From Comamonas terrae (GTDB lineage: Bacteria > Pseudomonadota > Gammaproteobacteria > Burkholderiales > Burkholderiaceae_C): DNA of 64,000 bases. Positions 1 through 64,000 of this stretch are shown piece after piece. Location: positions 186,001-250,000 of the forward strand of contig NZ_BCNT01000007.1 in assembly GCF_001544075.1 (NCBI RefSeq), given 5' to 3'. Below the pieces are notes generated by a model that saw only the letters and a list, made by a program, of their open reading frames with translations, searched no databases and had not been told where the DNA came from. Every line of letters begins with the position of its first letter. The stretch's first letter is position 1. The position numbers and the translations under genes are program-made.

Positions 1-683
1 TGGCAGTGCTGCAGCTCCTCGGTCAGGCTGGCGGCCAGGGCCGCGGGCACCATCTCCAGCACCAGCATGGAGGCGCCGGCATCCTGCAAGGCGTGGGCAT
101 GGCGGCGCAGCGTGTTGGCCGCCACGTCGTCCTTGCCCTGCACGCGGTAGCCGCCCAGCGCGTGCACGGTCTGCGGCGTCAGGCCCAGGTGGGCGCAGAC
201 GGGAATGCCGCGCTCCACCAGGAATTCCACGGTAGGGGCTGTCCAGCCGCCGCCCTCGAGCTTGACCATGTGGGCCCCGGCCTGCATCAGGGCGCAGCTG
301 CTGCGCAAGGCCTGTTCGCGGCTTTCCGCATAGCTGCCGTAGGGCAGGTCGGCGATCACCCAGGCCGTGCCCTGGGCCCGGTGCAGGCCGCGCGTGACGC
401 TGGCCGTGTGGTAGGCCATGTCCTCCAGCGTCACGCCCACGGTGCTGTGCAGGCCCTGGCAGACCATGCCCAGCGAGTCGCCCACCAGAATGCATTCCAC
501 GCCGGCGGCGTCGGCCACGGCGGCAAACGTGGCGTCATAGGCCGTGAGCATGGTGATCTTCTCGCCGGCCGCGCGCATCTGCGCCAGCCGCGGCAGGCTG
601 ATGGGGCGGCGCTGGGGCAGCGGCGAAGCGGGGGGGATGGTGCCGTAGGGCGTGCCTGTGGCGGTGGCTGCTGTGGCGGACAT
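1..683 (-). CDS. panB: 3-methyl-2-oxobutanoate hydroxymethyltransferase (C-terminus cut by window edge)
   Basis: PanB transfers a hydroxymethyl group from 5,10-methylene-tetrahydrofolate to alpha-ketoisovalerate, giving ketopantoate, the first committed step of pantothenate synthesis in the cytoplasm. About 227 N-terminal residues are visible; the family is usually 260-280 long, so roughly the last 40 lie outside the window. After a low-complexity N-terminus come the family landmarks [18 protein letters not shown], then [10 protein letters not shown] with the metal-binding Asp, then VKLEGG and [11 protein letters not shown]. The ATG at 683 is preceded by a clear AAGGAGA ribosome site at about 686-692. 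An 18-nt motif about 80 nt upstream is shared exactly with the panD upstream region (see separate entry). The identification is secure. Confidence 0.95.
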
Positions 684-763
684 GGGGTCTCCTTTGTCTT
701 GGTCGGCCAGGAAACGTGCAGGCGCCAGGCCGGGGGCGCTTGCACATTACAGGGCAAATTGCC

Positions 764-781
764 CGCGAGTCTATGCGATGC
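764..781 (-). promoter_or_regulatory. 18-nt motif upstream of panB, identical to one upstream of panD
   Basis: Read on the coding strand this is GCATCGCATAGACTCGCG, followed in both places by a short AATTT tract. It lies about 81 nt before the panB ATG. The exact 18-nt match recurs at 10176-10193, about 50 nt before the panD ATG. It contains TAGACT, which could act as a -10 box, so it may be a conserved promoter, an operator or a leader element. The role is inferred only from position and identity. Confidence 0.55.
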
Positions 782-913
782 GGGGTTGGCATAACAACCG
801 TAAATAGACTGTGCATGGCTGATGCACCGATACTATGCTGTACCGGCGGCCCGGTCCGGCCGCACGGCGTCTGGCGTTATGCGTTCCGTCTTTTCCCGCT
901 TGAGGTCATCGGT

Positions 914-1648
914 ATGCCCTTGGATGCGCAGGAGTTTCCGTCGGCCTTGCCGATTGCCGCGTCCGTGGCCTGGCAAGGCCTGCGCGGAGTGGGCTGGCTG
1001 CGGTCGCTGTCGGACGAAAAACTGGCCTTGCTGGCTGCGCAATGCCGGTGGCACCGGCTGCAGCCCGGGCAGATGCTGCATGGCCCTTATACGGACCGGC
1101 GCACGTATGTGCTGGTCGGTGGCCTGCTGAGCCTGGGCAGCTGCAGTGCCAGCGGCCGCACCATGATTCTGGGACACCTGGAGCCGGGGTTCTTCTTCGG
1201 TGCATTTGCGCCGCCACAGCCATCGCAGCATGTGCTGGTGCAGGTGCATGCGGTGCAGGAAAGCCTGGTGGCCTCGCTTTCGTCCGAGGAGATGGAGGCG
1301 CTGATCATGAGCGAGATTCTGGTCATGCGGGCCATGGTCCAGCATCTGGGCGAGATGACCGGCGTGCTCGCGCGGCGCCTGGTCCGCCAGGGCACGCTGT
1401 CGGTGCGCGGACGCCTGCATGCCCTGCTGCTGGAGCTGGCAGAGCATGCGGGCATCGCGGACGACCAGGCCCTGCTGGCGCCCGCGCCGCGCCAGAGCGA
1501 TCTGGCCCTGATGCTGGGCACCAGCCGCGAGGAAGTCGCGCGCGAGATGGCGCGGCTGGCGCGCCTGGGCCTGCTGCGGCGCGAGGGGCGCAACCTGCGC
1601 ATTTGCCGCGTCGACGGCCTGCGCCTGCTGCTGGATGAGGTGCGCTGA
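914..1648 (+). CDS. Crp/Fnr-family transcriptional regulator
   Basis: This 244-residue protein has the Crp/Fnr layout. The N-terminal two thirds (about 15-140) is a cyclic-nucleotide-binding-type beta roll, recognisable in the stretch LQPGQMLHG and the following VLVGGLLSLG and GFFFGAF. A dimerisation helix leads into a C-terminal winged helix-turn-helix (about 185-240) with SDLALMLGTSREEVAREMA and GLLRREGRNLRI. No cluster-ligating cysteine set is seen in the N-terminus, so it is not a classical oxygen-sensing Fnr. I chose the ATG at 914 because the frame open upstream to 716 has non-protein-like composition and overlaps the panB control region. It is divergent from panB. Effector and targets are unknown. 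Confidence 0.85.
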   Translation: MPLDAQEFPSALPIAASVAWQGLRGVGWLRSLSDEKLALLAAQCRWHRLQPGQMLHGPYTDRRTYVLVGGLLSLGSCSASGRTMILGHLEPGFFFGAFAPPQPSQHVLVQVHAVQESLVASLSSEEMEALIMSEILVMRAMVQHLGEMTGVLARRLVRQGTLSVRGRLHALLLELAEHAGIADDQALLAPAPRQSDLALMLGTSREEVAREMARLARLGLLRREGRNLRICRVDGLRLLLDEVR

Positions 1649-1716
1649 CGGCCGGCACCGCGAAATTGCTTTTGGCGTGAGAAAACGTACAGACTATCGC
1701 CAGGAGCCGGCACATA

Positions 1717-1779
1717 GTTCAGTCCTTGCCGCGGCGAGGCAGATTTCCTGGACGCTTCGGCGAGCCGAAAGGACTGAAC
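1717..1779 (+). promoter_or_regulatory. Inverted repeat that could pair across the ribosome-binding site of the next gene
   Basis: GTTCAGTCCTT (1717-1727) is the perfect reverse complement of AAGGACTGAAC (1769-1779). The right arm ends directly at the ATG at 1780 and contains the AAGGA ribosome-binding sequence. If transcribed, an 11-bp stem would hide the site, with a 41-nt GC-rich loop that can fold further. This would be a translation-controlling hairpin, or the repeat may be a DNA operator. Pairing is seen in the sequence; the function is inferred. Confidence 0.45.
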
Positions 1780-2094
1780 ATGCGCTCCCTCACCAGCTTG
1801 TTTGTTGCCGCTGCGGTGGCCGCCGTCTCCGCTGCCGCCATGGCCGAGAATGCCCCGGCATCTGCCGGCGAGGGCATGGCGGCCGCCTTCAGAAGCCGTG
1901 CCGAGGTGCTGGCCGATCTGGAAATGTTCCAGCGCTCGGGCCTGGGCTATCTGCCATCGCCCACCGGCTATGTGGAATCCGAGCAGAGCGCCGAATACCG
2001 CCGGGCCTATGCCGAGTACCAGCGCCTGCTGGCCGGGCCGGACTACCGGGAGGCCGTGGCCAGGTACGAGTCGCAGCCCCCGGCCGGCAGGTGA
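1780..2094 (+). CDS. Small exported protein, DUF4148-like
   Basis: A 104-residue protein with a clean Sec signal peptide: MRSL, then a hydrophobic alanine/valine run, and a likely cut after AMA near residue 21. The mature part contains a segment reading roughly AEVLADLEMFQRSGL, and it ends in a Tyr/Arg/Glu-rich helix around YRRAYAEYQRLL. This resembles the small DUF4148 periplasmic proteins common in Burkholderiales, which have no known function. The start follows AAGGA closely and lies at the end of an inverted repeat (see separate entry). It sits alone between the Crp/Fnr gene and nadA. The family assignment is from pattern memory only. Confidence 0.7.
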   Translation: MRSLTSLFVAAAVAAVSAAAMAENAPASAGEGMAAAFRSRAEVLADLEMFQRSGLGYLPSPTGYVESEQSAEYRRAYAEYQRLLAGPDYREAVARYESQPPAGR

Positions 2095-2230
2095 GCGGGG
2101 TTGCCTTGCCTGCGCCCTCCCGCCGCGGCGCGTGCCCGAGCGCGCGGGCCGGCCATGCCATTGGATGGAAATCCGCTGAAGCAGTTTTCCGCCGGAGACG
2201 CCGCTTTTGCGGCGCCGGCGGCTTGCGGCT

Positions 2231-2244
2231 GTCACCTGGGTGAC
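2231..2244. promoter_or_regulatory. Palindrome upstream of nadA
   Basis: GTCACCTGGGTGAC has perfect 6-bp arms (GTCACC/GGTGAC) and lies about 70 nt before the nadA ATG. A second hairpin-forming stretch (CGCCGC TTTT GCGGCG) is just upstream at 2199-2214. The palindrome could be an operator for an NAD-responsive repressor, but I see no second copy near nadB. Confidence 0.3.
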
Positions 2245-2313
2245 TGTATGCTGCCCGTCTTTCAATCCAGCCGCCATCCACAAAAAGCGGCCCATGGCAA
2301 CGGAGGAGACCCC

Positions 2314-3498
2314 ATGCTGACAGCGCTGCCTACGCGCTCCCATTCAGACCACCCGGCCGCGCGCAAGACCGTGGAATACGAGTTGCCGCAATGGAACCAG
2401 GCCCTGCCGCAGGCCACGGCCTGCACCACGCGCCATGCCTGGGCGCGCGTGCCGGCCGAACCCGCGCCCGCCGAGCGGCAGCGGCTCAAGAACCGTATCC
2501 GCACGGAGCTGGCAAAGCGCAACGCGGTGATGGTCTCGCACTTCTATGTGCATCCCGACCTGCAGGACCTGGCCGAGGAGACCGGCGGCATCGTCAGCGA
2601 TTCGCTGGAGATGGCACGCTTCGGGCGCGACCATGCGGCGCAGACCCTGGTGGTGTCGGGCGTGCGCTTCATGGGCGAGACAGCCAAGATCCTCTCGCCC
2701 GAGAAGACCGTGCTCATGCCCGACCAGGACGCCACCTGCTCGCTGGACCTGGGCTGCCCGGCGGCCGACTTCTCGGCCTTTTGCGACCTGCATCCCGACC
2801 GCACCGTGGTGGTCTATGCCAATACCAGCGCCGAGGTCAAGGCGCGCGCCGACTGGGTGGTCACCTCCAGCTGCGCGCTGGAGGTGGTCGCCGCCCTCAA
2901 GGAGGCCGGCCACAAGATCCTGTGGGCGCCCGACCGCCACCTGGGCCGCTACATCCAGGAGCAGACCGGCGCGGACATGCTGCTGTGGAACGGCGCCTGC
3001 ATCGTGCACGACGAGTTCAAGGCCTTCGAGCTGCAGGCGCTGATGCAGGAGCATCCCGGCGCCAGGCTGCTGGCGCACCCCGAAAGCTCGGCCGAGATCG
3101 TGGCCATGGCGCATGCCGTGGGTTCCACCAGCGCCATCATCCAGGCCGCCAAGACCCTGGACGCGCAGGAGTTCATCGTGGCCACCGACAACGGCCTGCT
3201 GCACAAGCTGCGCCAGCTGCTGCCCCACAAGCGCTTCATGGAGGCGCCCACGGCCGGCAGCAGTGCCACCTGCAAGAGCTGCGCGCACTGTCCGTGGATG
3301 GCCATGAACGGCCTGGCCGACGTGCTCAGGGTATTGGAAACCGGGGACAATGCAGTCCACGTGCCTGCCGACCTGGTGAAGCGGGCACGCCTGCCCATAG
3401 ACCGCATGCTGGGCTTTACCGCGGCCCTCAAGGCGCAGGGCCGGCATGCGGCGGCGTCCCTGGTGCCGCGCCTGGTGCCCCATCTGGGCGCGGCGTGA
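2314..3498 (+). CDS. nadA: Quinolinate synthase
   Basis: NadA condenses iminoaspartate (made by NadB) with dihydroxyacetone phosphate to give quinolinate, in de novo NAD synthesis. The 394-residue protein has the three NadA repeats and the expected 4Fe-4S cysteines, in [14 protein letters not shown], in [10 protein letters not shown] and in the C-terminal [12 protein letters not shown]. Other landmarks are [20 protein letters not shown] and [13 protein letters not shown] chose the ATG at 2314 because GGAGGAG sits 6-12 nt upstream (2302-2308); longer in-frame starts run through a palindrome-rich leader. Its partner nadB lies about 8 kb away on the other strand, and nadC is not in the window. 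Confidence 0.96.
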
Positions 3499-3526
3499 TG
3501 CCTGCCTGCTTGCGCCATCCTGCTTT

Positions 3527-3571
3527 GATAGCGGCTTGCGCTCGCCAGCTCTGCGTTTGAGACCTTTTTCC
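3527..3571. repeat. Short dispersed intergenic sequence (tagcggcttgcgc type)
   Basis: The nadA-pabB gap contains GATAGCGGCTTGCGCTCGCC. Its core GCGGCTTGCGCT recurs in the gap after the CobT-like gene (60052-60063), and related forms occur near 38015 and 49550. The copies sit directly downstream of genes and tend to fold. I associate such sequences with Comamonadaceae genomes, but cannot check copy number. Confidence 0.4.
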
Positions 3572-3572
3572 C

Positions 3573-4802
3573 TTGTATTCCTCCGTCATCGATTTCACCA
3601 ATCCCCGGGATGCCGGGGCCGACCGGCTGCAATGGGGCTTTGCGCCGCCGCTGCAGGTGCTGGCAGCCCATGAGCCGCAGCAGGTTCCGGCCGTGCTCGA
3701 CGCCGTGCAGCAGGCGGCCGAAGGCGGCCGCTGGTGCGTGGGCTGGCTGGCCTACGAGGCGGCGGCCGGCCTGGACAAGGCCTATGCCGGCGCGGTGCAT
3801 ACCGGCGCGGTGCACACCGGCGCGGTGCATGAACCGGGCAGCAGGTCGCCCCTGGCCTGGTTCGGCGTGCACGAGGCACCGGATGCCTTGGGCGCGGACG
3901 TTCTGCCGCAGCCGTCGCCGGATGTCCTGCATGTGCAATGGCAACCGGAGCCAGGCGGGCGCGCGCGCTTTGATGCCGACGTGGCCCGCATCCATGCGGC
4001 CATTGCCGCCGGCGACTGCTATCAGGTCAACTACACCTCGCCCCTCAAGGGCCGGCTCGGCGGCGCGGAAGGCCTGAGCGCGCGGCAGACCGCCCATGCG
4101 CTGTTTGCGCGCCTGCGCCGGGCCCAGCCCGGCGGCTATGCGGCCATGGTCGACGGCGGCGGCATGCAGGCCCTGTCCGTCTCGCCCGAGCTGTTCTTCG
4201 ACTGGGACGGCGAGCGCATTCTCACGCGCCCCATGAAGGGCACGGCGCCGCGCGGCGCCACGCCGCAGGAGGACGAGGCGCGCATGCAGGCCATGCGCGC
4301 CTCTCCCAAGGAGCGGGCCGAGAACGTGATGATCGTGGACCTGCTGCGCAACGACCTTTCGCGCATCGCCGTGCCGCACAGCGTCAGGGTGCCGCGGCTG
4401 TTCCATGCCGAGCCGCTGCCGGCGGTCTGGCAGATGACCTCGGACGTGGAGGCCCGCACCCGGCCCGGCATCCGCCTGCGCGATGTCTTTGCCGCGCTGT
4501 TTCCCTGCGGCTCGATCACGGGCGCGCCCAAGCGCCAGGCCATGCGCCTGATCCGCGCGCTGGAGCCGGAGCCGCGCGGCATCTATTGCGGCGCCCTGGG
4601 GGTGGTGCGGCCCTCGGCCAGGCCCGGCGGCATCCATGCCACGTTCAACGTGCCCATCCGCACCGTGGCGCTGCAGGGGCAGGCGCTGCGCTGCGGCATC
4701 GGCAGCGGCATCACGGCCAGCGCCACGGCCGAGGCCGAGTGGCAGGAATGGCAGCACAAGCAGCGGTTTCTGGCAGGATTGGCGGCGATCCAAGCGCTTT
4801 GA
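3573..4802 (+). CDS. pabB: Aminodeoxychorismate synthase component I
   Basis: PabB converts chorismate plus ammonia (supplied by PabA) to 4-amino-4-deoxychorismate on the way to folate. The 409-residue protein carries the chorismate-binding domain at about 130-400, with the active-site signature CGSITGAPKRQAMRLI, RGIYCGALG, VNYTSPL and PLMKGT-like PMKGTAPRG. The start shown is a TTG giving MYSSVIDF; no ATG is available before conserved sequence and no strong ribosome site is visible. Residues around 71-85 hold a threefold 5-residue repeat (GAVHT type) encoded by a 15-bp tandem repeat. pabC follows after 10 bp, so the two are probably one transcript. Confidence 0.93.
   Translation: MYSSVIDFTNPRDAGADRLQWGFAPPLQVLAAHEPQQVPAVLDAVQQAAEGGRWCVGWLAYEAAAGLDKAYAGAVHTGAVHTGAVHEPGSRSPLAWFGVHEAPDALGADVLPQPSPDVLHVQWQPEPGGRARFDADVARIHAAIAAGDCYQVNYTSPLKGRLGGAEGLSARQTAHALFARLRRAQPGGYAAMVDGGGMQALSVSPELFFDWDGERILTRPMKGTAPRGATPQEDEARMQAMRASPKERAENVMIVDLLRNDLSRIAVPHSVRVPRLFHAEPLPAVWQMTSDVEARTRPGIRLRDVFAALFPCGSITGAPKRQAMRLIRALEPEPRGIYCGALGVVRPSARPGGIHATFNVPIRTVALQGQALRCGIGSGITASATAEAEWQEWQHKQRFLAGLAAIQAL
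3786..3830 (+). repeat. 15-bp tandem repeat, three units, inside pabB
   Basis: The unit is (g/a)ccggcgcggtgca(t/c), three copies in frame, encoding AGAVH-TGAVH-TGAVH. The repeat lies before the conserved chorismate-binding domain and probably in a surface loop. Near-perfect short repeats like this may vary in copy number between strains. Confidence 0.85.
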
Positions 4803-4812
4803 AGAGGAATGA

Positions 4813-5442
4813 ATGGACTTTGAAATTCTGGAAACCCTGGCCCTGAAGGACGGCCGCTGGCAGAACTGGCCGCTGCACTGGGCGCGGCTGCAGATCGCGG
4901 CCCAGCACTTCGGCTATCCCTTGCACCAGGCGGCGCTGGAAGCGCAGATGCAGGCGCTGCAACAGCAGAAGACGGCCGGCGACTGGCGCGTGCGGCTGGC
5001 GCTGGATGCGCAGGGACAGGTGCAGATGGCCGCAGAGCCGCTGCAGCCCTCGGCTACGCCCGTGCGGCTGGAGCTGGCGCAGCAGCCGATAGCCAACAGC
5101 GTGGCGCAAAGCGATTGGGTGCGCTTCAAGACCTCGCGCCGCGCGCACTACAACGCTTTCCGCCCCCGCGGCGCTCACGTGTTCGACGTGGTGCTGCACA
5201 ACGACAACGGCGAGATCACCGAAGGCACGCGCGGCAATGTCTGCATGCAGCTGGATGGCCGCTGGGTCACGCCGCCGCTGGCCTGTGGGCTGCTGCCCGG
5301 CGTGGGCCGCGCGCTGGCGCTGTCCCAGGGGCGCGTGAGCGAGCGCGTGGTGCGCATCGACGAGGTGCCGCAGATCGAGGGCTGGGCCTTTGTCAACAGC
5401 CTGCGCGGCTGGCTGGAGGCACAGCTGATCAGTGCGCATTGA
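4813..5442 (+). CDS. pabC: Aminodeoxychorismate lyase-like class IV aminotransferase-fold protein
   Basis: This 209-residue PLP-fold protein most likely removes pyruvate from aminodeoxychorismate to give 4-aminobenzoate. It shows the short N-terminal strand FEILETLAL, a LHWARL stretch, the likely PLP lysine in VRFKTSRRAHYNAF (about residue 102) and the phosphate-cup segment GEITEGTRGNV followed by TPPLACGLLPGVGR. It is shorter than the usual 270 residues, as in the fused or half-length PabC forms of betaproteobacteria. The ATG at 4813 follows AGAGGA, 10 bp after pabB. The order pabB-pabC supports folate over branched-chain amino acid metabolism. Confidence 0.85.
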   Translation: MDFEILETLALKDGRWQNWPLHWARLQIAAQHFGYPLHQAALEAQMQALQQQKTAGDWRVRLALDAQGQVQMAAEPLQPSATPVRLELAQQPIANSVAQSDWVRFKTSRRAHYNAFRPRGAHVFDVVLHNDNGEITEGTRGNVCMQLDGRWVTPPLACGLLPGVGRALALSQGRVSERVVRIDEVPQIEGWAFVNSLRGWLEAQLISAH

Positions 5443-5550
5443 CTGCGGCGCGCGTGACACAATGGCCCAAGGCGACGTTGAACGGCTCTTCGCGACGCGC
5501 GCGAGGTGCTTGTGCGGCGCTGCCCTCAACCACACAACGGAGACGGCACC

Positions 5551-6132
5551 ATGGAAGACGAGGACTTTGATGCGCTGTATCTCGACCTGATGCAGGAATT
5601 CCTGGCCGATGCCAAGCCCGTGCAATGGCTGGCCACGGTCTGTACCATGAACTATGACGGCAACGGGGCGCTGGTGGACTGGATCATCAAGCAGCCCCGG
5701 CTGGAGCCGGCGGTGGCCAAGGCGCTGTACTGGTATCTGCAGCCTGCCTACTACCAGCACTATGCGTCGGAGGACAAGGTGCCTGCGGTCAACCGCACGG
5801 GCTGGCACCAGATCCAGGCGCTGCACCAGCGCTTTGCCAGGGGCGACCTTGCGGCGCCCTCCATAGGCTGGGACCCGCGCAACGACCTGGCATCGCCCAC
5901 GGGCAATCCCAAGCACCCGGGCTACGACTGGACGGCCGAGGCCGTGCCGGCCAAGGAGGCGGCCTGGACCATTCCCCCGATCATGTTCGAGCCCGTGCCC
6001 GGAGAGCAGATCGACATCTATGCCTATTGCGACGACAACGGCTGGGACGAAGGCATGCCGCCCCATGTGCAGGAAGAGCTCAACAGCGCCATCGAGGACG
6101 AGTCCGACAGCGATGCCGATATCGATGACTGA
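5551..6132 (+). CDS. Conserved hypothetical acidic protein, DUF4274-like
   Basis: A 193-residue soluble protein without signal or membrane segment. The N-terminal half (about 20-70) reads WLATVCTMNYDGNGALVDWI then QPRLEPAVAKALYWYL, which resembles the DUF4274 pattern. The C-terminus is strongly acidic and ends in an Asp/Ser/Glu-rich tail (EDESDSDADIDD). The ATG at 5551 is preceded by ACGGAGAC. DUF4274 proteins have no established role; some occur near toxin or immunity genes, but nothing here supports that. The next gene begins 26 bp downstream. Confidence 0.65.
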   Translation: MEDEDFDALYLDLMQEFLADAKPVQWLATVCTMNYDGNGALVDWIIKQPRLEPAVAKALYWYLQPAYYQHYASEDKVPAVNRTGWHQIQALHQRFARGDLAAPSIGWDPRNDLASPTGNPKHPGYDWTAEAVPAKEAAWTIPPIMFEPVPGEQIDIYAYCDDNGWDEGMPPHVQEELNSAIEDESDSDADIDD

Positions 6133-6158
6133 ACTCCGGCCCGGCCGGCCGCCGGCCC

Positions 6159-6539
6159 GTGCTTGAGTTTCTGCTGCAGCTGCTGGGCGAGTTTTTGCTG
6201 CAGGTCGTGGGCGAGGCCCTGGTGGAGCTGGGCCTGCATTCGCTGGCCGAGCCGTTTCGCCGGCCGCCCAATCCCTGGCTGGCCGCGCTGGGCTACATGA
6301 TCTTCGGTGCCGTGCTGGGCGGGCTCAGCCTGCTCGTGCTGGGCCATCACCTCACGCCCGCGGGGCCGCTGCGCTGGCTCAACCTGCTGTTCACGCCCGT
6401 GGCCGTGGGCGCATTGATGGCCGCCATGGGCGCCTGGCGCGCGCGCCGGGGGGAGCCGCTGCTGCGCATCAACCATTTCTTCTACGGTTTCCTGTTCGCG
6501 CTGTCCTGGGCGCTGGTGCGCTTCTTCTTCGCCCGTTGA
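6159..6539 (+). CDS. Conserved hypothetical inner-membrane protein
   Basis: A 126-residue protein, probably started by GTG at 6159 since no ATG occurs before its first conserved-looking segment. It has an amphipathic leucine-rich N-terminus, then three likely membrane segments at about 45-65, 70-90 and 105-122, separated by short basic loops. No family is recognised. It follows the DUF4274-like gene after 26 bp and may share its transcript. Confidence 0.6.
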
Positions 6540-6672
6540 ATGCATTCTGCAGCCCGTCGTGTGGCGCGTTGGAACGCTTTGGGTATCGTTTTGTGATACC
6601 TGGCGGTTTTTGGGTGGAAAAACATGTGGGCTGAGGCCACCATCGCGGCACCATAACTTCTGGAGCAAACCG

Positions 6673-7194
6673 ATGAGCACACCGCAACTGCACAGCCACA
6701 AGCCTTCCTCGGCCTTTGTTGCCGCCTCCTGGGCCGCCCTGCTGCTGGGCATCGTGGCTTTCATGGCGGGGCTGTGGAATGCGGGCATGCAGCTCAACGA
6801 GAAAGGCTATTACTTCGCCGTGCTGGTGCTGGGCCTGTATGCGGCCATCTCGCTGCAGAAAACGGTGCGCGACCGGCTCGAAGGCATTGCCGTCACGGGC
6901 ATCTACTACGGCATCAGCTGGATGGCGCTGATCATCGCGGTGCTGCTGCTGGGCACGGGCCTGTTCAATGCCGCGCTGCAGCTGAGCGAAAAAGGCTTTT
7001 ACGCCATGGCCTTTGCGCTGGCCCTGTTCGGTGCGATTGCGGTGCAGAAGAACACCCGCGACAACCTGGCCGACCCGGCCCGCGTGCCCGACGATATGGG
7101 CAGCGCCAAGCGCAACGCCAAGGCCGAGCGCACTGCGGCGGCCGAAGCTGCCCGGGCCATCGAAGCCGTGCAGCAACTGGAGTCGAACCGATGA
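6673..7194 (+). CDS. yiaA: YiaA/YiaB-family inner-membrane protein
   Basis: A 173-residue membrane protein made of two similar halves, each with two transmembrane helices. The halves share [18 protein letters not shown]-type and [14 protein letters not shown]-type motifs, and each ends in a QKTVRD or QKNTRD turn, which is the YiaA/YiaB signature. A charged, alanine-rich C-terminal tail (about 135-173) is probably a cytoplasmic helix. YiaA of Escherichia coli is linked to stress physiology, but its molecular function is not established. The ATG at 6673 follows TGGAGC. A rho-independent terminator follows the stop. Confidence 0.85.
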
Positions 7195-7219
7195 AGTGAA
7201 GCCCGTTTGCGCTACGGAT

Positions 7220-7933
7220 TCAAAAGCCTGCAGGCTGGCCCTGCGGGCTTTTTGCCTGGGGGCTCCGGTTTGCGTCCCGCATGGCGGCCTGCTGGGCCAT
7301 GAAGTCCGAGAACACCGATTGCAGCCGTGCGTGCTGCGGCGCGCCGTCGGTCCAGCCCTGCAACTGGCCCAGGGCCAGAGCGGTGGCTTCGAAGGTGGAC
7401 AACTGCTCCGGCAGATGCGCCTTGCGGATCGCATAGCGACCGGCCGGCACATCCTCCAGGGCCAGGCGCGGCAGGGACTGCAGAGCCGGATTCGCATAAA
7501 GCATCTTGCGGCTTTTGCGCCAGGTTCCGTCGAGGACGACCAGGCGCAGCCCTGATGGCGCGCAGGGCCAGGGCGTGGGCAGCGGCGCCGCGGCGGCCAG
7601 CCCGAGGGCCGCGTCCTGCAGCCCCGTGTCGGGGTAGAGCAGCACGCTGTGGCGCGGTCCGGCGCCTGCGGTTTCGTCCCAATCCCCGTACAGGGCCTGC
7701 CGCAGCGCGGCTGCATCGAAGCATTCGCCCACCAGCAGCCGGCTGTGCGGCAGGCACAGGTGCAGCAGATGGCCCGTGCCCTTGGCTTCGTGCACTTCCA
7801 TGGGGTGCATGAGGATGAGCACCTGAACCTCGTGCGGCACGGCCCGGGCCAGCGCGCAGACGCAGGTGCGCAGCGCGCGCCGGCATTGCGGGCAGCGCAG
7901 GCGGGTGGCGGTAGGGCTATCGGAAGTGCTCAT
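7220..7933 (-). CDS. tapT: DTW-domain protein, probable tRNA-uridine aminocarboxypropyltransferase
   Basis: DTW-domain enzymes such as E. coli TapT (YfiP) add an aminocarboxypropyl group from S-adenosylmethionine to uridine 47 of tRNAs, making acp3U. The 237-residue protein starts with a zinc-ribbon-like CPQCRRALRTCVC, continues with LILMHPMEVHEAKGTGHL, and has the family core LVVLDGTWRKSRKML (DTW region) and PAGRYAIRKAHLPEQLSTFEA. The length fits the family. The gene is convergent with yiaA. The specific tRNA position is assumed from the family. Confidence 0.85.
   Translation of the reverse strand: MSTSDSPTATRLRCPQCRRALRTCVCALARAVPHEVQVLILMHPMEVHEAKGTGHLLHLCLPHSRLLVGECFDAAALRQALYGDWDETAGAGPRHSVLLYPDTGLQDAALGLAAAAPLPTPWPCAPSGLRLVVLDGTWRKSRKMLYANPALQSLPRLALEDVPAGRYAIRKAHLPEQLSTFEATALALGQLQGWTDGAPQHARLQSVFSDFMAQQAAMRDANRSPQAKSPQGQPAGF
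7223..7253 (+). terminator. Rho-independent terminator after yiaA
   Basis: AAAGCCTGCAGG (7223-7234) pairs with CCTGCGGGCTTT (7240-7251) with one G-U pair, followed by a short T run. It overlaps the last codons of the convergent DTW-domain gene. The mirror-image A run could let it work in both directions. Confidence 0.8.
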
Positions 7934-8023
7934 GCAATCGCAGCGGTCAGCGCATGGCTGGCAAGGTTTTCAGATGAATGGCAGCCAAAATATCAGTTGT
8001 ACCCAGCGCAGCCAGCTATGGTT

Positions 8024-9232
8024 TCAGGAGTACGAGGTCTGCACCTGCAGGTTGCGGCCCGCGCCCCAGCCGGCGATTGCCGTGGCAATGCACAGCAGCA
8101 CGACCAGCCAGACCGAGGACAGATAGCTGCCGGTCATGCTGCGCAGCACGCCCACCAGCAGCGGGCCCCAGGCCGCCAGCGCATAGCCCCAGCCCTGAGC
8201 CATGGCCGACAGCCGGGCCGTGGTCTGCATATTGCCGCTGCGCATGACGATCAGGCTCAATGCCAGCGCGAACGAGCCGCCCTGGCCCAGGCCCAGCAAA
8301 ACGGCCCAGGCCCACATGGGCGCGCCCAGCGGCCCCCACAGCAGGCCCAGGAAGGCCGCGAGGATCATGGCCGACAGGGCCAGGGCAAAGCCGCGCTGGT
8401 TGGGCAGGCGCGCGGCCAGCGGCGGCGTGAACAGGCTGGCCACCAGCTGCATGAGGATGGAGGCTGCCACCAGGTAGCCGGCAGTCTCGCTGGCGATGCC
8501 GCGCTCGCGCAGGATGGGCGCCAGCCACCCCATGACGATATAGGCCAGCGCCGACTGCAGGCCCATGAACAGCGTCACCTGCCAGGCCAGGGCCGAGCGC
8601 AGCAGGCTGCCCGCATGGGCGGCGGCATCGGTCTTCACGGGCGCGGCACGCAAGGCCTGGGGTGTCCAGACCAGCAGCGCCAGCAGTGCCAGCCCTGTCC
8701 AGGCGGCCAGCGCCGGAGCCCAGGCGCCGCCGAACCAGTGCATCTCCATGGGCACGGTGAAGGCTGCGGCCGACGAGGCGCCTGCGCACACGGCCAGGGT
8801 GTAGAGGCCCATCATCAGCGCTGCCCGGGTGGCAAAGCTGCGCTTGATCAGCCCGGGTAGCAGCACATTGCCCATGGCGATGCCGGCGCCGGCCAGCACG
8901 GCCGACGCAAAAAGGGCGGCAATGCTGCCCACGGCGCGCAGCAGCGTGCCGCCGGCGATCAGCAGCAGCGCGAGCAGCAGCACGCGCTCGGCGCCGAAGC
9001 GGCGCGACAGCCCCGGCGTGGGCAGCGAGAACACGCCCAGGCACAGAATGGGCAGCGTGGTCAGCACGCTGGCGCCCGTGGCGGACAGGCCGGTGTCGCG
9101 CATGATCTCGGGCAGCACCACCGAGAGGCTGCCGAACACCGGGCGCAGATTGCAGGCGATGAGGATCAGGCTCAGGGCCAGCAGCCAGTGCGTGGAACGG
9201 GTGGCGGTAGAAGGTGTGTGCGGCGCGGTCAT
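8024..9232 (-). CDS. MFS transporter, CynX/NimT family
   Basis: A 402-residue inner-membrane protein with about 12 predicted transmembrane helices. The first helix contains LILIACNLRPVFGSLS, the CynX/NimT N-terminal signature, followed by the loop-2 motif LSRRFGAERVL. Members include the cyanate-linked CynX and the nitroimidazole exporter NimT; substrates of most are unknown. The gene stands alone, so context gives no substrate. The stop lies 90 bp from the start of the DTW gene. Confidence 0.85.
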   Translation of the reverse strand: MTAPHTPSTATRSTHWLLALSLILIACNLRPVFGSLSVVLPEIMRDTGLSATGASVLTTLPILCLGVFSLPTPGLSRRFGAERVLLLALLLIAGGTLLRAVGSIAALFASAVLAGAGIAMGNVLLPGLIKRSFATRAALMMGLYTLAVCAGASSAAAFTVPMEMHWFGGAWAPALAAWTGLALLALLVWTPQALRAAPVKTDAAAHAGSLLRSALAWQVTLFMGLQSALAYIVMGWLAPILRERGIASETAGYLVAASILMQLVASLFTPPLAARLPNQRGFALALSAMILAAFLGLLWGPLGAPMWAWAVLLGLGQGGSFALALSLIVMRSGNMQTTARLSAMAQGWGYALAAWGPLLVGVLRSMTGSYLSSVWLVVLLCIATAIAGWGAGRNLQVQTSYS

Positions 9233-9342
9233 GGTCGCCGGACTTTATCCGATGCGCCGCCGCGCTGCCGGACAGGACAAAAAGCGATGCCCGCCGGCAC
9301 GGGGTGCGGCGGGCAGGGCCAAGGGCGCGGGTCGCGCAGCGA

Positions 9343-9702
9343 TTACAGACGGCCCTTGAAATAGGTGGCCTTGTCCATGTCGGCCACGTCCACGCTGAGC
9401 TGGACCATGATGCCCGCGGGCTGGGGCACGAGGCGGCGCAGCACGGCGGCCAGGCCGTCCGACATTTCCTTCTTGGCCTGCTCGGTGCGGCCGGCCATGA
9501 GCTGCAGCTGCACATGCACGAAGCCGCGGTTGTCGGGCTGGTTGCCGATGTAGAAGTCCGACAGGCGTGCGATGCGGGCCTTGACGTCGGCCTCGTCGGC
9601 CACCGTGGGATGGGCGCAGACCACGGCGTTGAGTTCGCGCATCAGCTCGCGCTCGTTCAGGCCGGTGAGGTTGTCGGTGTATTCGATGTGCAGGTGGGGC
9701 AT
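9343..9702 (-). CDS. Tautomerase-superfamily protein, 5-carboxymethyl-2-hydroxymuconate isomerase type
   Basis: A 119-residue protein beginning MPHLHIEYTDNL, so Pro2 (Pro1 of the mature protein) can serve as the catalytic base, as in the CHMI family. The pattern NRGFVHVQLQLMAGRTEQ is typical of HpaF-like isomerases of homoprotocatechuate breakdown. No other aromatic-degradation genes are nearby, so the substrate is uncertain. The ATG at 9702 follows AAGAGA. It lies 43 bp downstream of panD on the same strand and may be co-transcribed. Confidence 0.85.
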   Translation of the reverse strand: MPHLHIEYTDNLTGLNERELMRELNAVVCAHPTVADEADVKARIARLSDFYIGNQPDNRGFVHVQLQLMAGRTEQAKKEMSDGLAAVLRRLVPQPAGIMVQLSVDVADMDKATYFKGRL

Positions 9703-9745
9703 GTTGGTCTCTTGCGGGGAAGGGAAGTGCGGCGCGCGGGTGCGC

Positions 9746-10126
9746 TCAGAGCATCTGGGTGGGCACCTTGTGGCGCAGCTCGACCTTGCGGTTTTGCGCG
9801 TCCACGAAGACCAGCTGGGGCTGGTGCTCGGCCACGTCATTTTCGTGCACCTGGGCGAAGGCGGCGATGATGAGCAGGTCGCCCACGGCGGCGCGGCGCG
9901 CTGCCGAGCCGTTGACCGAGATCATGCCGCTGCCGCGCTCGCCCTTGATCGCATAGGTCACGAAGCGTTCGCCGTTGTCGACGTTCCAGATATGGACCTG
10001 TTCGTTCTCGGCGATGTTGGCGGCGTCCAGCAGATCCTCGTCGATGGCGCAGGAACCTTCGTAATGCAGCTCGCACTGCGTGGTTTTGACGCGGTGGATC
10101 TTGGACTTGAGCATGGTGCGGAACAT
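9746..10126 (-). CDS. panD: Aspartate 1-decarboxylase
   Basis: PanD makes beta-alanine for pantothenate. The 126-residue proenzyme shows the self-cleavage site Gly24-Ser25 in YEGSCAID, which generates the pyruvoyl cofactor. Other family segments are MLKSKIHR at the start, [13 protein letters not shown] and the conserved [13 protein letters not shown]. The start [11 protein letters not shown] fits the family exactly. A much longer open frame continues upstream through nadB in another reading frame and is not coding. The 18-nt motif shared with panB lies about 50 nt upstream. Confidence 0.96.
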
Positions 10127-10175
10127 GTTGTCTCTCTCTGTGCCCGGCGGGGGCTGGTGGTTGCTAGGAAATTCT

Positions 10176-10193
10176 CGCGAGTCTATGCGATGC
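10176..10193 (-). promoter_or_regulatory. 18-nt motif upstream of panD, identical to one upstream of panB
   Basis: On the coding strand it reads GCATCGCATAGACTCGCG and is followed by AGAATTT. It lies in the 74-bp gap between the nadB stop and the panD ATG, so panD probably has its own promoter here. The exact recurrence upstream of panB, over 9 kb away, suggests shared control of pantothenate genes. Confidence 0.55.
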
Positions 10194-10200
10194 CGGCCGC

Positions 10201-11883
10201 TCAGCGTGCGGGCGGCACCAGGATGGTGGGCGCCGCGGGCGCGGCCGTCTGCGGCCAGTCGCGGCTGAAGTGCAGGCCGCGGCTTTCGCGGCGCAGCCGG
10301 GCCGAACGCACGATGAGATCGGCCACCTGCACCAGGTTGCGCAGCTCCAGCAGCTCGCGGCTGACGTGGAAGCGGGCGTAGAACTCGTCGATCTCGCCCT
10401 GCAGCAGCGCAATGCGCCGCGCCGCGCGCGCCAGGCGCTTGTCGGTGCGCACGATGCCCACGTAGTCCCACATGAAGCGGCGCAGCTCGTCCCGGTTGTG
10501 GGTGATGACCACGCGCTCGTCGGCGTCGCTCACGCGGCTTTCGTCCCAGGCGGGCAGCGGCGGCAGCGCGGCGCCCGCTGCGGCGGCCTCGTTGATGGCC
10601 TGCCCCGCCGCGCGCGCGAACACCATGCATTCGAGCAGGGAGTTGCTGGCCAGGCGGTTGGCGCCATGCAGGCCGGTGCAGGCGGTCTCGCCCAGGGCGT
10701 AGAGGCCGGGCAGGTCGGTGCGGCCCGCCAGATCGGCGAGCACGCCGCCGCAGGTGTAGTGGGCGGCGGGCACCACCGGGATGGGCTCGCGCGTGATGTC
10801 TATGCCCAGCCCGGCGCAGCGTGCCTTGATGTTGGGAAAGTGGGCCTGCAGGAATTCGGGGCTCTGGTGCGAGATGTCCAGGTGCACGCAGTCCAGGCCG
10901 TGCTGCTTCATTTCGAAGTCGATGGCGCGGGCCACGATGTCGCGCGGCGCCAGTTCGGCGCGCCCGTCGTGCTGCGGCATGAAGCGCGTGCCCCCGGCCG
11001 ACTCGGGCAGCAGAAGCCGTCCGCCTTCGCCGCGCACGGCCTCGCTGATCAGAAAGCTCCCGGCCTGGGGATGGCACAGGCTGGTGGGGTGGAACTGGAT
11101 GAACTCCAGGTTGGCCACGCGGCAGCCCGCGCGCCAGGCGGCGGCGATGCCGTCGCCCGTGGCGGTTCCGGGATTGGTGGTGTGCAGGTAGACCTGGCCC
11201 GCGCCGCCCGTGGCCAGGATGGTGTGCGGCGCGCGAAAGCTGCGCACGCGGTCTCGGGACTCGTCCAGGGCATGGAGGCCCAGGCAGCGGTCGGGGCCGG
11301 CCAGGCCCAGCCTGCGGGCGGTGATCAGGTCCACCAGCGTATGCTGCTCGAACACCGTGACATGGGGCGTGGCGCGCAGCTGCGCGAGCAGGCTGGCTTG
11401 CACGGCCGCGCCCGTGGCATCGGCCGCATGGACGATGCGCCGAGCGCTGTGGCCGCCTTCGCGCGTCAGGTGCAGCGCGCCGGGCTGGCCGTCCTCTTCC
11501 GAAAAAGGCACGCCCAGGCTGCGCAGCCAGGCAATGGCGGCAGGCGCGTTCTCCACCACGAAGCGCGTGGCGGCCAGGTCGCACAGGCCGGCACCGGCCA
11601 CCTGCGTGTCCTGCACATGGGCGTCGAAGCTGTCGTCCTCGGCCAGCACGGCCGCGATGCCGCCCTGGGCCCAGGCACTGGCGCCGTCATTGAGGCCTTG
11701 CTTGGTGAGCAAGGCCACGCGCCGCGTGGGCGCCAGCTGCAGCGCGGCGGTCAGGCCGGCCAGCCCGCTGCCCACGATGAGTACATCGAAATCCAGTGCC
11801 TGCTCGGCAGGCGAAACGTTCTGGCTGCGGGAGTCGGTCGAGGAGGTCGGCATCGGGGGCATGGCATGGGGGCCGTTGGCCAT
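10201..11883 (-). CDS. nadB: L-aspartate oxidase
   Basis: NadB is an FAD enzyme that oxidises L-aspartate to iminoaspartate, which NadA uses. The 560-residue protein has the N-terminal dinucleotide fold [17 protein letters not shown], then [32 protein letters not shown], and the catalytic region [23 protein letters not shown] and [20 protein letters not shown]. The C-terminal helical bundle ends in a proline-rich tail. An N-terminal extension of about 30 residues precedes the fold; later starts are possible. It follows queD by 18 bp, so the transcript likely runs queD-nadB. Confidence 0.96.
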
Positions 11884-11901
11884 TGGATGGGCGTGGAAGG
11901 G

Positions 11902-12309
11902 TCAGATACCGGAGGCGTCCGTGCCGCCTGCGGCGTAGTCGCTGGCGCTCAGGTCGAGCACACAGCCGTCGCCGATGCTGTCGCGCCATACGCGCACGCG
12001 GCTGGGCGCAGGCTGCAGGTCGGCCAGGGACTTGGCGATGAACAGGCTCAGGTTTTCCAGCGTGGGCTTGCCCAGGCCGGGAATCTCGTCGAGGAAATGG
12101 TGGTCCAGCTGTTCGCGCAATAGCGCGAGCCGGGCGCGCAGATGGCCCAGGTCGATGACCATGCCGTTGTCGGGATTGCGCGGGCCGGTCACGCTGACTT
12201 CGGCCCAGTAGGTGTGGCCATGGATGCGGCGGCTGCCTTCGGTTTCGATGGCGCGCTCCAGCGTGTGGGCGGCATCGAAGAAAAAGCGCTGGTGAACGGT
12301 AAATTGCAT
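11902..12309 (-). CDS. queD: 6-carboxy-5,6,7,8-tetrahydropterin synthase
   Basis: QueD converts dihydroneopterin triphosphate to carboxytetrahydropterin, the second step of queuosine precursor synthesis. The 135-residue protein has the zinc-binding histidines in FFFDAAHTL and in RRIHGHTYW, plus GMVIDLGHL, LDHHFLDEI and PTLENLSLFIA. The usual catalytic cysteine, which in E. coli QueD lies between the zinc histidines, is not obvious here; the segment before HGHTY reads IETEGSRRI. It sits 138 bp downstream of queE. Confidence 0.9.
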   Translation of the reverse strand: MQFTVHQRFFFDAAHTLERAIETEGSRRIHGHTYWAEVSVTGPRNPDNGMVIDLGHLRARLALLREQLDHHFLDEIPGLGKPTLENLSLFIAKSLADLQPAPSRVRVWRDSIGDGCVLDLSASDYAAGGTDASGI

Positions 12310-12356
12310 ATCAGTTATCCATGGCGCTGCGCATGAAACCGGCGCGTACGAACACC

Positions 12357-12437
12357 AGGGACAGCGGGCAAGGAGCGCCCCGCAGCGAGGCTGTCGTCCC
12401 CCAGCAAGGGGGAAGGCGTGTAGCGACTCAGGGGGTG
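12357..12437 (-). repeat. GC-rich dispersed intergenic repeat, copy 1
   Basis: The queE-queD gap holds a sequence whose reverse complement begins CCCCCTGAGTCGCTA and runs through GGGGGACGACAG to CTCGCTGCGGGGCG. The same order of blocks occurs at 16292-16366, 48392-48546, 54343-54420 and 57202-57298. Copies occur only between genes or at gene ends, and in both orientations. Confidence 0.8.
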
Positions 12438-12447
12438 TTTCATTGCT

Positions 12448-13086
12448 TCAGCGGATGCCGGTGAGCTTGTGGGTCTGCAGGCTCAGGCGCCATGCCGGGT
12501 GCTGCAGGCATTGCGCGATGCAGGCCGCTGTGTTGTCGGCCTGCAGGGCGTTGTCCATGGGCTGCAGAAAGTAATGGGCGAAGTCGGTGCCGGCGACGAT
12601 GGCCTCCAGGTTGAAGCCCGGCTGGGGCCAGACCAGCTTGAGCTCCTGGCCGCTGCGCTGCACCCATTCCGCACCGGCCTTGGGGCTGATGCACAGCCAG
12701 TCGATGCCCTCGGGTGCGGCCACCGTGCCGTTGCTTTCCACCGCAATGCGGAAACCGCGTGCATGCAAGGCATCCACCAGGGCCGCATCGACCTGCAGCA
12801 GCGGCTCCCCGCCCGTGAGCACTACCATGCGGTGCCGGCTGTCCTGCGCGGGCCACTGCGCGAGGATGCGCTCGGCCAGTTCGTCGGCCGTGGCGAACTT
12901 GCCGCCCAGCGTGCCGTCCGTGCCCACGAAGTCGGTATCGCAGAACCGGCAGACGGCGCTGGCGCGGTCCTGCTCCCGGCCGCTCCAGAGGTTGCAGCCC
13001 GCAAAGCGGCAGAACACGGCCGGCGTGCCCGCCTGGCCGCCTTCGCCCTGCAGGGTGTAGAAGATTTCTTTGACGCTGTATGTCAT
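12448..13086 (-). CDS. queE: 7-carboxy-7-deazaguanine synthase
   Basis: QueE is a radical-SAM enzyme that contracts carboxytetrahydropterin to 7-carboxy-7-deazaguanine. The 212-residue protein starts MTYSVKEIFYTLQGEGGQAG, the typical substrate-binding opening. The cluster cysteines appear as CRFAGCNLWSG followed by CRFCDTDFVG, an enlarged-spacing version of the radical-SAM motif as seen in proteobacterial QueE. TGGEPLLQ and ESNGT follow. Together with queD it supports a queuosine pathway; queC and queF are not in the window. Confidence 0.94.
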   Translation of the reverse strand: MTYSVKEIFYTLQGEGGQAGTPAVFCRFAGCNLWSGREQDRASAVCRFCDTDFVGTDGTLGGKFATADELAERILAQWPAQDSRHRMVVLTGGEPLLQVDAALVDALHARGFRIAVESNGTVAAPEGIDWLCISPKAGAEWVQRSGQELKLVWPQPGFNLEAIVAGTDFAHYFLQPMDNALQADNTAACIAQCLQHPAWRLSLQTHKLTGIR

Positions 13087-13205
13087 GCCTGGGTTTGCGC
13101 TTCAGGAGCTGTTGGGTGCAGGAAGTGGGCGAATGTAAGTCCTGACTGGCGTTGACTGCAGCGCAGGCATGAAAAGCAGGGTGGGTGGCCGGGGTATCTG
13201 CGGAC

Positions 13206-14069
13206 TCAGACGGGGGTATAGGCCAGGCGCACGTAGATGGGGGCGAAGGCCTCGGCCTGGGTGATCTCGATCAGCGTTTCCTTGGCCAGCTCCAGCATGG
13301 CGATGAAGGTCACGACCAGCACGGTCGAGCCCTTCTCGGGATTGAAGATGCGCTCGAACTCCACGAAGCGCTGGCCCTGCAGCTGCTTGAGGATCTGGCT
13401 CATGTACTCGCGCACCGACAGCTCCTCGCGCGTGATCTTGTGGCTTTGCACCAGCTTGGCGCGCTTGAGGATGTCGCGCCAGGCGGCCTGCAGCTCGCCG
13501 ACCTCCACGTCGGGAAAGCGCGGCTGCAGGCTTTGCTCGATATAGACCGTGGCCTTGAGGAAGTCGCGTCCGTACTGGGGCAGCTGGCCCAGTTGCTGGG
13601 CCGCGAGCTTCATCTGCTCGTACTCGAGCAGGCGGCGCACCAGTTCGGCGCGCGGGTCTTCGGCCTCCTCGCCATCCTCCTGCTTCTTGGGCGGCAGCAG
13701 CATGCGCGACTTGATCTCGATCAGCATGGCCGCCATCAGCAGGTATTCGGCCGCGAGCTCCAGGTTGCGGCTGCGGATCTCGTCCACATAGGCCATGTAC
13801 TGGCGCGTCACATCCTGCATGGGAATGTCGAGGATGTTGAAGTTCTGCTTGCGGATCAGGTACAGCAGCAGGTCCAGCGGGCCTTCGAAGGCTTCGAGGA
13901 AGACTTCCAGCGCATCGGGCGGGATGTACAGGTCCTGGGGCAGTGCGAACAGGGGCTCGCCGTACAGGCGCGCCAGGGCCACCTGGTCGACCAGGTCCTG
14001 CGAGGCATCCGGCGGGAGTCCGGCGCCGCTGGCGGCGGCCAGGGCCTGCGGAGGGCGCGGCTCGTTCAT
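13206..14069 (-). CDS. scpA: Segregation and condensation protein A
   Basis: ScpA is the kleisin subunit that bridges the Smc heads with ScpB to compact and segregate the chromosome. The 287-residue protein has the conserved N-terminal block FEGPLDLLLYLIRKQNFNI (about 60-80), then EYLLMAAMLIEIKSRMLLP (about 110), and a C-terminal winged-helix region with VVTFIAMLELAKE. An N-terminal extension of about 50 residues is common in betaproteobacteria. scpB is not adjacent. The DUF3460 gene precedes it by 80 bp on the same strand. Confidence 0.93.
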   Translation of the reverse strand: MNEPRPPQALAAASGAGLPPDASQDLVDQVALARLYGEPLFALPQDLYIPPDALEVFLEAFEGPLDLLLYLIRKQNFNILDIPMQDVTRQYMAYVDEIRSRNLELAAEYLLMAAMLIEIKSRMLLPPKKQEDGEEAEDPRAELVRRLLEYEQMKLAAQQLGQLPQYGRDFLKATVYIEQSLQPRFPDVEVGELQAAWRDILKRAKLVQSHKITREELSVREYMSQILKQLQGQRFVEFERIFNPEKGSTVLVVTFIAMLELAKETLIEITQAEAFAPIYVRLAYTPV

Positions 14070-14148
14070 GGGCTGCTATGCACAAAGGAGCGCATGGCGC
14101 ATGCTGCATCGGCGCTGCAGGCCAATTCCATTCGGAGCCGCCAACCGG

Positions 14149-14355
14149 TCAGGACGGGTTGGTCTGGTAGACGTAGGGCTTCTGGTCCACGCGGCCGGCG
14201 CGCAGGTCTTCCCAGACTTCCTGGTTCACGTTCTTGTCCCACAGCAGCGCACGGCCGGCGACCTGTTGCTCGGACAGCCCGGGATTCTGCTTTTTCAGAT
14301 CGTTGAGGAAATTGGTGGTGTCGGAACGGTAATCGGGGCGGCGGAAGAAGGACAT
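14149..14355 (-). CDS. DUF3460-family small protein
   Basis: A 68-residue protein starting MSFFRRPDYRSDTTNFL and containing GRALLWDK and ending QKPYVYQTNPS. These are the marks of DUF3460, a small family I know only from betaproteobacteria and often found next to scpA. It has no signal peptide or membrane helix. Function unknown. In-frame starts further upstream would add low-complexity sequence and are unlikely. Confidence 0.88.
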   Translation of the reverse strand: MSFFRRPDYRSDTTNFLNDLKKQNPGLSEQQVAGRALLWDKNVNQEVWEDLRAGRVDQKPYVYQTNPS

Positions 14356-14537
14356 ATGCGTAAAACCTCTCAGAACCGCGGATTTTAGCCGGTTGCGCGT
14401 GCGGGGGCAGGCAGCGGCCCTTTGGCGTTGCGGCGGCCGCCGTACCGGCAGCGGTTTTGACAAGCGTTTGCAGACGGGCGCGCAGCCCGGACGCGGATGC
14501 TGCCAGAATCGGCCTGTGTCCGGCACTTTTGTGATGC

Positions 14538-15041
14538 ATGCCCATGAATATTTTTTCCCGTCTGGCCCTCGCTGCGGTGGCCGTCTTCGGCGCACTGGCA
14601 CTGGCTGGCTGCGATCAGCAGAAGATCAAGGAGCTGGAGGAAGGCCTGTCCACCGAGGCCGATGTGCGCGAGCGCTTCGGCGATCCCGAGCGCATCTGGC
14701 CCGAAGCCGACGGCTCGCGCACTTTCGAGTACAACCGCCAGCCCGCGGGCACGCGCAATTACATGATCACCATCGGCCCCGACGGCAAGATGAGCGCGCT
14801 GCGCCAGGTGCTGGCGCCGCACAACTTCGAGAAGATCGTGCCCGGGCTGACCCAGGAGCAGGTGCGCCGCATGCTGGGCAAGCCGGCGAGGGCCATCCCC
14901 TACGCGCTCAAGCAGGAGACCGACTGGGAGTGGAACTGGATCGATCCGCCCACGCGCCAGATGGAGTTCATCGTCACCTTCGGGCCCGACGAGCGCGTGC
15001 TGCGCAGCGGCAGCCACGAGAAGCTGCACGACGGCCCCTGA
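14538..15041 (+). CDS. Lipoprotein with two BamE/SmpA-like repeats
   Basis: A 167-residue protein with a lipoprotein signal ending LALAGC (lipobox Cys about residue 24), so probably anchored in the outer membrane. The mature part contains two related segments, one around LEEGLSTEADVRERFGDPE and one around PGLTQEQVRRMLGKPA, the pattern seen in SmpA/OmlA/BamE-like domains. It is unlikely to be BamE itself, which has a single domain and is shorter. The start at 14538 or at 14544 (MNIFSRL) cannot be decided; no clear ribosome site is visible. It is divergent from the DUF3460 gene. Confidence 0.75.
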   Translation: MPMNIFSRLALAAVAVFGALALAGCDQQKIKELEEGLSTEADVRERFGDPERIWPEADGSRTFEYNRQPAGTRNYMITIGPDGKMSALRQVLAPHNFEKIVPGLTQEQVRRMLGKPARAIPYALKQETDWEWNWIDPPTRQMEFIVTFGPDERVLRSGSHEKLHDGP

Positions 15042-15243
15042 GCCCGGTGCCGCTGCCTGTTGCGGCCAGCCTACAGAGGTTGCTGCAATGCACAAAAATG
15101 CCGGGTCCAGCACCCGGATCTCTACCAGGGAGAGTCGGTAGTTCGTAAAATCCGGCCAGCGCAATCAGGGTATACCTTGATGCGCTGCTGGTCCAGGCCT
15201 CACACGGGCGCTGGGTGCTTGCCTTGCTGTCACCACCCCCGAC

Positions 15244-15909
15244 ATGTCCACACCGCTATCGACCGCTGCGGCCTCCGCCCTGGAGCCTGCAGTTTCCGCC
15301 TCCGTCCCGCCGCCGGCCCTGCGCCATGGCCGCTTCGAGGATGCCCAGGCCCTGTTCACGGGCTCGCTGTTCGTTTCCATCACCATGATGCTGTTTGCCC
15401 AGGCCGGCCTGCTCACGGGCAGCACGGCGGGCATCGCATTCCTGCTGCACTATGTGACGGGGCTGCCGTTCGGCGCCATCTTCTTCGTGATCAACCTGCC
15501 GTTCTACTGGTTCGCCTGGAAGCGCATGGGGGCGGAGTTCACGGTCAAGACCTTTGTGTCCGTGGCCATGCTGGCGCTGATGGCCGACGTGGGGCCGCGC
15601 TTCATCCATATCGATTACCTGAACCCGCTGTATGCGGCCGTCGCGGGCGGCCTGCTCATGGGCTCGGGCTGCCTGTTCCTGGCGCGCCACCATTCCAGCC
15701 TGGGCGGAGCCACCATCGTCTCGCTCTATCTGCAGGACCGTTACGGCATCCGCGCGGGCAAGGTGCAGATGATGATCGACTGCACCGTGGTGCTGCTGGC
15801 GCTGTGGATCGTGCCTTTCGAGCGCGTGGCCTACTCGGTGCTGGCTGCCGTGATCATGAGCATGTTCCTCTGGATCAGCCACAGGCCCGGGCGCTACCAG
15901 GGCAATTGA
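15244..15909 (+). CDS. YitT-family membrane protein
   Basis: A 221-residue inner-membrane protein with five to six likely helices. The segment LFVSITMMLFAQAGLLTGSTAGIAF and the following FGAIFFVINLPFYWFAW are typical of the N-terminal YitT domain. A glycine-rich HSSLGGATIVSLYL occurs after the fourth helix. It lacks the soluble C-terminal domain (DUF2179) found in Firmicute members. Function unknown; some relatives are discussed as transporters. The roughly 200 bp upstream shows no other feature. Confidence 0.8.
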   Translation: MSTPLSTAAASALEPAVSASVPPPALRHGRFEDAQALFTGSLFVSITMMLFAQAGLLTGSTAGIAFLLHYVTGLPFGAIFFVINLPFYWFAWKRMGAEFTVKTFVSVAMLALMADVGPRFIHIDYLNPLYAAVAGGLLMGSGCLFLARHHSSLGGATIVSLYLQDRYGIRAGKVQMMIDCTVVLLALWIVPFERVAYSVLAAVIMSMFLWISHRPGRYQGN

Positions 15910-15951
15910 GTTGCGATCTCCAGCGACCTCGGGAAAAGGGCACAGGCCTGC

Positions 15952-16296
15952 TCAGGGCGGGTCCGGCGCGTACTCTGCCGGGTCGCGCGCATTGCTGGCC
16001 CCCGGTCCGGGCCGGTAGGGATGGTTGGGGTCGCTTTCCCGGTATCTGATGCTCACGCCGCTGTTGTCGGCTTTGTCGTCCGTCACGGCGTCATAGGCCT
16101 TGCCCACGCCTTTGCCCACCAGCTTGGCCGTGCCCACGGCTGCATCGGCCGCCACGCCCACGGCCGTGGCCGTGACGCCGACGGCCGCCGCGCCCACGCT
16201 CACCACGGTGCAGCCTGAAAGCGCACAACACAAAAAAGCCCCTGCCAGCCATGGCTTGCAGGAGCTTGATCCATCCCTGTCCTGCAGGAGGGACAC
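15952..16296 (-). CDS. Small lipoprotein of unknown function
   Basis: The frame encodes a lipoprotein signal, PWLAGAFLCCALSGC, followed by a glycine/alanine/valine-rich stretch (VGAAAVGVTATAVGVAADAA) and a hydrophilic proline-rich tail. Only GTG (16296) or TTG (16299) can start it close to the signal. The frame stays open to an ATG at 16371, but that extension is entirely made of a dispersed repeat. The glycine-zipper-like stretch resembles small outer-membrane lipoproteins. It is downstream of metG on the same strand. Confidence 0.6.
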   Translation of the reverse strand: MSLLQDRDGSSSCKPWLAGAFLCCALSGCTVVSVGAAAVGVTATAVGVAADAAVGTAKLVGKGVGKAYDAVTDDKADNSGVSIRYRESDPNHPYRPGPGASNARDPAEYAPDPP

Positions 16297-16366
16297 CAAG
16301 CAAGGGCCGCCCCGCAGCGAGGGTGTCGTCCCCCTATGGGGGAAGGCGCGAAGCGACTCAGGGGGC
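16292..16366 (-). repeat. GC-rich dispersed intergenic repeat, copy 2
   Basis: The reverse complement begins CCCCCTGAGTCGCTTCGC, then has a CCTTCCCCC / GGGGGACGACACC hairpin and CTCGCTGCGGGGCGGCCCTT. It lies between the metG stop and the small lipoprotein and just overlaps the lipoprotein start. Orientation is the same as copy 1. Confidence 0.85.
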
Positions 16367-16367
16367 A

Positions 16368-18515
16368 TCAATGGATTCTCATGCCCGGTGTGGCGCCGGG
16401 GAAGGGCTCCAGCACATAGATGCCGGGCTGGGCTTTCTCGTCGGCGTGGCTGGCGGCCAGCACCATGCCTTCGGAAATGCCGAACTTCATCTTGCGCGGC
16501 GCGAGGTTGGCCACCATCACGGTGAGCTTGCCCTGCAGCTGCTCGGGCTGGTACATGCTGCTGATGCCGCTGAACACATTGCGTGTCCTGGGCTGGCCGC
16601 TCTCGTCCTTTTCACCCACATCCAGCGTCAGCTGCAGCAGCTTGGTCGAACCTTCCACGGCCTTGCACTCCAGAATTCTGGCGATGCGCAGGTCCACCTT
16701 GGCAAAGTCCTCGATGCCGATGGTCTCGGCCAGGGGTTCGCCGCCGGGGGCATGGGGGTCGATCGCGGGCTCGGCTTTTTTCGCTGCCTTCTTGTCGGCC
16801 TTGGCGGGCTCGGCCGCAGCTGCGGCCTGGCCGGCGGGCGCTTCGAACAGGGCTTCGAGCTGCTTGGGGTCGACGCGCTGCATCAGGTGCTTGTATTCGC
16901 CGATCTGGTGGTCCTGGCCCAGGGGCTGGTCCACGTCGGCAAAGCTTTCGGGCGGCACGATGAGGAAGTTCGCCACTTCGGCGGCCACGCCGGGCAGGAT
17001 GGGCTTGAGGTAGATGGTCAGGATGCGGAAGGCTTCGATGCAGGTGGAGCACACATCCTGCAGGCGCGCCTCCATGCCTTCCTTCTTGGCCAGTTCCCAG
17101 GGCTTGTTGGCGTCCACATAGCTGTTGACCTTGTCGCACAGCAGCATGATCTCGCGCGCGGCGCGGGCCGTGTCGCGGGCCTCGTAGGCGGTCACGATGG
17201 CGTCCTTTTGCTCGCGCAGCTGGGCCAGCAGGGCCTGGCCGTCCTCGCTGACGGCGCCCAGCCTGCCGCCGAAGCGCTTGGCGATAAAGCCCGCGGCGCG
17301 GCTGGCGATGTTCACGTACTTGCCGATCAGGTCGGAGTTGACGCGCAGCATGAAGTCTTCGGGGTTGAAGTCGATGTCTTCGTTCCTGCCGTTGAGCTTG
17401 GCGCCCAGGTAGTAGCGCAGCCACTCGGGGTTCATGTTCAGCGCCAGGTACTTGAGCGGGTCCAGGCCCGTGCCGCGGCTCTTGCTCATCTTCTCGCCGT
17501 TGTTCACCGTCATGAAGCCGTGCACGCAGATGCGGGTCGGCGTCTTGCGGCCGCTGAACTTGAGCATGGCGGGCCAGAACAGCGTGTGGAAGGTGATGAT
17601 GTCCTTGCCGATGAAGTGGTACTGCTCCAGGGCCGGGTCGGCCATGTAGGCGTCAAAGTCCTCGCCGCGCCGGTTCAGCAGGTTCTTGAGCGAGGCCAGG
17701 TAGCCCACGGGCGCATCCAGCCAGACGTAGAAGTACTTGCCCGGCGCGTCGGGAATCTCGATGCCGAAGTAGGGCGCATCGCGCGAGATGTCCCAGTCGT
17801 CCAGGCCTTCGCTGGTGCTGCCGTCGGGATTGGTGCGCACGCCGAACCATTCCTTGATCTTGGCGGCCACTTCGGGCTGCACGTGCTGGCCGTTCTGCGT
17901 CCACTCGGTCAGGAACTCCACGGCGCGCGGGTCCGAGAGCTTGAAGAAGAAGTGCTCCGAGGTCTTGATGACGGGCTTGGCGCCCGACAGGGCCGAGTAC
18001 GGGTTGATCAGGTCGGTGGGCGCGTAGACCGAGCTGCAGACCTCGCAGTTGTCGCCGTACTGGTCCTTGGCGTGGCAGCGCGGGCATTCGCCCTTGATGA
18101 AGCGGTCGGGCAGGAACATGTTCTTCTCGGGGTCGAAGAACTGCTCGATGGTGCGCGTCTCGATGAAGCCGGCCTTCTTGAGGTCCAGGTAGATCTGCCT
18201 GGACAGCTCGTGGTTCTCGGGGCTGTCGGTGTTGCTCCAGTTGTCGAAGGCGATGTGGAAGCCGTCAAGGTACTGCTTGCGGCCCGCGGCGATGTCGGCC
18301 ACGAACTGCTGGGGCGTCTTGCCGGCCTTCTCGGCCGCGATCATGATGGGCGCGCCGTGGGCATCGTCGGCGCCCACGAAGTTGACCGCATTGCCCTGCA
18401 TTCGCTGCGCACGCACCCAGGTGTCGGCCTGGATGTATTCCATGATGTGGCCGATGTGGAAATTGCCGTTGGCATACGGCAGGGCGGTGGTGACGAAGAT
18501 TTTGCGTGCGGTCAT
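16368..18515 (-). CDS. metG: Methionine-tRNA ligase
   Basis: MetG charges tRNA-Met and initiator tRNA. The 715-residue protein has the class I signatures [10 protein letters not shown] (near residue 20) and KMSKS in [12 protein letters not shown]. The connective domain has zinc ligands [17 protein letters not shown], and a C-terminal EMAP/Trbp111-like tRNA-binding domain lies at about 610-715 ([11 protein letters not shown]). An Ala/Lys-rich linker joins body and appended domain. The ATG at 18515 ([13 protein letters not shown]) matches the family start; a GTG six codons upstream is also possible. No T-box or SAM-type leader was recognised upstream. Confidence 0.97.
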
Positions 18516-18731
18516 GGGAAAAACTGCTTTCACGGTGAACCCGGCATTTTAGAAGCGCGCGCCGCAGGCCGCCGGCTGCCGGGTCTTGTCAGGGGCGGCG
18601 CGGCTGCCGGCTTCCGCGGAATGCTCCTGAAAAAGAAGCTTCCTGCGCGTGATCTGATTGAAGATCAATGAATATCCATGCTCAATCCATTGGACGGAAG
18701 GCGCCAGGTGCTCCTGATTGGGTAGCGTGGC

Positions 18732-20030
18732 TCATTCGTCCGGTGCCGGCGCCGCCGGGACATGCCGGGGCCCGGGCCAGCCCAGGAACTCGGCGATCTC
18801 GCCGCTGCGCGCCAGCGCGTCGCGCCGCCCCAGCGCCAGCAGCTCGCGTGTGTAGCTTTGCTCGAACAGAAGATAGCTGGCCAGCGCGCCGTCGCGCATG
18901 GCGTCGCCCGCGTGGCTGCGCACGCCCAGCGTGCTCAGCAGCGCGCGCACCGACAGCGGCAGCTGGTCGATATGGCGCGTGGCAATGTCGTCCACGGGTT
19001 CGGACGGCGTGATGCTCAGCACCTCGATGGGGCGCAGCTGGCTGTGCACGCGCTCGGCCGGCGAGATCAGCGCCAGCGTCTGGTTGATGCGCTCCGCGCG
19101 CTCTATGTCCACGTTCAGCGTGTCCAGGAAGATGCTCGACAGCGCATGGCCGGCCACCTGGGCCAGCGTGGGGTAGCCGGCGTCGGCCACGGGCTGCTCG
19201 CCCGGCTGGCCGCGCCGCCGGCCCGGGTCGATCACCATGATCTTCTGCGCGCCCAGGTGGATGGCCGGGGCCAGCGGCGCCGTCTGGCGCATGGAGCCGT
19301 CGCCGAAATATTCCACATGGCCGTCCAGCGGCAGAGCCACGGCCGGAAAGAGAAAGGGCAGGGCGGCCGAGGCCAGCAGGTGCTCGCGGCCCAGCTGGGC
19401 CGGTACGGCCCGGCGCTGGTTGCGCACCCAGGGACTGAGCGCCTGCCGGGTCTGGAAGAAGGTGACGTGCTGGCCGCTGCTGTAGCTTGAGGCCGTGATG
19501 GCCAGCGCATGCAGATGGCCGTCGACCACGAGCTGGGGCAGGCGCTCGAACGGCATGAGATCGCTGGCCAGCAGCTTTTCCAGCGGCGTGTTGTCCAGCA
19601 GCGAGCGCGGCCGCGTCATGCCCCAGCGGGCCAGGGCCCAGCCCAGAGACAGCAGGGTCAGCCAGCGTGCGCCGCTGCGCAGCACGCTCAGGGAGTCGGC
19701 ACGGTAGATGTCCTCGGTGTGCATGTTGCGCCAGACATGGGCCATGCGCCGCACGGCGCTGTCGAAGTGGTCGCAGTGGCAGGCCAGGGCCGTCACGTTG
19801 ATGGCGCCCGCCGAGGTGCCGGTCAGCACGGGAAAGGGGTTGGGGCCGTGGCGCAGGCCGCAGTCGCGGCGGATTTCGGCGATCGCCTCGAGCACACCGA
19901 CCTGGTAGGCGGCGCGCGCGCCGCCGCCGCTGAGCAGCAGGCCGGTGCGCGCGATCATGGAGGACGGCGCGGAGGCTTCGGCGGGGGGATTTCCCGGGAC
20001 GGGCAAAGAGGGAATGCTTGCGGCCACCAT
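18732..20030 (-). CDS. Patatin-like phospholipase
   Basis: A 432-residue protein of the bacterial patatin family. The N-terminal domain has the oxyanion-hole glycine run LLLSGGGARAAYQVGVL (about residues 31-47), the nucleophile motif GTSAG and the catalytic Asp in YFGDGSMRQ. The product is predicted to hydrolyse acyl ester bonds of phospholipids or other lipids. No signal peptide or type V translocator is seen, so it is probably cytoplasmic. The C-terminal 150 residues are helical and of unknown role. The gene lies between metG and the Mrr-like gene on the same strand. Confidence 0.9.
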   Translation of the reverse strand: MVAASIPSLPVPGNPPAEASAPSSMIARTGLLLSGGGARAAYQVGVLEAIAEIRRDCGLRHGPNPFPVLTGTSAGAINVTALACHCDHFDSAVRRMAHVWRNMHTEDIYRADSLSVLRSGARWLTLLSLGWALARWGMTRPRSLLDNTPLEKLLASDLMPFERLPQLVVDGHLHALAITASSYSSGQHVTFFQTRQALSPWVRNQRRAVPAQLGREHLLASAALPFLFPAVALPLDGHVEYFGDGSMRQTAPLAPAIHLGAQKIMVIDPGRRRGQPGEQPVADAGYPTLAQVAGHALSSIFLDTLNVDIERAERINQTLALISPAERVHSQLRPIEVLSITPSEPVDDIATRHIDQLPLSVRALLSTLGVRSHAGDAMRDGALASYLLFEQSYTRELLALGRRDALARSGEIAEFLGWPGPRHVPAAPAPDE

Positions 20031-20082
20031 GGCCGCAGTGTGCCTGCAATGGCCGCCCCTGTCCTGGGGCGCTTCCCCGGGG

Positions 20083-20646
20083 TCAGCGCTTTGGCTTGGC
20101 GATCAGCGTTGCCAGCGCAGTGCGGTCCAGCACCATCACGCCATGCTCGGCCGCCCAGGTGGCCGCATTGCCGCCCAGGGGCTGCATGGCGACGTAGACG
20201 CTGGCGCCCGCCTGCTGGCGCCGGGCTGCCTCGGCCAGCTCGCGCAGCGGCTCCACGCCGTGGCTGGCCGCCTTCCAGCGCCTGGCGCTGACCACCAGGG
20301 TCTGGCCGTTGCGCTCCAGCAGCAGGTCGGCTCCGGCCATGTCCAGGCGCTGCACCGTATAGCCCTCGGCCTGCCAGGCCGCTTCCAGCTGGGCGCAGAA
20401 GTCGCTCCAGGACTGCTGGCGCAGCGTCTCCTCGATCTGCGCCAGGCGCACCGGGCTGGGCGCGCGCATCTGCCTGTAGAACGCCATGCAGCCCACGATG
20501 AAGAACGGGAAGGCGCCCAGGGCGGCGAACGGCGAGATGTCCTTGGGAAATACGGCCAGCGACACCAGCGCCACGGCGGCGCAGATCGCAAAGCTGATCC
20601 ACCAGCGCGAGCGCAGCAGGATTGCAAACAAGGAGTTTTCGGCCAT
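20083..20646 (-). CDS. Membrane-anchored Mrr-like (restriction endonuclease-fold) protein, possibly inactive
   Basis: A 187-residue protein with two N-terminal transmembrane helices (about 12-30 and 38-58) and a C-terminal domain (about 70-185) like Mrr endonucleases. It contains AEGYTVQRLDMAGADLLLERNG followed by TLVVSARRWK. In active Mrr proteins the latter strand carries the Q-x-K motif; here that position reads S-A-R, so catalysis may be lost. Membrane-linked Mrr-like proteins are widespread and uncharacterised. I chose the ATG at 20646 because upstream in-frame sequence is not protein-like. It is divergent from apbC. Confidence 0.7.
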   Translation of the reverse strand: MAENSLFAILLRSRWWISFAICAAVALVSLAVFPKDISPFAALGAFPFFIVGCMAFYRQMRAPSPVRLAQIEETLRQQSWSDFCAQLEAAWQAEGYTVQRLDMAGADLLLERNGQTLVVSARRWKAASHGVEPLRELAEAARRQQAGASVYVAMQPLGGNAATWAAEHGVMVLDRTALATLIAKPKR

Positions 20647-20852
20647 CTTCAGTTTCACGGACTGTCTCTCTATCGGTATCTGTGGGACGGCGCCGGCGGG
20701 GCGCAAGGCAAGCCCGCATTGTCTCTCGGGCGGCGGCGCATGGCCGCGATCCTTGTGCGCGGCGGCGGAGATCGCCGGCACGCACTAGGGTTGGAAGCGT
20801 TCGCTAGACTATCCCTCATCCGAGAAATCACCAGAACAATCCTCCACAAGCA

Positions 20853-21944
20853 ATGGCAGTTACTGAACAAGCGCTCCTGGCCGCACTCTCCGGCGTGCTC
20901 GATCCGCATACGGGCAAGGACTTCGTGAGCACGCGCGCCGTGCGCAATCTGCAGATCGCCGGCGGCGATGTGTCCTTCGAGGTGGAAATGGGCTATCCGG
21001 CCCGGAGCCTGCAGCCCGCGCTGCGCAGCCAGTTCATCGCGGCGGCCAGGACGGTCGAAGGCGTGGGCAATGTCTCCGTCAACATCGCCACCAAGGTCGC
21101 GGCCCATGCGGTGCAGCGCGGCGTGCAGCTGCTGCCGGGCGTGAAGAACATCATCGCCATCTCCTCGGGCAAGGGCGGGGTGGGCAAGAGCACGACCACG
21201 GCCAATCTCGCCCTGGCGCTGGCCGCCGAGGGCGCGCGCGTGGGCATCCTGGATGCCGACATCTACGGCCCCAGCCAGCCCATGATGATGGGCGTCTCCG
21301 GCAAGCCCGAGAGCACGGACGGCAAGACCATGGAGCCGCTCGAGAACCACGGCGTGCAGGTCATGTCCATCGGCCTGCTGGTCAACAACGACCAGGCCAT
21401 GATATGGCGCGGCCCCATGGCCACGCAGGCGCTGGAGCAGATGCTGCGCCAGACCAACTGGAAGGACCTGGACTATCTGCTGGTGGACATGCCGCCCGGC
21501 ACCGGCGACATCCAGCTGACCCTGGCCCAGCGCGTGCCCATGACGGGCGCCGTGGTCGTGACCACGCCGCAGGACATCGCGCTGATCGACGCCAAGAAGG
21601 GCGTGCAGATGTTCGAGAAGGTGGGCGTGCCCATCCTGGGCCTGGTGGAGAACATGGCGGCCCATGTCTGCACCCAGTGCGGCCATGTGGAGCACATCTT
21701 CGGCGCCGACGGCGGCAAGAAGATGGCGGCCGAGCAGCACATCGACTACCTGGGCGCGCTGCCCCTGTCGCTGCAGATCCGCCTGCAGGCCGACAGCGGC
21801 AGGCCCACGGTGGTGGCCGAGCCCGAGAGCGAGGCTGCCCAGGTCTACAAGAAGGTGGCACGCGACCTGGCCGTGAAGGTGGCCCTCAAGGCGAAGGACT
21901 TCACGAGCAAGTTTCCGACCATCACGGTGAGCCAGGGCACCTGA
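20853..21944 (+). CDS. apbC: Iron-sulfur cluster carrier protein, Mrp/NBP35 type
   Basis: ApbC is a P-loop ATPase that binds and delivers 4Fe-4S clusters. The 363-residue protein has an N-terminal MIP18-like domain (about 1-85) and an ATPase domain with the deviant Walker A ISSGKGGVGKSTTTANLA, DADIYGPSQPMMMG, the Walker B-like DYLLVDMPPGTGDIQL and the cluster-binding CxxC in HVCTQCGH. In many proteobacteria mrp lies directly divergent from metG; here the patatin and Mrr-like genes sit between. Confidence 0.95.
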   Translation: MAVTEQALLAALSGVLDPHTGKDFVSTRAVRNLQIAGGDVSFEVEMGYPARSLQPALRSQFIAAARTVEGVGNVSVNIATKVAAHAVQRGVQLLPGVKNIIAISSGKGGVGKSTTTANLALALAAEGARVGILDADIYGPSQPMMMGVSGKPESTDGKTMEPLENHGVQVMSIGLLVNNDQAMIWRGPMATQALEQMLRQTNWKDLDYLLVDMPPGTGDIQLTLAQRVPMTGAVVVTTPQDIALIDAKKGVQMFEKVGVPILGLVENMAAHVCTQCGHVEHIFGADGGKKMAAEQHIDYLGALPLSLQIRLQADSGRPTVVAEPESEAAQVYKKVARDLAVKVALKAKDFTSKFPTITVSQGT

Positions 21945-21977
21945 GCCCGGCGGCCCGCCCCTTGGCCTCTTGAAGAA

Positions 21978-22002
21978 CAACGCCCGCTATCTGCGGGCGT
22001 TG
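21978..22002. terminator. Bidirectional terminator between apbC and LysR gene
   Basis: CAACGCCCGC (21978-21987) and GCGGGCGTTG (21993-22002) form a perfect 10-bp stem with a 5-nt loop between the convergent ends of apbC and the LysR gene. On the minus strand it is followed by a T-rich stretch; on the plus strand there is no T run, so it may work better for the LysR gene. Confidence 0.7.
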
Positions 22003-22008
22003 CCGCAT

Positions 22009-22893
22009 CTAGCCGAAGCGCTTTTTCCTGGCCATCTCGCGCGCCAGCGCCACAAAGCCGGCCGCGGCCGGCGACAGGCGCTCCAGGCTGCGCACGGCCA
22101 GGCCCGTGACGCGGCGCTGGCGCGGCGAGAGGCTGCGGTAGACCATGCCGGCCGGCGGCTCTGCGGGCACGGCCAGCCGCGCGGCGATCGCGGTCGCCTG
22201 CCCCTGGGCCACGAAGCCCAGCATCGAGGACATCTGCTCAAAGTGGTAGATCGCATCGGGCTGGGCGCCGGCTTCGGCCAGGAATCGGTCGATCTGCGCG
22301 CCCGAGCCGGCCGAGGTGCGGATGAAGGGCTCGCCCTGCAGGTCCGCGGCACGGATGCTGCGCTGGCCCGCGAGCCGGTGTGCGGCCGGCAGCAGGGCCA
22401 CCAGCTCGTCCTCGACCAGGGGGATGGTCTCGAAGCGCTCGTCGGGCAGCACCACGAAGCCGATTTCCACGCGCCGCTCCAGCAGCCACTTGACCACGGT
22501 GTCGTCGTTCTGCTCGTCCACCTGGACCTGCACGGCCGGCTGGCGGAGCCGATATTCGGCAAGCAGCTGCGGCAGCAGCCGCAAGGAAGAGGTCGCGCCG
22601 AACGAGGCCACGCGCAGCGTGCCGCGCGCCATGCCGCGCTCGGCATCGGCTTCCTGGCGCAGCGCCTCTTTCTGCTGCAGGATGTCGTTGGCGCGCTGCA
22701 GCAGGCGCGTGCCCGCATCGGTCAGCGAGGAGCTGGGGCCTTCGCGCCGCACCAGCTGGACCTGAAGCTCCCCCTCCAGCGCGCGCATGGCGTGGCTGAC
22801 GGCACTCTGGGTAATGCCCAGCAGCGCGGCCGCACGTGAAAAACTGCCGGCGCGCGCCAGCGCCGCGAACACTTCGAGTTGGGCGAATGTCAT
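22009..22893 (-). CDS. LysR-family transcriptional regulator
   Basis: A 294-residue LysR protein. The N-terminal winged helix-turn-helix is evident: MTFAQLEVFAALARAGSFSRA and then ITQSAVSHAMRALEGELQV. The C-terminal effector domain (about 90-290) has the periplasmic-binding-protein fold pattern. It is transcribed away from an EamA transporter gene with 50 bp between starts, so it likely controls that gene in response to an unknown ligand. A symmetric T-N-A-type site lies in the gap. Confidence 0.92.
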   Translation of the reverse strand: MTFAQLEVFAALARAGSFSRAAALLGITQSAVSHAMRALEGELQVQLVRREGPSSSLTDAGTRLLQRANDILQQKEALRQEADAERGMARGTLRVASFGATSSLRLLPQLLAEYRLRQPAVQVQVDEQNDDTVVKWLLERRVEIGFVVLPDERFETIPLVEDELVALLPAAHRLAGQRSIRAADLQGEPFIRTSAGSGAQIDRFLAEAGAQPDAIYHFEQMSSMLGFVAQGQATAIAARLAVPAEPPAGMVYRSLSPRQRRVTGLAVRSLERLSPAAAGFVALAREMARKKRFG

Positions 22894-22902
22894 GAATGTT
22901 TG

Positions 22903-22918
22903 CTCATTTGTCTATGAG
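22903..22918. promoter_or_regulatory. Possible LysR operator between the LysR and EamA genes
   Basis: CTCAT and ATGAG form an inverted repeat separated by 6 bp in the 50-bp divergent intergenic region, fitting the dyad type bound by LysR proteins. It overlaps an alternative upstream start of the transporter, which supports the later start at 22944. Confidence 0.4.
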
Positions 22919-22943
22919 GCTGCATGAAGACATAGTACGCGCC

Positions 22944-23891
22944 ATGATGACCCGTGATTCCTTTGGCCCGCACCTGCGGCTTGTCGGCATGGCCCTGCTC
23001 TGGGGCGCTTCCTGGCCTGCGGGCCGCGTGATCGCCCAGAACATGCCGCCGCTGGCTGCGGCCAGCCTGCGCTTTGTGCTTGCCGTCATGGTGCTGCTGC
23101 CCTGGATGTACTGCGCCGGCGGCTTTGCCGGCCTCAAGGGCTGGAGCGCGAGGCGCTGGCTGGGCATGGGAGCCGCCGGCGCCACCGGCGTTTTCGGCTA
23201 TGCCTCGTTCTTCCTGCTGGGCCTGCAGCATGTGCCGGCCGGCAAGGCGGCGCTGGTCATCACGCTCAATCCCGTGGTCACGCTGCTGCTGGCCGTGTGG
23301 CTGTTTCGGGAGCGCATCAACCGCGTCATCGCCTCGGGCATGCTGCTGGCGGCGCTGGGGGCCGTGGTCGTCATCTCGCACGGCCGGCCGCTGGAGATCC
23401 TGCAAGGTGCCGTGGGCACCGGCGAGGCGCTGATCCTGGGCTGCGTGGCCTGCTGGGTGTCGTACACGCTGATCGGCCGCTGGCTGCTCACGGGCGTGGA
23501 TGCGCTTTCGGCCACGGCCGTCACGTCCACCGTGGGCGCTGTGCTGCTGCTGGCCGCCAGTCTGGTCGTGGAAGGGCCTGCGGGCCTTGCCGCCGCCCTT
23601 CACGGCACCTGGCAGGCCTGGATGGCCCTGCTGTTCCTGGCCTTTGGCGCCACGGCCCTGGCCTATGCCTGGTATTTCGACGGGGTCAAGGCCCTGGGCG
23701 CGGGCGCGGCCTCGGGCTATATCACGCTGGTGCCGGTGATCGGCGTGGTGTTCTCTGCCTTGCTGCTGGGCGAGGAGATCGATGCCTCCATGCTGGTGGG
23801 CGGCGCCATGGCCGTGGCCGGCACGGTGGTCATGAACTGGGGGCGCAGGCCGGCAGCAGCTGCCCTGTCCACGAGGCGGGTGGCGGGTTAA
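22944..23891 (+). CDS. EamA-family (drug/metabolite) transporter
   Basis: A 315-residue inner-membrane protein with about ten transmembrane helices in two EamA halves. The first half opens with GMALLWGASWPAGRVIA and the second has SYTLIGRWLL and ends GGAMAVAGTVVMNWG. EamA proteins often export amino acids or other metabolites; the substrate cannot be told from sequence. Starts at 22914 and 22896 are also in frame, but the first overlaps a probable operator. Regulation by the divergent LysR protein is likely. Confidence 0.88.
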   Translation: MMTRDSFGPHLRLVGMALLWGASWPAGRVIAQNMPPLAAASLRFVLAVMVLLPWMYCAGGFAGLKGWSARRWLGMGAAGATGVFGYASFFLLGLQHVPAGKAALVITLNPVVTLLLAVWLFRERINRVIASGMLLAALGAVVVISHGRPLEILQGAVGTGEALILGCVACWVSYTLIGRWLLTGVDALSATAVTSTVGAVLLLAASLVVEGPAGLAAALHGTWQAWMALLFLAFGATALAYAWYFDGVKALGAGAASGYITLVPVIGVVFSALLLGEEIDASMLVGGAMAVAGTVVMNWGRRPAAAALSTRRVAG

Positions 23892-24038
23892 CTCCCTCGC
23901 TGCCGCAAAGCGCGCGTATCCGCCTGCCCGGGCATGGGCGCATGCGCCATGGGCAGGAACACGACCGCGCCCAGGCTCACCGGGCTGCTGGCCATCTGAG
24001 CGCTTGCAGATGCGCCTGGCGCGGACCGGTGGGGCCGC

Positions 24039-24521
24039 CTAGGCGCGCGGCACGGAGGCGAGCACGCCCGCGCAGGCGTCTTCCACCAGGTCGAGCACAT
24101 GCTCGAAGCCCTGGACGCCTCCGTAGTAGGGGTCGGGCACTTCGCGGTCGGTATGGGTGCGGCAGAAATCGGTCAGGCGGCGCAGGCGCGTCAGCCGCTC
24201 GGCGGGGCACAGGCGGCGGGCGGCGGCCTCGTTGGCGTCATCCATGACCAGTACCAGGTCGAAATCGTCGAAGTCGCTGGCCTGCAACTGGCGCGCGCGC
24301 TGCGGGCTCAGGTCGTAGCCGCGTTTTCGGGCATGGGCCTGGCTGCGCGCATCGGGCGCTTCGCCCACGTGGTAGCCATGGGTGCCGGCGGAGTCCACGG
24401 CGATGCGGTCGGACAGGCCGGCATCGGCCACCATTTTCTCCAGCACGCCATGGGCCGTGGGGCTGCGGCAGATGTTCCCCGTGCAGACCATGAGCACGCG
24501 AAACGGACGGCCGGCAGTCAT
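24039..24521 (-). CDS. Low-molecular-weight protein-tyrosine phosphatase
   Basis: A 160-residue phosphatase with the P-loop VCTGNICRSP (Cys and Arg catalytic, near residue 13) and the general-acid loop VPDPYYGG, the two signatures of the family. It probably dephosphorylates protein tyrosines, or less likely small aryl phosphates. No exopolysaccharide or tyrosine-kinase genes are nearby, so a role like Wzb is not supported by context. Its start overlaps the stop of the upstream membrane protein gene (ATGA), implying coupled translation. Confidence 0.93.
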   Translation of the reverse strand: MTAGRPFRVLMVCTGNICRSPTAHGVLEKMVADAGLSDRIAVDSAGTHGYHVGEAPDARSQAHARKRGYDLSPQRARQLQASDFDDFDLVLVMDDANEAAARRLCPAERLTRLRRLTDFCRTHTDREVPDPYYGGVQGFEHVLDLVEDACAGVLASVPRA

Positions 24522-24901
24522 GGCTGGCCCTCTTGCTCGCGGGCCTTGAGATGGGCAGCCAGCTGAGCCTCCAGTCCACCGATCTGCAGCTGCAGCTGGC
24601 GCAGGCTGCTTTGCATGGTCAGGCCCAGCAGGCGGCGCATGGCTTCGAAGAACAGCACCATGAACAGCACGACCGGCAGAACGCCCCAGCGCAGCCACGG
24701 CGATGCATGGTTGGCCCAGGCCACGATGCAGACCGCCACGGCCATGGCGACGGCCAGGTAGTTCCACTTTCTGGAGCGCTGCATCTTCAGCGCGTATTGC
24801 TGTGCGGTGTTTTCGAGTTGCTGGCCCGTGGCCTGGAGCCTGGCCAGCGATGCCTGGACTTCTTCCAGGCTTTGGGGGATGGGTGCGTTGTCGGAAGGCA
24901 T
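24518..24901 (-). CDS. Hypothetical two-helix membrane protein with flanking coiled coils
   Basis: A 127-residue protein. Residues 10-45 look like a coiled coil (LEEVQASLARLQATGQQLENTAQQ); two transmembrane helices follow at about 50-68 and 76-95, then a second amphipathic helix (LRQLQLQIGGLEAQLAAHLK). No family is recognised. The start is uncertain: ATG at 24901, or GTG at 24928 which sits too close to a GGAGG sequence. It overlaps the phosphatase start by 4 bp, so the two may work together. Confidence 0.65.
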   Translation of the reverse strand: MPSDNAPIPQSLEEVQASLARLQATGQQLENTAQQYALKMQRSRKWNYLAVAMAVAVCIVAWANHASPWLRWGVLPVVLFMVLFFEAMRRLLGLTMQSSLRQLQLQIGGLEAQLAAHLKAREQEGQP

Positions 24902-24946
24902 GGAGCCATTGTAGGAAGTGCGGGTCACCTCCAGGCTCCATGCCTT

Positions 24947-25258
24947 AGAACGTGTTTACGATCTCCTCGCGCCGCGACAGCGGCCTTGCGGGATGGGATG
25001 CTAGGGGGCGGCCCCCCGCATCCGATACCGCAGCAATAGCCGTGCTATTGCGAGGATTGGCGCGGCCGGCTAGGCAACGATGCAGACCGCCCCTGACCCG
25101 GGCGGCCGCAAAGCCGATGTCCCGAAGGGTTGGAGCGCAATCGGGCGATTTCTTCGCGCTGTCTCTTGCCTGCACCCCGGTGCAAGCTGCGAGCCATCGC
25201 TTCGAACTCATCCCGATTGCGCTCCAACGCGGCTGCGTAGAGATCGTAAATACGTTCT
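24947..25258. mobile_element. 312-bp element bounded by 19-bp inverted repeats (MITE-like candidate)
   Basis: AGAACGTGTTTACGATCTC (24947-24965) and the reverse complement of 25240-25258 differ at one base. Inside lie a second inverted pair (TTGGAGCGCAATCGGG near 25131 and its complement near 25211) and a small hairpin around GCAATAGC/GCTATTGC at 25032-25050. No transposase is encoded. A TTG-started frame (25278-25045, minus) reads partly protein-like but crosses the right end and uses its bases, so I do not call it a gene. No clear target-site duplication is visible. This occupies the 373-bp gap between the two flanking genes. Confidence 0.5.
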
Positions 25259-25274
25259 TGGTCGATCGCGGTGC

Positions 25275-26270
25275 TCAATCTGCCGAGATATGGGCGTTCT
25301 TGACGATTTCCGCGTAGCGCGCCTGTTCCTTGCGCACGAAGGCGCCGAAGTCCGCCGCGCTGCCGCTGGCCGCCACGGCGCCCTGCTCGGCGAGCTTGGC
25401 CTTGACCTCGGGCGCGGCGAGCACGGCATTGAGTTCCTGGTTGAGCCGGGCGACGATGGGCGCGGGCGTGCGGGCCGGCGCGAAGATGCCGGACCAGGAC
25501 ACCATCTGGTAGCCCTTGAGCGCCGGGGTCTCGCCCACGGTGGGCACGTTGGGCAACTCGGGCAGCCGCTTGTCCGAAGTCACGGCCAGGGCCTTGAGCT
25601 TGCCGGACTGGATCTGCGGAATGGCCGTCACGCTGATCAGCATGGCCAGGTCCACCTGGCCGCCGACCACGTCGGTCACGATCTGGCCGCCGCCGCGGTA
25701 GGGCACGTGGACCAGCTGCATCTTGGCGCGCTCGCTCAGCCGCTCGGTCGCCAGGTGCAGGATGGTGCCTATGCCCGAGGTGGCATAGCTGATCTTGCCG
25801 GGCTGCTGCTGGGCCAGCCTGGCCAGTTCGTCGAGGTTGCCGGCCGGCAGGCTGCTGCGGGCCACCAGCACCATGGGCGCCGTGTTGACCATGGCCACGG
25901 GCGCCAGGTCCTTGAGCGCGTCGTAGCGCACGGCGGCCGGGTTGACGAGCTTGGCGATGGCGATGGGGCTGTCCGCGCCCATGACCAGGGTGTAGCCGTC
26001 GGCGGCCGCATGCACGCCCTTGTTGACGCCGATGGCGCCGCCGGCGCCGGCCACGTTGTCGATGACCACGGACTGGTGCAGGCGCTCGCCGAGCTTCTGT
26101 GCGACCAGGCGGGCCGTCACGTCCACGCTGCCGCCGGCGCTGAAGGGCACGATCAGCGTGATGGGCCGCGCCGCGGGCCAGGCGGGATCGGCGGCATGGC
26201 TAGCGCCGGCGCACAGCGCAAGGCCGCAGAAGAAGGCGGCGAGTGGGAAGGATTTCTTGAACTGGAACAT
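25275..26270 (-). CDS. Tripartite tricarboxylate transporter substrate-binding protein (Bug family)
   Basis: A 331-residue periplasmic receptor with a Sec signal (MFQFKKSFPLAAFF...ASHA, cut after about residue 26). The mature protein has the Bug hallmarks WPAARPITLIVPFSAGGSVD, RLVAQKLGERL, VIDNVAGAGGAIG and the second-lobe HVPYRGGGQIVTDVVGGQVD. Bug receptors bind carboxylates or related small molecules; the membrane partners TctAB are not nearby, as is usual for orphan Bug genes. It follows the deaminase-like gene by 2 bp, so the pair is an operon and may share a ligand. Confidence 0.93.
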   Translation of the reverse strand: MFQFKKSFPLAAFFCGLALCAGASHAADPAWPAARPITLIVPFSAGGSVDVTARLVAQKLGERLHQSVVIDNVAGAGGAIGVNKGVHAAADGYTLVMGADSPIAIAKLVNPAAVRYDALKDLAPVAMVNTAPMVLVARSSLPAGNLDELARLAQQQPGKISYATSGIGTILHLATERLSERAKMQLVHVPYRGGGQIVTDVVGGQVDLAMLISVTAIPQIQSGKLKALAVTSDKRLPELPNVPTVGETPALKGYQMVSWSGIFAPARTPAPIVARLNQELNAVLAAPEVKAKLAEQGAVAASGSAADFGAFVRKEQARYAEIVKNAHISAD

Positions 26271-26272
26271 GG

Positions 26273-27355
26273 TCAGGCCTGTGCGGTGGAAAGATGGGTG
26301 GCGCGCTGCGCATCGAACTCGGCGCTCCACTGGCGGCGCAGTTCGGCTTGCTCGGCAGGGGTGATCCAGGCGGCGTCTATGCCGTTGAGCATGAAGCCCT
26401 TGAGATCGTCAATGGAAAAACCGAAGTCGCAGACCATCTTGCTCCAGGCGCCCGTGGGATCGACATGGTGCAGCGTGGGGTCGTCGGTATTGGGATGCAC
26501 GCGCAGGCCCAGGCCCGGCATCTGGCGGATCGGGTGGTCCAGCGCCCAGCGCTCGGGCGGGAGCGTGCGCAGGTAGTAGGAATTGGTGGGCACCACCGTG
26601 AACACGATGCCCCTGTCGGCGCAGCGCCGGGCCAGCTCCGGGTTGTCCACCACGGTGTAGCCGTGGTCGATGCGGTCCACCTGGAGCACGTCCAGCGCGG
26701 TCTGGAGATTGTTCCAGGGCAGGCCGAATTCGCTGGCGTGGGCCGTGGTCTTGAGGCCGCTCCTGCGGGCCAGCGCATAGGCGTCGACGAACAGCTCGGG
26801 CGGGCGCTCGTTCTCGCGGTAGTCGATGCCTATGCCGGGCACCTCGTCATGGCGGTGGGCGAGCATCCATTCGACCATCTCGACGGCGGCCGCGGCCGGT
26901 GCCTCGCGGTCGATGGACGGCACCAGGCGCCCGCGTATGCCGCAGTCCTTGAGCGCATCGGCCGCGCCGGCCAGGATGGCGGCCTGGGCGGTCTCGTAGC
27001 GCATGCCCGAGCACTGCACCGTGCCCGTGGGGTTCCAGAAGAACTCGGCATAGCGCACGTTGTGCGCGGCCGCGTCCTGCAGGTATTCGTAGGTGATGCG
27101 GTGCAGGTCGTCGCTCGAGCGCAGCAGCCACTGGTCCAGGGCGCGCAGCACGCGCAGCACGCCCACGGGCTTTTCGCCACGCGTGTAGAAGGCCTCGATT
27201 TCCTCCAGCGTCAGCGGCGCCCTGGCGCGCTGCACGAGGTCGATAAAAGTGTTCTTGCGCACGGTGCCCAGCAGGTGGCAGTGCAGCTCCATCTTGGGGA
27301 TGGCATGCAAAAAGGCGGACAGCTCGGGTGTGGCGCAGGTGGGGGCAGCATTCAT
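26273..27355 (-). CDS. Adenosine-deaminase-like amidohydrolase
   Basis: A 360-residue metallo-hydrolase of the adenosine deaminase family. Visible are the first metal site KMELHCHLLGT (HxH), the third metal His with catalytic Glu in TAHASEFG (HAGE in classical enzymes, here HASE), RIDHGYTV, PTNSYYL and the metal Asp in HPNTDDPTL. The family includes adenosine, adenine and other aminopurine or aminodeoxyfutalosine deaminases, so the substrate is open. It is co-oriented with a Bug receptor 2 bp downstream and divergent from a LysR regulator, suggesting uptake and deamination of one inducing compound. Confidence 0.85.
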   Translation of the reverse strand: MNAAPTCATPELSAFLHAIPKMELHCHLLGTVRKNTFIDLVQRARAPLTLEEIEAFYTRGEKPVGVLRVLRALDQWLLRSSDDLHRITYEYLQDAAAHNVRYAEFFWNPTGTVQCSGMRYETAQAAILAGAADALKDCGIRGRLVPSIDREAPAAAAVEMVEWMLAHRHDEVPGIGIDYRENERPPELFVDAYALARRSGLKTTAHASEFGLPWNNLQTALDVLQVDRIDHGYTVVDNPELARRCADRGIVFTVVPTNSYYLRTLPPERWALDHPIRQMPGLGLRVHPNTDDPTLHHVDPTGAWSKMVCDFGFSIDDLKGFMLNGIDAAWITPAEQAELRRQWSAEFDAQRATHLSTAQA

Positions 27356-27403
27356 GGCCCGCATGCTAGGCCGACTGCAGCCATAAATAAAATGATTTAA
27401 TTT

Positions 27404-27415
27404 GATAGGTCTATC
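27404..27415. promoter_or_regulatory. LysR-type operator candidate
   Basis: GATAGGTCTATC has 5-bp inverted arms (GATAG/CTATC) in a very AT-rich 70-bp gap between the divergent deaminase-like and LysR genes. Its placement just before the LysR start suits autoregulation and control of the deaminase-Bug operon. Confidence 0.5.
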
Positions 27416-27425
27416 CAGGTAATTT

Positions 27426-28340
27426 ATGGCAAACCTGCATGTGCCCAGCCTGCGCCAGTTGCGGGCCTTCCTGGCCGTGGCGGAAAGCGGCAGCTTCAGC
27501 CAGGCGGCCCAGCAGCTGTCGTTGAGCCAGCCCGCGGTCTCGGCCAGCATCCGCGAGCTGGAGTCGCTGCTGGGCGCGCGCCTGATGGACCGCGGGCCGC
27601 ATCACATGGCGCTGACCGAGGCCGGCCGCACGCTGCTGCATGAGGCGCAGTGGCTGGTGGCCAGCTTCGACCGCGGCGTGGGCCGGATGCATGCCGTGCT
27701 GGCCGGCGGCCAGCAGACCGTGCGCATCGCCTGCCTGCCGTCGGCCATGCACCTGCTGGCGCCGGCCCTGGCGCAATGGCAGCGGCAGCAGCCGCAGGTG
27801 CGAGTGGAAATCTCCGATCCCCTGCATGAGGAACTGATCGCCCAGCTGCGCGGCGGCGCCGTGGACATGGGCATCACCACCGAATTGGACATGCCGGCGG
27901 GGCTGCACACCACGCCGCTGATGGAGGACGAGCTGGTCGTGCTGCTGCCGCCGGGCCACCGCCTGGCGCAGGATGGCGGGCCGCTGCGCTGGCGCGCCTT
28001 GCGCGGCGAACGGCTGGCCCTGTTCGCGCGCGGCAGCACCTACGAACTGGCCGTGGCCACCCTGCGCCAGCAGCGCATCGCCCTGGACGAGGCCATGCGC
28101 ATGCGCTACAGCGAGTCGCTGTACAGCCTGGTGCAGGCCGGCCATGCGGTGGGCGTGATCTCGCGCCTCTACACCCAGGGCGTGGCCACGCCCGCGTTGC
28201 AGGTGCGGCGCCTCACGGCGCCCGTGATCGGCCGGCGCCTGGCCCTGATGGTCAATGGCGAGCCAGGGCAGCAGCGGCCGCCGGTGGCCGCCTGCCGGGG
28301 TTTTCTATGCGAGCGCCTGGGCGCCCAGGCGCAGCCATAG
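27426..28340 (+). CDS. LysR-family transcriptional regulator
   Basis: A 304-residue LysR regulator with the HTH region LRQLRAFLAVAESGSFSQAAQ, LSLSQPAVSASIRELE near the N-terminus, and the effector-binding domain from about 95 onward (QTVRIACLPSAMHLLAP). It is divergent from the deaminase-Bug operon with an operator-like dyad between, so it probably controls them. The last 36 bp overlap, in antisense, the 3' end of the TauE/SafE gene. Confidence 0.92.
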   Translation: MANLHVPSLRQLRAFLAVAESGSFSQAAQQLSLSQPAVSASIRELESLLGARLMDRGPHHMALTEAGRTLLHEAQWLVASFDRGVGRMHAVLAGGQQTVRIACLPSAMHLLAPALAQWQRQQPQVRVEISDPLHEELIAQLRGGAVDMGITTELDMPAGLHTTPLMEDELVVLLPPGHRLAQDGGPLRWRALRGERLALFARGSTYELAVATLRQQRIALDEAMRMRYSESLYSLVQAGHAVGVISRLYTQGVATPALQVRRLTAPVIGRRLALMVNGEPGQQRPPVAACRGFLCERLGAQAQP

Positions 28341-29072
28341 CTTGGGGAGGGCGGAGACCAGCAGGGCCAGGCCCGAGAAGGTCAGCAGGCCCAGCACGAT
28401 CTGGCGAAAGCGCATGTCGCTGATGCCGATGTAGACGCGCGTGCCGATGAAGCTCGGGATCAGCATGGCCGGCAGCACGGTGGCGAACCAGGGCCACATG
28501 GACCGGGTGACGATGCCCGAGGCCAGATAGGTGCCCATGGTGACCAGCAGCATGGACAGGTTGAAGTTCTGGATGATGGCGCGCTGCACGTCGCGCTCAT
28601 AGCCGCGCAGCGTGCACCACAGCGTGGGCAGGGTGCCGGTGAAGCCGCCGATGCCGCCCATGATGCCGCCGGCCAGCCCGACCGCGCCGTCGGCCAGCCG
28701 CCCGCCGGCCGCGAGCCGGGGCAGGCGCTGCGACAGCAGCATGGCCGGGCACCAGAGCACCAGCAGCAGCCCCAGGACGAGGCGGAACCAGTCCATGTCC
28801 AGGCGCGGCAGCAGCGACACGCCCAGCGGAATGCCGGCCAGGCCGCCGAGCAGAAAGGGCGCCAGCTGCCGCCAGTCGAAGCCGCGGCGCACGGAAAAGG
28901 CCGCGACCAGCTGGCCCGTGAGCGCACCGAACACGGCCAGCGTGGCGGCCAGCCGGGGCTCCAGCACCCAGGCCCAGAACGACATGGCCACCATGCCGAA
29001 GGCAAAGCCCGAAAGCCCCTGCACGAATCCCGCGACGGCGGCGCCCAGGGCGACAACGATGAATATTTCCAT
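28305..29072 (-). CDS. Sulfite exporter TauE/SafE-family permease
   Basis: A 255-residue inner-membrane protein with about eight helices. The opening VVALGAAVAGFVQGLSGFAFG and the internal repeat GLAGGIMGGIGGFTGT are the TauE/SafE (formerly DUF81) motif in each half. Family members export sulfite, sulfoacetate or other organic anions. It lies 25 kb from the xsc cluster and beside unrelated genes, so a role in sulfonate metabolism is not supported by context. Its 3' end overlaps the LysR gene by 36 bp. Confidence 0.88.
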   Translation of the reverse strand: MEIFIVVALGAAVAGFVQGLSGFAFGMVAMSFWAWVLEPRLAATLAVFGALTGQLVAAFSVRRGFDWRQLAPFLLGGLAGIPLGVSLLPRLDMDWFRLVLGLLLVLWCPAMLLSQRLPRLAAGGRLADGAVGLAGGIMGGIGGFTGTLPTLWCTLRGYERDVQRAIIQNFNLSMLLVTMGTYLASGIVTRSMWPWFATVLPAMLIPSFIGTRVYIGISDMRFRQIVLGLLTFSGLALLVSALPKLWLRLGAQALA

Positions 29073-29149
29073 GGCCTTCCTCTTTCCCGCATTGTGTGCG
29101 GATTCCGCGCAACCGCCGGGGCAAGCGCGCCTCGGTTATCGTGCGGGGC

Positions 29150-31687
29150 ATGCATGAATCTTCTGTCTGGACTCTGGGTTGGCGCAGCCTGTGGCGCGAT
29201 GTGCGCGCAGGCGAGCTGCGCCTGCTGGCCGTGGCCGTGCTGCTGGCCGTGGCGGCGCTGACCTCGGTGGGCTTTTTTGCCGACCGCCTGCAGGGCGGCC
29301 TGCAGCGCGATGCGCGCCAGCTGCTGGGCGGCGACGTGGTGGTGGTCAGCGACAATCCGGCACCCGCCATCTTTGGCGAGCATGCCCGCGCGCAGGGCCT
29401 GCAGACCGTGGCTTCGGCCAGCTTTCCGACCATGGCGCGGGCCGACCAGGCCAGGGGTGGTGCCAGCCAGCTGGTGGCGCTCAAAAGCGTGGAGCCCGGC
29501 TATCCGCTGCGCGGCGTGCTGCATCTGAACCAGGGACCGGGCCAGCCGGATCTGGAGGTCAGGGCGATTCCCGAAAGCGGCCACGCCTGGGTCGATGCCG
29601 CGCTGCTGGAGGCGCTGGGCCTGAAGCTCGGCGATGAGCTGCTGCTGGGCGATGCGCGCTTTCGCCTCTCCCACGTCATCGCCATGGAGCCCGACCGCGG
29701 GGCGGGCTTCATGAGCTTTGCGCCGCGCGTGATGATCAGCGGCGCCGACCTGCCCGCCACGCGCCTGGTGCAGCCGGCCAGCCGCATCACCTACCGCCTG
29801 GCCGTGGCCGCAGCGCCCGAAGCGGGCCGAGCGGGAGAGCTGGCCGCGCAGCGCTATCTGGCCTGGGCCCAGGAGCAGACCAGGGCCGGGCACGGCCTGC
29901 GCATAGAGTCGCTGGAAAGCGGCCGCCCCGAGATGCGCCAGACGCTGGACCGTGCCGAGAAATTCCTGAGCCTGGTGGCGCTGCTGGCCGCGCTGCTGTC
30001 GGCCGTGGCCGTGGCGCTGGCCGCGCGCGGCTTTGCCAACAGCCATCTCGATGCTTCGGCCATGCTGCGCGTGCTCGGCCAGAGCCAGCGGCGCATTGCC
30101 GGTGCGTATGCGGTGGAGTTCGTGCTGGCGGGACTGGCGGCCAGTGCCGCCGGCGTGCTGCTGGGCTGGGCCATCCACCATGTGTTCGTGCTGATGGTGG
30201 CGGGGCTGGTGCAGACAAGCCTGCCGGCCGCCGGCATCTGGCCCGCGCTCATGGGGCTGGGCATGGGCATGACCCTGCTGCTGGCCTTCGGCCTGCCGCC
30301 GGTGCTGCAGCTGGCCCAGGTGCCGCCGCTGCGCGTGATGCGGCGCGATCTGGGCAGCCTCAAGCCGGCATCGCTGTCGGTGCTGGTGGTGGGCGTGGCG
30401 GGCTTCGCGGGCCTGCTCATGGCCGTGAGCCGCGACCGGCAGCTGGGCCTGATCGCCGTGGGCGGCTTTGCCGCCGCCGTGCTGCTGTTTGCGGCGCTGG
30501 CCTGGCTGGCCGTCGGGCTGCTGCGGCGGCTGGTCAACGAGGCCACGGCGCCGCGCTGGCTGGTGCTGGCCACGCGCCAGGTCTCGGCGCGGCCGGCCTA
30601 TGCCGTGGTGCAGGTCAGCAGCCTGGCCGTGGGCCTGCTGGCCCTGGTGCTGCTGGTGCTGCTGCGCACCGACCTGATTGCCAGCTGGCGCCAGGCCACG
30701 CCGGCCAATGCGCCCAACCGCTTCGTGATCAATGTGCAGCCCGACCAGGCCAGTGACTTCCAGGCCGCGCTGGCCCGTGCCGGCGTGCGCAGCTACGACT
30801 GGTATCCGATGATCCGCGGGCGGCTGGTGGCCGTCAACGGCCGCGAGGTCTCGCCCGACGACTACGCCGAGGACCGGGCCAAGCGGCTGGTGGACCGGGA
30901 GTTCAATCTATCGACGACCACGGTGGCGCCTGAGCACAACCAGATCGTGGCCGGGCGCTGGTCGCCGGGCGAGGCCGGCGCCGTCAGCGTGGAAGAGGGC
31001 ATTGCCAAGACGCTGGGCCTGCACATGGGCGACGTGCTGCGCTTCGACATCGGCGGCGAGCTCAGCGAGGCACGGATCACCAGCCTGCGCAAGGTGGACT
31101 GGGGCTCCATGCGCGCCAACTTCTTCGTGATCTATCCGGTGCAGCACCTGGACAACGTGGCCGTCACCTATCTGGCGGCCTACCGGGCGCCCGAGGTGGC
31201 GGGCTTCGACAATGCGCTGGTGCGCGAGTTTCCCAACATCACCAATGTGGATCTGAGCAGCACGCTGGCCCAGGTGCAGCGCGTGATGGACCAGGTGATC
31301 CGTGCCGTGGAATTCCTGTTCGGCTTCACGCTGGCCGCCGGCCTGGTGGTGCTGTTCGCGGCCGTGACGGCCACGCGCGAGGAGCGGGCGCGCGAATACG
31401 CCATCATGCGCGCCGTGGGCGCCCGCGCCGGACTGCTGCGCCAGGTGCAGAGCGCGGAGCTGGCGGGCGTGGGCCTGATGGCCGGTTTTCTGGCCAGCTG
31501 CGTGGCGCTGGCCGTGGGCTGGGCGCTGGCGCGCTGGGTGTTCGATTTCAGCTGGAACGTGCTGTGGTGGGTGCCGCTGGTCGGTGCCCTGGCCGGCGCG
31601 GTGCTGGCCTGGCTGGCCGGCTGGTGGGCGCTGCGGGAGGTGCTGCAGCGCCCGGTGATGACGACGCTGCGCCAGGCGGCGGAGTGA
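29150..31687 (+). CDS. FtsX-like ABC-type permease (YbbP type)
   Basis: An 845-residue inner-membrane protein with ten predicted helices: one at the N-terminus (LRLLAVAVLLAVAALTSVGFFA), a large periplasmic domain (about 45-255), a central group of helices, a second periplasmic domain (about 520-720), and three C-terminal helices. Two FtsX domains are recognisable, the second with REERAREYAIMRAVGARAGLL. Members such as YbbP partner an ATPase such as YbbA; none is adjacent here. I chose ATG 29150 (MHESSVWTLGWRSLWRD); a longer in-frame start would add a basic extension. Confidence 0.85.
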   Translation: MHESSVWTLGWRSLWRDVRAGELRLLAVAVLLAVAALTSVGFFADRLQGGLQRDARQLLGGDVVVVSDNPAPAIFGEHARAQGLQTVASASFPTMARADQARGGASQLVALKSVEPGYPLRGVLHLNQGPGQPDLEVRAIPESGHAWVDAALLEALGLKLGDELLLGDARFRLSHVIAMEPDRGAGFMSFAPRVMISGADLPATRLVQPASRITYRLAVAAAPEAGRAGELAAQRYLAWAQEQTRAGHGLRIESLESGRPEMRQTLDRAEKFLSLVALLAALLSAVAVALAARGFANSHLDASAMLRVLGQSQRRIAGAYAVEFVLAGLAASAAGVLLGWAIHHVFVLMVAGLVQTSLPAAGIWPALMGLGMGMTLLLAFGLPPVLQLAQVPPLRVMRRDLGSLKPASLSVLVVGVAGFAGLLMAVSRDRQLGLIAVGGFAAAVLLFAALAWLAVGLLRRLVNEATAPRWLVLATRQVSARPAYAVVQVSSLAVGLLALVLLVLLRTDLIASWRQATPANAPNRFVINVQPDQASDFQAALARAGVRSYDWYPMIRGRLVAVNGREVSPDDYAEDRAKRLVDREFNLSTTTVAPEHNQIVAGRWSPGEAGAVSVEEGIAKTLGLHMGDVLRFDIGGELSEARITSLRKVDWGSMRANFFVIYPVQHLDNVAVTYLAAYRAPEVAGFDNALVREFPNITNVDLSSTLAQVQRVMDQVIRAVEFLFGFTLAAGLVVLFAAVTATREERAREYAIMRAVGARAGLLRQVQSAELAGVGLMAGFLASCVALAVGWALARWVFDFSWNVLWWVPLVGALAGAVLAWLAGWWALREVLQRPVMTTLRQAAE

Positions 31688-31753
31688 AGCCCGCGCGGCA
31701 GCAGATGCGTTGAATCATTCTGGATAGCGGCCATCGCCTTTTCATCAACAAAT

Positions 31754-31784
31754 CCACAGTGATTCCTGTCTGGATTCATTGTGG
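31754..31784 (+). terminator. Imperfect hairpin after the FtsX-like gene
   Basis: CCACAGTGATTCC and GGATTCATTGTGG form a 13-bp stem with one G-U pair and one mismatch around a 5-nt loop, in the gap between convergent genes. There is no T run, so it may be an mRNA end-stabilising hairpin instead of a true terminator. Confidence 0.35.
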
Positions 31785-31795
31785 GACAGGCGGTG

Positions 31796-33013
31796 TCAGC
31801 TCTTCTTTTTGAAGGTCCAGCGCAAGACTCCCGCGATGCACAGCGCGGCCGTTCCCAGCCCCGCAAGGCAGATGAGCACGCGCCCGCGCAGGCCCCAGAG
31901 CTTGCCCGAATGCAGCGGATACATCCAGACCAGAAAGCGGTCGGCGCCGGTGCCGCTGGGGTAGCCGAAGCGCGCCAGCAGGCTGCCGCTGCGGCTGTCG
32001 ATGAAGACCTGCTCGTAGCGCACGCGCCAGGCCGCCTCCCGCAGGCCCGGCTCCTTGAAGGCGATGCGGTACGCCCCCTGCTGCGGCAGCGGCGCCAGGT
32101 ACCAGGGCTGGTAATGCAGGGCCTCGGCGGGCAGCAGGCTTTGCGCCTGCTCCAGGGCCTGGGCGGCGGGCAGCTGCGCGCCGGCCGGCAGCCGGCCATC
32201 GGTTTGCCGCCCATCGCGCTGCGACAGCCGGGCGAGCGGGTGGGGCGTGATGTGGCCGAAGAGGCCGACCACCGGCTTGAAGACCTCGTTGCCCAGGTTC
32301 AGGTAGATGCCGGTCAGCGCGCTGCACAGGGCCAGGGGCAGCAGCCACAGGCCGAGGGCGCGGTGTAAGTCGTTGACGAGGCGAAAGCGCGGGCCCTTCC
32401 ATGGCATCTGCCAGGCCGGCCGCCAGCGCGCCAGGTAGGCGCGCTGGCGCGTGCCCCGCGGCAGCGCCGCCGCCCTGCCTCTTTGCCGCGCGGGCAGGGT
32501 GAGATACAGGCCCGCCAGGCTCAGGCCCAGCCACGCGATGGCGGCGCCGCCCAGCAGGCGGTTGCCCAGCCGGCCCGGCAGCGTCAGCGTGCGGTGAAAG
32601 CGGTTGAGCCAGGGCATGAGATGGGCGCGGTCGCCCTGCCAGGCGCCCCATTGGCGCCGGCCCAGGATGCGGGCCGTGGCCGGATCGACGAACAGCCGGT
32701 CGAAGCGCGGCGCCGCTGTCGGCCCGCCCGCCTGCGGGCGTGGCGCGACATGCACTTCGCGCGCCTCGCCCGGCGGCGTGTCCAGCGGCATCTGCGCCAC
32801 GCGCACCTGCGGCTCCTGCGCTTCGATGCGGGCGATGAGCGCATCCACCGGCATGGCCTGCCGCAGGTTGCCCGTGCGAAACAGCTGCGGGTTGATCAGC
32901 CGGTCCAGCTCATGCTCGAAGGCGATCAGGCTGCCCGTGATCGCGCTGATGCACAGCAGGCCGGCGACGGTCAGGCCGCACCAGCGGTGCAGCCGGCGAA
33001 ACAGCGCCTTCAT
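31796..33013 (-). CDS. PepSY-associated transmembrane protein
   Basis: A 405-residue inner-membrane protein of the PepSY_TM (iron-uptake associated) family. It begins MKALFRRLHRWCGLTVAGLL, with the histidine/tryptophan-bearing first helix, then FHRTLTLPG and LVNDLHRALGLWLLPLAL in later helices and a final helix before the KKKS end. Family members are suspected ferric-siderophore reductases because of paired membrane histidines, as in FhuF-independent systems. It starts 4 bp after the TonB-receptor stop, so it belongs to that iron-uptake operon. Confidence 0.85.
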   Translation of the reverse strand: MKALFRRLHRWCGLTVAGLLCISAITGSLIAFEHELDRLINPQLFRTGNLRQAMPVDALIARIEAQEPQVRVAQMPLDTPPGEAREVHVAPRPQAGGPTAAPRFDRLFVDPATARILGRRQWGAWQGDRAHLMPWLNRFHRTLTLPGRLGNRLLGGAAIAWLGLSLAGLYLTLPARQRGRAAALPRGTRQRAYLARWRPAWQMPWKGPRFRLVNDLHRALGLWLLPLALCSALTGIYLNLGNEVFKPVVGLFGHITPHPLARLSQRDGRQTDGRLPAGAQLPAAQALEQAQSLLPAEALHYQPWYLAPLPQQGAYRIAFKEPGLREAAWRVRYEQVFIDSRSGSLLARFGYPSGTGADRFLVWMYPLHSGKLWGLRGRVLICLAGLGTAALCIAGVLRWTFKKKS

Positions 33014-33017
33014 CCTG

Positions 33018-35579
33018 TCACCAGGTGTGGGCGTAGCCGATCTTCAGCACCGCGCCGGCTGCGGGCAGGCGGCTGGTGTTGTTGTTGCTGCGCAGCAGCT
33101 GGCTGTAGAGCGGGAAGTAGTGGCGGTTGAACAGGTTCTCCACGCCGAAGGAGACGCGGTTCTTGGCATCCAGGCGCCACTGGCTGATCAGGTCCACCGT
33201 GGTGTAGCCGCTGGTGTCGTAGCGCCCGAAGCTGGTCCTGCCCTGCAGGCGGTAGTCCTTGGAGGCGTAGGAGGTCAGCTGCACCCTGTGGCTCCAGCTG
33301 GCGCTGGGCCGGTACTGGGCATAGGCCGTGACCTTGAGCGGCGGTATGCGGTAGCCCGTCATGTCCTGGGCGCTGGCGGCGCCCTGCAGGCGCTCGCGGC
33401 CCGCCATCCAGGTCAGGCTGGCGCCGGCGCTCCAGCGGTCGTCGTCGCTGTAGTAGTCGAGGCCGCCTTCGATGCCGTGGATCTTCTCGCGCGTGCGCAG
33501 CAGCGTCAGGCCGTTGTTGAAGCTCTGCACGGCGCCCAGGTCGGACTGCGACTGGAAGACGCTCAGATTGGCCATGACGTTGGAGAACTTGCCGCGCCAG
33601 CCGATTTCGTAGGTATCGGTCTTGATGGCCTGCAGGTTGGAGTTGCCGATGTTGAAGGCCGGCGTGGCATTGCGCACCACCACGCCGATGTCGGGCAGCT
33701 CGAAGCCCTGGCTGTACGAGGCGTAGAACTCCTGGCCCTTGGCCGGCGTGTACACGGCACCCAGGTTGTAGGTCCAGGCGCTGTACCTGACCGTGCCGCC
33801 GGCCACGGACTGGGGATCGGGCACGCGCGACTGCGAAAGCGGCGTGAAGTCGTTGAAGCTGGCCTGGGCGCGGTCGTAGCGCACGCCGCCCTCGGCCGAC
33901 CACCGGTCGCTGAAGCGGTGCTGCAGCTGGGCAAAGGCGCCGATGCTGCGCGTGGTCACGGGCGGCATGTAGGTCAGCCGGCCGGTCTTGCGGAACACCA
34001 GGCCGCCGCTGGCGTCGTAGGCCCGCGGATCGAACACGTCGATGGGCATGTCGGTGCGCTCATGGTTGAAGTCGGCGCCCCAGATCAGCAGGCTGCTGCG
34101 GTCCTGGCCGAACGGCGTCTTGACGGTCAGGCGGCCGCCGAACACGTTCGAGTTCTGCATGGACTGGTCCACGTTGGCGCCGCGCACGGGCACGGCGCGG
34201 GCGTCGAAGGGGGCAAAGCGCGTGTAGAAATCGCGGTAGTAGAGCTGGGCGGCCAGCGTGCTGCCCGCCAGGTCGCTGTTCTCGTAGTCCAGGCCCAGCA
34301 TGGTGTTCCTGATCTGGTTCTGGTCGGCCAGCTCCAGGCCCTTGATCGGCCTTGCCGCGGCCGTGCCGGGGGGCAGCCGGGCCACCGAAGGGTCGGAGGC
34401 ATAGGCCGTGTCCTGGCTGGCGTTGTAGTGGCTGGCCGACAGCTGCAGGCGCTGGCGCGCATCGAGCTTGAAGCCGACCTTGGCCGAGGCGTTGTAGATG
34501 CTGGAGTCGAACAGGTCGCCCTGGCTGGGCTCGGGCGCGATGCGCGCGCCTCGCGCATCGTAGGAGCCGCCATTGTGGCGGGCGCCCAGGCTCACCGAGT
34601 AGTCCACGCTCTCGTTGCCGCCGGACAGGTAGTGCTGCACTTCCGCGCCCAGGCCGGCCGCGCGCGGGCGCGACAGCGGGACGGTGCCGGTGACCACGGT
34701 CTCGGCCTGCACCTCGCCGCTGGGGCGCTTGGTGCGGATGGAGATGATGCCGCCGGCCGCGCCGCTGCCGTAGATGGCGCTGCTGCCGCGCAGCACCTCG
34801 ATCTGCTCTATGTCCGCGGGGTTGATGTTGGCCAGGTTCCTGGAGGAGTCGCGGTTGGTGTTCAGCGGCACGCCGTCGACGAGGATGAGCATGTTGCGCC
34901 CGCGCAGCGTCTGGCCGTAGTCGGTGATGGTGTGGCTGGAATCGGCCATGCCGGGCACGGCCTTGCTCAGCACGGTGGCCAGGCTGTCCGAGCCCTGCCT
35001 GAGCTGCTGTACCTCCTCGCCTTCGAGCACCGTGACCTGGCGCGTGGGGGCCACCAGGTTGTTCTGGGTGCGGGCCGTGACGGTGACGGCTGCCAGCTCG
35101 GCGCCATCGCCTGCCCGCGTATCCCCGCCAGAACCGGCACCTGAACCCACGCCGGCGGCGGCCTGGAGTGTCGCGGCCTGCGCGGCTTCCAGCACATAGT
35201 TGCCGGGGCCGGCCTGGCGCGCCCTGAGCCCCGTGCCCTGCAGCAGGCCGGCCAAGCCGCCGTCAACGGAAAAGCGCCCGGACAGGCCCGGGGTGCGCAG
35301 CGAGCCCAGCCGGTCGGGGTCCAGGCTCAGATTGATGCCGGCCTGCGTGGCAAAGGCCATCAGCGCCGGACCCAGCGGGCCGGGCGGAATCTGGAACGAC
35401 GTGGAGGCCTGAGCCTGGGCCGGCACGGGCTCCCCCGCCTGCGCCGCGCCCAGCTGCAGGCCCAGCGCGGCGCCGCCGATGAGGGCCGTCATGGCGGCCT
35501 GCGCCACCCGCCGCCGTGGCGGCAGGACGGAAGGGGCGCAGGGCAGGGAGCCGGGGGAGGAAAGGCGGATTGCGGGCAT
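33018..35579 (-). CDS. TonB-dependent siderophore receptor with N-terminal signalling domain
   Basis: An 853-residue outer-membrane receptor. A long signal peptide (ending about LGAAQAG) is followed by a secretin/TonB short N-terminal (STN) domain at about 55-130 (SFQIPPGPLGPALMAFATQAG), a plug domain (about 165-280, with DYGQTLRGRNMLILVDGVP and GSSAIYGSGAAGG) and a beta barrel ending in the aromatic terminus YAHTW. The STN domain marks it as a transducer that signals to the FecR/FecI pair encoded upstream. The ATG at 35579 follows AGGA; an ATG 15 codons earlier is possible. The ligand is not deducible. PepSY gene follows at once. Confidence 0.93.
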   Translation of the reverse strand: MPAIRLSSPGSLPCAPSVLPPRRRVAQAAMTALIGGAALGLQLGAAQAGEPVPAQAQASTSFQIPPGPLGPALMAFATQAGINLSLDPDRLGSLRTPGLSGRFSVDGGLAGLLQGTGLRARQAGPGNYVLEAAQAATLQAAAGVGSGAGSGGDTRAGDGAELAAVTVTARTQNNLVAPTRQVTVLEGEEVQQLRQGSDSLATVLSKAVPGMADSSHTITDYGQTLRGRNMLILVDGVPLNTNRDSSRNLANINPADIEQIEVLRGSSAIYGSGAAGGIISIRTKRPSGEVQAETVVTGTVPLSRPRAAGLGAEVQHYLSGGNESVDYSVSLGARHNGGSYDARGARIAPEPSQGDLFDSSIYNASAKVGFKLDARQRLQLSASHYNASQDTAYASDPSVARLPPGTAAARPIKGLELADQNQIRNTMLGLDYENSDLAGSTLAAQLYYRDFYTRFAPFDARAVPVRGANVDQSMQNSNVFGGRLTVKTPFGQDRSSLLIWGADFNHERTDMPIDVFDPRAYDASGGLVFRKTGRLTYMPPVTTRSIGAFAQLQHRFSDRWSAEGGVRYDRAQASFNDFTPLSQSRVPDPQSVAGGTVRYSAWTYNLGAVYTPAKGQEFYASYSQGFELPDIGVVVRNATPAFNIGNSNLQAIKTDTYEIGWRGKFSNVMANLSVFQSQSDLGAVQSFNNGLTLLRTREKIHGIEGGLDYYSDDDRWSAGASLTWMAGRERLQGAASAQDMTGYRIPPLKVTAYAQYRPSASWSHRVQLTSYASKDYRLQGRTSFGRYDTSGYTTVDLISQWRLDAKNRVSFGVENLFNRHYFPLYSQLLRSNNNTSRLPAAGAVLKIGYAHTW

Positions 35580-35676
35580 AGGTTCGATCCTGGTCGCTGT
35601 CAAATGAAAGGCTTCACTGCACATGACAGGCGAGCCGCAAAAACCGGACAGCGGAGGACAAAAAAATCTGCAGTCG

Positions 35677-35855
35677 GGCCGCCCAGGCCAAAACGGCGAA
35701 GCCATACGGGCCCCCTCGGGGCGCAGCGCCACCGCACGCGGCGCGACAAGCCTGGCCTTGGACATGTTTTGCCGCCGGGCCGCCCCAAGGCAAAACGGCG
35801 AAGCCGTACGGGCCCTCGGGGGCAGCGCCGCCGCACGCAGTGCGGCAAGCGCGGG
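35677..35855. repeat. Two tandem copies of a GC-rich intergenic element between fecR-like and receptor genes
   Basis: Two copies of a roughly 85-bp unit (about 35677-35752 and 35766-35850) share ggcaaaacggcgaagcc and tacgggcc..ctcgggg and cagcgcc.ccgcacgc in the same order. The second unit ends a few bases before the fecR-like stop. The element separates the regulator genes from the receptor and may fold strongly in mRNA. It resembles, but is not the same as, the CCCCCTGAG-type dispersed repeat. Confidence 0.75.
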
Positions 35856-35857
35856 GG

Positions 35858-36817
35858 CTATTCCCCCGTCACAGTCACCCAATAGCGCGTGCGGCTGCGC
35901 ACGTTCACCGGCAGGGTCTGGGCCAGCAGCTCCAGAATGCGGTCCGTGTCCCGCAGCTGGAAGGCGCCCGAGACGCGCAGCTCGGCCACCTGCGGATCGC
36001 ACAGCAGCAACCCCTCGCGGTAGCGGCCCACCTCGGCCAGGAAGTCCTGCAGCCGCATGCGCTCGGCATACAGCATGCCGTGGGTCCAGGCGTCGGGCGC
36101 GGCGGCGAGGGGGGAGGGCGTGGCGGCCGTGCGCGCATCGAACGCCAGCTGCTGGCCGGCCTGCACGATGACGGAGCTGCCCGAGCGTGCCGGCGTGACC
36201 CGCACCGCGCCCTCCAGCACGGCAAGCCGGGTCCTGCCCTGCTGCCTGCGCACGATGAACCGCGTACCCAGGGCCTGCATGCGGCCTTCCTCGGTCTCGA
36301 CCACGAAGGCCCGGGCGGCGTATGCGGCCGTGTGCGCGGTCTCGACCAGGATTTCCCCGGCATGCTGGCGCACCCGCCGGGCCTGGGTGTCGAAGCGGAC
36401 GCTGATGGCCGAATCGGTGTTCAGAAGAACCCGGCTGCTGTCGGCCAGGGTGATGGAGCGGCTCTCGCCCCTGGCGGTGCGGTAGTCGGCGCTCCAGGAC
36501 TGCCAGGGCAGGTGGCGCCAACCCAGCCAGCCGAGCGCGGGAGTGGCCAGCAGCAGCGCGGCGTGGCGCAAGGCCTGGCGGCGTTTGCTGCGCCGGCGCG
36601 GACGGTTGAGCACCGCCATGCCCAGGGCAGGGGGCAGGCTGCCCAGGCGTTCCTGCAACTGTTCGGCGCACAGCCACACCTGCTCGTGCTCGGGGCTGCG
36701 GCTGCGCCAGCGCGCCAGCTCCTGCTGCTCGGCGGCGCTGAAGCTGGAGGAATGGCTTCGGGCCAGCCAGTGCGCGGCCTCGTCGAGCAGACGGGCGTCC
36801 ACGGGCCCCATGCTCAT
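35858..36817 (-). CDS. FecR-family anti-sigma regulator
   Basis: A 319-residue inner-membrane signalling protein. The cytoplasmic N-terminus (about 1-85) has the DUF4880-type EAAHWLARSHSSSFSAAEQQELARW; a single membrane helix follows (about 90-106, HAALLLATPALGWLGW); the periplasmic part contains the FecR domain with RTARGESRSITLADSSRVLLNTDSA. It receives the signal from the receptor STN domain and controls the sigma factor. Its start overlaps the sigma-factor stop by ATGA. Order and strand (sigma, FecR, receptor, PepSY) are classic. Confidence 0.93.
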   Translation of the reverse strand: MSMGPVDARLLDEAAHWLARSHSSSFSAAEQQELARWRSRSPEHEQVWLCAEQLQERLGSLPPALGMAVLNRPRRRSKRRQALRHAALLLATPALGWLGWRHLPWQSWSADYRTARGESRSITLADSSRVLLNTDSAISVRFDTQARRVRQHAGEILVETAHTAAYAARAFVVETEEGRMQALGTRFIVRRQQGRTRLAVLEGAVRVTPARSGSSVIVQAGQQLAFDARTAATPSPLAAAPDAWTHGMLYAERMRLQDFLAEVGRYREGLLLCDPQVAELRVSGAFQLRDTDRILELLAQTLPVNVRSRTRYWVTVTGE

Positions 36818-37338
36818 GCCTCCAGCATGGCGCGCAGGCACTGCCGGAAGCCCTGGGCCATGTAGCGCGTCACGGTGCGCACGCTCAGTTCCATCTGCGC
36901 CGCGATGTCTTCATAAGACAGGCCTTCGAGCTGGGACAGCAGAAAGGCAGTGCGGACCTTGGGCGGCAGCTCGTCGAGCAGGGCGTCCAGCTCCTCCAGG
37001 GTTTCCAGCAGCATGGCGCGCGCCTCGGGCGAGGGGGCCATGGGCTCGGGCAGCAGCCGCAGCGAGGCCAGGTAGGCCTGCTCCAGCGACTGGCGCTCCA
37101 GGTGGTTGATGAGCAGCCGCTTGGCCACCATGGTCAGGTAGGCGCGGGGCTCGCGCAGGTCCTGCAGGGCCTGGGCCCGGGTTGCCGTGCACAGGCGGGC
37201 GAAGGTGTCCTGCGCGATGTCGGCGGCATCGCTGCGGTTGCCCAGCTTGCGCTGCAGCCATGCCACCAGCCAGGGGTTGTGCTGCAGGTACATGCGGCCC
37301 AGCGTCTGGCGGCTGTCACTATCGGCGGGTATGGACAC
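36814..37338 (-). CDS. FecI-type extracytoplasmic-function sigma factor
   Basis: A 174-residue ECF sigma factor of the iron-starvation group. Region 2 is seen in HNPWLVAWLQRKLGNRSDAADIAQDTFARL and the following AYLTMVAKRLLINHLER; region 4 in LDELPPKVRTAFLLSQLEGLSYEDIAAQMELSVRTVTRYMAQGFRQC. I prefer the GTG at 37338, because the ATG at 37293 would truncate the first helix of region 2. A Fur-box-like site lies about 45-65 bp upstream. It should direct transcription of the receptor operon when FecR is triggered. Confidence 0.9.
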   Translation of the reverse strand: MSIPADSDSRQTLGRMYLQHNPWLVAWLQRKLGNRSDAADIAQDTFARLCTATRAQALQDLREPRAYLTMVAKRLLINHLERQSLEQAYLASLRLLPEPMAPSPEARAMLLETLEELDALLDELPPKVRTAFLLSQLEGLSYEDIAAQMELSVRTVTRYMAQGFRQCLRAMLEA

Positions 37339-37382
37339 GGGAAAGTCGGTTGGCGTCAAAGATGGCGGGATTCTACATAAAT

Positions 37383-37401
37383 GATATTTATTCTCATTAT
37401 T
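37383..37401. promoter_or_regulatory. Fur-box-like site between the sigma factor and haemoglobin genes
   Basis: GATATTTATTCTCATTATT matches the 19-bp consensus GATAATGATAATCATTATC at 14 of 19 positions, in a strongly AT-rich island within GC-rich DNA. Its position just upstream of the FecI-type gene suits iron-dependent repression of the locus, and it could also affect the divergent haemoglobin gene about 200 bp away. Confidence 0.65.
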
Positions 37402-37599
37402 GATATGCCATGCTCCGGCCATCCGGCTATTGCCTTGCGGCAACGCAGGCCAAGCCGGTCGGGGGACAATGCCGCAGCGACCGTATCCGTCAGCACTTGC
37501 GCAGACATGCGGGCGCCAAGGCGCCAAGTGCCTCTCCATGAGACACATGCCCCGCCCGAAACTGATTTGCGCAAGTCGCATTCCATTGCCCCTCACACC

Positions 37600-38004
37600 A
37601 TGCAGATTGAAGAAAAGCCGCCGTTCGCCACGCCCTACGAGTGGATTGGCGGGGAAGAGAAGGTCCAGCAGCTGGTCACGCGCTTTTACGACCTCATGGA
37701 CCTGGAGCCCGCCTATCGCGAGCTGCGCGGGGCCCACGGCAGCACGCTGGACGATGCGCGCCAGAAGCTGTTCTGGTTTCTCTGCGGCTGGCTGGGCGGG
37801 CCGGACCACTACCAGAGCCGCTTCGGCCATCCGCGCCTGCGCATGCGCCACATGCCGTTTTCCATCGGCATCCAGGAGCGCGACCAGTGGGTGGCCTGCA
37901 TGGACCAGGCCATGGGCGAGACCGGCGTGCCCGAGGCGTTGCGTGTGCGCCTGAAGGCCAGCTTCATGAATACCGCCGACTGGATGCGCAACCGCGGCGT
38001 TTGA
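37600..38004 (+). CDS. Group II truncated haemoglobin
   Basis: A 134-residue haem protein of the TrHb2 class. Landmarks are TPYEWIGGEEKVQQLVTRFYDLMD in the first helices, the GWLGGPDHY segment with the group II tryptophan and glycine pair, then FGHPRLRMRHMPFSIG, whose RMRH supplies the proximal His (F8). Such globins handle oxygen or nitric oxide. The ATG at 37600 matches the family length; a longer in-frame start would run through the AT-rich control region. It is divergent from the iron-signalling sigma factor. Confidence 0.92.
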   Translation: MQIEEKPPFATPYEWIGGEEKVQQLVTRFYDLMDLEPAYRELRGAHGSTLDDARQKLFWFLCGWLGGPDHYQSRFGHPRLRMRHMPFSIGIQERDQWVACMDQAMGETGVPEALRVRLKASFMNTADWMRNRGV

Positions 38005-38005
38005 A

Positions 38006-38075
38006 TCTTTTGCTATTGAAAATATAGCTTTCTGCGCATGCCAGGCAATGGGTTGTAGCCAAAAATTTTGGCATC
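38006..38075. repeat. Short dispersed intergenic sequence (gctattgaaaatatagc type)
   Basis: Right after the haemoglobin stop the sequence reads TTGCTATTGAAAATATAGC, with GCTAT/ATAGC inverted arms, then tgcgcatgcc and a ttgtagcc. This has the same block order as the elements near 3530 and 60030. It may act as an mRNA end structure. Family membership is by eye only. Confidence 0.4.
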
Positions 38076-38116
38076 CACGCCTGGCGTGACGCCATGCTGC
38101 ACGGCGCCGGCAGGGC

Positions 38117-39049
38117 TCAGGCCAGCGCGCGGTGCTTGATATCGGCCACGATGCGCTGCAGCAGCACGCCGGCGGCCGGCGGCAGTTGCCGGCCCTGGCG
38201 GGTGACGACCTTGGCCTGGCCCTGCGACAGCAGCGGATTGGCCATGGGCAGGGCCACGACGCGCTCGCCGCTGATCTCGTAGGCCGGCATGGGCATGCGC
38301 GCGCCCAGGGCATAGCCGAGGCCGGCGGTCACGAAATGGGCGATGGCGTTGAACGAGGTGGTGGTCAGCGCGGGCTGCAGGCGCAGGCCCTCGCTGATTT
38401 CGGCGGCCTCGATGTGCTGGCGCACGCCGAAGCCCCGGTGCAGCATGGCGCCCGGATAGGGCACCAGGTCGGCCAGCAGCAGCGGGCGCTGCAGCTGCGT
38501 CAGCGGATGCGCCTGCAGCACCAGGGCCTCGATGGGCTGGGGATGCGAGTGGTGGGTACGCAGCCGCTCGTCGCGCGGCGGCTGGAAAACCAGGCCGATA
38601 TGGGCATGCTGCTCGACGATGCGCTCCACGATGTCGTCGGTACTGCCGACCTCGATGTCCACCGTGATCCCCGGGTATTCGGCCATGAAGTCGCGCAGGC
38701 TGTGGCGCATGAGCCAGTCGATGAAACCCTCGCCGGCCACGATGTCGATATGGCCGCGCTCGAGCTTGCGGATGCTGTCGAACTGCGCGAGCAGCTGGCG
38801 CTGCTCGCTGTTCTGGCGGCGCTGGTAGTCGGCCAGCAGCAGGCCGGCCTCGGTGGGCACCACGCCGCGGCCGTGGCGCTCCAGCAGGCGCGCGCCGCAT
38901 TCCTGCTCCAGCAGGCCGATGGCGCGGCTCACGGCCGAGGGGTCCATGTCCAGGGCTTCGGCCGCTCCGCGCACCGAGCCGTGCTCCAGCACCTGCATGA
39001 AATAGCGCAGGCGGCGGGAATCCAGGGTTTCTTGCAGGACGGGGGGCAT
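38117..39049 (-). CDS. LysR-family transcriptional regulator
   Basis: A 310-residue LysR regulator. The HTH is in RRLRYFMQVLEHGSVRGAAEALDMDPSAVSRAIGLLE; the effector domain starts at about 95 (GHIDIVAGEGFIDWL). I chose ATG 39049 (MPPVLQETLDSRR), which gives the usual HTH spacing; earlier starts would pass through palindromic operator DNA. It is divergent from the DUF3100-M20-serine dehydratase cluster with two TTGCAT palindromes between, so it most likely regulates that cluster. Confidence 0.9.
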   Translation of the reverse strand: MPPVLQETLDSRRLRYFMQVLEHGSVRGAAEALDMDPSAVSRAIGLLEQECGARLLERHGRGVVPTEAGLLLADYQRRQNSEQRQLLAQFDSIRKLERGHIDIVAGEGFIDWLMRHSLRDFMAEYPGITVDIEVGSTDDIVERIVEQHAHIGLVFQPPRDERLRTHHSHPQPIEALVLQAHPLTQLQRPLLLADLVPYPGAMLHRGFGVRQHIEAAEISEGLRLQPALTTTSFNAIAHFVTAGLGYALGARMPMPAYEISGERVVALPMANPLLSQGQAKVVTRQGRQLPPAAGVLLQRIVADIKHRALA

Positions 39050-39068
39050 GGCGTGTCGGCTTGCTGCG

Positions 39069-39114
39069 TTGCATTCAATGCAACAAATATCCCGATTTTG
39101 CATCATTGATGCAA
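39069..39114. promoter_or_regulatory. Two related palindromes, probable LysR operator
   Basis: TTGCATTCAATGCAA (39069-39083, arms TTGCATT/AATGCAA, a T-N11-A LysR box) and TTGCATCATTGATGCAA (39098-39114, arms TTGCATCA/TGATGCAA) are 29 bp apart, start to start. They lie just upstream of the LysR gene and about 95-140 bp before the DUF3100 ATG, as expected for a recognition and an activation site. Confidence 0.7.
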
Positions 39115-39208
39115 CAAGACAGGACGATGACACTTTGGCGCTGTCAATGCAGCGCGGGGCTGCCTGGCAAGTGTCCACTATCTTACCTCACGATATAGGG
39201 AAAACCCT

Positions 39209-40570
39209 ATGAATTCTGTCGCAGCATCTTCCTCCGGTGTGGCAGGGCATGGCGATGCGCCGGCCCGGGTCACGGGAGCCGGCAAGCTCCGCCTGGTGCT
39301 CACCGTCCTCGCCATCGTCGCGCTGGCGGAGTCCATAGGTTCGGCCAAGTTCAAGCTGGGCCCCGGGCAGGTGGTGCTGATGCCCATGCTGTGGGCGCTG
39401 CTGATGGCGGCGGTCTGGGGCGTGGCGCAGCGGCGCCTGCCGGGCGCGCTGCGCATAGGCACCAGCCTGCAGAGCCTGGCGGGCGCCCTGCTCAATGCGG
39501 CGCTGATGCTGTTCGTGGTCAAGCTCTCGCTCACGGTGGGCGCAGCCCTGCCCATGGTGCGGCAGGCCGGCTGGGCGCTGTTCTTCCAGGAGTTCGGCCA
39601 TGCATTCGGCACGCTGGCGCTGGGCCTGCCGCTGGCCCTGCTGCTGGGCATCAAGCGCGAGGCCGTGGGCTCCACGTTCTCGGTGGGCCGCGAGGGCAAC
39701 ATCGCCATCATCAGCGAGAAGTACGGCATGGCCTCCCCCGAAGGGCGCGGCGTGCTGGCCGAGTACATCACCGGCACGGTGCTGGGCGCGGTGTTCATCG
39801 CGGTGCTGGCGGGTTTCATCGCCAGCCTGCACATCTTCGATCCGCGTTCGCTGGCCATGGGCGCCGGCGTGGGTTCGGGCAGCCTGATGGCGGCGGCGCT
39901 GGGCGCGATCAGCGCCCAGGTGCCGCCCGAAGCGGTGCCCCAGGTGACGGCCATTGCGGCGGCCTCGAACCTGCTGACCTCGGTGGCGGGCTTTTACTTC
40001 ACGCTGTTTCTGTCGCTGCCGGCCTGCTCCTGGCTGTACGGCAAGCTCGAACCCGTGCTGGGCCGCATGACAAGGCGCGGCCGCCAGCCCCTGCAGGAGT
40101 CGGCGCCCGACATGGCCGGCTCCGCCCCTGCGGCGCACGGTCTTTCGCTGGCCGATACGGCGCTGGCCTGGCTCGTGATGGCCGGCGGCGTGGCGACCGG
40201 CAATGCGCTGTCGTACAAGGTGCCGGTGCTGGTGTCGCTGGAAGGCATGCTCGTCATGGTGCTCATCGTGGCCGTGGCCGAGATCGCCAAGCGCCTGCTG
40301 CCGCGCATGCCGCTGCTGCTGGTGCTGTCCATCCTGGCGACCGTCATCGGCGTGCCCGGGCTGCTGCCCTTCAGCGACGCCGTGCTGGCCTTCACGGGCA
40401 AGCTCAATTTCATGGCCTTCACGACGCCGGTGCTGGCGCTGGCGGGCTTTTCGGTCGCCAAGGATCTGCCGCTGTTCCGCCGCCTGGGCTGGCGCATCGT
40501 GGTGGTGTCGCTGACCGCCACCGCGGGCACCTTCCTCGGCGCCACGCTGATCGCCGAATTCTTCCATTGA
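39209..40570 (+). CDS. DUF3100-domain integral membrane protein, probable transporter
   Basis: A 453-residue inner-membrane protein with about 11-12 predicted helices and a hydrophilic loop at about 290-315. Conserved-looking stretches include LGPGQVVLMPMLWALLM, the glycine-rich VGSTFSVGREGNIAII, and VGSGSLMAAALGAI. I recognise this as the DUF3100 family, often beside M20 amidohydrolases. It probably carries an amide or amino-acid conjugate, but no substrate is established. It heads a same-strand set with the M20 hydrolase (50 bp downstream) and serine dehydratase. Confidence 0.8.
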   Translation: MNSVAASSSGVAGHGDAPARVTGAGKLRLVLTVLAIVALAESIGSAKFKLGPGQVVLMPMLWALLMAAVWGVAQRRLPGALRIGTSLQSLAGALLNAALMLFVVKLSLTVGAALPMVRQAGWALFFQEFGHAFGTLALGLPLALLLGIKREAVGSTFSVGREGNIAIISEKYGMASPEGRGVLAEYITGTVLGAVFIAVLAGFIASLHIFDPRSLAMGAGVGSGSLMAAALGAISAQVPPEAVPQVTAIAAASNLLTSVAGFYFTLFLSLPACSWLYGKLEPVLGRMTRRGRQPLQESAPDMAGSAPAAHGLSLADTALAWLVMAGGVATGNALSYKVPVLVSLEGMLVMVLIVAVAEIAKRLLPRMPLLLVLSILATVIGVPGLLPFSDAVLAFTGKLNFMAFTTPVLALAGFSVAKDLPLFRRLGWRIVVVSLTATAGTFLGATLIAEFFH

Positions 40571-40620
40571 CGCAGCCGTTCGCGCTGCGCCTTGCCCCTC
40601 ATCCGAACGAGAACACAAGC

Positions 40621-41790
40621 ATGTACAGAGAACCCGAGATTTCCGAAGACATCCGCCAGAGCATGGTGGCCTGGCGCCGCGACATCCATGCCAACCCCGA
40701 AACCGCCTTCGAGGAAAGCCGCACGGCCAACGTGGTGGCCAATGCGTTGGCGCTGATGGGCATTCCCGTGCACCGCGGCCTGGCCGGCACGGGCGTGGTG
40801 GGCACGCTCGCCAACGGCGACGGCCCGAGCATCGCGCTGCGCGCCGACCTGGATGCGCTGAACATGCAGGAGCTGGGCGCGCAGGCCCACGCCTCGCGCT
40901 GCGCAGGAAAGATGCATGCCTGCGGCCATGACGGCCACACGGCCATGCTGCTGGGCGCGGCTGCGCACCTGGCGCAGCACAAGCCGTTCCGCGGCACGGT
41001 GCACTTCGTGTTCCAGCCCGCCGAGGAGAACGAGGGCGGCGGCCGCGTGATGGTCGAGCAGGGCCTGTTCGAGCAGTTTCCCGCCGACGCGGTCTACGGC
41101 ATGCACAACATGCCCGGCCTGCCGCGCGGCCAGTTCGCGATCCGCACCGGCGTGATGACGGCTTTTCTCGACACCTTCGAGATCACCGTCACGGGCAAGG
41201 GCAGCCATGGCGCCATGCCCGAGACCGGCATCGACTCCGTGGTGGTCGCGGCGCAGCTCGTGAATGCGCTGCAGACCGTCGTCAGCCGCCGCACCAAGGC
41301 CACGGACTCGGCCGTGGTCAGCGTCACGCAGATCCATGGCGGCGACACCTGGAACGTGATCCCCGAGCAGGTCGTGCTGCGCGGCACGGTGCGCACGCTG
41401 GACGCCGGCGTGCAGGAAAAGACCGTGGCCGCCATGCGCCAGATCTGCGAAGGCGTGGGCCGCACGCATGGCGCCACGGTGGCGCTGGACTATCGCTACG
41501 GCTATCCGGGCGTGATCAACACGGCCGCCGAGACCGATGCGGCCGTGGCTGCCGCCGCCACTCTGGTCGGCGCCGACAAGGTGCACACCGACATCCAGCC
41601 CACCATGGGCTCGGAGGACTTCGCCTTCATGCTGCAAAAGCGCCCGGGCGCCTATATCGTGATCGGCGCGGGCGAAGGCCCCAACGATCCGCCGGTGCAC
41701 AACCCGTACTACGATTTCAACGACAACATCCTGCCGCTGGGCGCGGCCTACTGGGTGGAGCTGGTGAAGAAACAGTTGCCCGTGGCCTGA
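40621..41790 (+). CDS. M20-family amidohydrolase (aminoacylase/hippurate hydrolase type)
   Basis: A 389-residue metallo-hydrolase that should split N-acyl amino acids into acid and amino acid. It shows [25 protein letters not shown], the metal-binding [17 protein letters not shown] (Cys/His ligands), [16 protein letters not shown] with the catalytic Glu, [10 protein letters not shown], the dimerisation domain KGSHGAMPE, and the C-terminal metal His in [12 protein letters not shown]. The start [20 protein letters not shown] fits the family. Its place between a putative transporter and L-serine dehydratase suggests that the released amino acid may be serine. Confidence 0.93.
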
Positions 41791-41816
41791 CAGCCCGCCG
41801 GCTTGTGGAGGTGGTG

Positions 41817-43196
<1,380 letters not shown>

Positions 43197-43294
43197 GGCA
43201 GGGCCGTTGCGGCGCGCACGGCGGCCCGGCGATGTCACGGCGCTGTCAAAGCCCGCATGGACACTCGGTGGCTTTCTGACTCCAGCCGAATCTC

Positions 43295-45361
43295 ATGCCG
43301 CTGCGACATCTGCATTCCCTGAATCGTTATTTTCTTTCACGCCGGCTCGCGCTGGGCACCCTGGCCAGCGCAGCCCTGCTGGCCGCCTGCGGCGGCAGCG
43401 ACAGCGCCGATGCGGCAGGCGCGGGCCAGCCGGCCACGGCCACGCTGGCCGTGCTGGAAACCACGGACCTGCACTTCAATGTGCGCAGCTACGACTACTT
43501 CAAGCTGGCCGAGGACAAGACCTACGGCTTCGAGCGCACGGCCACGCTGGTGCGCCAGGCGCGCAAGGAATTCGCCAACACGCTGCTCGTGGACAACGGC
43601 GACACCATCCAGGGCACGGCCCTGGCCGACTACGAGGCAGAGGTCAAGCCCATTGCCTGCACCCAGCAGCTGTCCATGTACAAGGCCATGGGGGCGCTGG
43701 GCTTCGATGCGGGCACGCTGGGCAACCACGAGTTCAACTACGGCCTGCCGTTCCTCAACCAGGTGCTGGGCGGCGGCATGGAGGTCGATGGCGTCGATGC
43801 CGCGCAAAAATGCGCGGGCAACGGCTATCCGGCCGTGCTGGCCAATGTCTACAGCAGCAAGACCGGCAAGCCGCTGGTGCAGCCCTATGCGCTGCTGCAG
43901 CGCACGCTGGTGGCCAGAAGCAGTGACGGCAAGGAGGTCCGGCTGCCGATCAAGGTCGGCGTGATCGGCTTCACCACGCCCGGCATCATGAGCTGGGACA
44001 AGCGCCACCTGGACGGCAAGGTCTATACCGAAGGCGCGGTGGAGAGTGCGCAAAAGTATGTGCCCGAGCTGCGTGCCAAGGGGGCGGACATCGTCGTGGC
44101 GCTGCTGCATGGCGGGCTGGATGGCAGCGCATATTCCCCGACGATGGAAAACCCGGGCCTGTACCTGTCCAGGGTGGCGGGCATCGACGCCATGGTCATG
44201 GGCCACCAGCACAGCGTGTTTCCCGATCCGTCGGCCAAGCCGGCCTTCAGCCAGGCCGGCGTGGACAATGCGGCCGGCACCATCAACGGCGTGCCCGCCG
44301 TCATGGCCAGCTCCTGGGGCAAGGCGCTGGGCGTGATCCAGCTGGCGCTCCATTGGGACGGCAAGGCCTGGAGCGTGGACAAGAGCGGCAGCAAGAGCGA
44401 ACTGCGCAATATCCAGGCCAAGGATGCCGCGGGCGCCAATGTGTTCGTCGATGCGGACCCCGCGGTGGCGCCGCTGATCGAAAGCCAGCACCAGGCGGCC
44501 ATCCAGTACGTGAAGACGCCGATCGGCAGCACGGATTTCCGCATGAGCACGCTGTTTGCCGATGTGGGCGACCCCGGTGCCATCCAGATCGTGAACCAGG
44601 CGCAGCAGGCCCATGTGGCCGAATATGTGCAGGCTAACCTGCCGCAGTATGCGCAGCTGCCCGTGCTCTCGGTCAGCGCGCCGTTCAAGTCCGGCTTCCA
44701 GGGCGGCAAGGACTTCACCGACGTGGCCCAGGGTCCTCTGGCCATCTACAACGCGGCCGACCTGTACCTGTATCCGAACACGGTGTACGCGGTCAAGGTC
44801 AACGGCGCCGACATCAAGGACTGGCTGGAGGCCGCGGCCCAGCGCTTCAACCGCATCGACGTGAACAATGCGCAGGACCAGCAACTCATCAGCAGCTTCC
44901 CCGGCTACAACTTCGACATGTTCACCACGCCGGACGTGCAGTACGAGATCGACGTGACCCAGGCCAAGGGCAGCCGCATCAGGAACCTGAGCTACAAGGG
45001 GCAGCCCATCGACCTCCGGCAGGAATTCGTGATCGCCACGAACAACTATCGCGCCACCAGCGGCAAGAACTTCATTGCCAAGCTGGACGGCTCCTCGACC
45101 ATCTGGGCCTCGCCCGATGCCAACCGCGACGTGGTCATCAAGTACGTGCGCGCGCATCCGCAGGTGACGCGCGCGGCCAACGGCGCGGCCAGGAGCTGGC
45201 GCTTCACGCCGGTGAAAACCGCCGGCAACGTGGTGTTCAGCTCGGGCCCGGATGCCATCTCGGTGGCCCAGGCGGCCGGCCTTGACGGCGTCTCGCTGCT
45301 GGCGGCCGACGACGGCTCCGGCAAGGGCATGTCGGTCTACAGGATCGACCTGTCCAGATAA
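43295..45361 (+). CDS. Lipoprotein 5'-nucleotidase / 2',3'-cyclic-nucleotide phosphodiesterase family
   Basis: A 688-residue exported enzyme with lipobox LLAACGG (Cys about 32). The N-terminal metallophosphatase domain has TTDLHFNVRSYDY, VDNGDTIQGTALADY, the metal motif LGNHEFNYGL, LLHGGLDG and MGHQHSVFPDP. The C-terminal 5'-nucleotidase domain (about 410-640) has TDVAQGPLAIYNAADLY and the substrate-stacking FPGYNFDMF and NNYRA segments. It probably dephosphorylates nucleotides outside the inner membrane. The closest type is CpdB-like, but substrate is unproven. A strong terminator follows. Confidence 0.9.
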   Translation: MPLRHLHSLNRYFLSRRLALGTLASAALLAACGGSDSADAAGAGQPATATLAVLETTDLHFNVRSYDYFKLAEDKTYGFERTATLVRQARKEFANTLLVDNGDTIQGTALADYEAEVKPIACTQQLSMYKAMGALGFDAGTLGNHEFNYGLPFLNQVLGGGMEVDGVDAAQKCAGNGYPAVLANVYSSKTGKPLVQPYALLQRTLVARSSDGKEVRLPIKVGVIGFTTPGIMSWDKRHLDGKVYTEGAVESAQKYVPELRAKGADIVVALLHGGLDGSAYSPTMENPGLYLSRVAGIDAMVMGHQHSVFPDPSAKPAFSQAGVDNAAGTINGVPAVMASSWGKALGVIQLALHWDGKAWSVDKSGSKSELRNIQAKDAAGANVFVDADPAVAPLIESQHQAAIQYVKTPIGSTDFRMSTLFADVGDPGAIQIVNQAQQAHVAEYVQANLPQYAQLPVLSVSAPFKSGFQGGKDFTDVAQGPLAIYNAADLYLYPNTVYAVKVNGADIKDWLEAAAQRFNRIDVNNAQDQQLISSFPGYNFDMFTTPDVQYEIDVTQAKGSRIRNLSYKGQPIDLRQEFVIATNNYRATSGKNFIAKLDGSSTIWASPDANRDVVIKYVRAHPQVTRAANGAARSWRFTPVKTAGNVVFSSGPDAISVAQAAGLDGVSLLAADDGSGKGMSVYRIDLSR

Positions 45362-45425
45362 CCGCCGCGTTCACGCTCTGCCCGGCCCTGGCGGTGGCAG
45401 AGCGGATGGCGCCGGCTCGCCACGG

Positions 45426-45464
45426 AAAGGCCCGGGCCCTGCAGTGCAGGGGCCGGGCCTTTGT
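45426..45464 (+). terminator. Rho-independent terminator after the nucleotidase gene
   Basis: An 18-bp GC-rich stem with one mismatch, AAAGGCCCGGGCCCTGCA (45426-45443) with TGCAGGGGCCGGGCCTTT (45445-45462), followed by a short T/G tract. The mirror A run on the other side may also serve the convergent spherulin-like gene. Confidence 0.8.
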
Positions 45465-45493
45465 CTCTGCCATCGTTGGGCGGGGCAGGCGAA

Positions 45494-46390
45494 TCAGCAG
45501 GAGGGCAGGGGCTGGTTCTTGTTCAGCGCATCGACCGAGCCCAGCAGTTGCGTCCAGTAGGACGGCAGGGCGGCCCAGGGGTTGCCGACGTCGGTGCGGG
45601 GGTCATATTCCAGCGATGTCACATACGCCAGGCCGGTGTGGGTGCGCGGCAGATCGGCGGTTTTCAGCGTGTTCTGCATGACGGCGCAGGTGGGCGCGTT
45701 GTGCACCAGCATGGCCTGGGCCGTCGTGGGCCTGTCATAGACCCAGGTGCTCTGGGGCTGCGGGTTGATCTGGCGGTAATCCGTTTCAAGGCCTTCGAAG
45801 GTGACCAGGGCATCGGTAATGCCTGCATACGCACTGTCGGGAAAGGTGCCGGGATTGCCGACGACCTGAAGGTCTGCGCTCTTGCCTTTGATGTACTCGT
45901 AAATCTCGCGGTAGAACGCCAGCTGGTCGCTCTTGGCGGCCATTTCGTCGAGGAAGAAGCCGCTGACGCCGGGGTAGAGCCTGAGGTAGTTGTCGACGTT
46001 GGCCTTCACTGCGCCCATGGAGCGGCTGCCATAGCCGGTGGCGACATAGCCCACCACGCGGCCGCCTTGCGCCCTGAAGGCATTGATGGCATCGGTGAAC
46101 TGGCTGTTGGCCTGGGTGAAGTTGCCGTTTTCCGGATTCAGGATGGCCGTGATCTTCACGTCCGGATAGGCCTTCGCGCCCCTGGTGATGTCGTCCCAGC
46201 CGGGACTGGGATTGAAATAGGCGGGCACCAGCACCTGCATGGGCGTGTGTTGGGCGGTGCTGCTTTCCGCCCGCGGCGCGGAAGTTGCCGGGGCGTCCGA
46301 GCCATCGCCTCCTCCGCAGCCTGCCAGCGCCGCGGTCAGGGTCAAGAGGCTGGCGGCCAGGCGCAGCGGGGGCAGTGAAACAGGGGGCAT
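45494..46390 (-). CDS. Spherulin-4-like lipoprotein, possible glycosidase
   Basis: A 298-residue lipoprotein (lipobox ALAGCGGG, Cys about 25). The mature domain begins MQVLVPAYFNPSPGWDDI and continues with AILNPENG, VVGYVATGYGSR, VSGFFLDEMA and GNPGTFPD. This is the spherulin 4 family, a TIM-barrel group related to endo-alpha-1,4-polygalactosaminidases; the Asp and Glu of FLDEM are the probable catalytic region. It may act on an exopolysaccharide at the cell surface. No polysaccharide genes are nearby. Function is a family-level guess. Confidence 0.8.
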   Translation of the reverse strand: MPPVSLPPLRLAASLLTLTAALAGCGGGDGSDAPATSAPRAESSTAQHTPMQVLVPAYFNPSPGWDDITRGAKAYPDVKITAILNPENGNFTQANSQFTDAINAFRAQGGRVVGYVATGYGSRSMGAVKANVDNYLRLYPGVSGFFLDEMAAKSDQLAFYREIYEYIKGKSADLQVVGNPGTFPDSAYAGITDALVTFEGLETDYRQINPQPQSTWVYDRPTTAQAMLVHNAPTCAVMQNTLKTADLPRTHTGLAYVTSLEYDPRTDVGNPWAALPSYWTQLLGSVDALNKNQPLPSC

Positions 46391-46525
46391 GGCAATTTTT
46401 CCGGAGGGCTATGGGCGAGGCAAACCCGCGATTGTGTCAGGCGCCCCTGTTAGCCGGATGCAAGAATCTTGAGCAAGTGTGTAGGGTGGGGGCGCCGGCC
46501 CGTGCATGCGGGGCCGGCATGGCGC

Positions 46526-47182
46526 TCAGGGCATCCGGCGCTTGCCCGGCTGCAGCAGCACCACCAGCGCGCCGGCGCCGCCGTCCAGTGGGCGGGCCTG
46601 CACAAAGGCCAGCACTTCCTTCTTCTGCACCAGCCAGCGCTGCACCTTGGCCTTGAGCACCGGCGTGCGGCCCGGCGAGCCCAGGCCCTTGCCGTGGACG
46701 ATGCGCACGCAGCGTATGCCGGTGCGGTGGGACAGGCGGATGAACTGGCCCAGCGCCTCGCGCGCCTCGTCCGAGCGCAGGCCGTGCAGGTCCAGCTGGC
46801 GCTGGATGCTCCAGTGCCCGCCGCGCAGCTTTCGCGTTACATCCAGGCCGATGCCCGGGCGCCGGAAGCTGAGCTGGTCGTCCACGTCGAGCAGGGTGCT
46901 CACGTCGAACTCGTCGCTCATGGCCTCGCGCAGCACCTTCTGCTCGTCGATGGCCAGCTGCAGGGGGAGCGGCGCGGGTGCGGGATCCTGAAAGCTCACC
47001 TCGTTGCGCGCGCGCAGCGGCCGGACCTTGCCGACGGTGAGCGCAAACAGATTGCGCTCGCGTTCGCGCGCCGCGCGGGCTTCGGCCTGCGCCCGGGCCA
47101 GGGCTTCGGCCTGCTCGCGCGCGGCCCTGAGCTGGCGCGAGATGCCCGCCAGGTCCTGCAGGCTATGGCGGGCGTGGTTCAC
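46526..47182 (-). CDS. Smr-domain protein
   Basis: A 218-residue protein: an N-terminal charged coiled-coil region (about 10-45), a middle conserved part around [18 protein letters not shown], and a C-terminal Smr domain (about 125-215) with [12 protein letters not shown] and IVHGKGLGS, the two signature motifs. Stand-alone Smr proteins of this type in E. coli (SmrB) cleave mRNA at collided ribosomes; others are tied to DNA repair. The start overlaps the radC stop by ATGA, indicating coupled expression. Confidence 0.9.
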
Positions 47183-47859
47183 AGCAGGCCCTCCTCGGCC
47201 ATGGACAGTGCGGCGCCGGGCGCCACGATGACATGGTCGAGCACGCGTACGTCGATCAGGGCCAGGGCCGATTTGAGCGTGGCCGTCAGCGACCGGTCGG
47301 CGCTGCTGGGCGCTACCTGGCCGCTGGGATGGTTGTGCGCCAGGATGACGGCTGCGGCCTGGTGGTGCAGCGCGCGCAGCACGACTTCGCGCGGGTAGAC
47401 CGAGGTCTGCGTCAGCGTGCCCCTGAACATTTCCTCCAGCGCCAGCAGGCGGTGCTGGCTGTCCAGGAACAGCACGGCAAAGACTTCATGGGGCTTGGCG
47501 GCCAGGTGCAGCTGCAGAAAGTGCTTGACCGCCTGGGGCGAGGAAAAAACCTCGCGCTCGCGCAGTTGCTGAGCCGTGGCGCGCCGCGCCAGTTCCAGCA
47601 CGGCCATGAGTTCGGCCCGCTTGGCCGGGCCCAGGCCCTTGACCGCGCTCAGATCCCGGTAGCTGGCGGCCAGCAGGCCGGCCAGCCCGCCTGCGCCCGG
47701 CAGCTGCAGCAGCTCCTGGGCCATCTGCAGCACCGACTTGCCCGTCATGCCCGTGCGCAGGATGACGGCCAGCAGCTCGGCATCCGAAAGCGCGGCCGGG
47801 CCCCGCTGTGCGAGCTTCTCGCGCGGCTGGGCATCCAGGGGCAGGTCTTTGATGGGCAT
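47179..47859 (-). CDS. radC: RadC-family JAB-domain protein
   Basis: A 226-residue protein with an N-terminal helix-hairpin-helix region ([43 protein letters not shown]) and a C-terminal JAB/MPN+ metalloprotease-like domain carrying the metal motif [15 protein letters not shown]. The role of RadC in repair is doubtful despite its name. It heads a two-gene unit with the Smr gene and is divergent from fkpB with 55 bp between starts. Confidence 0.94.
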
Positions 47860-47914
47860 GGGGGTGGGGGTATGGGGGATTTTCTACAATGCGGGCCAGT
47901 TTATCGGGACTTTC

Positions 47915-48385
47915 ATGACCACAAGCGCAACCTCTTCCGAACAGCCTGTTGTCCAGGCCGGCTCCTTTCTCACGCTGCACTACCGCCTGGCCGGCCCGGC
48001 CGGCGACGTGATCAACACCTTCAACGACAAGCCCGCCACGCTGTCGCTGGGCGCGGGCGAGCTGTCCCCCGCGGTCGAGGAGCGCCTGCTGGGCCTGCCC
48101 GAAGGCACGCACACCACGTTCGAGCTGCCCGCGGGCGATGCCTTCGGCGAGCGCAACCCGGACATGATGCAGTGGGTGGCGCGCAAGCTCATGAACGAGC
48201 TGGGCGACCCGCACGAGCAGTACGCGGCCGGCGACGTGGTGCAGTTCCCCACGCCCGACGGCTCCGGCAGTTACGCCGGCGCCGTGGTGCAGGTGCGCGA
48301 GGACGGCGCCGTGCTGTTCGACTTCAACCACCCGCTGGCCGGCCAGCCGGTGACGTTCGAAGTCAAGATCATCGGAGTGCTGTGA
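47915..48385 (+). CDS. fkpB: FKBP-type peptidyl-prolyl isomerase, SlpA type
   Basis: A 156-residue cytoplasmic prolyl isomerase. It begins with a FKBP strand (GSFLTLHYRLAGPAGDVINTF), then an IF-insert domain as in SlpA/FkpB (around FGERNPDMMQWVARKLMNELG), then FDFNHPLAGQPVTFEVKI, the family C-terminal signature. The neighbour ispH is conserved in many proteobacteria (fkpB-ispH). The ATG at 47915 is chosen on family length; no strong ribosome site is visible. Confidence 0.93.
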   Translation: MTTSATSSEQPVVQAGSFLTLHYRLAGPAGDVINTFNDKPATLSLGAGELSPAVEERLLGLPEGTHTTFELPAGDAFGERNPDMMQWVARKLMNELGDPHEQYAAGDVVQFPTPDGSGSYAGAVVQVREDGAVLFDFNHPLAGQPVTFEVKIIGVL

Positions 48386-48391
48386 CATGAC

Positions 48392-48546
48392 GCCCCCCCT
48401 GAGCTGCTGTGCAGCTTCCCCCTTCAACGGGGACGACGGCCTTTGCTGGGGCAGCCCCTGCCGCGGGGCGGCCCTTGCTGGCCGTCCCGCGCTTCGGGTG
48501 CGCCAGTGTCGTGCTGCGCGAGTGGTGCGCAGCGCCCGGGGGGTGT
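48392..48546 (+). repeat. GC-rich dispersed intergenic repeat, copy 3
   Basis: It starts CCCCCCTGAGCTGCT, continues with CCCCCTTCAACGGGGACGACGG and CGGGGCGGCCCTTGCTGGCCGTC and ends near CCCGGGGGGTG. It fills nearly the whole fkpB-ispH gap and is longer than the other copies. Orientation is opposite to copies 1 and 2. ispH transcription from fkpB must pass through it. Confidence 0.8.
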
Positions 48547-48550
48547 TGAA

Positions 48551-49540
48551 ATGGTAGGAGCCAAGGAAGTCCTGCTGGCCGAGCCGCGCGGCTTCTGCGC
48601 GGGCGTGGACCGTGCCATCGAGATCGTGGAGCGGGCGCTGGCCAAGTTCGGCGCGCCCATCTACGTGCGCCACGAGATCGTGCACAACACCTTCGTGGTC
48701 AACGACCTCAAGTCCAAGGGCGCCATCTTCATCGAGGAGCTCGACGAAGTGCCGCCCGGCGCCACCCTGGTGTTCAGCGCCCACGGCGTCTCCAAGGCCG
48801 TGCAGCAGGAGGCCGAGCGCCGCGGCTTTGCCATCTTCGACGCCACCTGCCCGCTGGTCACCAAGGTGCATGTGGAAGTGGCCAAGCTGGCCAAGGAAGG
48901 CTACGAGTTCCTGATGATCGGCCACAAGGGCCACCCCGAGGTGGAAGGCACCATGGGCCAGCTGTCCGAAGGCATCCACCTGGTGGAAGACGAGGCCGAT
49001 GTGGCCCGCGTGCAGCCGCGCCAGACCGAAAGGCTGGCCGTGGTCACCCAGACCACGCTGAGCGTGGACGACGCCGCCGGCATCAAGGCCGCGATCCGCG
49101 CGCGCTTTCCGAACGTGCGCGAGCCCAAGCAGCAGGACATCTGCTACGCCACGCAGAACCGCCAGGACGCCGTGAAGATCCTCGCGCCCCAGGTGGACCT
49201 GGTCATCGTCGTGGGCAGCCCCACCAGTTCCAACAGCAACCGCCTGCGCGAGCTGGCCGCCCGCCTGGGCACGCCGGCCTACATGGTGGACAACGCGGGC
49301 GAGCTGCGGGAGGAATGGTTTGCCAATGCGGCGCGCGTGGGCCTGACGGCCGGAGCTTCCGCGCCCGAGGTGCTGGTCGACGAAGTCATCGCCCGCATCA
49401 GGCAGCTGGGCGCCGTGGCCGTGCGCAAGATGGACGGCATCGAGGAAACTGTGAAGTTCCCGCTGCCCAAGGGCCTGAAGATCGACACCGCCACGGGGCT
49501 GGAGATCGCAGTGCGCAAGGCCCCTGAGACGGGCCGCTGA
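48551..49540 (+). CDS. ispH: 4-hydroxy-3-methylbut-2-enyl diphosphate reductase
   Basis: IspH makes IPP and DMAPP at the end of the non-mevalonate isoprenoid pathway. The 329-residue protein has its cluster cysteines in [18 protein letters not shown], in [12 protein letters not shown] and in [11 protein letters not shown]. Other landmarks are [40 protein letters not shown] and the C-terminal [13 protein letters not shown]. The ATG at 48551 is the last before conserved sequence; upstream is repeat DNA. Confidence 0.97.
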
Positions 49541-49546
49541 TTTCAT

Positions 49547-49627
49547 AGCGCCTTGCGCAGGCTGTATCTGGACTTCAAGGCTGAAACGCCTTGAAATGTC
49601 CATATGGCTGGCGCAAGGCGCTTTGCT
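49547..49627. terminator. Long imperfect hairpin between ispH and the CBS-domain gene
   Basis: AGCGCCTTGCGC (49547-49558) pairs with GCGCAAGGCGCT (49611-49622), and TGGACTTCAAGGC (49569-49581) pairs with 49588-49602 with a small bulge, leaving a TGAAAC loop. A short TTTGC tract follows. It lies between convergent genes and probably ends both transcripts. The agcg(c)cttgcgc core resembles the short dispersed sequences near 3530 and 60052. Confidence 0.6.
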
Positions 49628-49643
49628 ATCGATAGCGCACGGA

Positions 49644-50372
49644 TCAGCTCCAGAGATCCAGCGGCGGATCGGCCGCCACGGCCTGGAGGATGTCGGAGCG
49701 GCTGACAAAGCCGATCAGCGCGCCGCTCTCGTCGGTCACGGGCAGGCCCGGCAGGCCGGTGTCGAGCAGGGCGGACGCCACGCGGCGCAGGTCGGTGTCG
49801 GGGGAGACGGCCGGCACCGGCGACAGCATGACCTCGCGCACCGGCCGGCGCGCCAGCGCAATGGCTTGGGCAATCGCGCCGGGCTCGGGCAGCAGGTCCA
49901 GCGGCGCCATGTCGGCGCGCAGCAGCAGGCCGATCACGCGGCCCTGCTTGTTGAGCACCGGGGCCTGGGCCACGCCATGCTCGGCCAGCTGCTGCCAGGC
50001 GTTGTTGACCACGGTGTCGGGCTCCACGGCCACGGGGCGCACGCTCATCACGTCGGCCACATGCTGCAGCGGCCGGCGTTCGGGGTGCAGGCTTTTCGTG
50101 GTGGACAGATAGGCATTGACGGCGCCCTGGCCGGCGGCGGGCGGGCGGGGGCTGTCCGCGTCGGGGGCGGCTGCGTTCCCGTCGGCCCGGTCCAGGGCCT
50201 GCCGGAAGTTGCGCGCCGTGCCGCCCATGCCGCTTGCCGCGCCGCTGTCCGGGCCGCCCGCGCGGGTGCGCAGGGCCTGGGGCCTGTCCGTGTGCCGGAT
50301 GGCGCCGACGGGCGAAAGATGCGGCGCCGCATTGCGAACCATCTGGCCGTTGGGGCCGAAGACAAAAAACAT
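49644..50372 (-). CDS. CBS-domain protein
   Basis: A 242-residue protein. The N-terminal 100 residues are low-complexity and begin MFFVFGPNGQMVRNAAP. Two CBS motifs follow at about 105-165 (VADVMSVRPVAVEPDTVV; GVAQAPVLNKQGRVIGLLL) and 178-238 (VREVMLSPVPAVSPDTDL; GLPGLPVTDESGALIGFVS). CBS pairs bind adenine nucleotides and act as regulatory modules; no effector domain is fused here. A 157-bp inverted-repeat element begins 26 bp upstream of its start. Confidence 0.9.
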   Translation of the reverse strand: MFFVFGPNGQMVRNAAPHLSPVGAIRHTDRPQALRTRAGGPDSGAASGMGGTARNFRQALDRADGNAAAPDADSPRPPAAGQGAVNAYLSTTKSLHPERRPLQHVADVMSVRPVAVEPDTVVNNAWQQLAEHGVAQAPVLNKQGRVIGLLLRADMAPLDLLPEPGAIAQAIALARRPVREVMLSPVPAVSPDTDLRRVASALLDTGLPGLPVTDESGALIGFVSRSDILQAVAADPPLDLWS

Positions 50373-50397
50373 GGCAACTCCTCAAAGCCTGCATCTA

Positions 50398-50554
50398 GGA
50401 CCTGTTCACATAACCCTCGCGGTCGCGCAAGCCAGGCAGAGGCGTCAATGCTGGGCGCGCGACGCCGTGCGGGTGTCATCCCGCACAAGGAGTGCAACGC
50501 CGCAGACGCCCAAGGCTGCACAACGCGATCCACGTGCGTTATGTGAACAGGTCC
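50398..50554. mobile_element. 157-bp element with perfect 17-bp terminal inverted repeats (MITE-like)
   Basis: GGACCTGTTCACATAAC (50398-50414) and GTTATGTGAACAGGTCC (50538-50554) are exact reverse complements. The interior is GC-rich, has no gene, and holds further short dyads such as GCGCGCGACGCC and GCGGGTGTCATCCCGC. It fills most of the 274-bp space between the CBS-domain gene and serS. No obvious target-site duplication is visible. Size, perfect ends and lack of a transposase suit a MITE. Confidence 0.65.
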
Positions 50555-50589
50555 CAGGTATTCATCGGCATCCGGTGCCGCAACTGTAA

Positions 50590-51969
<1,380 letters not shown>

Positions 51970-52045
51970 AGCTGCAGCGCAGCAAAAAATGCCGGAGTTT
52001 TCCAAAGCGGCTGTAATTCTCTGCTAGAATTTCAGCTTCGACACA

Positions 52046-52135
<90 letters not shown>

Positions 52136-52137
52136 AT

Positions 52138-52214
52138 GCGGCTGTAGCTCAGCTGGATAGAGTACTTGGCTACGAACCAAGGGGTCGTGGGTTCGATTCC
52201 TGCCAGCCGCACCA
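52138..52214 (+). tRNA. tRNA-Arg (anticodon ACG)
   Basis: A 77-nt gene with acceptor stem GCGGCTG/CAGCCGC, anticodon loop CTACGAA between CTTGG and CCAAG (anticodon ACG, inosine-modified to read CGN), T loop GTTCGATTC and an encoded CCA. It shares a transcript with tRNA-Ser and ends at a strong terminator. Confidence 0.97.
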
Positions 52215-52220
52215 AACGAC

Positions 52221-52253
52221 AAGCCCCAGAACTGCAAGGTTCTGGGGCTTTTT
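52221..52253 (+). terminator. Rho-independent terminator of the tRNA operon
   Basis: AAGCCCCAGAAC (52221-52232) and GTTCTGGGGCTT (52239-52250) form a perfect 12-bp stem with a TGCAAG loop, followed by a T run. Confidence 0.92.
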
Positions 52254-52283
52254 CGTATCTGCGCTTGGCGTGGGAGGCAGCGC

Positions 52284-53315
52284 TCAGCGCATCTGTATCG
52301 CGACCAGCACGAAGGCGGCCATCCAGACGGTCTCGACCACCAGCAGCATGAAGGGGCGCCAGCCGGCCTGGGCCAGCTGCCGGAACGAGGTCTTGATGCC
52401 CAGTGCCGCAATGGCCAGTACCAGGCAGTGGCGCGACAGGTCCGTGAGCTGCAGCTGCACGGCTTGCGGCACCCAGCCCAGGGAGTTGATGCACACCAGC
52501 GCCACGAACACCCAGAGGAACCAGGGCACCAGCGACGGCTTGCTGCCGCTGTGCTGCTCGGCGGCCGCTTCGCGCTGGCGCTTGAACAGCGCCGAAACCG
52601 TCACCACCACCACGGTCAGCATGGCCACGCGAAACAGCTTGACGATGGTCGCGTAGTCGCCCGTGGCCTGGTCGATGGTGTAGCCGGCGCCCACCACCTG
52701 GGCCACGTCGTGGATGGTGCCGCCGATGAACAGGCCTGCCAGCTCGGGCGGCAGGTTCAGGGCCCGTGCGATCAGCGGATACGCCACCATGGCGACCGTG
52801 GACAGCACGGTCACCGTGACCACCACCATCAGCGTGAAGCGGTCGCTTTCCTTGTCGCGCGGCAGCACGGACGAGATGGCCAGCGCGGCCGAAGCCCCGC
52901 AGATGGCCACGGCGCCGCCGGACAGCACGCCCTGCGGCCGGGTCATGCCGAGCCGTCGGCCCAGCCAGTAGCCGCAGGCAATGGTGGTGACCACGGCGGC
53001 GATGACCGTCAGCGCCGTGGTCCAGCCCAGGCCGGCGATCTGGGTCGCGGTGATGCGCGCGCCCAGCAGGCCCACGCCCAGGCGCAGCACGCCGCGCGCG
53101 CAGAACTCGATGCCGGGCCGGGCGCGCACATCCTGGCTCAGGAAGTGGAAGGCCACGCCGAATAACAGCGCATACAGCAGCTGCGGGCCGCCATGCAGCG
53201 TGGACACGAAGGTGGCGGCCAGCGCGATCACGCCGGCCAGCGCGGCGCCCGGCAGCAGGTGAAGGCCGGCAAGCCAGGGCTGCGCAGCCTTGACGGCGGA
53301 AGGGCTCAGGTTCAT
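52284..53315 (-). CDS. yeiH: YeiH-family putative sulfate/sulfite exporter
   Basis: A 343-residue inner-membrane protein with about ten helices. Signatures are LLYALLFGVAFHFLSQDVRARPGIEFCARGVLRLGVGLLGARIT, GYWLGRRLGM, GGAVAICGASAALAISSVL and GGTIHDVAQVVGAGY. The family is annotated as putative sulfate exporter. Its start overlaps the pta stop by ATGA, in the order xsc-pta-yeiH, so here it is a good candidate for exporting the sulfite released by Xsc. That role is inferred from context; other organisms use TauE/SafE-type exporters. Confidence 0.88.
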   Translation of the reverse strand: MNLSPSAVKAAQPWLAGLHLLPGAALAGVIALAATFVSTLHGGPQLLYALLFGVAFHFLSQDVRARPGIEFCARGVLRLGVGLLGARITATQIAGLGWTTALTVIAAVVTTIACGYWLGRRLGMTRPQGVLSGGAVAICGASAALAISSVLPRDKESDRFTLMVVVTVTVLSTVAMVAYPLIARALNLPPELAGLFIGGTIHDVAQVVGAGYTIDQATGDYATIVKLFRVAMLTVVVVTVSALFKRQREAAAEQHSGSKPSLVPWFLWVFVALVCINSLGWVPQAVQLQLTDLSRHCLVLAIAALGIKTSFRQLAQAGWRPFMLLVVETVWMAAFVLVAIQMR

Positions 53316-54277
53316 GGCTGCTCCCCGGCGGCGGCCAGCACGGCCAGCGCGCAGGAGGCGATGCGGCTGGGCACCGAATCGGAGCGGCTGGTCAGCACCA
53401 CGGGCACGCGCATGCCCAGCACGATGCCCGCGCATTCGGCGCCGGCCATGTAGACCAGCTGCTTGTAGATCATGTTGCCGGCTTCGAGGCCGGGCGCCAG
53501 CAGGATGTCGGGGCGGCCCGCGACTTCGGAAACGATGCCCTTGTGGCGGGCCGAGCGCAGCGAGATGGCGTTGTCGTAGGCCAGCGGGCCGTCGAGCATG
53601 GCGCCGCTGATCTGGCCGCGGTCGGCCATCTTGCACAGCGCGGCCGCATCGATGGTGCCGGGGATCGCGGGATTGACGGTCTCGACCGCCGACAGCACGG
53701 CCACGCGCGGCTGCGCGATGCCGATGGCGCGTGCCAGGTCGATGGCGTTCTGGGCGATGTCGCGCTTGTCCATCAGCGTGGGAGAGATGTTGACCACGCA
53801 GTCGGTCATCAGCAGCGGGCGCTCGTATTCCGGCAGGTCCATCACGAAGACATGGCTGGCCCGGCGGCTGCCGCGCAGGCCGGCTTCGCGCGCCACGGCT
53901 GCGGCCAGCAGCTCGTCGCTGTGCAGGCTGCCTTTCATCAGCGCGCGGGCCTGGCCGCTGCCGCACAGGGCGGCCGCCCGGGCGGCGGCGGCGCGCGGCT
54001 CGTCTTCGGTCTCATGGATGGCAAGGCCGTCCAGCGGCAGTCCGGCGGCTCTGGCTGCGGCCTCGATGCGCGCGCGCGGGCCGACGAGCAGCGGCGTGAC
54101 CAGCCCGTCCTGTGCGGCCTGCAACGCGGCCTGGAGGGAGCCTGCATCGCAGGGGTAGGCCACGGCCACCGGCAGGGGGCCCAGTGCGCGTGCCCGGTCG
54201 AGCAGCCGCTGCAGATGGGGGCGGGGCGTGGCCGGCGCATCATCGGCGGCCACGGCAAGGGAAAGTGGGGGGACCAT
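53312..54277 (-). CDS. pta: Phosphate acetyltransferase (short PTA/PTB-type)
   Basis: A 321-residue enzyme of the phosphate acetyl/butyryltransferase family, without the long N-terminal domain of E. coli Pta. It contains RALMKGSLHSDELLAAAV, HVFVMDLPEYERPLLMTDCVVNI, GIAQPRVAVLSAVETVNP, GAMLDGPLAYDNAIS and ILLAPGLEAGNMIYKQLVY. It should convert acetyl phosphate from Xsc into acetyl-CoA. The ATG at 54277 follows AGGAG. It lies downstream of xsc, separated by 144 bp containing a dispersed repeat. Confidence 0.93.
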   Translation of the reverse strand: MVPPLSLAVAADDAPATPRPHLQRLLDRARALGPLPVAVAYPCDAGSLQAALQAAQDGLVTPLLVGPRARIEAAARAAGLPLDGLAIHETEDEPRAAAARAAALCGSGQARALMKGSLHSDELLAAAVAREAGLRGSRRASHVFVMDLPEYERPLLMTDCVVNISPTLMDKRDIAQNAIDLARAIGIAQPRVAVLSAVETVNPAIPGTIDAAALCKMADRGQISGAMLDGPLAYDNAISLRSARHKGIVSEVAGRPDILLAPGLEAGNMIYKQLVYMAGAECAGIVLGMRVPVVLTSRSDSVPSRIASCALAVLAAAGEQP

Positions 54278-54342
54278 GAAAGCTCCTGCTGGAAAGTACA
54301 TGCCCCGGCGCGGCCCATCCCGGGGACACCGGGGACGGGTGT

Positions 54343-54420
54343 GGGCGGACCCGCCGCCCCGCACCGGGGGTGCTGCCCCTCCCGCAGAGGGAGGGGGCGG
54401 CGCGAAGCGCCTCAGGGGGT
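54343..54420 (-). repeat. GC-rich dispersed intergenic repeat, copy 4
   Basis: On the minus strand it begins CACCCCCTGAGGCGCTTCGC, then CCGCCCCCTCCCTCTGCGGG and a GGGGCAGCACCCCC block, in the same order as the other copies. It lies between xsc and pta, so it would be transcribed within the operon. It ends next to the xsc stop. Confidence 0.8.
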
Positions 54421-54421
54421 G

Positions 54422-56233
54422 TCAGACATAGTCCTTGTACTTCTCGAGGAAGCGCACGGGCTTGCTCAGCGCATCGCGGCGGAAGGGATCGCCGAGTTCG
54501 CGGGTGCACATGATCTCGATGACGCAGGTCTTCTTCTGGTTCATCTGCAGGTCGATGGCCTTTTGCAGCGCGGGGCCCACATCCTCGATGCGGTCCACGA
54601 TGATGGCCTCGGCGCCCATGGCCTGGGCGATGCCGGCGAAACTTTCGCTTTCGAGTTCGCCCGCGACGAAGCGGCGGTTGTAGAAGTCCACCTGGTTCTT
54701 CTTCTCGGCGCCCCACTGGCGGTTGTGGAAGACCACGGCCGTGACGGGAATGTCGTGGCGCACGGCCGTCATGATTTCCATCATGCTCATGCCCCAGGCA
54801 CCGTCGCCCGCATAGGCGATGGCCGGGCGGTCCGGCGCGGCGCACTTGGCGCCGATGATGGTGGGCAGCGCATAGCCGCAGTTGCCGAAGCTCATGGGTG
54901 CGAAGAAGCTGCGCGGCTCGTCGAAGCGCAGATAGCTGTTGGCCACCGAGTTGATGTTGCCGATGTCGGTGGACACCATGACGCGCGCCGGCATGGCCTT
55001 TTCCAGCTCGCGCAGCACCTGGCGCGGATGCAGGTAGCTGCCGCCCGTGGGCGTCTTCTCGCCCTTGGCTTCCTCGATCATGTCCAGGCTGTAGGGATCG
55101 CGCTCGTGGGTCCAGCCGTCGAGTTCCTTTTCCCAGGCATGCTTTTCGGTGGCGATGATGTCGGCGCGCGCGGCCTTGGTGGCGTCGCTGTCCAGCGTCT
55201 CGGTCGCCAGGCGCCGCACGAGTTCGGCGGCCACGGCCTTGGCGTCGCCGTGGATGCCCACGGCGATCTTCTTGACCAGGCCCAGATTGGTGTGGTCGGC
55301 CTCGACCTGGATGATCTTGGCAGTCTTGGGCCAGTAGTCCATGCCGTGCTGGGGCAGGGTGCCGAAGGGACCCATGCGCGACCCCAGCGCAATCACCACA
55401 TCGGCCTGGGCGATGAGCTTCATGGCCGCCTTGGAGCCCTGGTAGCCCAGCGGGCCGGCCCACAGCGGATGCCTGGCGGGGAAGGCGTCGTTGCGCAGAT
55501 AGCCGGTGGCCACGGGGGCGCCCAGGCGCTCGGCCAGTTGCTTGGCTTCTTCCACCGCATCGCCCATGACCACGCCGCCGCCGGCCAGGATCACCGGGAA
55601 CCTGGCGGTCTTGAGCAGCTCGACGGCCGCCTGCAGGCTTTGCTCGCCGCCGTGGCCGCGGTCCACGCGCATGGGCCTGGGAATCTCGCACTCGATCTCG
55701 CCGTAGAAATAGTCGCGCGGAATGTTCAGCTGCGTGGGGCCCATCTCGGACATGGCGCGGTCGAAGCAGCGGCCCGTGAATTCCGCCATGCGCTTGGGAT
55801 TGCAGACATGGCCCTGGTACTTGGTGAACTCCTGGAACATGGGCAGCTGGTTGGCCTCCTGGAAGCCCCCCAGGCCCATGCCCATGGTGCCGGTCTCGGG
55901 CGTCACGATCACCACCGGGCTGTGCGCCCAGTAGGCGGCGGCGATGCCGGTGACGCAGTTGGAGATGCCGGGGCCGTTCTGGCCGATGACCACCCCGTGG
56001 CGGCCCGAGACGCGGGCATAGCCGTCGGCCATGTGGGCCGCGCCCTGTTCGTGCACCACGGGAATCAGGCGGATGCCGGCCGGCGCAAAAATGTCCATGG
56101 CGTCCATGAAGGCCGAGCCCATGATGCCGAACATCTCGGTCACGCCGTTGGCGACGCAGGTTTCCACGAATGCTTCCGACGGCGTCATCTTCTGCACGCC
56201 CTGCACCACCTTACGATTGTCTGCTGTAGTCAT
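54422..56233 (-). CDS. xsc: Sulfoacetaldehyde acetyltransferase
   Basis: Xsc is a thiamine-diphosphate enzyme that splits sulfoacetaldehyde with phosphate into acetyl phosphate and sulfite, the desulfonation step in taurine use. The 603-residue protein has the N-terminal ThDP Glu region VVHEQGAAHMADGYAR and GQNGPGISNCVTGIAAAYW, a long match to the Xsc type (MGLGGFQEANQLPMFQEFTKYQ), and the ThDP/Mg motif YAGDGAWGMSMMEIMTAVRHDIPVTAVVFHNRQWGAEKKNQ. The ATG at 56233 follows a perfect AAGGAG. It is divergent from an IclR regulator and is followed by pta and yeiH. Confidence 0.96.
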   Translation of the reverse strand: MTTADNRKVVQGVQKMTPSEAFVETCVANGVTEMFGIMGSAFMDAMDIFAPAGIRLIPVVHEQGAAHMADGYARVSGRHGVVIGQNGPGISNCVTGIAAAYWAHSPVVIVTPETGTMGMGLGGFQEANQLPMFQEFTKYQGHVCNPKRMAEFTGRCFDRAMSEMGPTQLNIPRDYFYGEIECEIPRPMRVDRGHGGEQSLQAAVELLKTARFPVILAGGGVVMGDAVEEAKQLAERLGAPVATGYLRNDAFPARHPLWAGPLGYQGSKAAMKLIAQADVVIALGSRMGPFGTLPQHGMDYWPKTAKIIQVEADHTNLGLVKKIAVGIHGDAKAVAAELVRRLATETLDSDATKAARADIIATEKHAWEKELDGWTHERDPYSLDMIEEAKGEKTPTGGSYLHPRQVLRELEKAMPARVMVSTDIGNINSVANSYLRFDEPRSFFAPMSFGNCGYALPTIIGAKCAAPDRPAIAYAGDGAWGMSMMEIMTAVRHDIPVTAVVFHNRQWGAEKKNQVDFYNRRFVAGELESESFAGIAQAMGAEAIIVDRIEDVGPALQKAIDLQMNQKKTCVIEIMCTRELGDPFRRDALSKPVRFLEKYKDYV

Positions 56234-56258
56234 ACCGCTTGTCTCCTTTGGAAAAATT

Positions 56259-56346
56259 GGAACTTTAAGTTCCGAAAAAAGAAATCACGACGCAAGTCTA
56301 GGCACTTCCGCAGCCTTGTGTCAAACAAATTTCTTTTTTTCGGAAC
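56259..56346. promoter_or_regulatory. GGAAC-based inverted repeats in the xsc-iclR control region
   Basis: GGAACTTTAAGTTCC (56259-56273) is a palindrome with 7-bp arms. It overlaps a second, wider inverted repeat: GTTCCGAAAAAAGAAAT (56269-56285) against ATTTCTTTTTTTCGGAAC (56329-56346), differing by one inserted T. All three GGAAC half-sites lie in the AT-rich 140-bp gap between the starts. They suit binding by the IclR protein and control of both genes. Confidence 0.6.
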
Positions 56347-56373
56347 AAATTGACTCAAAAAACGAAAGAAAAT

Positions 56374-57195
56374 ATGATGATCCACGCTATGAACACAACG
56401 GACAAGGCCACGGCGCGCATTGATGGCGATACCCCCAACCTGCGGCTGTTCGCGCTGCTGGAGGCCATCGCCTGCAAGGACGCGCCCTTCACGCTGCAGA
56501 CCATGGTCGAGGAGACGGGGCTGCCCAAGCCCACCATGCACCGCATGCTCCAGCAGCTCGAAGGCGCGGGCATCCTGCAGCGCGAGGGCAACGGGCGCTA
56601 CTACGGCACGGGCCGGCGCCTGATGCGCCTGGCCGAAAGCGTGCTGCTGAACAACACCACGCACGGCGCGCGTCACGCGGTGCTGGCGCAGCTGGTGCGC
56701 GACATCGGGGAAAGCTGCAACATCACGGCCTTCTCGGGCAGCGAGGTGCTGTACCTGGACCGCGTGGAAACGCCCGCGCCGCTGCGCTTTTACCTGCATC
56801 CCGGCTCGCGCGTGCCCGCCCACTGCTCGGCCACGGGCAAGCTTTTCCTCAGCCAGATGGCGCCCGCGCAGCGCCGGCGCCTGCTGTCGGCCGTGGAGCT
56901 GGAGTCGTTCACCGCCAACACGCTGACGGGCTTCGAAGCCCTGGAGCGCGAGCTCGACCAGGTGCGCGAGCAGGGCTATGCCTTCGACAACGAGGAATTC
57001 CTGCCCGGCCTGCTGTGCCTGGGCGTGCTCGTGCCTTCGCCCCAGGGCGCCTCGAACATGGGCCTGGCGGTGCAGGCGCCCATCATGCGGTTCTCGCGCG
57101 AGCGGGCGCTGAGCTTTCTTCCCAAGCTGCGCGCGGCGGCCGAGGCCATTGCGCGCATCAATGACGAACTGCCACCGGGAGCCGACGATGACTGA
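56374..57195 (+). CDS. IclR-family transcriptional regulator
   Basis: A 273-residue IclR regulator. The winged HTH is at about 20-85 (LFALLEAIACKDAPFTLQTMVEETGLPKPTMHRMLQQLE), and the effector domain (about 95-265) has the family marks HPGSRVPAHCSATGKLFL, YAFDNEEFLPGLLCLGVLV and GLAVQAPIMR. It is divergent from xsc with palindromes in between, so it most likely senses a sulfonate intermediate and controls xsc-pta-yeiH. The start may be ATG 56374, 56377 or 56389; ribosome sites are weak. Confidence 0.92.
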   Translation: MMIHAMNTTDKATARIDGDTPNLRLFALLEAIACKDAPFTLQTMVEETGLPKPTMHRMLQQLEGAGILQREGNGRYYGTGRRLMRLAESVLLNNTTHGARHAVLAQLVRDIGESCNITAFSGSEVLYLDRVETPAPLRFYLHPGSRVPAHCSATGKLFLSQMAPAQRRRLLSAVELESFTANTLTGFEALERELDQVREQGYAFDNEEFLPGLLCLGVLVPSPQGASNMGLAVQAPIMRFSRERALSFLPKLRAAAEAIARINDELPPGADDD

Positions 57196-57201
57196 TGTGC
57201 A

Positions 57202-57298
57202 TCACCCCCTGAGCGGCTGCGCCGCCTCCCCCTCTCTCGCTTTGCGGGAGGGGGACGACGCCCTCGCTGCGAGGCGGCTCTTGCTCGGCGTCTCTGAC
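57202..57298 (+). repeat. GC-rich dispersed intergenic repeat, copy 5
   Basis: It starts CACCCCCTGAGCGGCTGCGC, then CCTCCCCCTCTCTCGCTTTG and GGGAGGGGGACGACGCCCTC, then GCTGCGAGGCGGCTCTTGCT. It lies between the iclR stop and the CobS-like gene and is the most complete copy in the plus orientation. The CCCCCTC/GAGGGGG part can fold as a hairpin. Confidence 0.85.
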
Positions 57299-57345
57299 TT
57301 GATGTGTGCCAGTTTTATTTTGCATAGCCAAGGAGAGTTGAAGTG

Positions 57346-58323
57346 ATGCAAGAACCGACGCGCATGCTGAGCGTGCGCGATGCCTTCGGCATCGACACCG
57401 ACCTCGAGGTGCCGGCCTTTGCCGAGCGCTGCGAGCATGTGCCGGCCATCGACGCGGCCTACCGCTTCAATCCGCAGGCCACGCTGGCCATTCTTGCGGG
57501 CTTTGCGCACAACCGGCGCGTGGTCGTCCAGGGGCTGCACGGAACCGGCAAATCCACGCATATCGAGCAGGTGGCCGCGCGGCTGAACTGGCCGTGCGTG
57601 CGCGTCAACCTGGACGGCCACATCAGCCGGCTCGATCTCGTGGGCAAGGACGCCATCGTGCTGGAAGAAGGCAAGCAGGTGACCCGCTTTCAGGAGGGCA
57701 TATTGCCCTGGGCGCTGCAGCGGCCCGTGGCCCTGGTCTTCGATGAATACGACGCGGGCCGGCCCGATGTGATGTTCGTCATCCAGCGCGTGCTCGAGCG
57801 CGACGGCAGCTTCACGCTGCTGGACCAGAAGAAGGTGCTGCAGCCGCATGCGCACTTCCGGCTGTTTGCCACCATGAACACCCTGGGCCAGGGCAACCTC
57901 TCGGGCCTGTACCACGGCACGCAGCTGCTCAACCACGCCCAGCTCGACCGCTGGAACCTGGTCACCAGCCTGGACTACCTGCCGCCGGCCGAGGAGGCCG
58001 CCATCGTGCTGGCGCGCGTGCCGCAGCTGGCCACGCCCCCGGGGCGCGAGCAGGTGGCGGCCATGGTGGCGCTGGCCGCACTCACGCGCAAAGGCTTTGC
58101 CGTGGGCGATCTGTCGCTGCTGATGTCGCCGCGCACCGTCATCACCTGGGCCGAGAACACGCAGATCTTCCACGACCTGCGCCTGGCTTTCGAGCTGTCC
58201 TTCCTGAACAAGTGCGAGCCTGCGGAGCGCGCCATCGTGGCCGAGTATTTCCAGCGCTGCTTCGGCAGCGAGCTGGCGCGGCATGGCGAAGCTGCGGATG
58301 CCGGCCTGCTGCAGGCGCACTGA
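57346..58323 (+). CDS. CobS-like AAA+ ATPase
   Basis: A 325-residue AAA+ protein of the CobS/MoxR group. Walker A is GLHGTGKSTHIEQ (about 63), Walker B is ALVFDEYDAGRPDV, followed by sensor-type LFATMNTLGQGNLSGLYHGTQ, and the N-terminal CobS-like VPAFAERCEHVPAIDAAYRF. CobS energises cobalt insertion into hydrogenobyrinate diamide with CobT and CobN. No cobN or other corrin genes are nearby, so it may instead be an activase for another metal or cofactor enzyme. GTG 57343 precedes the chosen ATG 57346; AAGGAG lies at 57330-57335. The VWA partner begins 1 bp after the stop. Confidence 0.85.
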   Translation: MQEPTRMLSVRDAFGIDTDLEVPAFAERCEHVPAIDAAYRFNPQATLAILAGFAHNRRVVVQGLHGTGKSTHIEQVAARLNWPCVRVNLDGHISRLDLVGKDAIVLEEGKQVTRFQEGILPWALQRPVALVFDEYDAGRPDVMFVIQRVLERDGSFTLLDQKKVLQPHAHFRLFATMNTLGQGNLSGLYHGTQLLNHAQLDRWNLVTSLDYLPPAEEAAIVLARVPQLATPPGREQVAAMVALAALTRKGFAVGDLSLLMSPRTVITWAENTQIFHDLRLAFELSFLNKCEPAERAIVAEYFQRCFGSELARHGEAADAGLLQAH

Positions 58324-58324
58324 C

Positions 58325-60022
58325 ATGCAGGCACCTGCAGCCACGCAGGCCTCGCTGGCCCAGATGGAATCCTGGAGCGGGGCGCTGCTGCGCGCCGTCA
58401 CGGGCGATGCCTCGCTGCAGTGGAGCGGCCAGACCCTGTACCGGGGAACCGACCCCGTGGCCCTGCCCGCCGCGCATCACAGCGATGTGCCCGCGCAACT
58501 GGCCGACCAGCGCGGCCTGCTCGACGGCGCGGGCCTGCGCCTGCGGTTCAGCGATGCGGCGCTGCACCGGGTCCATCTGCCCGCAGACCCCGTGGAGCGG
58601 CTGGTGTTCGAGCTGCTCGAGCAATTGCGCGTGGAAAGCCTGGTGCCCGCGTCCTGGCCCGGCGCGCGCGCCAATCTGCAGGCGCGCTTCGTGCACTGGT
58701 GCCAGTCCTTTGCCGATTCGGGCCTGACGGAAAGCAGCCTGGGCATTCTGCTGTTCACCGTGGCGCTCACGGCCTGGAGCCGGCTGACCGGGCATGAGCC
58801 GCCGCATGCGCTGTCCGACCTGGCCGAGGCCACGCGCGCCGCGCTGTCGGCCGAGATCGGCGGCCAGTGGCCGCTGCTGCGCCGCCACCGGGCCGACCAG
58901 CAGGCCTTCATCGCACCCGCGCTGGCCGTGAGCCGCTGGGTGGGCCGGGCCGTGCGCGCCGCGCAGCAAGAGGCGCCGCGCGGGACAGGCCAGCCGCGGC
59001 GGCGCAGCGGCTTTGCGCTGCCCCTGCATTTCGAATCCCAGTCGCCCGAGGCTGCGCCCGTGGCCCATACCGGCGACAGCCGGGCCTGGGCCAGCACGGC
59101 GCAAGGCTACCGGGTGTTCACGCGCGCCTACGACCGCGAGGCCCAGGCGGCCGAACTGATCCGCGCTGCGCAGCTGGCCGGCTTGCGCGCGCAGATGGAC
59201 GAGGAACTGGCGCGCAGCGGCCTGCACGCGGGGCGGCTGGCGCGATGGCTGCAGCAGCGCCTGGCCAGGCCGCGGCGCGAAGGCTGGCATTTCGGGCTGG
59301 AGGACGGGCATCTGGACGGCAGCCGGCTGGCGCAGCTGGTCGGCGATCCGCAGCAGCGCGCCGTCTTCAAGGACGAGGCGCAGCGCCCGGTCAGCGATGC
59401 CGCGGTGGGCATTCTCATGGACTGCTCGGGGTCGATGAAGGCCCATGCTCGCCAGCTCTCGCTGCTCGTCGACGTGCTGGGCCGGGCCCTGTCCATGGCC
59501 GGCGTGCCGGTGGATGTGCTGGGCTTTTCCACGCTGGCCTGGAACGGCGGGCGGGCGCGGCGCGACTGGCAGCGCGCGGGCCGACCCGAATTCCCGGGGC
59601 GGCTCAACGAGCGGCTGCACATCGTCTTCAAGGACGCGGCCAGGCCCTGGCGCCACGGCCGCCATGGCATTGCGGCGCTGCGCAAGCCCGATCTGTTCCG
59701 CGAGGGCATGGACGGCGAGGCCGTGGAATGGGCCTGCGGGCGGCTGCTGCAGCGGCCGCAGGCGCGGCGCATCCTGCTGGTCATCTCCGACGGCTGTCCC
59801 ATGGACACGGCCACGCACCAGAGCAACGACGCCCACTACCTGGACCAGCACCTGCGCCAGGTCGTGGCGCGCCACGAGCGCGCGGGCGATGTGCGGATCT
59901 GCGCACTGGGCGTGGGACTGGACCTGGGCGTGTTCTACCGCCGGCGCCTGGCCGTCGATCTCGATGCGCGCATCGACGAGGCGCTGCTGCAATCGGTGGC
60001 CGAACTGATCTGCCGGCCCTGA
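58325..60022 (+). CDS. CobT-like VWA-domain protein
   Basis: A 565-residue partner of the upstream AAA+ protein. The N-terminal half resembles CobT (HLPADPVERLVFELLEQLRVESLVPASW), the middle has a conserved YRVFTRAYDREAQAAEL, and the C-terminal VWA domain (about 355-565) carries the MIDAS motif GILMDCSGSMKAH, then RRILLVISDGCPMDTAT and ALGVGLDLGVFY. It lacks the long acidic insert of true CobT. The ATG at 58325 begins 1 bp after the AAA+ stop, so the two are translated together. Target unknown; its place beside iclR-xsc hints at a sulfonate-linked function. Confidence 0.8.
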   Translation: MQAPAATQASLAQMESWSGALLRAVTGDASLQWSGQTLYRGTDPVALPAAHHSDVPAQLADQRGLLDGAGLRLRFSDAALHRVHLPADPVERLVFELLEQLRVESLVPASWPGARANLQARFVHWCQSFADSGLTESSLGILLFTVALTAWSRLTGHEPPHALSDLAEATRAALSAEIGGQWPLLRRHRADQQAFIAPALAVSRWVGRAVRAAQQEAPRGTGQPRRRSGFALPLHFESQSPEAAPVAHTGDSRAWASTAQGYRVFTRAYDREAQAAELIRAAQLAGLRAQMDEELARSGLHAGRLARWLQQRLARPRREGWHFGLEDGHLDGSRLAQLVGDPQQRAVFKDEAQRPVSDAAVGILMDCSGSMKAHARQLSLLVDVLGRALSMAGVPVDVLGFSTLAWNGGRARRDWQRAGRPEFPGRLNERLHIVFKDAARPWRHGRHGIAALRKPDLFREGMDGEAVEWACGRLLQRPQARRILLVISDGCPMDTATHQSNDAHYLDQHLRQVVARHERAGDVRICALGVGLDLGVFYRRRLAVDLDARIDEALLQSVAELICRP

Positions 60023-60025
60023 GCC

Positions 60026-60130
60026 ATTGTCGGTGAAGCTGCTAAAAGCAGAGCGGCTTGCGCTTGCCATGCATGATTTTTGCAATGAAAAGTCATTGAA
60101 TTCGTGAATTGGCAGGCGCTGAGTGCTCCT
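60026..60130. repeat. Short dispersed intergenic sequence after the CobT-like gene
   Basis: The gap begins with gctgctaaaagcagagcgg and then GCGGCTTGCGCTTGCC, matching GCGGCTTGCGCT near 3529. A hairpin-prone stretch aatgaaaagtcattgaattcg and ggcaggcgctgagtgctcc follow. The copy is less regular than those near 38006 and 49550. No gene is present here. Confidence 0.4.
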
Positions 60131-60149
60131 GTTTTCAAAGCCCGCGCAT

Positions 60150-60181
60150 AAAAAAAGAAGCCGGCCATCCGGTCCGGCTTC
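60150..60181 (-). terminator. Rho-independent terminator of the flavoprotein gene
   Basis: On the minus strand GAAGCCGG (complement of 60174-60181) pairs with CCGGCTTC (complement of 60157-60164) around a 9-nt loop and is followed by a run of seven T residues (complement of 60150-60156). Confidence 0.85.
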
Positions 60182-60215
60182 AAGCAGCAAAAAAGGCCTG
60201 CCGTCCGGCGGCGGT

Positions 60216-61637
60216 TCAGAGCTTTTCGTCGCGCAGGTAGTACCAGTGGTACAGAAAGCGCTGGCCCAGGCGGCGAAACGGTGCGAAGGCCGGCGAGCGC
60301 ACGGTGTTGAACAGATTGGGGTACTCGAGCTCGGAGTTGTAGATGGGCAGCTCGAATGCCTTGCTGCGGCGCCCCGCGATGCGCTCGGCCATGCGCCGGC
60401 CCGCATGGGCCGAGAACGACACGCCGTTGCCGCCGTAGCCCACGGCGTAGAAGATGCTCTGCTGCGGATCGGGCTGGAACACGCGCGGCATCATGTCGTG
60501 GCTCACGTCCACCCAGCCCCACCAGGAATAGTCCACCTCGATGCCCTTGAGCGCCGGGAACTTGCGGTGCAGGCCGTCCACCAGCTTGGCCATGTGCACG
60601 GGGTTGGGCGCGTCGGCGCCGGTGACGGCGCTGCGGCTGCCGATCTGCACGCGGTTGTCGGGCAGGCGGCGGTAGTAAAAGCGCAGCGTGCGCGTGTCGG
60701 TGATGACCTGGGTGGTCTTGAAGCCCGTGGCCTCCAGCTCCTGCTCGGTCAGCGGCCGCGTGACCAGCGAGTTCGAGAGAATCGGCATGATCTTGGAGCG
60801 CAGGCTGCCGTGCAGGCCGTTGCTGGTGTAGCCGCCCGTGGCAAAGCCCACGGCGCGGGCGCGCACCGTGCCGCCCGGCGTGCGCAGGTGGTGCACGCCG
60901 TTGCGCGTCTCCACGCCGAGCACGGGGCTGGCCGGATGCACCTTCACGCCCAGCTGGCGGGCCTTGCGCAGGTAGCCGAAGGCCAGCTTGAGCGGATGCA
61001 CGCCGATGCCGTCGGGCTCGTGCATGGCGCCGTGGCTGTCGGCATCGTTCACATAGTCGCGGCGCACCTCCTCGGGGCTGAGCATGCGCGCGTCGTAGCC
61101 GAAAACCTCGCGCATGATGCGGGTCTCGTTGCGCAGGAAGTCCAGCTTCTTGTCGCGGTGGGCGATGTAGAGATGCCCGCCGGGCTGGGGCTCGCATTCG
61201 GGGAACTCCGCCACCAGGTCCTTGAAGGTCTGGAAGCCCTCGCGGATCTCGGCGTCGAGCCTGAGGGCCACGTCCTTGCCCCAGCGCTCTATCCATTGCG
61301 AGCGGTACAGGCGGCCGCTGGCGTTCTGGCCCTGGCCTCCGTTGCGGCTGGTGCAGCCCCAGGCGGTCTGGTTGGCGTCCAGCACCACGGCGCGTATGCC
61401 GTGCTCGCGCGCCAGGAAGAGGGCGGTGGACAGGCCCGTGAAGCCCGATCCCACGATGGCCACGTCCGCATCGATGTCGCCGCACAGCGGGCCGTCGTCC
61501 TCGGGCGGGCGTCCGGCCGTGCCCACCCAGTAGGTGGGGGCGTAGCCCGTGCCGTGGCCCGGCGTGGCGGCGACCAGCGGGTCGTACTGCGGGTCGTAGG
61601 GGGTGAGGTAGCTCGGGCTGATGTCCTCGGCTTTCAT
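60216..61637 (-). CDS. tauY: FAD-dependent oxidoreductase, candidate taurine dehydrogenase large subunit
   Basis: A 473-residue flavoprotein of the DadA/DAO type. The FAD fold is VAIVGSGFTGLSTALFLAREHGI (about 60-82), followed by ANQTAWGCTSRNGGQGQNASG and the C-terminal FYAVGYGGNGVSFSAHAGRRMAE. It would oxidise an amine to an aldehyde or imine and pass electrons on. The pattern also fits gamma-glutamylputrescine oxidase (PuuB/OrdL type). I favour TauY because of the nearby xsc cluster, the divergent SnoaL-like partner and the TauR-like boxes between. The ATG at 61637 has AGGAGA at 61645-61651. Confidence 0.65.
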   Translation of the reverse strand: MKAEDISPSYLTPYDPQYDPLVAATPGHGTGYAPTYWVGTAGRPPEDDGPLCGDIDADVAIVGSGFTGLSTALFLAREHGIRAVVLDANQTAWGCTSRNGGQGQNASGRLYRSQWIERWGKDVALRLDAEIREGFQTFKDLVAEFPECEPQPGGHLYIAHRDKKLDFLRNETRIMREVFGYDARMLSPEEVRRDYVNDADSHGAMHEPDGIGVHPLKLAFGYLRKARQLGVKVHPASPVLGVETRNGVHHLRTPGGTVRARAVGFATGGYTSNGLHGSLRSKIMPILSNSLVTRPLTEQELEATGFKTTQVITDTRTLRFYYRRLPDNRVQIGSRSAVTGADAPNPVHMAKLVDGLHRKFPALKGIEVDYSWWGWVDVSHDMMPRVFQPDPQQSIFYAVGYGGNGVSFSAHAGRRMAERIAGRRSKAFELPIYNSELEYPNLFNTVRSPAFAPFRRLGQRFLYHWYYLRDEKL

Positions 61638-61769
61638 GCGTATGTCTCCTGTGGCCGCGCCGTGGCGGCGCCGGTGTTCTTGATGCAAGGGCAATCGCAT
61701 CAGCGCGGCCCTCAAGCACGGTCCGGCTGGTGGATGGGAGACAGCTTATCCAGCGTCCGGGCCCGGCCG

Positions 61770-61802
61770 TTAGCGCCAGCGGCAAGGTTTCGATAGAGCC
61801 AG
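61770..61802 (-). promoter_or_regulatory. TauR-like direct-repeat pair directed at the flavoprotein gene
   Basis: On the minus strand CTGGCTCTAT (61802-61793) and CTGGCGCTAA (61779-61770) are 23 bp apart start to start. They lie about 133-165 nt upstream of the flavoprotein ATG. The layout mirrors the plus-strand pair 20 bp away. Confidence 0.65.
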
Positions 61803-61821
61803 AAACCGGCGCCAGGCTGCG

Positions 61822-61854
61822 CTGGACTTAACGATTGGGTCCTGCTGGCTCTAA
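61822..61854 (+). promoter_or_regulatory. TauR-like direct-repeat pair directed at the first SnoaL-like gene
   Basis: CTGGACTTAA (61822-61831) and CTGGCTCTAA (61845-61854) are 23 bp apart and about 107-139 nt before the gene start. CTGGACTTAA equals the consensus CTGGACYTAA that I recall for the MocR-family taurine regulator TauR of Rhodobacter. No MocR gene is present in the window. Confidence 0.7.
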
Positions 61855-61961
61855 CCGGAATGCAGGAGGCTGCCTACCATGGCTTCAGCACCTTGAGAGC
61901 CTTGCGCGTTCGCGCGCGATGCCGCACGGGTGCCGCCACCATTCAACGACAAGGAGACCGC

Positions 61962-62360
61962 ATGACCCGCACCACCACCCTGCCCGACGCCCGCTTTCTG
62001 GCGGAATTCGCCGCCGCCTGGAACCGCCACGACATCGAGGCCCTGATGGACTTCATGGCCGAGGACTGCGAGTTCCACGCCGTGGGCGGCCCCGATTTGA
62101 TGGGGCGCAGCTTCATCGGCCGCGAGGCGGTGCGCGAGGGCTTCCAGATGGCCTGGCAGGCCTTTCCCGATGCGGCCTGGGTCGATGGCGAGCATTTCGT
62201 GCACGGCGACCGCGGCGTGTCGGAAAGCACGTTCCAGGGCACCAAGGCCGACGGGCTGCGCGTGCAGGCCCGCATGGTGGATGTGTTCACTTTCCGCGAC
62301 GGCAAGATCGCCGTGAAGAACGCCTACCGCAAGGACCGTCCGCCCGTGCCGGCCGCCTGA
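61962..62360 (+). CDS. tauX: SnoaL/NTF2-fold protein, candidate taurine dehydrogenase small subunit (copy 1)
   Basis: A 132-residue NTF2-fold protein with the SnoaL-type start FLAEFAAAWNRHDIEALMDFMAEDCEFHAVGGP, then RSFIGREAVREGFQMAWQAFPDAAW and VDVFTFRDGKIAVKNAYRKDRPP. Stand-alone members have varied roles. Here its divergent neighbour is a flavoprotein and TauR-like boxes precede both, fitting the small TauX subunit of taurine dehydrogenase; I recall TauX as a small NTF2-like protein, but this needs checking. The ATG at 61962 follows AAGGAG. A near-identical copy lies 720 bp downstream. Confidence 0.6.
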   Translation: MTRTTTLPDARFLAEFAAAWNRHDIEALMDFMAEDCEFHAVGGPDLMGRSFIGREAVREGFQMAWQAFPDAAWVDGEHFVHGDRGVSESTFQGTKADGLRVQARMVDVFTFRDGKIAVKNAYRKDRPPVPAA

Positions 62361-62411
62361 AGCGCCAGCGCACCCGCAGCCGTCCTGGCGGCTGCCAATA
62401 CCAGCTTTGCC

Positions 62412-62444
62412 GGCCGGGGCTTCATGCCCCGGCCGATGTTTTTT
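62412..62444 (+). terminator. Rho-independent terminator after the first SnoaL-like gene
   Basis: GGCCGGGGC (62412-62420) and GCCCCGGCC (62426-62434) form a perfect 9-bp stem with a TTCAT loop, followed by GATG and six T residues. It separates copy 1 from the control region of copy 2. Confidence 0.92.
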
Positions 62445-62475
62445 CGGGGTCCACAATGGTATGGAATCCGCTTTG

Positions 62476-62508
62476 CTGGAACCAGCCGCCGGGTTTTGAT
62501 GGAACCAG
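62476..62508 (-). promoter_or_regulatory. TauR-like direct-repeat pair, minus orientation, second array
   Basis: On the minus strand CTGGTTCCAT (62508-62499) and CTGGTTCCAG (62485-62476) are 23 bp apart. No gene starts on this strand here: the upstream neighbour is convergent and ends at 62360. The pair therefore looks like a leftover of a copied divergent control region. Confidence 0.5.
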
Positions 62509-62535
62509 CCGCTGCATGGCGCCAGACAGGGGCAT

Positions 62536-62568
62536 CTGGTCCTAACGATAGGCCGCAACTGGTTCTAA
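62536..62568 (+). promoter_or_regulatory. TauR-like direct-repeat pair directed at the second SnoaL-like gene
   Basis: CTGGTCCTAA (62536-62545) and CTGGTTCTAA (62559-62568) are again 23 bp apart and about 101-133 nt before the start at 62670. The geometry matches that of copy 1, although the surrounding bases differ. Confidence 0.7.
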
Positions 62569-62669
62569 TCATTCGCTTCCTCGCTACCTACCATGGCTCA
62601 TCGACAACGTGATGACAGGGTGCAGCGCACAGCACCAAGCACCCGGGCAAAACCATGACAGGAGACGAT

Positions 62670-63077
62670 ATGACCAGCACTGCTTCCCCGCCCGCCACCC
62701 CGCCCGACGCCCGCTTTCTGGCGGAATTCGCCGCCGCCTGGAACCGCCACGACATCGAGGCCCTGATGGACTTCATGGCCGAGGACTGCGAGTTCCACGC
62801 CGTGGCCGGCCCCGACCTGATGGGGCGCAGCTTCATCGGCCGCGAGGCGGTGCGCGAGGGCTTCCAGATGGCCTGGCAGGCCTTTCCCGATGCGGCCTGG
62901 GTCGATGGCGAGCATTTCGTGCACGGCGACCGCGGCGTGTCGGAAAGCACGTTCCAGGGCACCAAGGCCGACGGGCTGCGCGTGCAGGCCCGCATGGTGG
63001 ATGTGTTCACTTTCCGCGACGGCAAGATCGCCGTGAAGAACGCCTACCGCAAGGACCGTCCGCCCGTGGCCGCCTGA
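62670..63077 (+). CDS. SnoaL/NTF2-fold protein, candidate taurine dehydrogenase small subunit (copy 2)
   Basis: A 135-residue paralogue of the gene at 61962. From residue 18 to the end it differs by a single residue (Gly to Ala after HAV) and one missing proline-alanine step near the C-terminus; only the first 16 residues differ. The shared DNA block, 62702-63068 against 61982-62348, has three mismatches in 367 bp. The ATG at 62670 follows AGGAGA; an ATG at 62655 is in frame but less well placed. It lies 119 bp before the permease gene and may be co-transcribed with it. Confidence 0.75.
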   Translation: MTSTASPPATPPDARFLAEFAAAWNRHDIEALMDFMAEDCEFHAVAGPDLMGRSFIGREAVREGFQMAWQAFPDAAWVDGEHFVHGDRGVSESTFQGTKADGLRVQARMVDVFTFRDGKIAVKNAYRKDRPPVAA

Positions 63078-63196
63078 CGGCCCGCACCACGAAACGCTGG
63101 ATCGACCATGGCCCGGGCCTGCGCACGCAGAGCCGATACCGAAAGACGAGAGCCGTGGCGCCTGACATCCCGAGTCAGAAGCACAGGAGACATTTC

Positions 63197-64000
63197 ATGA
63201 TTGGAAATCAGCACGCTCCCTCGCCGGAGCTCTCGCACGGCCTGAAACAGCGCCACATGACCATGATCGCCCTTGGCGGCGTGATCGGCGCAGGCCTTTT
63301 CGTCGGCAGCGGCGTCGTTATCAAGTCCGCCGGCCCGGCGGCCATTCTTTCCTTCCTGATCACCGGCCTGCTCGTGGTGCTGGTGATGCGCATGCTGGGC
63401 GAGCTGGCCTGCGCCATGCCCGGCGGAGGCTCGTTCTACGAGTATGCCCGCGAGGCCTGGCGCGACCGCCCGGCGATCGGCCAGCTGGCGGGCTTTCTCA
63501 CCGGCTGGATGTACTGGTACTTCTGGGTCATCGTCGTGGCCATCGAAGCCGTGGCCGGCGCCGACCTGGTGCGCTACTGGCTGCCCGACGTGCCCAGCTG
63601 GAGCATCAGCCTGGTGCTGCTGGTCCTGCTGACGCTGACCAATCTGATCTCGGTGAAGTCCTTTGGCGAGTTCGAGTTCTGGTTCGCCTCCATCAAGGTG
63701 GCGGCCATCGTGGTCTTCCTGTTCGTGGCCGGCGTCTATGTGCTGGGCCTGACGCCGGGCTCCCAGGGCATGCATGTGGCCAACCTCACGGTCAACGGCG
63801 GCTTCATGCCCAACGGCTTCGTGCCCGTGCTGACCGGCGCGGTGGCGGCGACGGGCTTTTACTTCGGCGCCGAGATCGTGACCATTGCCGCGGCGGAAAC
63901 CGCCGAGCCCCAGAAGGCCGTGGCCAAGGCCACGAACTCCGTGATCACGCGGGTCATGGTGTTCTACGTGGGCTCGCTGCTGCTGGTGGCCTGCCTGGTG
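63197..64000 (+). CDS. APC-family amino acid permease (C-terminus cut by window edge)
   Basis: The first 268 residues of an amino acid-polyamine-organocation permease of the GabP/AAT type. It begins LKQRHMTMIALGGVIGAGLFVGSGVVIKSAGPAA, the substrate-binding first helix, followed by MRMLGELACAMPGGGSFYEYAREA and FGAEIVTIAAAETAEPQKAV. About seven helices are visible; the full protein should be 450-480 residues. AGGAGA lies 7 nt before the ATG. Its place after the SnoaL-like copy 2 suggests uptake of taurine or another omega-amino acid. Confidence 0.9.
   Translation, partial: MIGNQHAPSPELSHGLKQRHMTMIALGGVIGAGLFVGSGVVIKSAGPAAILSFLITGLLVVLVMRMLGELACAMPGGGSFYEYAREAWRDRPAIGQLAGFLTGWMYWYFWVIVVAIEAVAGADLVRYWLPDVPSWSISLVLLVLLTLTNLISVKSFGEFEFWFASIKVAAIVVFLFVAGVYVLGLTPGSQGMHVANLTVNGGFMPNGFVPVLTGAVAATGFYFGAEIVTIAAAETAEPQKAVAKATNSVITRVMVFYVGSLLLVACLV

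Follow-up and report, generated by a model that had tools for sequence, protein, structure and literature searches.

Paired direct repeats at 61,770-62,568 of the window (the whole 64,000-nt stretch analysed, G000:C7:186001-250000) are best read as predicted operators of the taurine regulator TauR before taurine-degradation genes, the regulator itself being encoded 0.7 kb past the window end. We put the probability of this sequence-based reading at about 0.94. The computed evidence comprises the sites, their spacing and conservation, the orthology of TauR, TauX and TauY, and an aligned -10 element. The system is known in kind: a TauR regulon, in a family where TauR regulons had already been predicted. 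It provides a clean, testable TauR operator set for Comamonas or a near relative.

Box Pairs and Their Match to the TauR Consensus

The sequence-only reading had described four pairs of decamers, and the coordinates, strands and 23-bp spacing of all eight units were correct on re-checking. Pairs were scored against CTGGNNYTAA repeated at 23 bp (a 33-bp pattern); in minus pairs the right-hand unit was taken as box 1. Three pairs were strong (61822+, 62536+ and 61770-; Table 1), whereas 62476- was weak by consensus. This fourth pair is not significant on the consensus alone, because 11 gap-23 pairs with at most 4 mismatches occur in the 64-kb window, 5 of them in the region under study. As a sequence match, the predicted operators are direct repeats of the CTGGACYTAA type. 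This consensus had been linked to TauR in the earlier reading and is indeed in print: Rhodobacter capsulatus TauR binds direct repeats CTGGACYTAA, according to the part of PMC5320631 covered, which cites Wiethaus 2008. The plus pairs had been placed about 100-140 nt before each SnoaL-like gene; 107 nt separate box 2 from the tauX1 ATG (61962), and 101 nt separate it from the likely tauX2 ATG (62670).

Table 1. Predicted operators, -10-like elements and genes of the locus (window positions unless a contig is given).
Feature	Position	Strand	Remarks
xsc	54422-56233		1021 bits, cut-off 676.4; adjoins iclR gene
tauY, predicted FAD-dependent taurine dehydrogenase large subunit	60216..61637	-	DAO domain; 63% identity to S. 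meliloti 1021 protein
-10-like TAAGCT of tauY	61743..61748	-	Begins 31 bp after box 2 start; TATGCT in several relatives
TauR box pair CTGGCTCTAT-n13-CTGGCGCTAA	61770..61802	-	Predicted operator of divergent tauY (O1, minus side); 1 mismatch; matrix 31.7, rank 3
TauR box pair CTGGACTTAA-n13-CTGGCTCTAA	61822..61854	+	Predicted operator of tauX1 (O1, plus side); 0 mismatches; matrix 38.6, rank 2
-10-like TACCAT	61875..61880	+	O1; begins 30 bp after box 2 start; TA...T partly conserved
tauX1, predicted SnoaL/NTF2-like taurine dehydrogenase small subunit	61962..62360	+	SnoaL_2; 51% identity to S. meliloti 1021
Weak box pair CTGGTTCCAT-n13-CTGGTTCCAG	62476..62508	-	Faces tauX1 end; 4 mismatches; matrix 16.9, rank 4
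TauR box pair CTGGTCCTAA-n13-CTGGTTCTAA	62536..62568	+	Predicted operator of tauX2 (O2, plus side); 0 mismatches; matrix 47.6, rank 1
-10-like TACCAT	62589..62594	+	O2; begins 30 bp after box 2 start
tauX2, second tauX copy	62670..63077	+	Alternative upstream start 62655
GABA-permease-like amino acid permease	63197..64000, on to C7:250636 outside window	+	PF00324 397.4 bits (whole gene)
tauR (MocR-type gene)	G000:C7:250676-252241	-	521 aa; GntR + aminotransferase domains

Genome-Wide and Matrix Scans

The genome (4,716,713 bases, 40 contigs) was scanned with the full 33-bp pattern in place of a one-box-plus-half pattern, which had 2531 matches at 3 mismatches against 1763 in the reversed control and was dropped. 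The genome-wide search for 23-bp pairs, proposed in the sequence-only reading, returned three strong pairs with at most 1 mismatch, all at the tau genes of the present locus. At up to 3 mismatches, 35 places were found versus 34 with the reversed control, so weaker consensus matches are uninformative.

A 45-column matrix was trained on 34 non-redundant sites of relatives (from 57 pairs), with the window left out. Its consensus, (C)TGGACCTAACGATT-n7-ACTGGTNCTAC, is longer than the decamer noted earlier. Over both window strands the matrix ranked the four pairs first to fourth, and the fifth-best hit, scoring 3.0, began at box 2 of 62536+. In a single run on one strand of random first-order Markov sequence (4.7 Mb), the top score was 15.25 and one position reached 12.

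A TauR Orthologue Past the Window End

A MocR/TauR gene had been expected just outside the window. Such a gene is present as the next one after the permease, convergent to it, and its product carries both PF00392 and PF00155 above cut-off, the domain combination of TauR. The TauR reference was taken from Sinorhizobium meliloti strain 1021, as the tauR region of strain Ak57 has no annotated gene; there (L165 2060-3534, CP090105.1) the region is split over two separate open frames. S. meliloti TauR is an experimentally supported activator, and induction is absent upon tauR deletion, according to the portions of PMC4254191 covered.

Searched against S. meliloti 1021 pSymB, the MocR-type protein matched best at 1049346-1050779 (E 7.5e-121; next 2e-28). 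In the reverse direction, S. meliloti TauR returned the same gene among seven MocR-length proteins of the genome (E 4e-131; next 5e-27), and it was also the best among all 22 GntR loci. In a 23-row tree, the protein grouped with its Sinorhizobium and Paracoccus counterparts (clade support 100/100), and the six other MocR proteins of the genome fell outside. A long-branched pair, L051 and a second S. meliloti MocR, is joined to this TauR clade, perhaps falsely. Both the reciprocal best match and the tree placement support the gene as behaving like a TauR orthologue.

It is very improbable that the sites are read by a different MocR/GntR regulator (a GabR or PdxR paralogue, for example) and not by the neighbouring gene product. 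Paralogues are not scarce, with 20 GntR domains over cut-off in the genome, seven of them in proteins treated as MocR. The MocR-type protein passes the NCBIfam PdxR model NF052282 (363.5 bits, cut-off 320), no TauR model was found among the NCBIfam matches listed (25 of 73), and the neighbouring permease is GABA-permease-like. Identities as PdxR and as GabR were considered on these grounds, but orthology and context favour TauR over both. Against a different regulator also stand the published TauR consensus and the distribution of sites in loci chosen by this regulator, described below.

Conservation of the Sites Among Relatives

Contigs of relatives were scanned with the regulator; 486 loci were found, and the best 80 of 486 were kept and all examined (1.43 Mb). 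In these 80 loci, 57 pairs with at most 2 mismatches occurred at gap 23, compared with 23 pairs altogether, at most 4 per gap, summed over the 33 remaining gaps of 12 to 45. A site scoring at least 12 was present anywhere in the locus in 77/80 (misses L087, L159 and L162). Matching the matrix is built in for the 41 loci from which training sites were drawn; among the 39 loci without training sites, 36 still had a site of this score. The spacing peak at 23 only and the retention of the sites in relatives support the earlier claim that the repeated geometry marks a real regulon element.

Upstream sites were counted in the same best 80 of 486 loci as same-strand sites scoring at least 12 within 400 bp upstream of a tblastn match. 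They preceded tauX in 49/51 matches, tauY in 16/44 and xsc in 1/30, and none was found for tauR (0/80), the permease (0/40) or iclR (0/61). Many tauY genes need no site of their own because they follow tauX. Some further sites were directed away from tauR, and in L085 a site preceded three genes read as tauABC from translations alone. With an adjoining TauR orthologue, a published consensus and sites before nearly every tauX, the interpretation of the pairs as MocR/TauR sites, already offered from the sequence, is supported. Within the genus, 12/12 stretches (from 17 tauX-bearing genomes besides the present one) had tauX-side and tauY-side pairs scoring at least 8; seven of the 12 very likely repeat training loci. 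Sites similar to the tauY-side pair 61770- were also present in relatives.

In the present genome, the gap between xsc and iclR, the stretch immediately before the permease and the region upstream of tauR all lacked a TauR site. The absence before tauR and xsc counts against the TauR reading, though such absence is common in the 80 loci too. The idea that an xsc without a TauR site is a peculiarity of this strain was withdrawn, this arrangement being usual in the loci examined. In the xsc/iclR gap an inverted repeat is visible by eye (window 56316-56348); it is imperfect, has TTGT/ACAA ends and might be an IclR-family operator.

It is barely credible that the pairs are chance, or leftovers of the tauX duplication without a regulatory role. 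The two regions are paralogous, with an operator span 69% identical (59/85) between O1 and O2, but the same sites occur in relatives with a single tauX, the spacing peaks at one value, and all three strong pairs of the genome lie at this locus.

Promoter Geometry

Promoter columns were derived from 74 non-redundant sites (of 136; 82 loci). Columns after box 2 were near-uninformative until 54-60, except position 50. At 54-60, a partial -10 signal appeared (A55 0.70, T59 0.64, A56 0.62, T54 0.46). The -10-like hexamer begins 20 bp past box 2, or 21 bp at tauY-side sites, so the end of box 2 would coincide in part with a -35 element placed at normal spacing. Such a geometry fits an activator bound beside polymerase, and activation may be presumed from it. 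The comparison establishes both the 23-bp spacing and the -10 position over many betaproteobacterial loci.

Target Genes

The SnoaL-like genes are predicted to be tauX and the FAD gene tauY by synteny and by identity to the S. meliloti 1021 proteins (51% and 63%). We take tauX to encode the taurine dehydrogenase small subunit, with which synteny agrees. An NTF2/SnoaL small-subunit gene lies adjacent to an FAD large-subunit gene, beside tau genes or xsc. In S. meliloti 1021 the FAD gene sits between the NTF2 gene and xsc, and the order in strain Ak57 is tauA, ATP-binding gene, permease gene, NTF2 gene, FAD gene, xsc, YeiH-family gene, pta. In Paracoccus aminovorans the MocR gene is divergent from NTF2-FAD-xsc, and the NTF2 gene of Marinovum is annotated as putative taurine dehydrogenase. 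TauXY is accordingly named here as a predicted taurine dehydrogenase, SnoaL being a fold label only; two SnoaL-like genes thereby gain names as its putative subunits. Judged from the synteny and identity of tauX and tauY, the predicted targets belong to taurine uptake and dissimilation genes. The covered part of PMC4254191 gives tauY as the taurine dehydrogenase large subunit; PMC10356861 contains no occurrence of TauXY terms.

CobS- and CobT-like genes lie between iclR and tauY (window 57343-60022), and in L085, L086 and L167, too, genes resembling CobS/CobT or annotated as such lie next to tau genes.

The part of the permease inside the window scored 325.8 bits with TIGR01773, under the cut-off of 678.1. 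The 62536+ pair may also serve as its operator, in a presumed tauX2-permease operon. No close orthologue of the putative TauA (L085) or TRAP-type (L086) binding proteins was found in the genome (best matches, chosen by E-value, 27% and 32% identity); the names TauA and TRAP-type are readings from loci of congeners. The permease, presumably under TauR control, is thus a candidate taurine importer, a more distant transporter being possible, and the strain may import taurine through this permease alone. C. testosteroni KF-1 is reported as a taurine user in the part of PMC3746432 covered.

Duplication of tauX and the Fourth Pair

The tauX gene is doubled, and each copy has its own predicted operator. 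The cores of tauX1 and tauX2 are 98.9% identical in DNA (362/366), and the stretch from operator to ATG is 64% identical (60/94). Coding DNA is thus near-identical between the copies (61962-62360 and 62670-63077) and the flanks are not, which suggests gene conversion. In the tauX DNA tree, the two copies joined at 100/99; the tree was otherwise largely unresolved (2/12 inner branches starred). A tauX match was present in 18/53 genomes of the genus, with two copies in three.

Box 1 of 62476- (CTGGTTCCATCAAAAC) belongs to the tauY-side type (several Comamonas have CTGGCTCCATCAAAAC), box 2 is poor, and the pair has no divergent gene. No -10 lies at the conserved place; a TACCAT is present, 6 bp too near. 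In the other two-tauX congeners, G037 and G047, the permease-side tauX is preceded by a single pair, and no pair like 62476- was found (best other scores -6.9 and -0.4).

All four pairs might nevertheless be functional, with 62476- driving antisense transcription into tauX1 or helping two TauR dimers associate at O2. The pair outscores the random 4.7-Mb maximum (16.9 versus 15.25), its box 1 has tauY-side character, and four-box motifs of the form <- <- -> -> are given for 39 MocR regulons in the covered part of PMC5320631. Its degenerate second box, the misplaced TACCAT, the missing divergent gene and the lack of a counterpart in both congeners make this unlikely. Still more doubtful is a reading in which the doubling of operator and tauX produced two shared divergent regions forming a TauR array, with 62476-62508 remaining in use; antisense transcripts entering tauX1 under TauR control, or a bridge between O1 and O2, would then tune the TauX/TauY ratio to taurine.

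The 62476- pair is probably a relic, most likely a decayed tauY-type half left by duplication of O1 together with tauX, and, within the genomes examined, restricted to this lineage. The simplest account would be an older duplication of O1 and tauX, then decay of the tauY half, and later gene conversion homogenising the coding part.

Proposed Mechanism

A TauR head-to-tail dimer would bind a pair of direct boxes spaced 23 bp, on approximately one helix face. With box 2 overlapping the -35 region, TauR would recruit RNA polymerase in the presence of taurine (and PLP). From O1 (61770-61854), two back-to-back pairs would direct transcription of tauY leftward and tauX1 rightward, and O2 (62536-62568) would serve tauX2 and probably the permease. 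TauXY would convert taurine to sulfoacetaldehyde, which Xsc would then split.

Comparison with Known TauR Systems

The locus shares with the R. capsulatus and S. meliloti TauR regulons an orthologous MocR activator, direct repeats of the CTGGACYTAA type and taurine-gene targets. It differs from them in its 23-bp spacing with back-to-back pairs, and no close tauABC orthologue was found in the genome. Alphaproteobacterial loci fit less well: units of S. meliloti 1021 are spaced 22 and 23 bp and carry 3 mismatches, the Paracoccus locus has one pair, at 22 bp, and the Marinovum locus has no pair with at most 3 mismatches at gaps 22-24, in contrast to 23 bp here. The tauR-tauA region of S. meliloti 1021 (L178 7815-7869) has three box-like units, 22 and 23 bp apart, rather than a single pair.

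As in the Comamonadaceae TauR regulons of Suvorova and Rodionov (2016, PMC5320631), where GabP is listed, a GabP-type permease is among the predicted targets; the doubled tauX and doubled operator are not mentioned in the main-text parts of that source covered. The four-box <- <- -> -> MocR motifs in table 2 of the same paper, as far as covered, likewise have two pairs in opposite directions, whereas the arrangement here fits two divergent promoters sharing a region, with 52 bp between the O1 pair starts.
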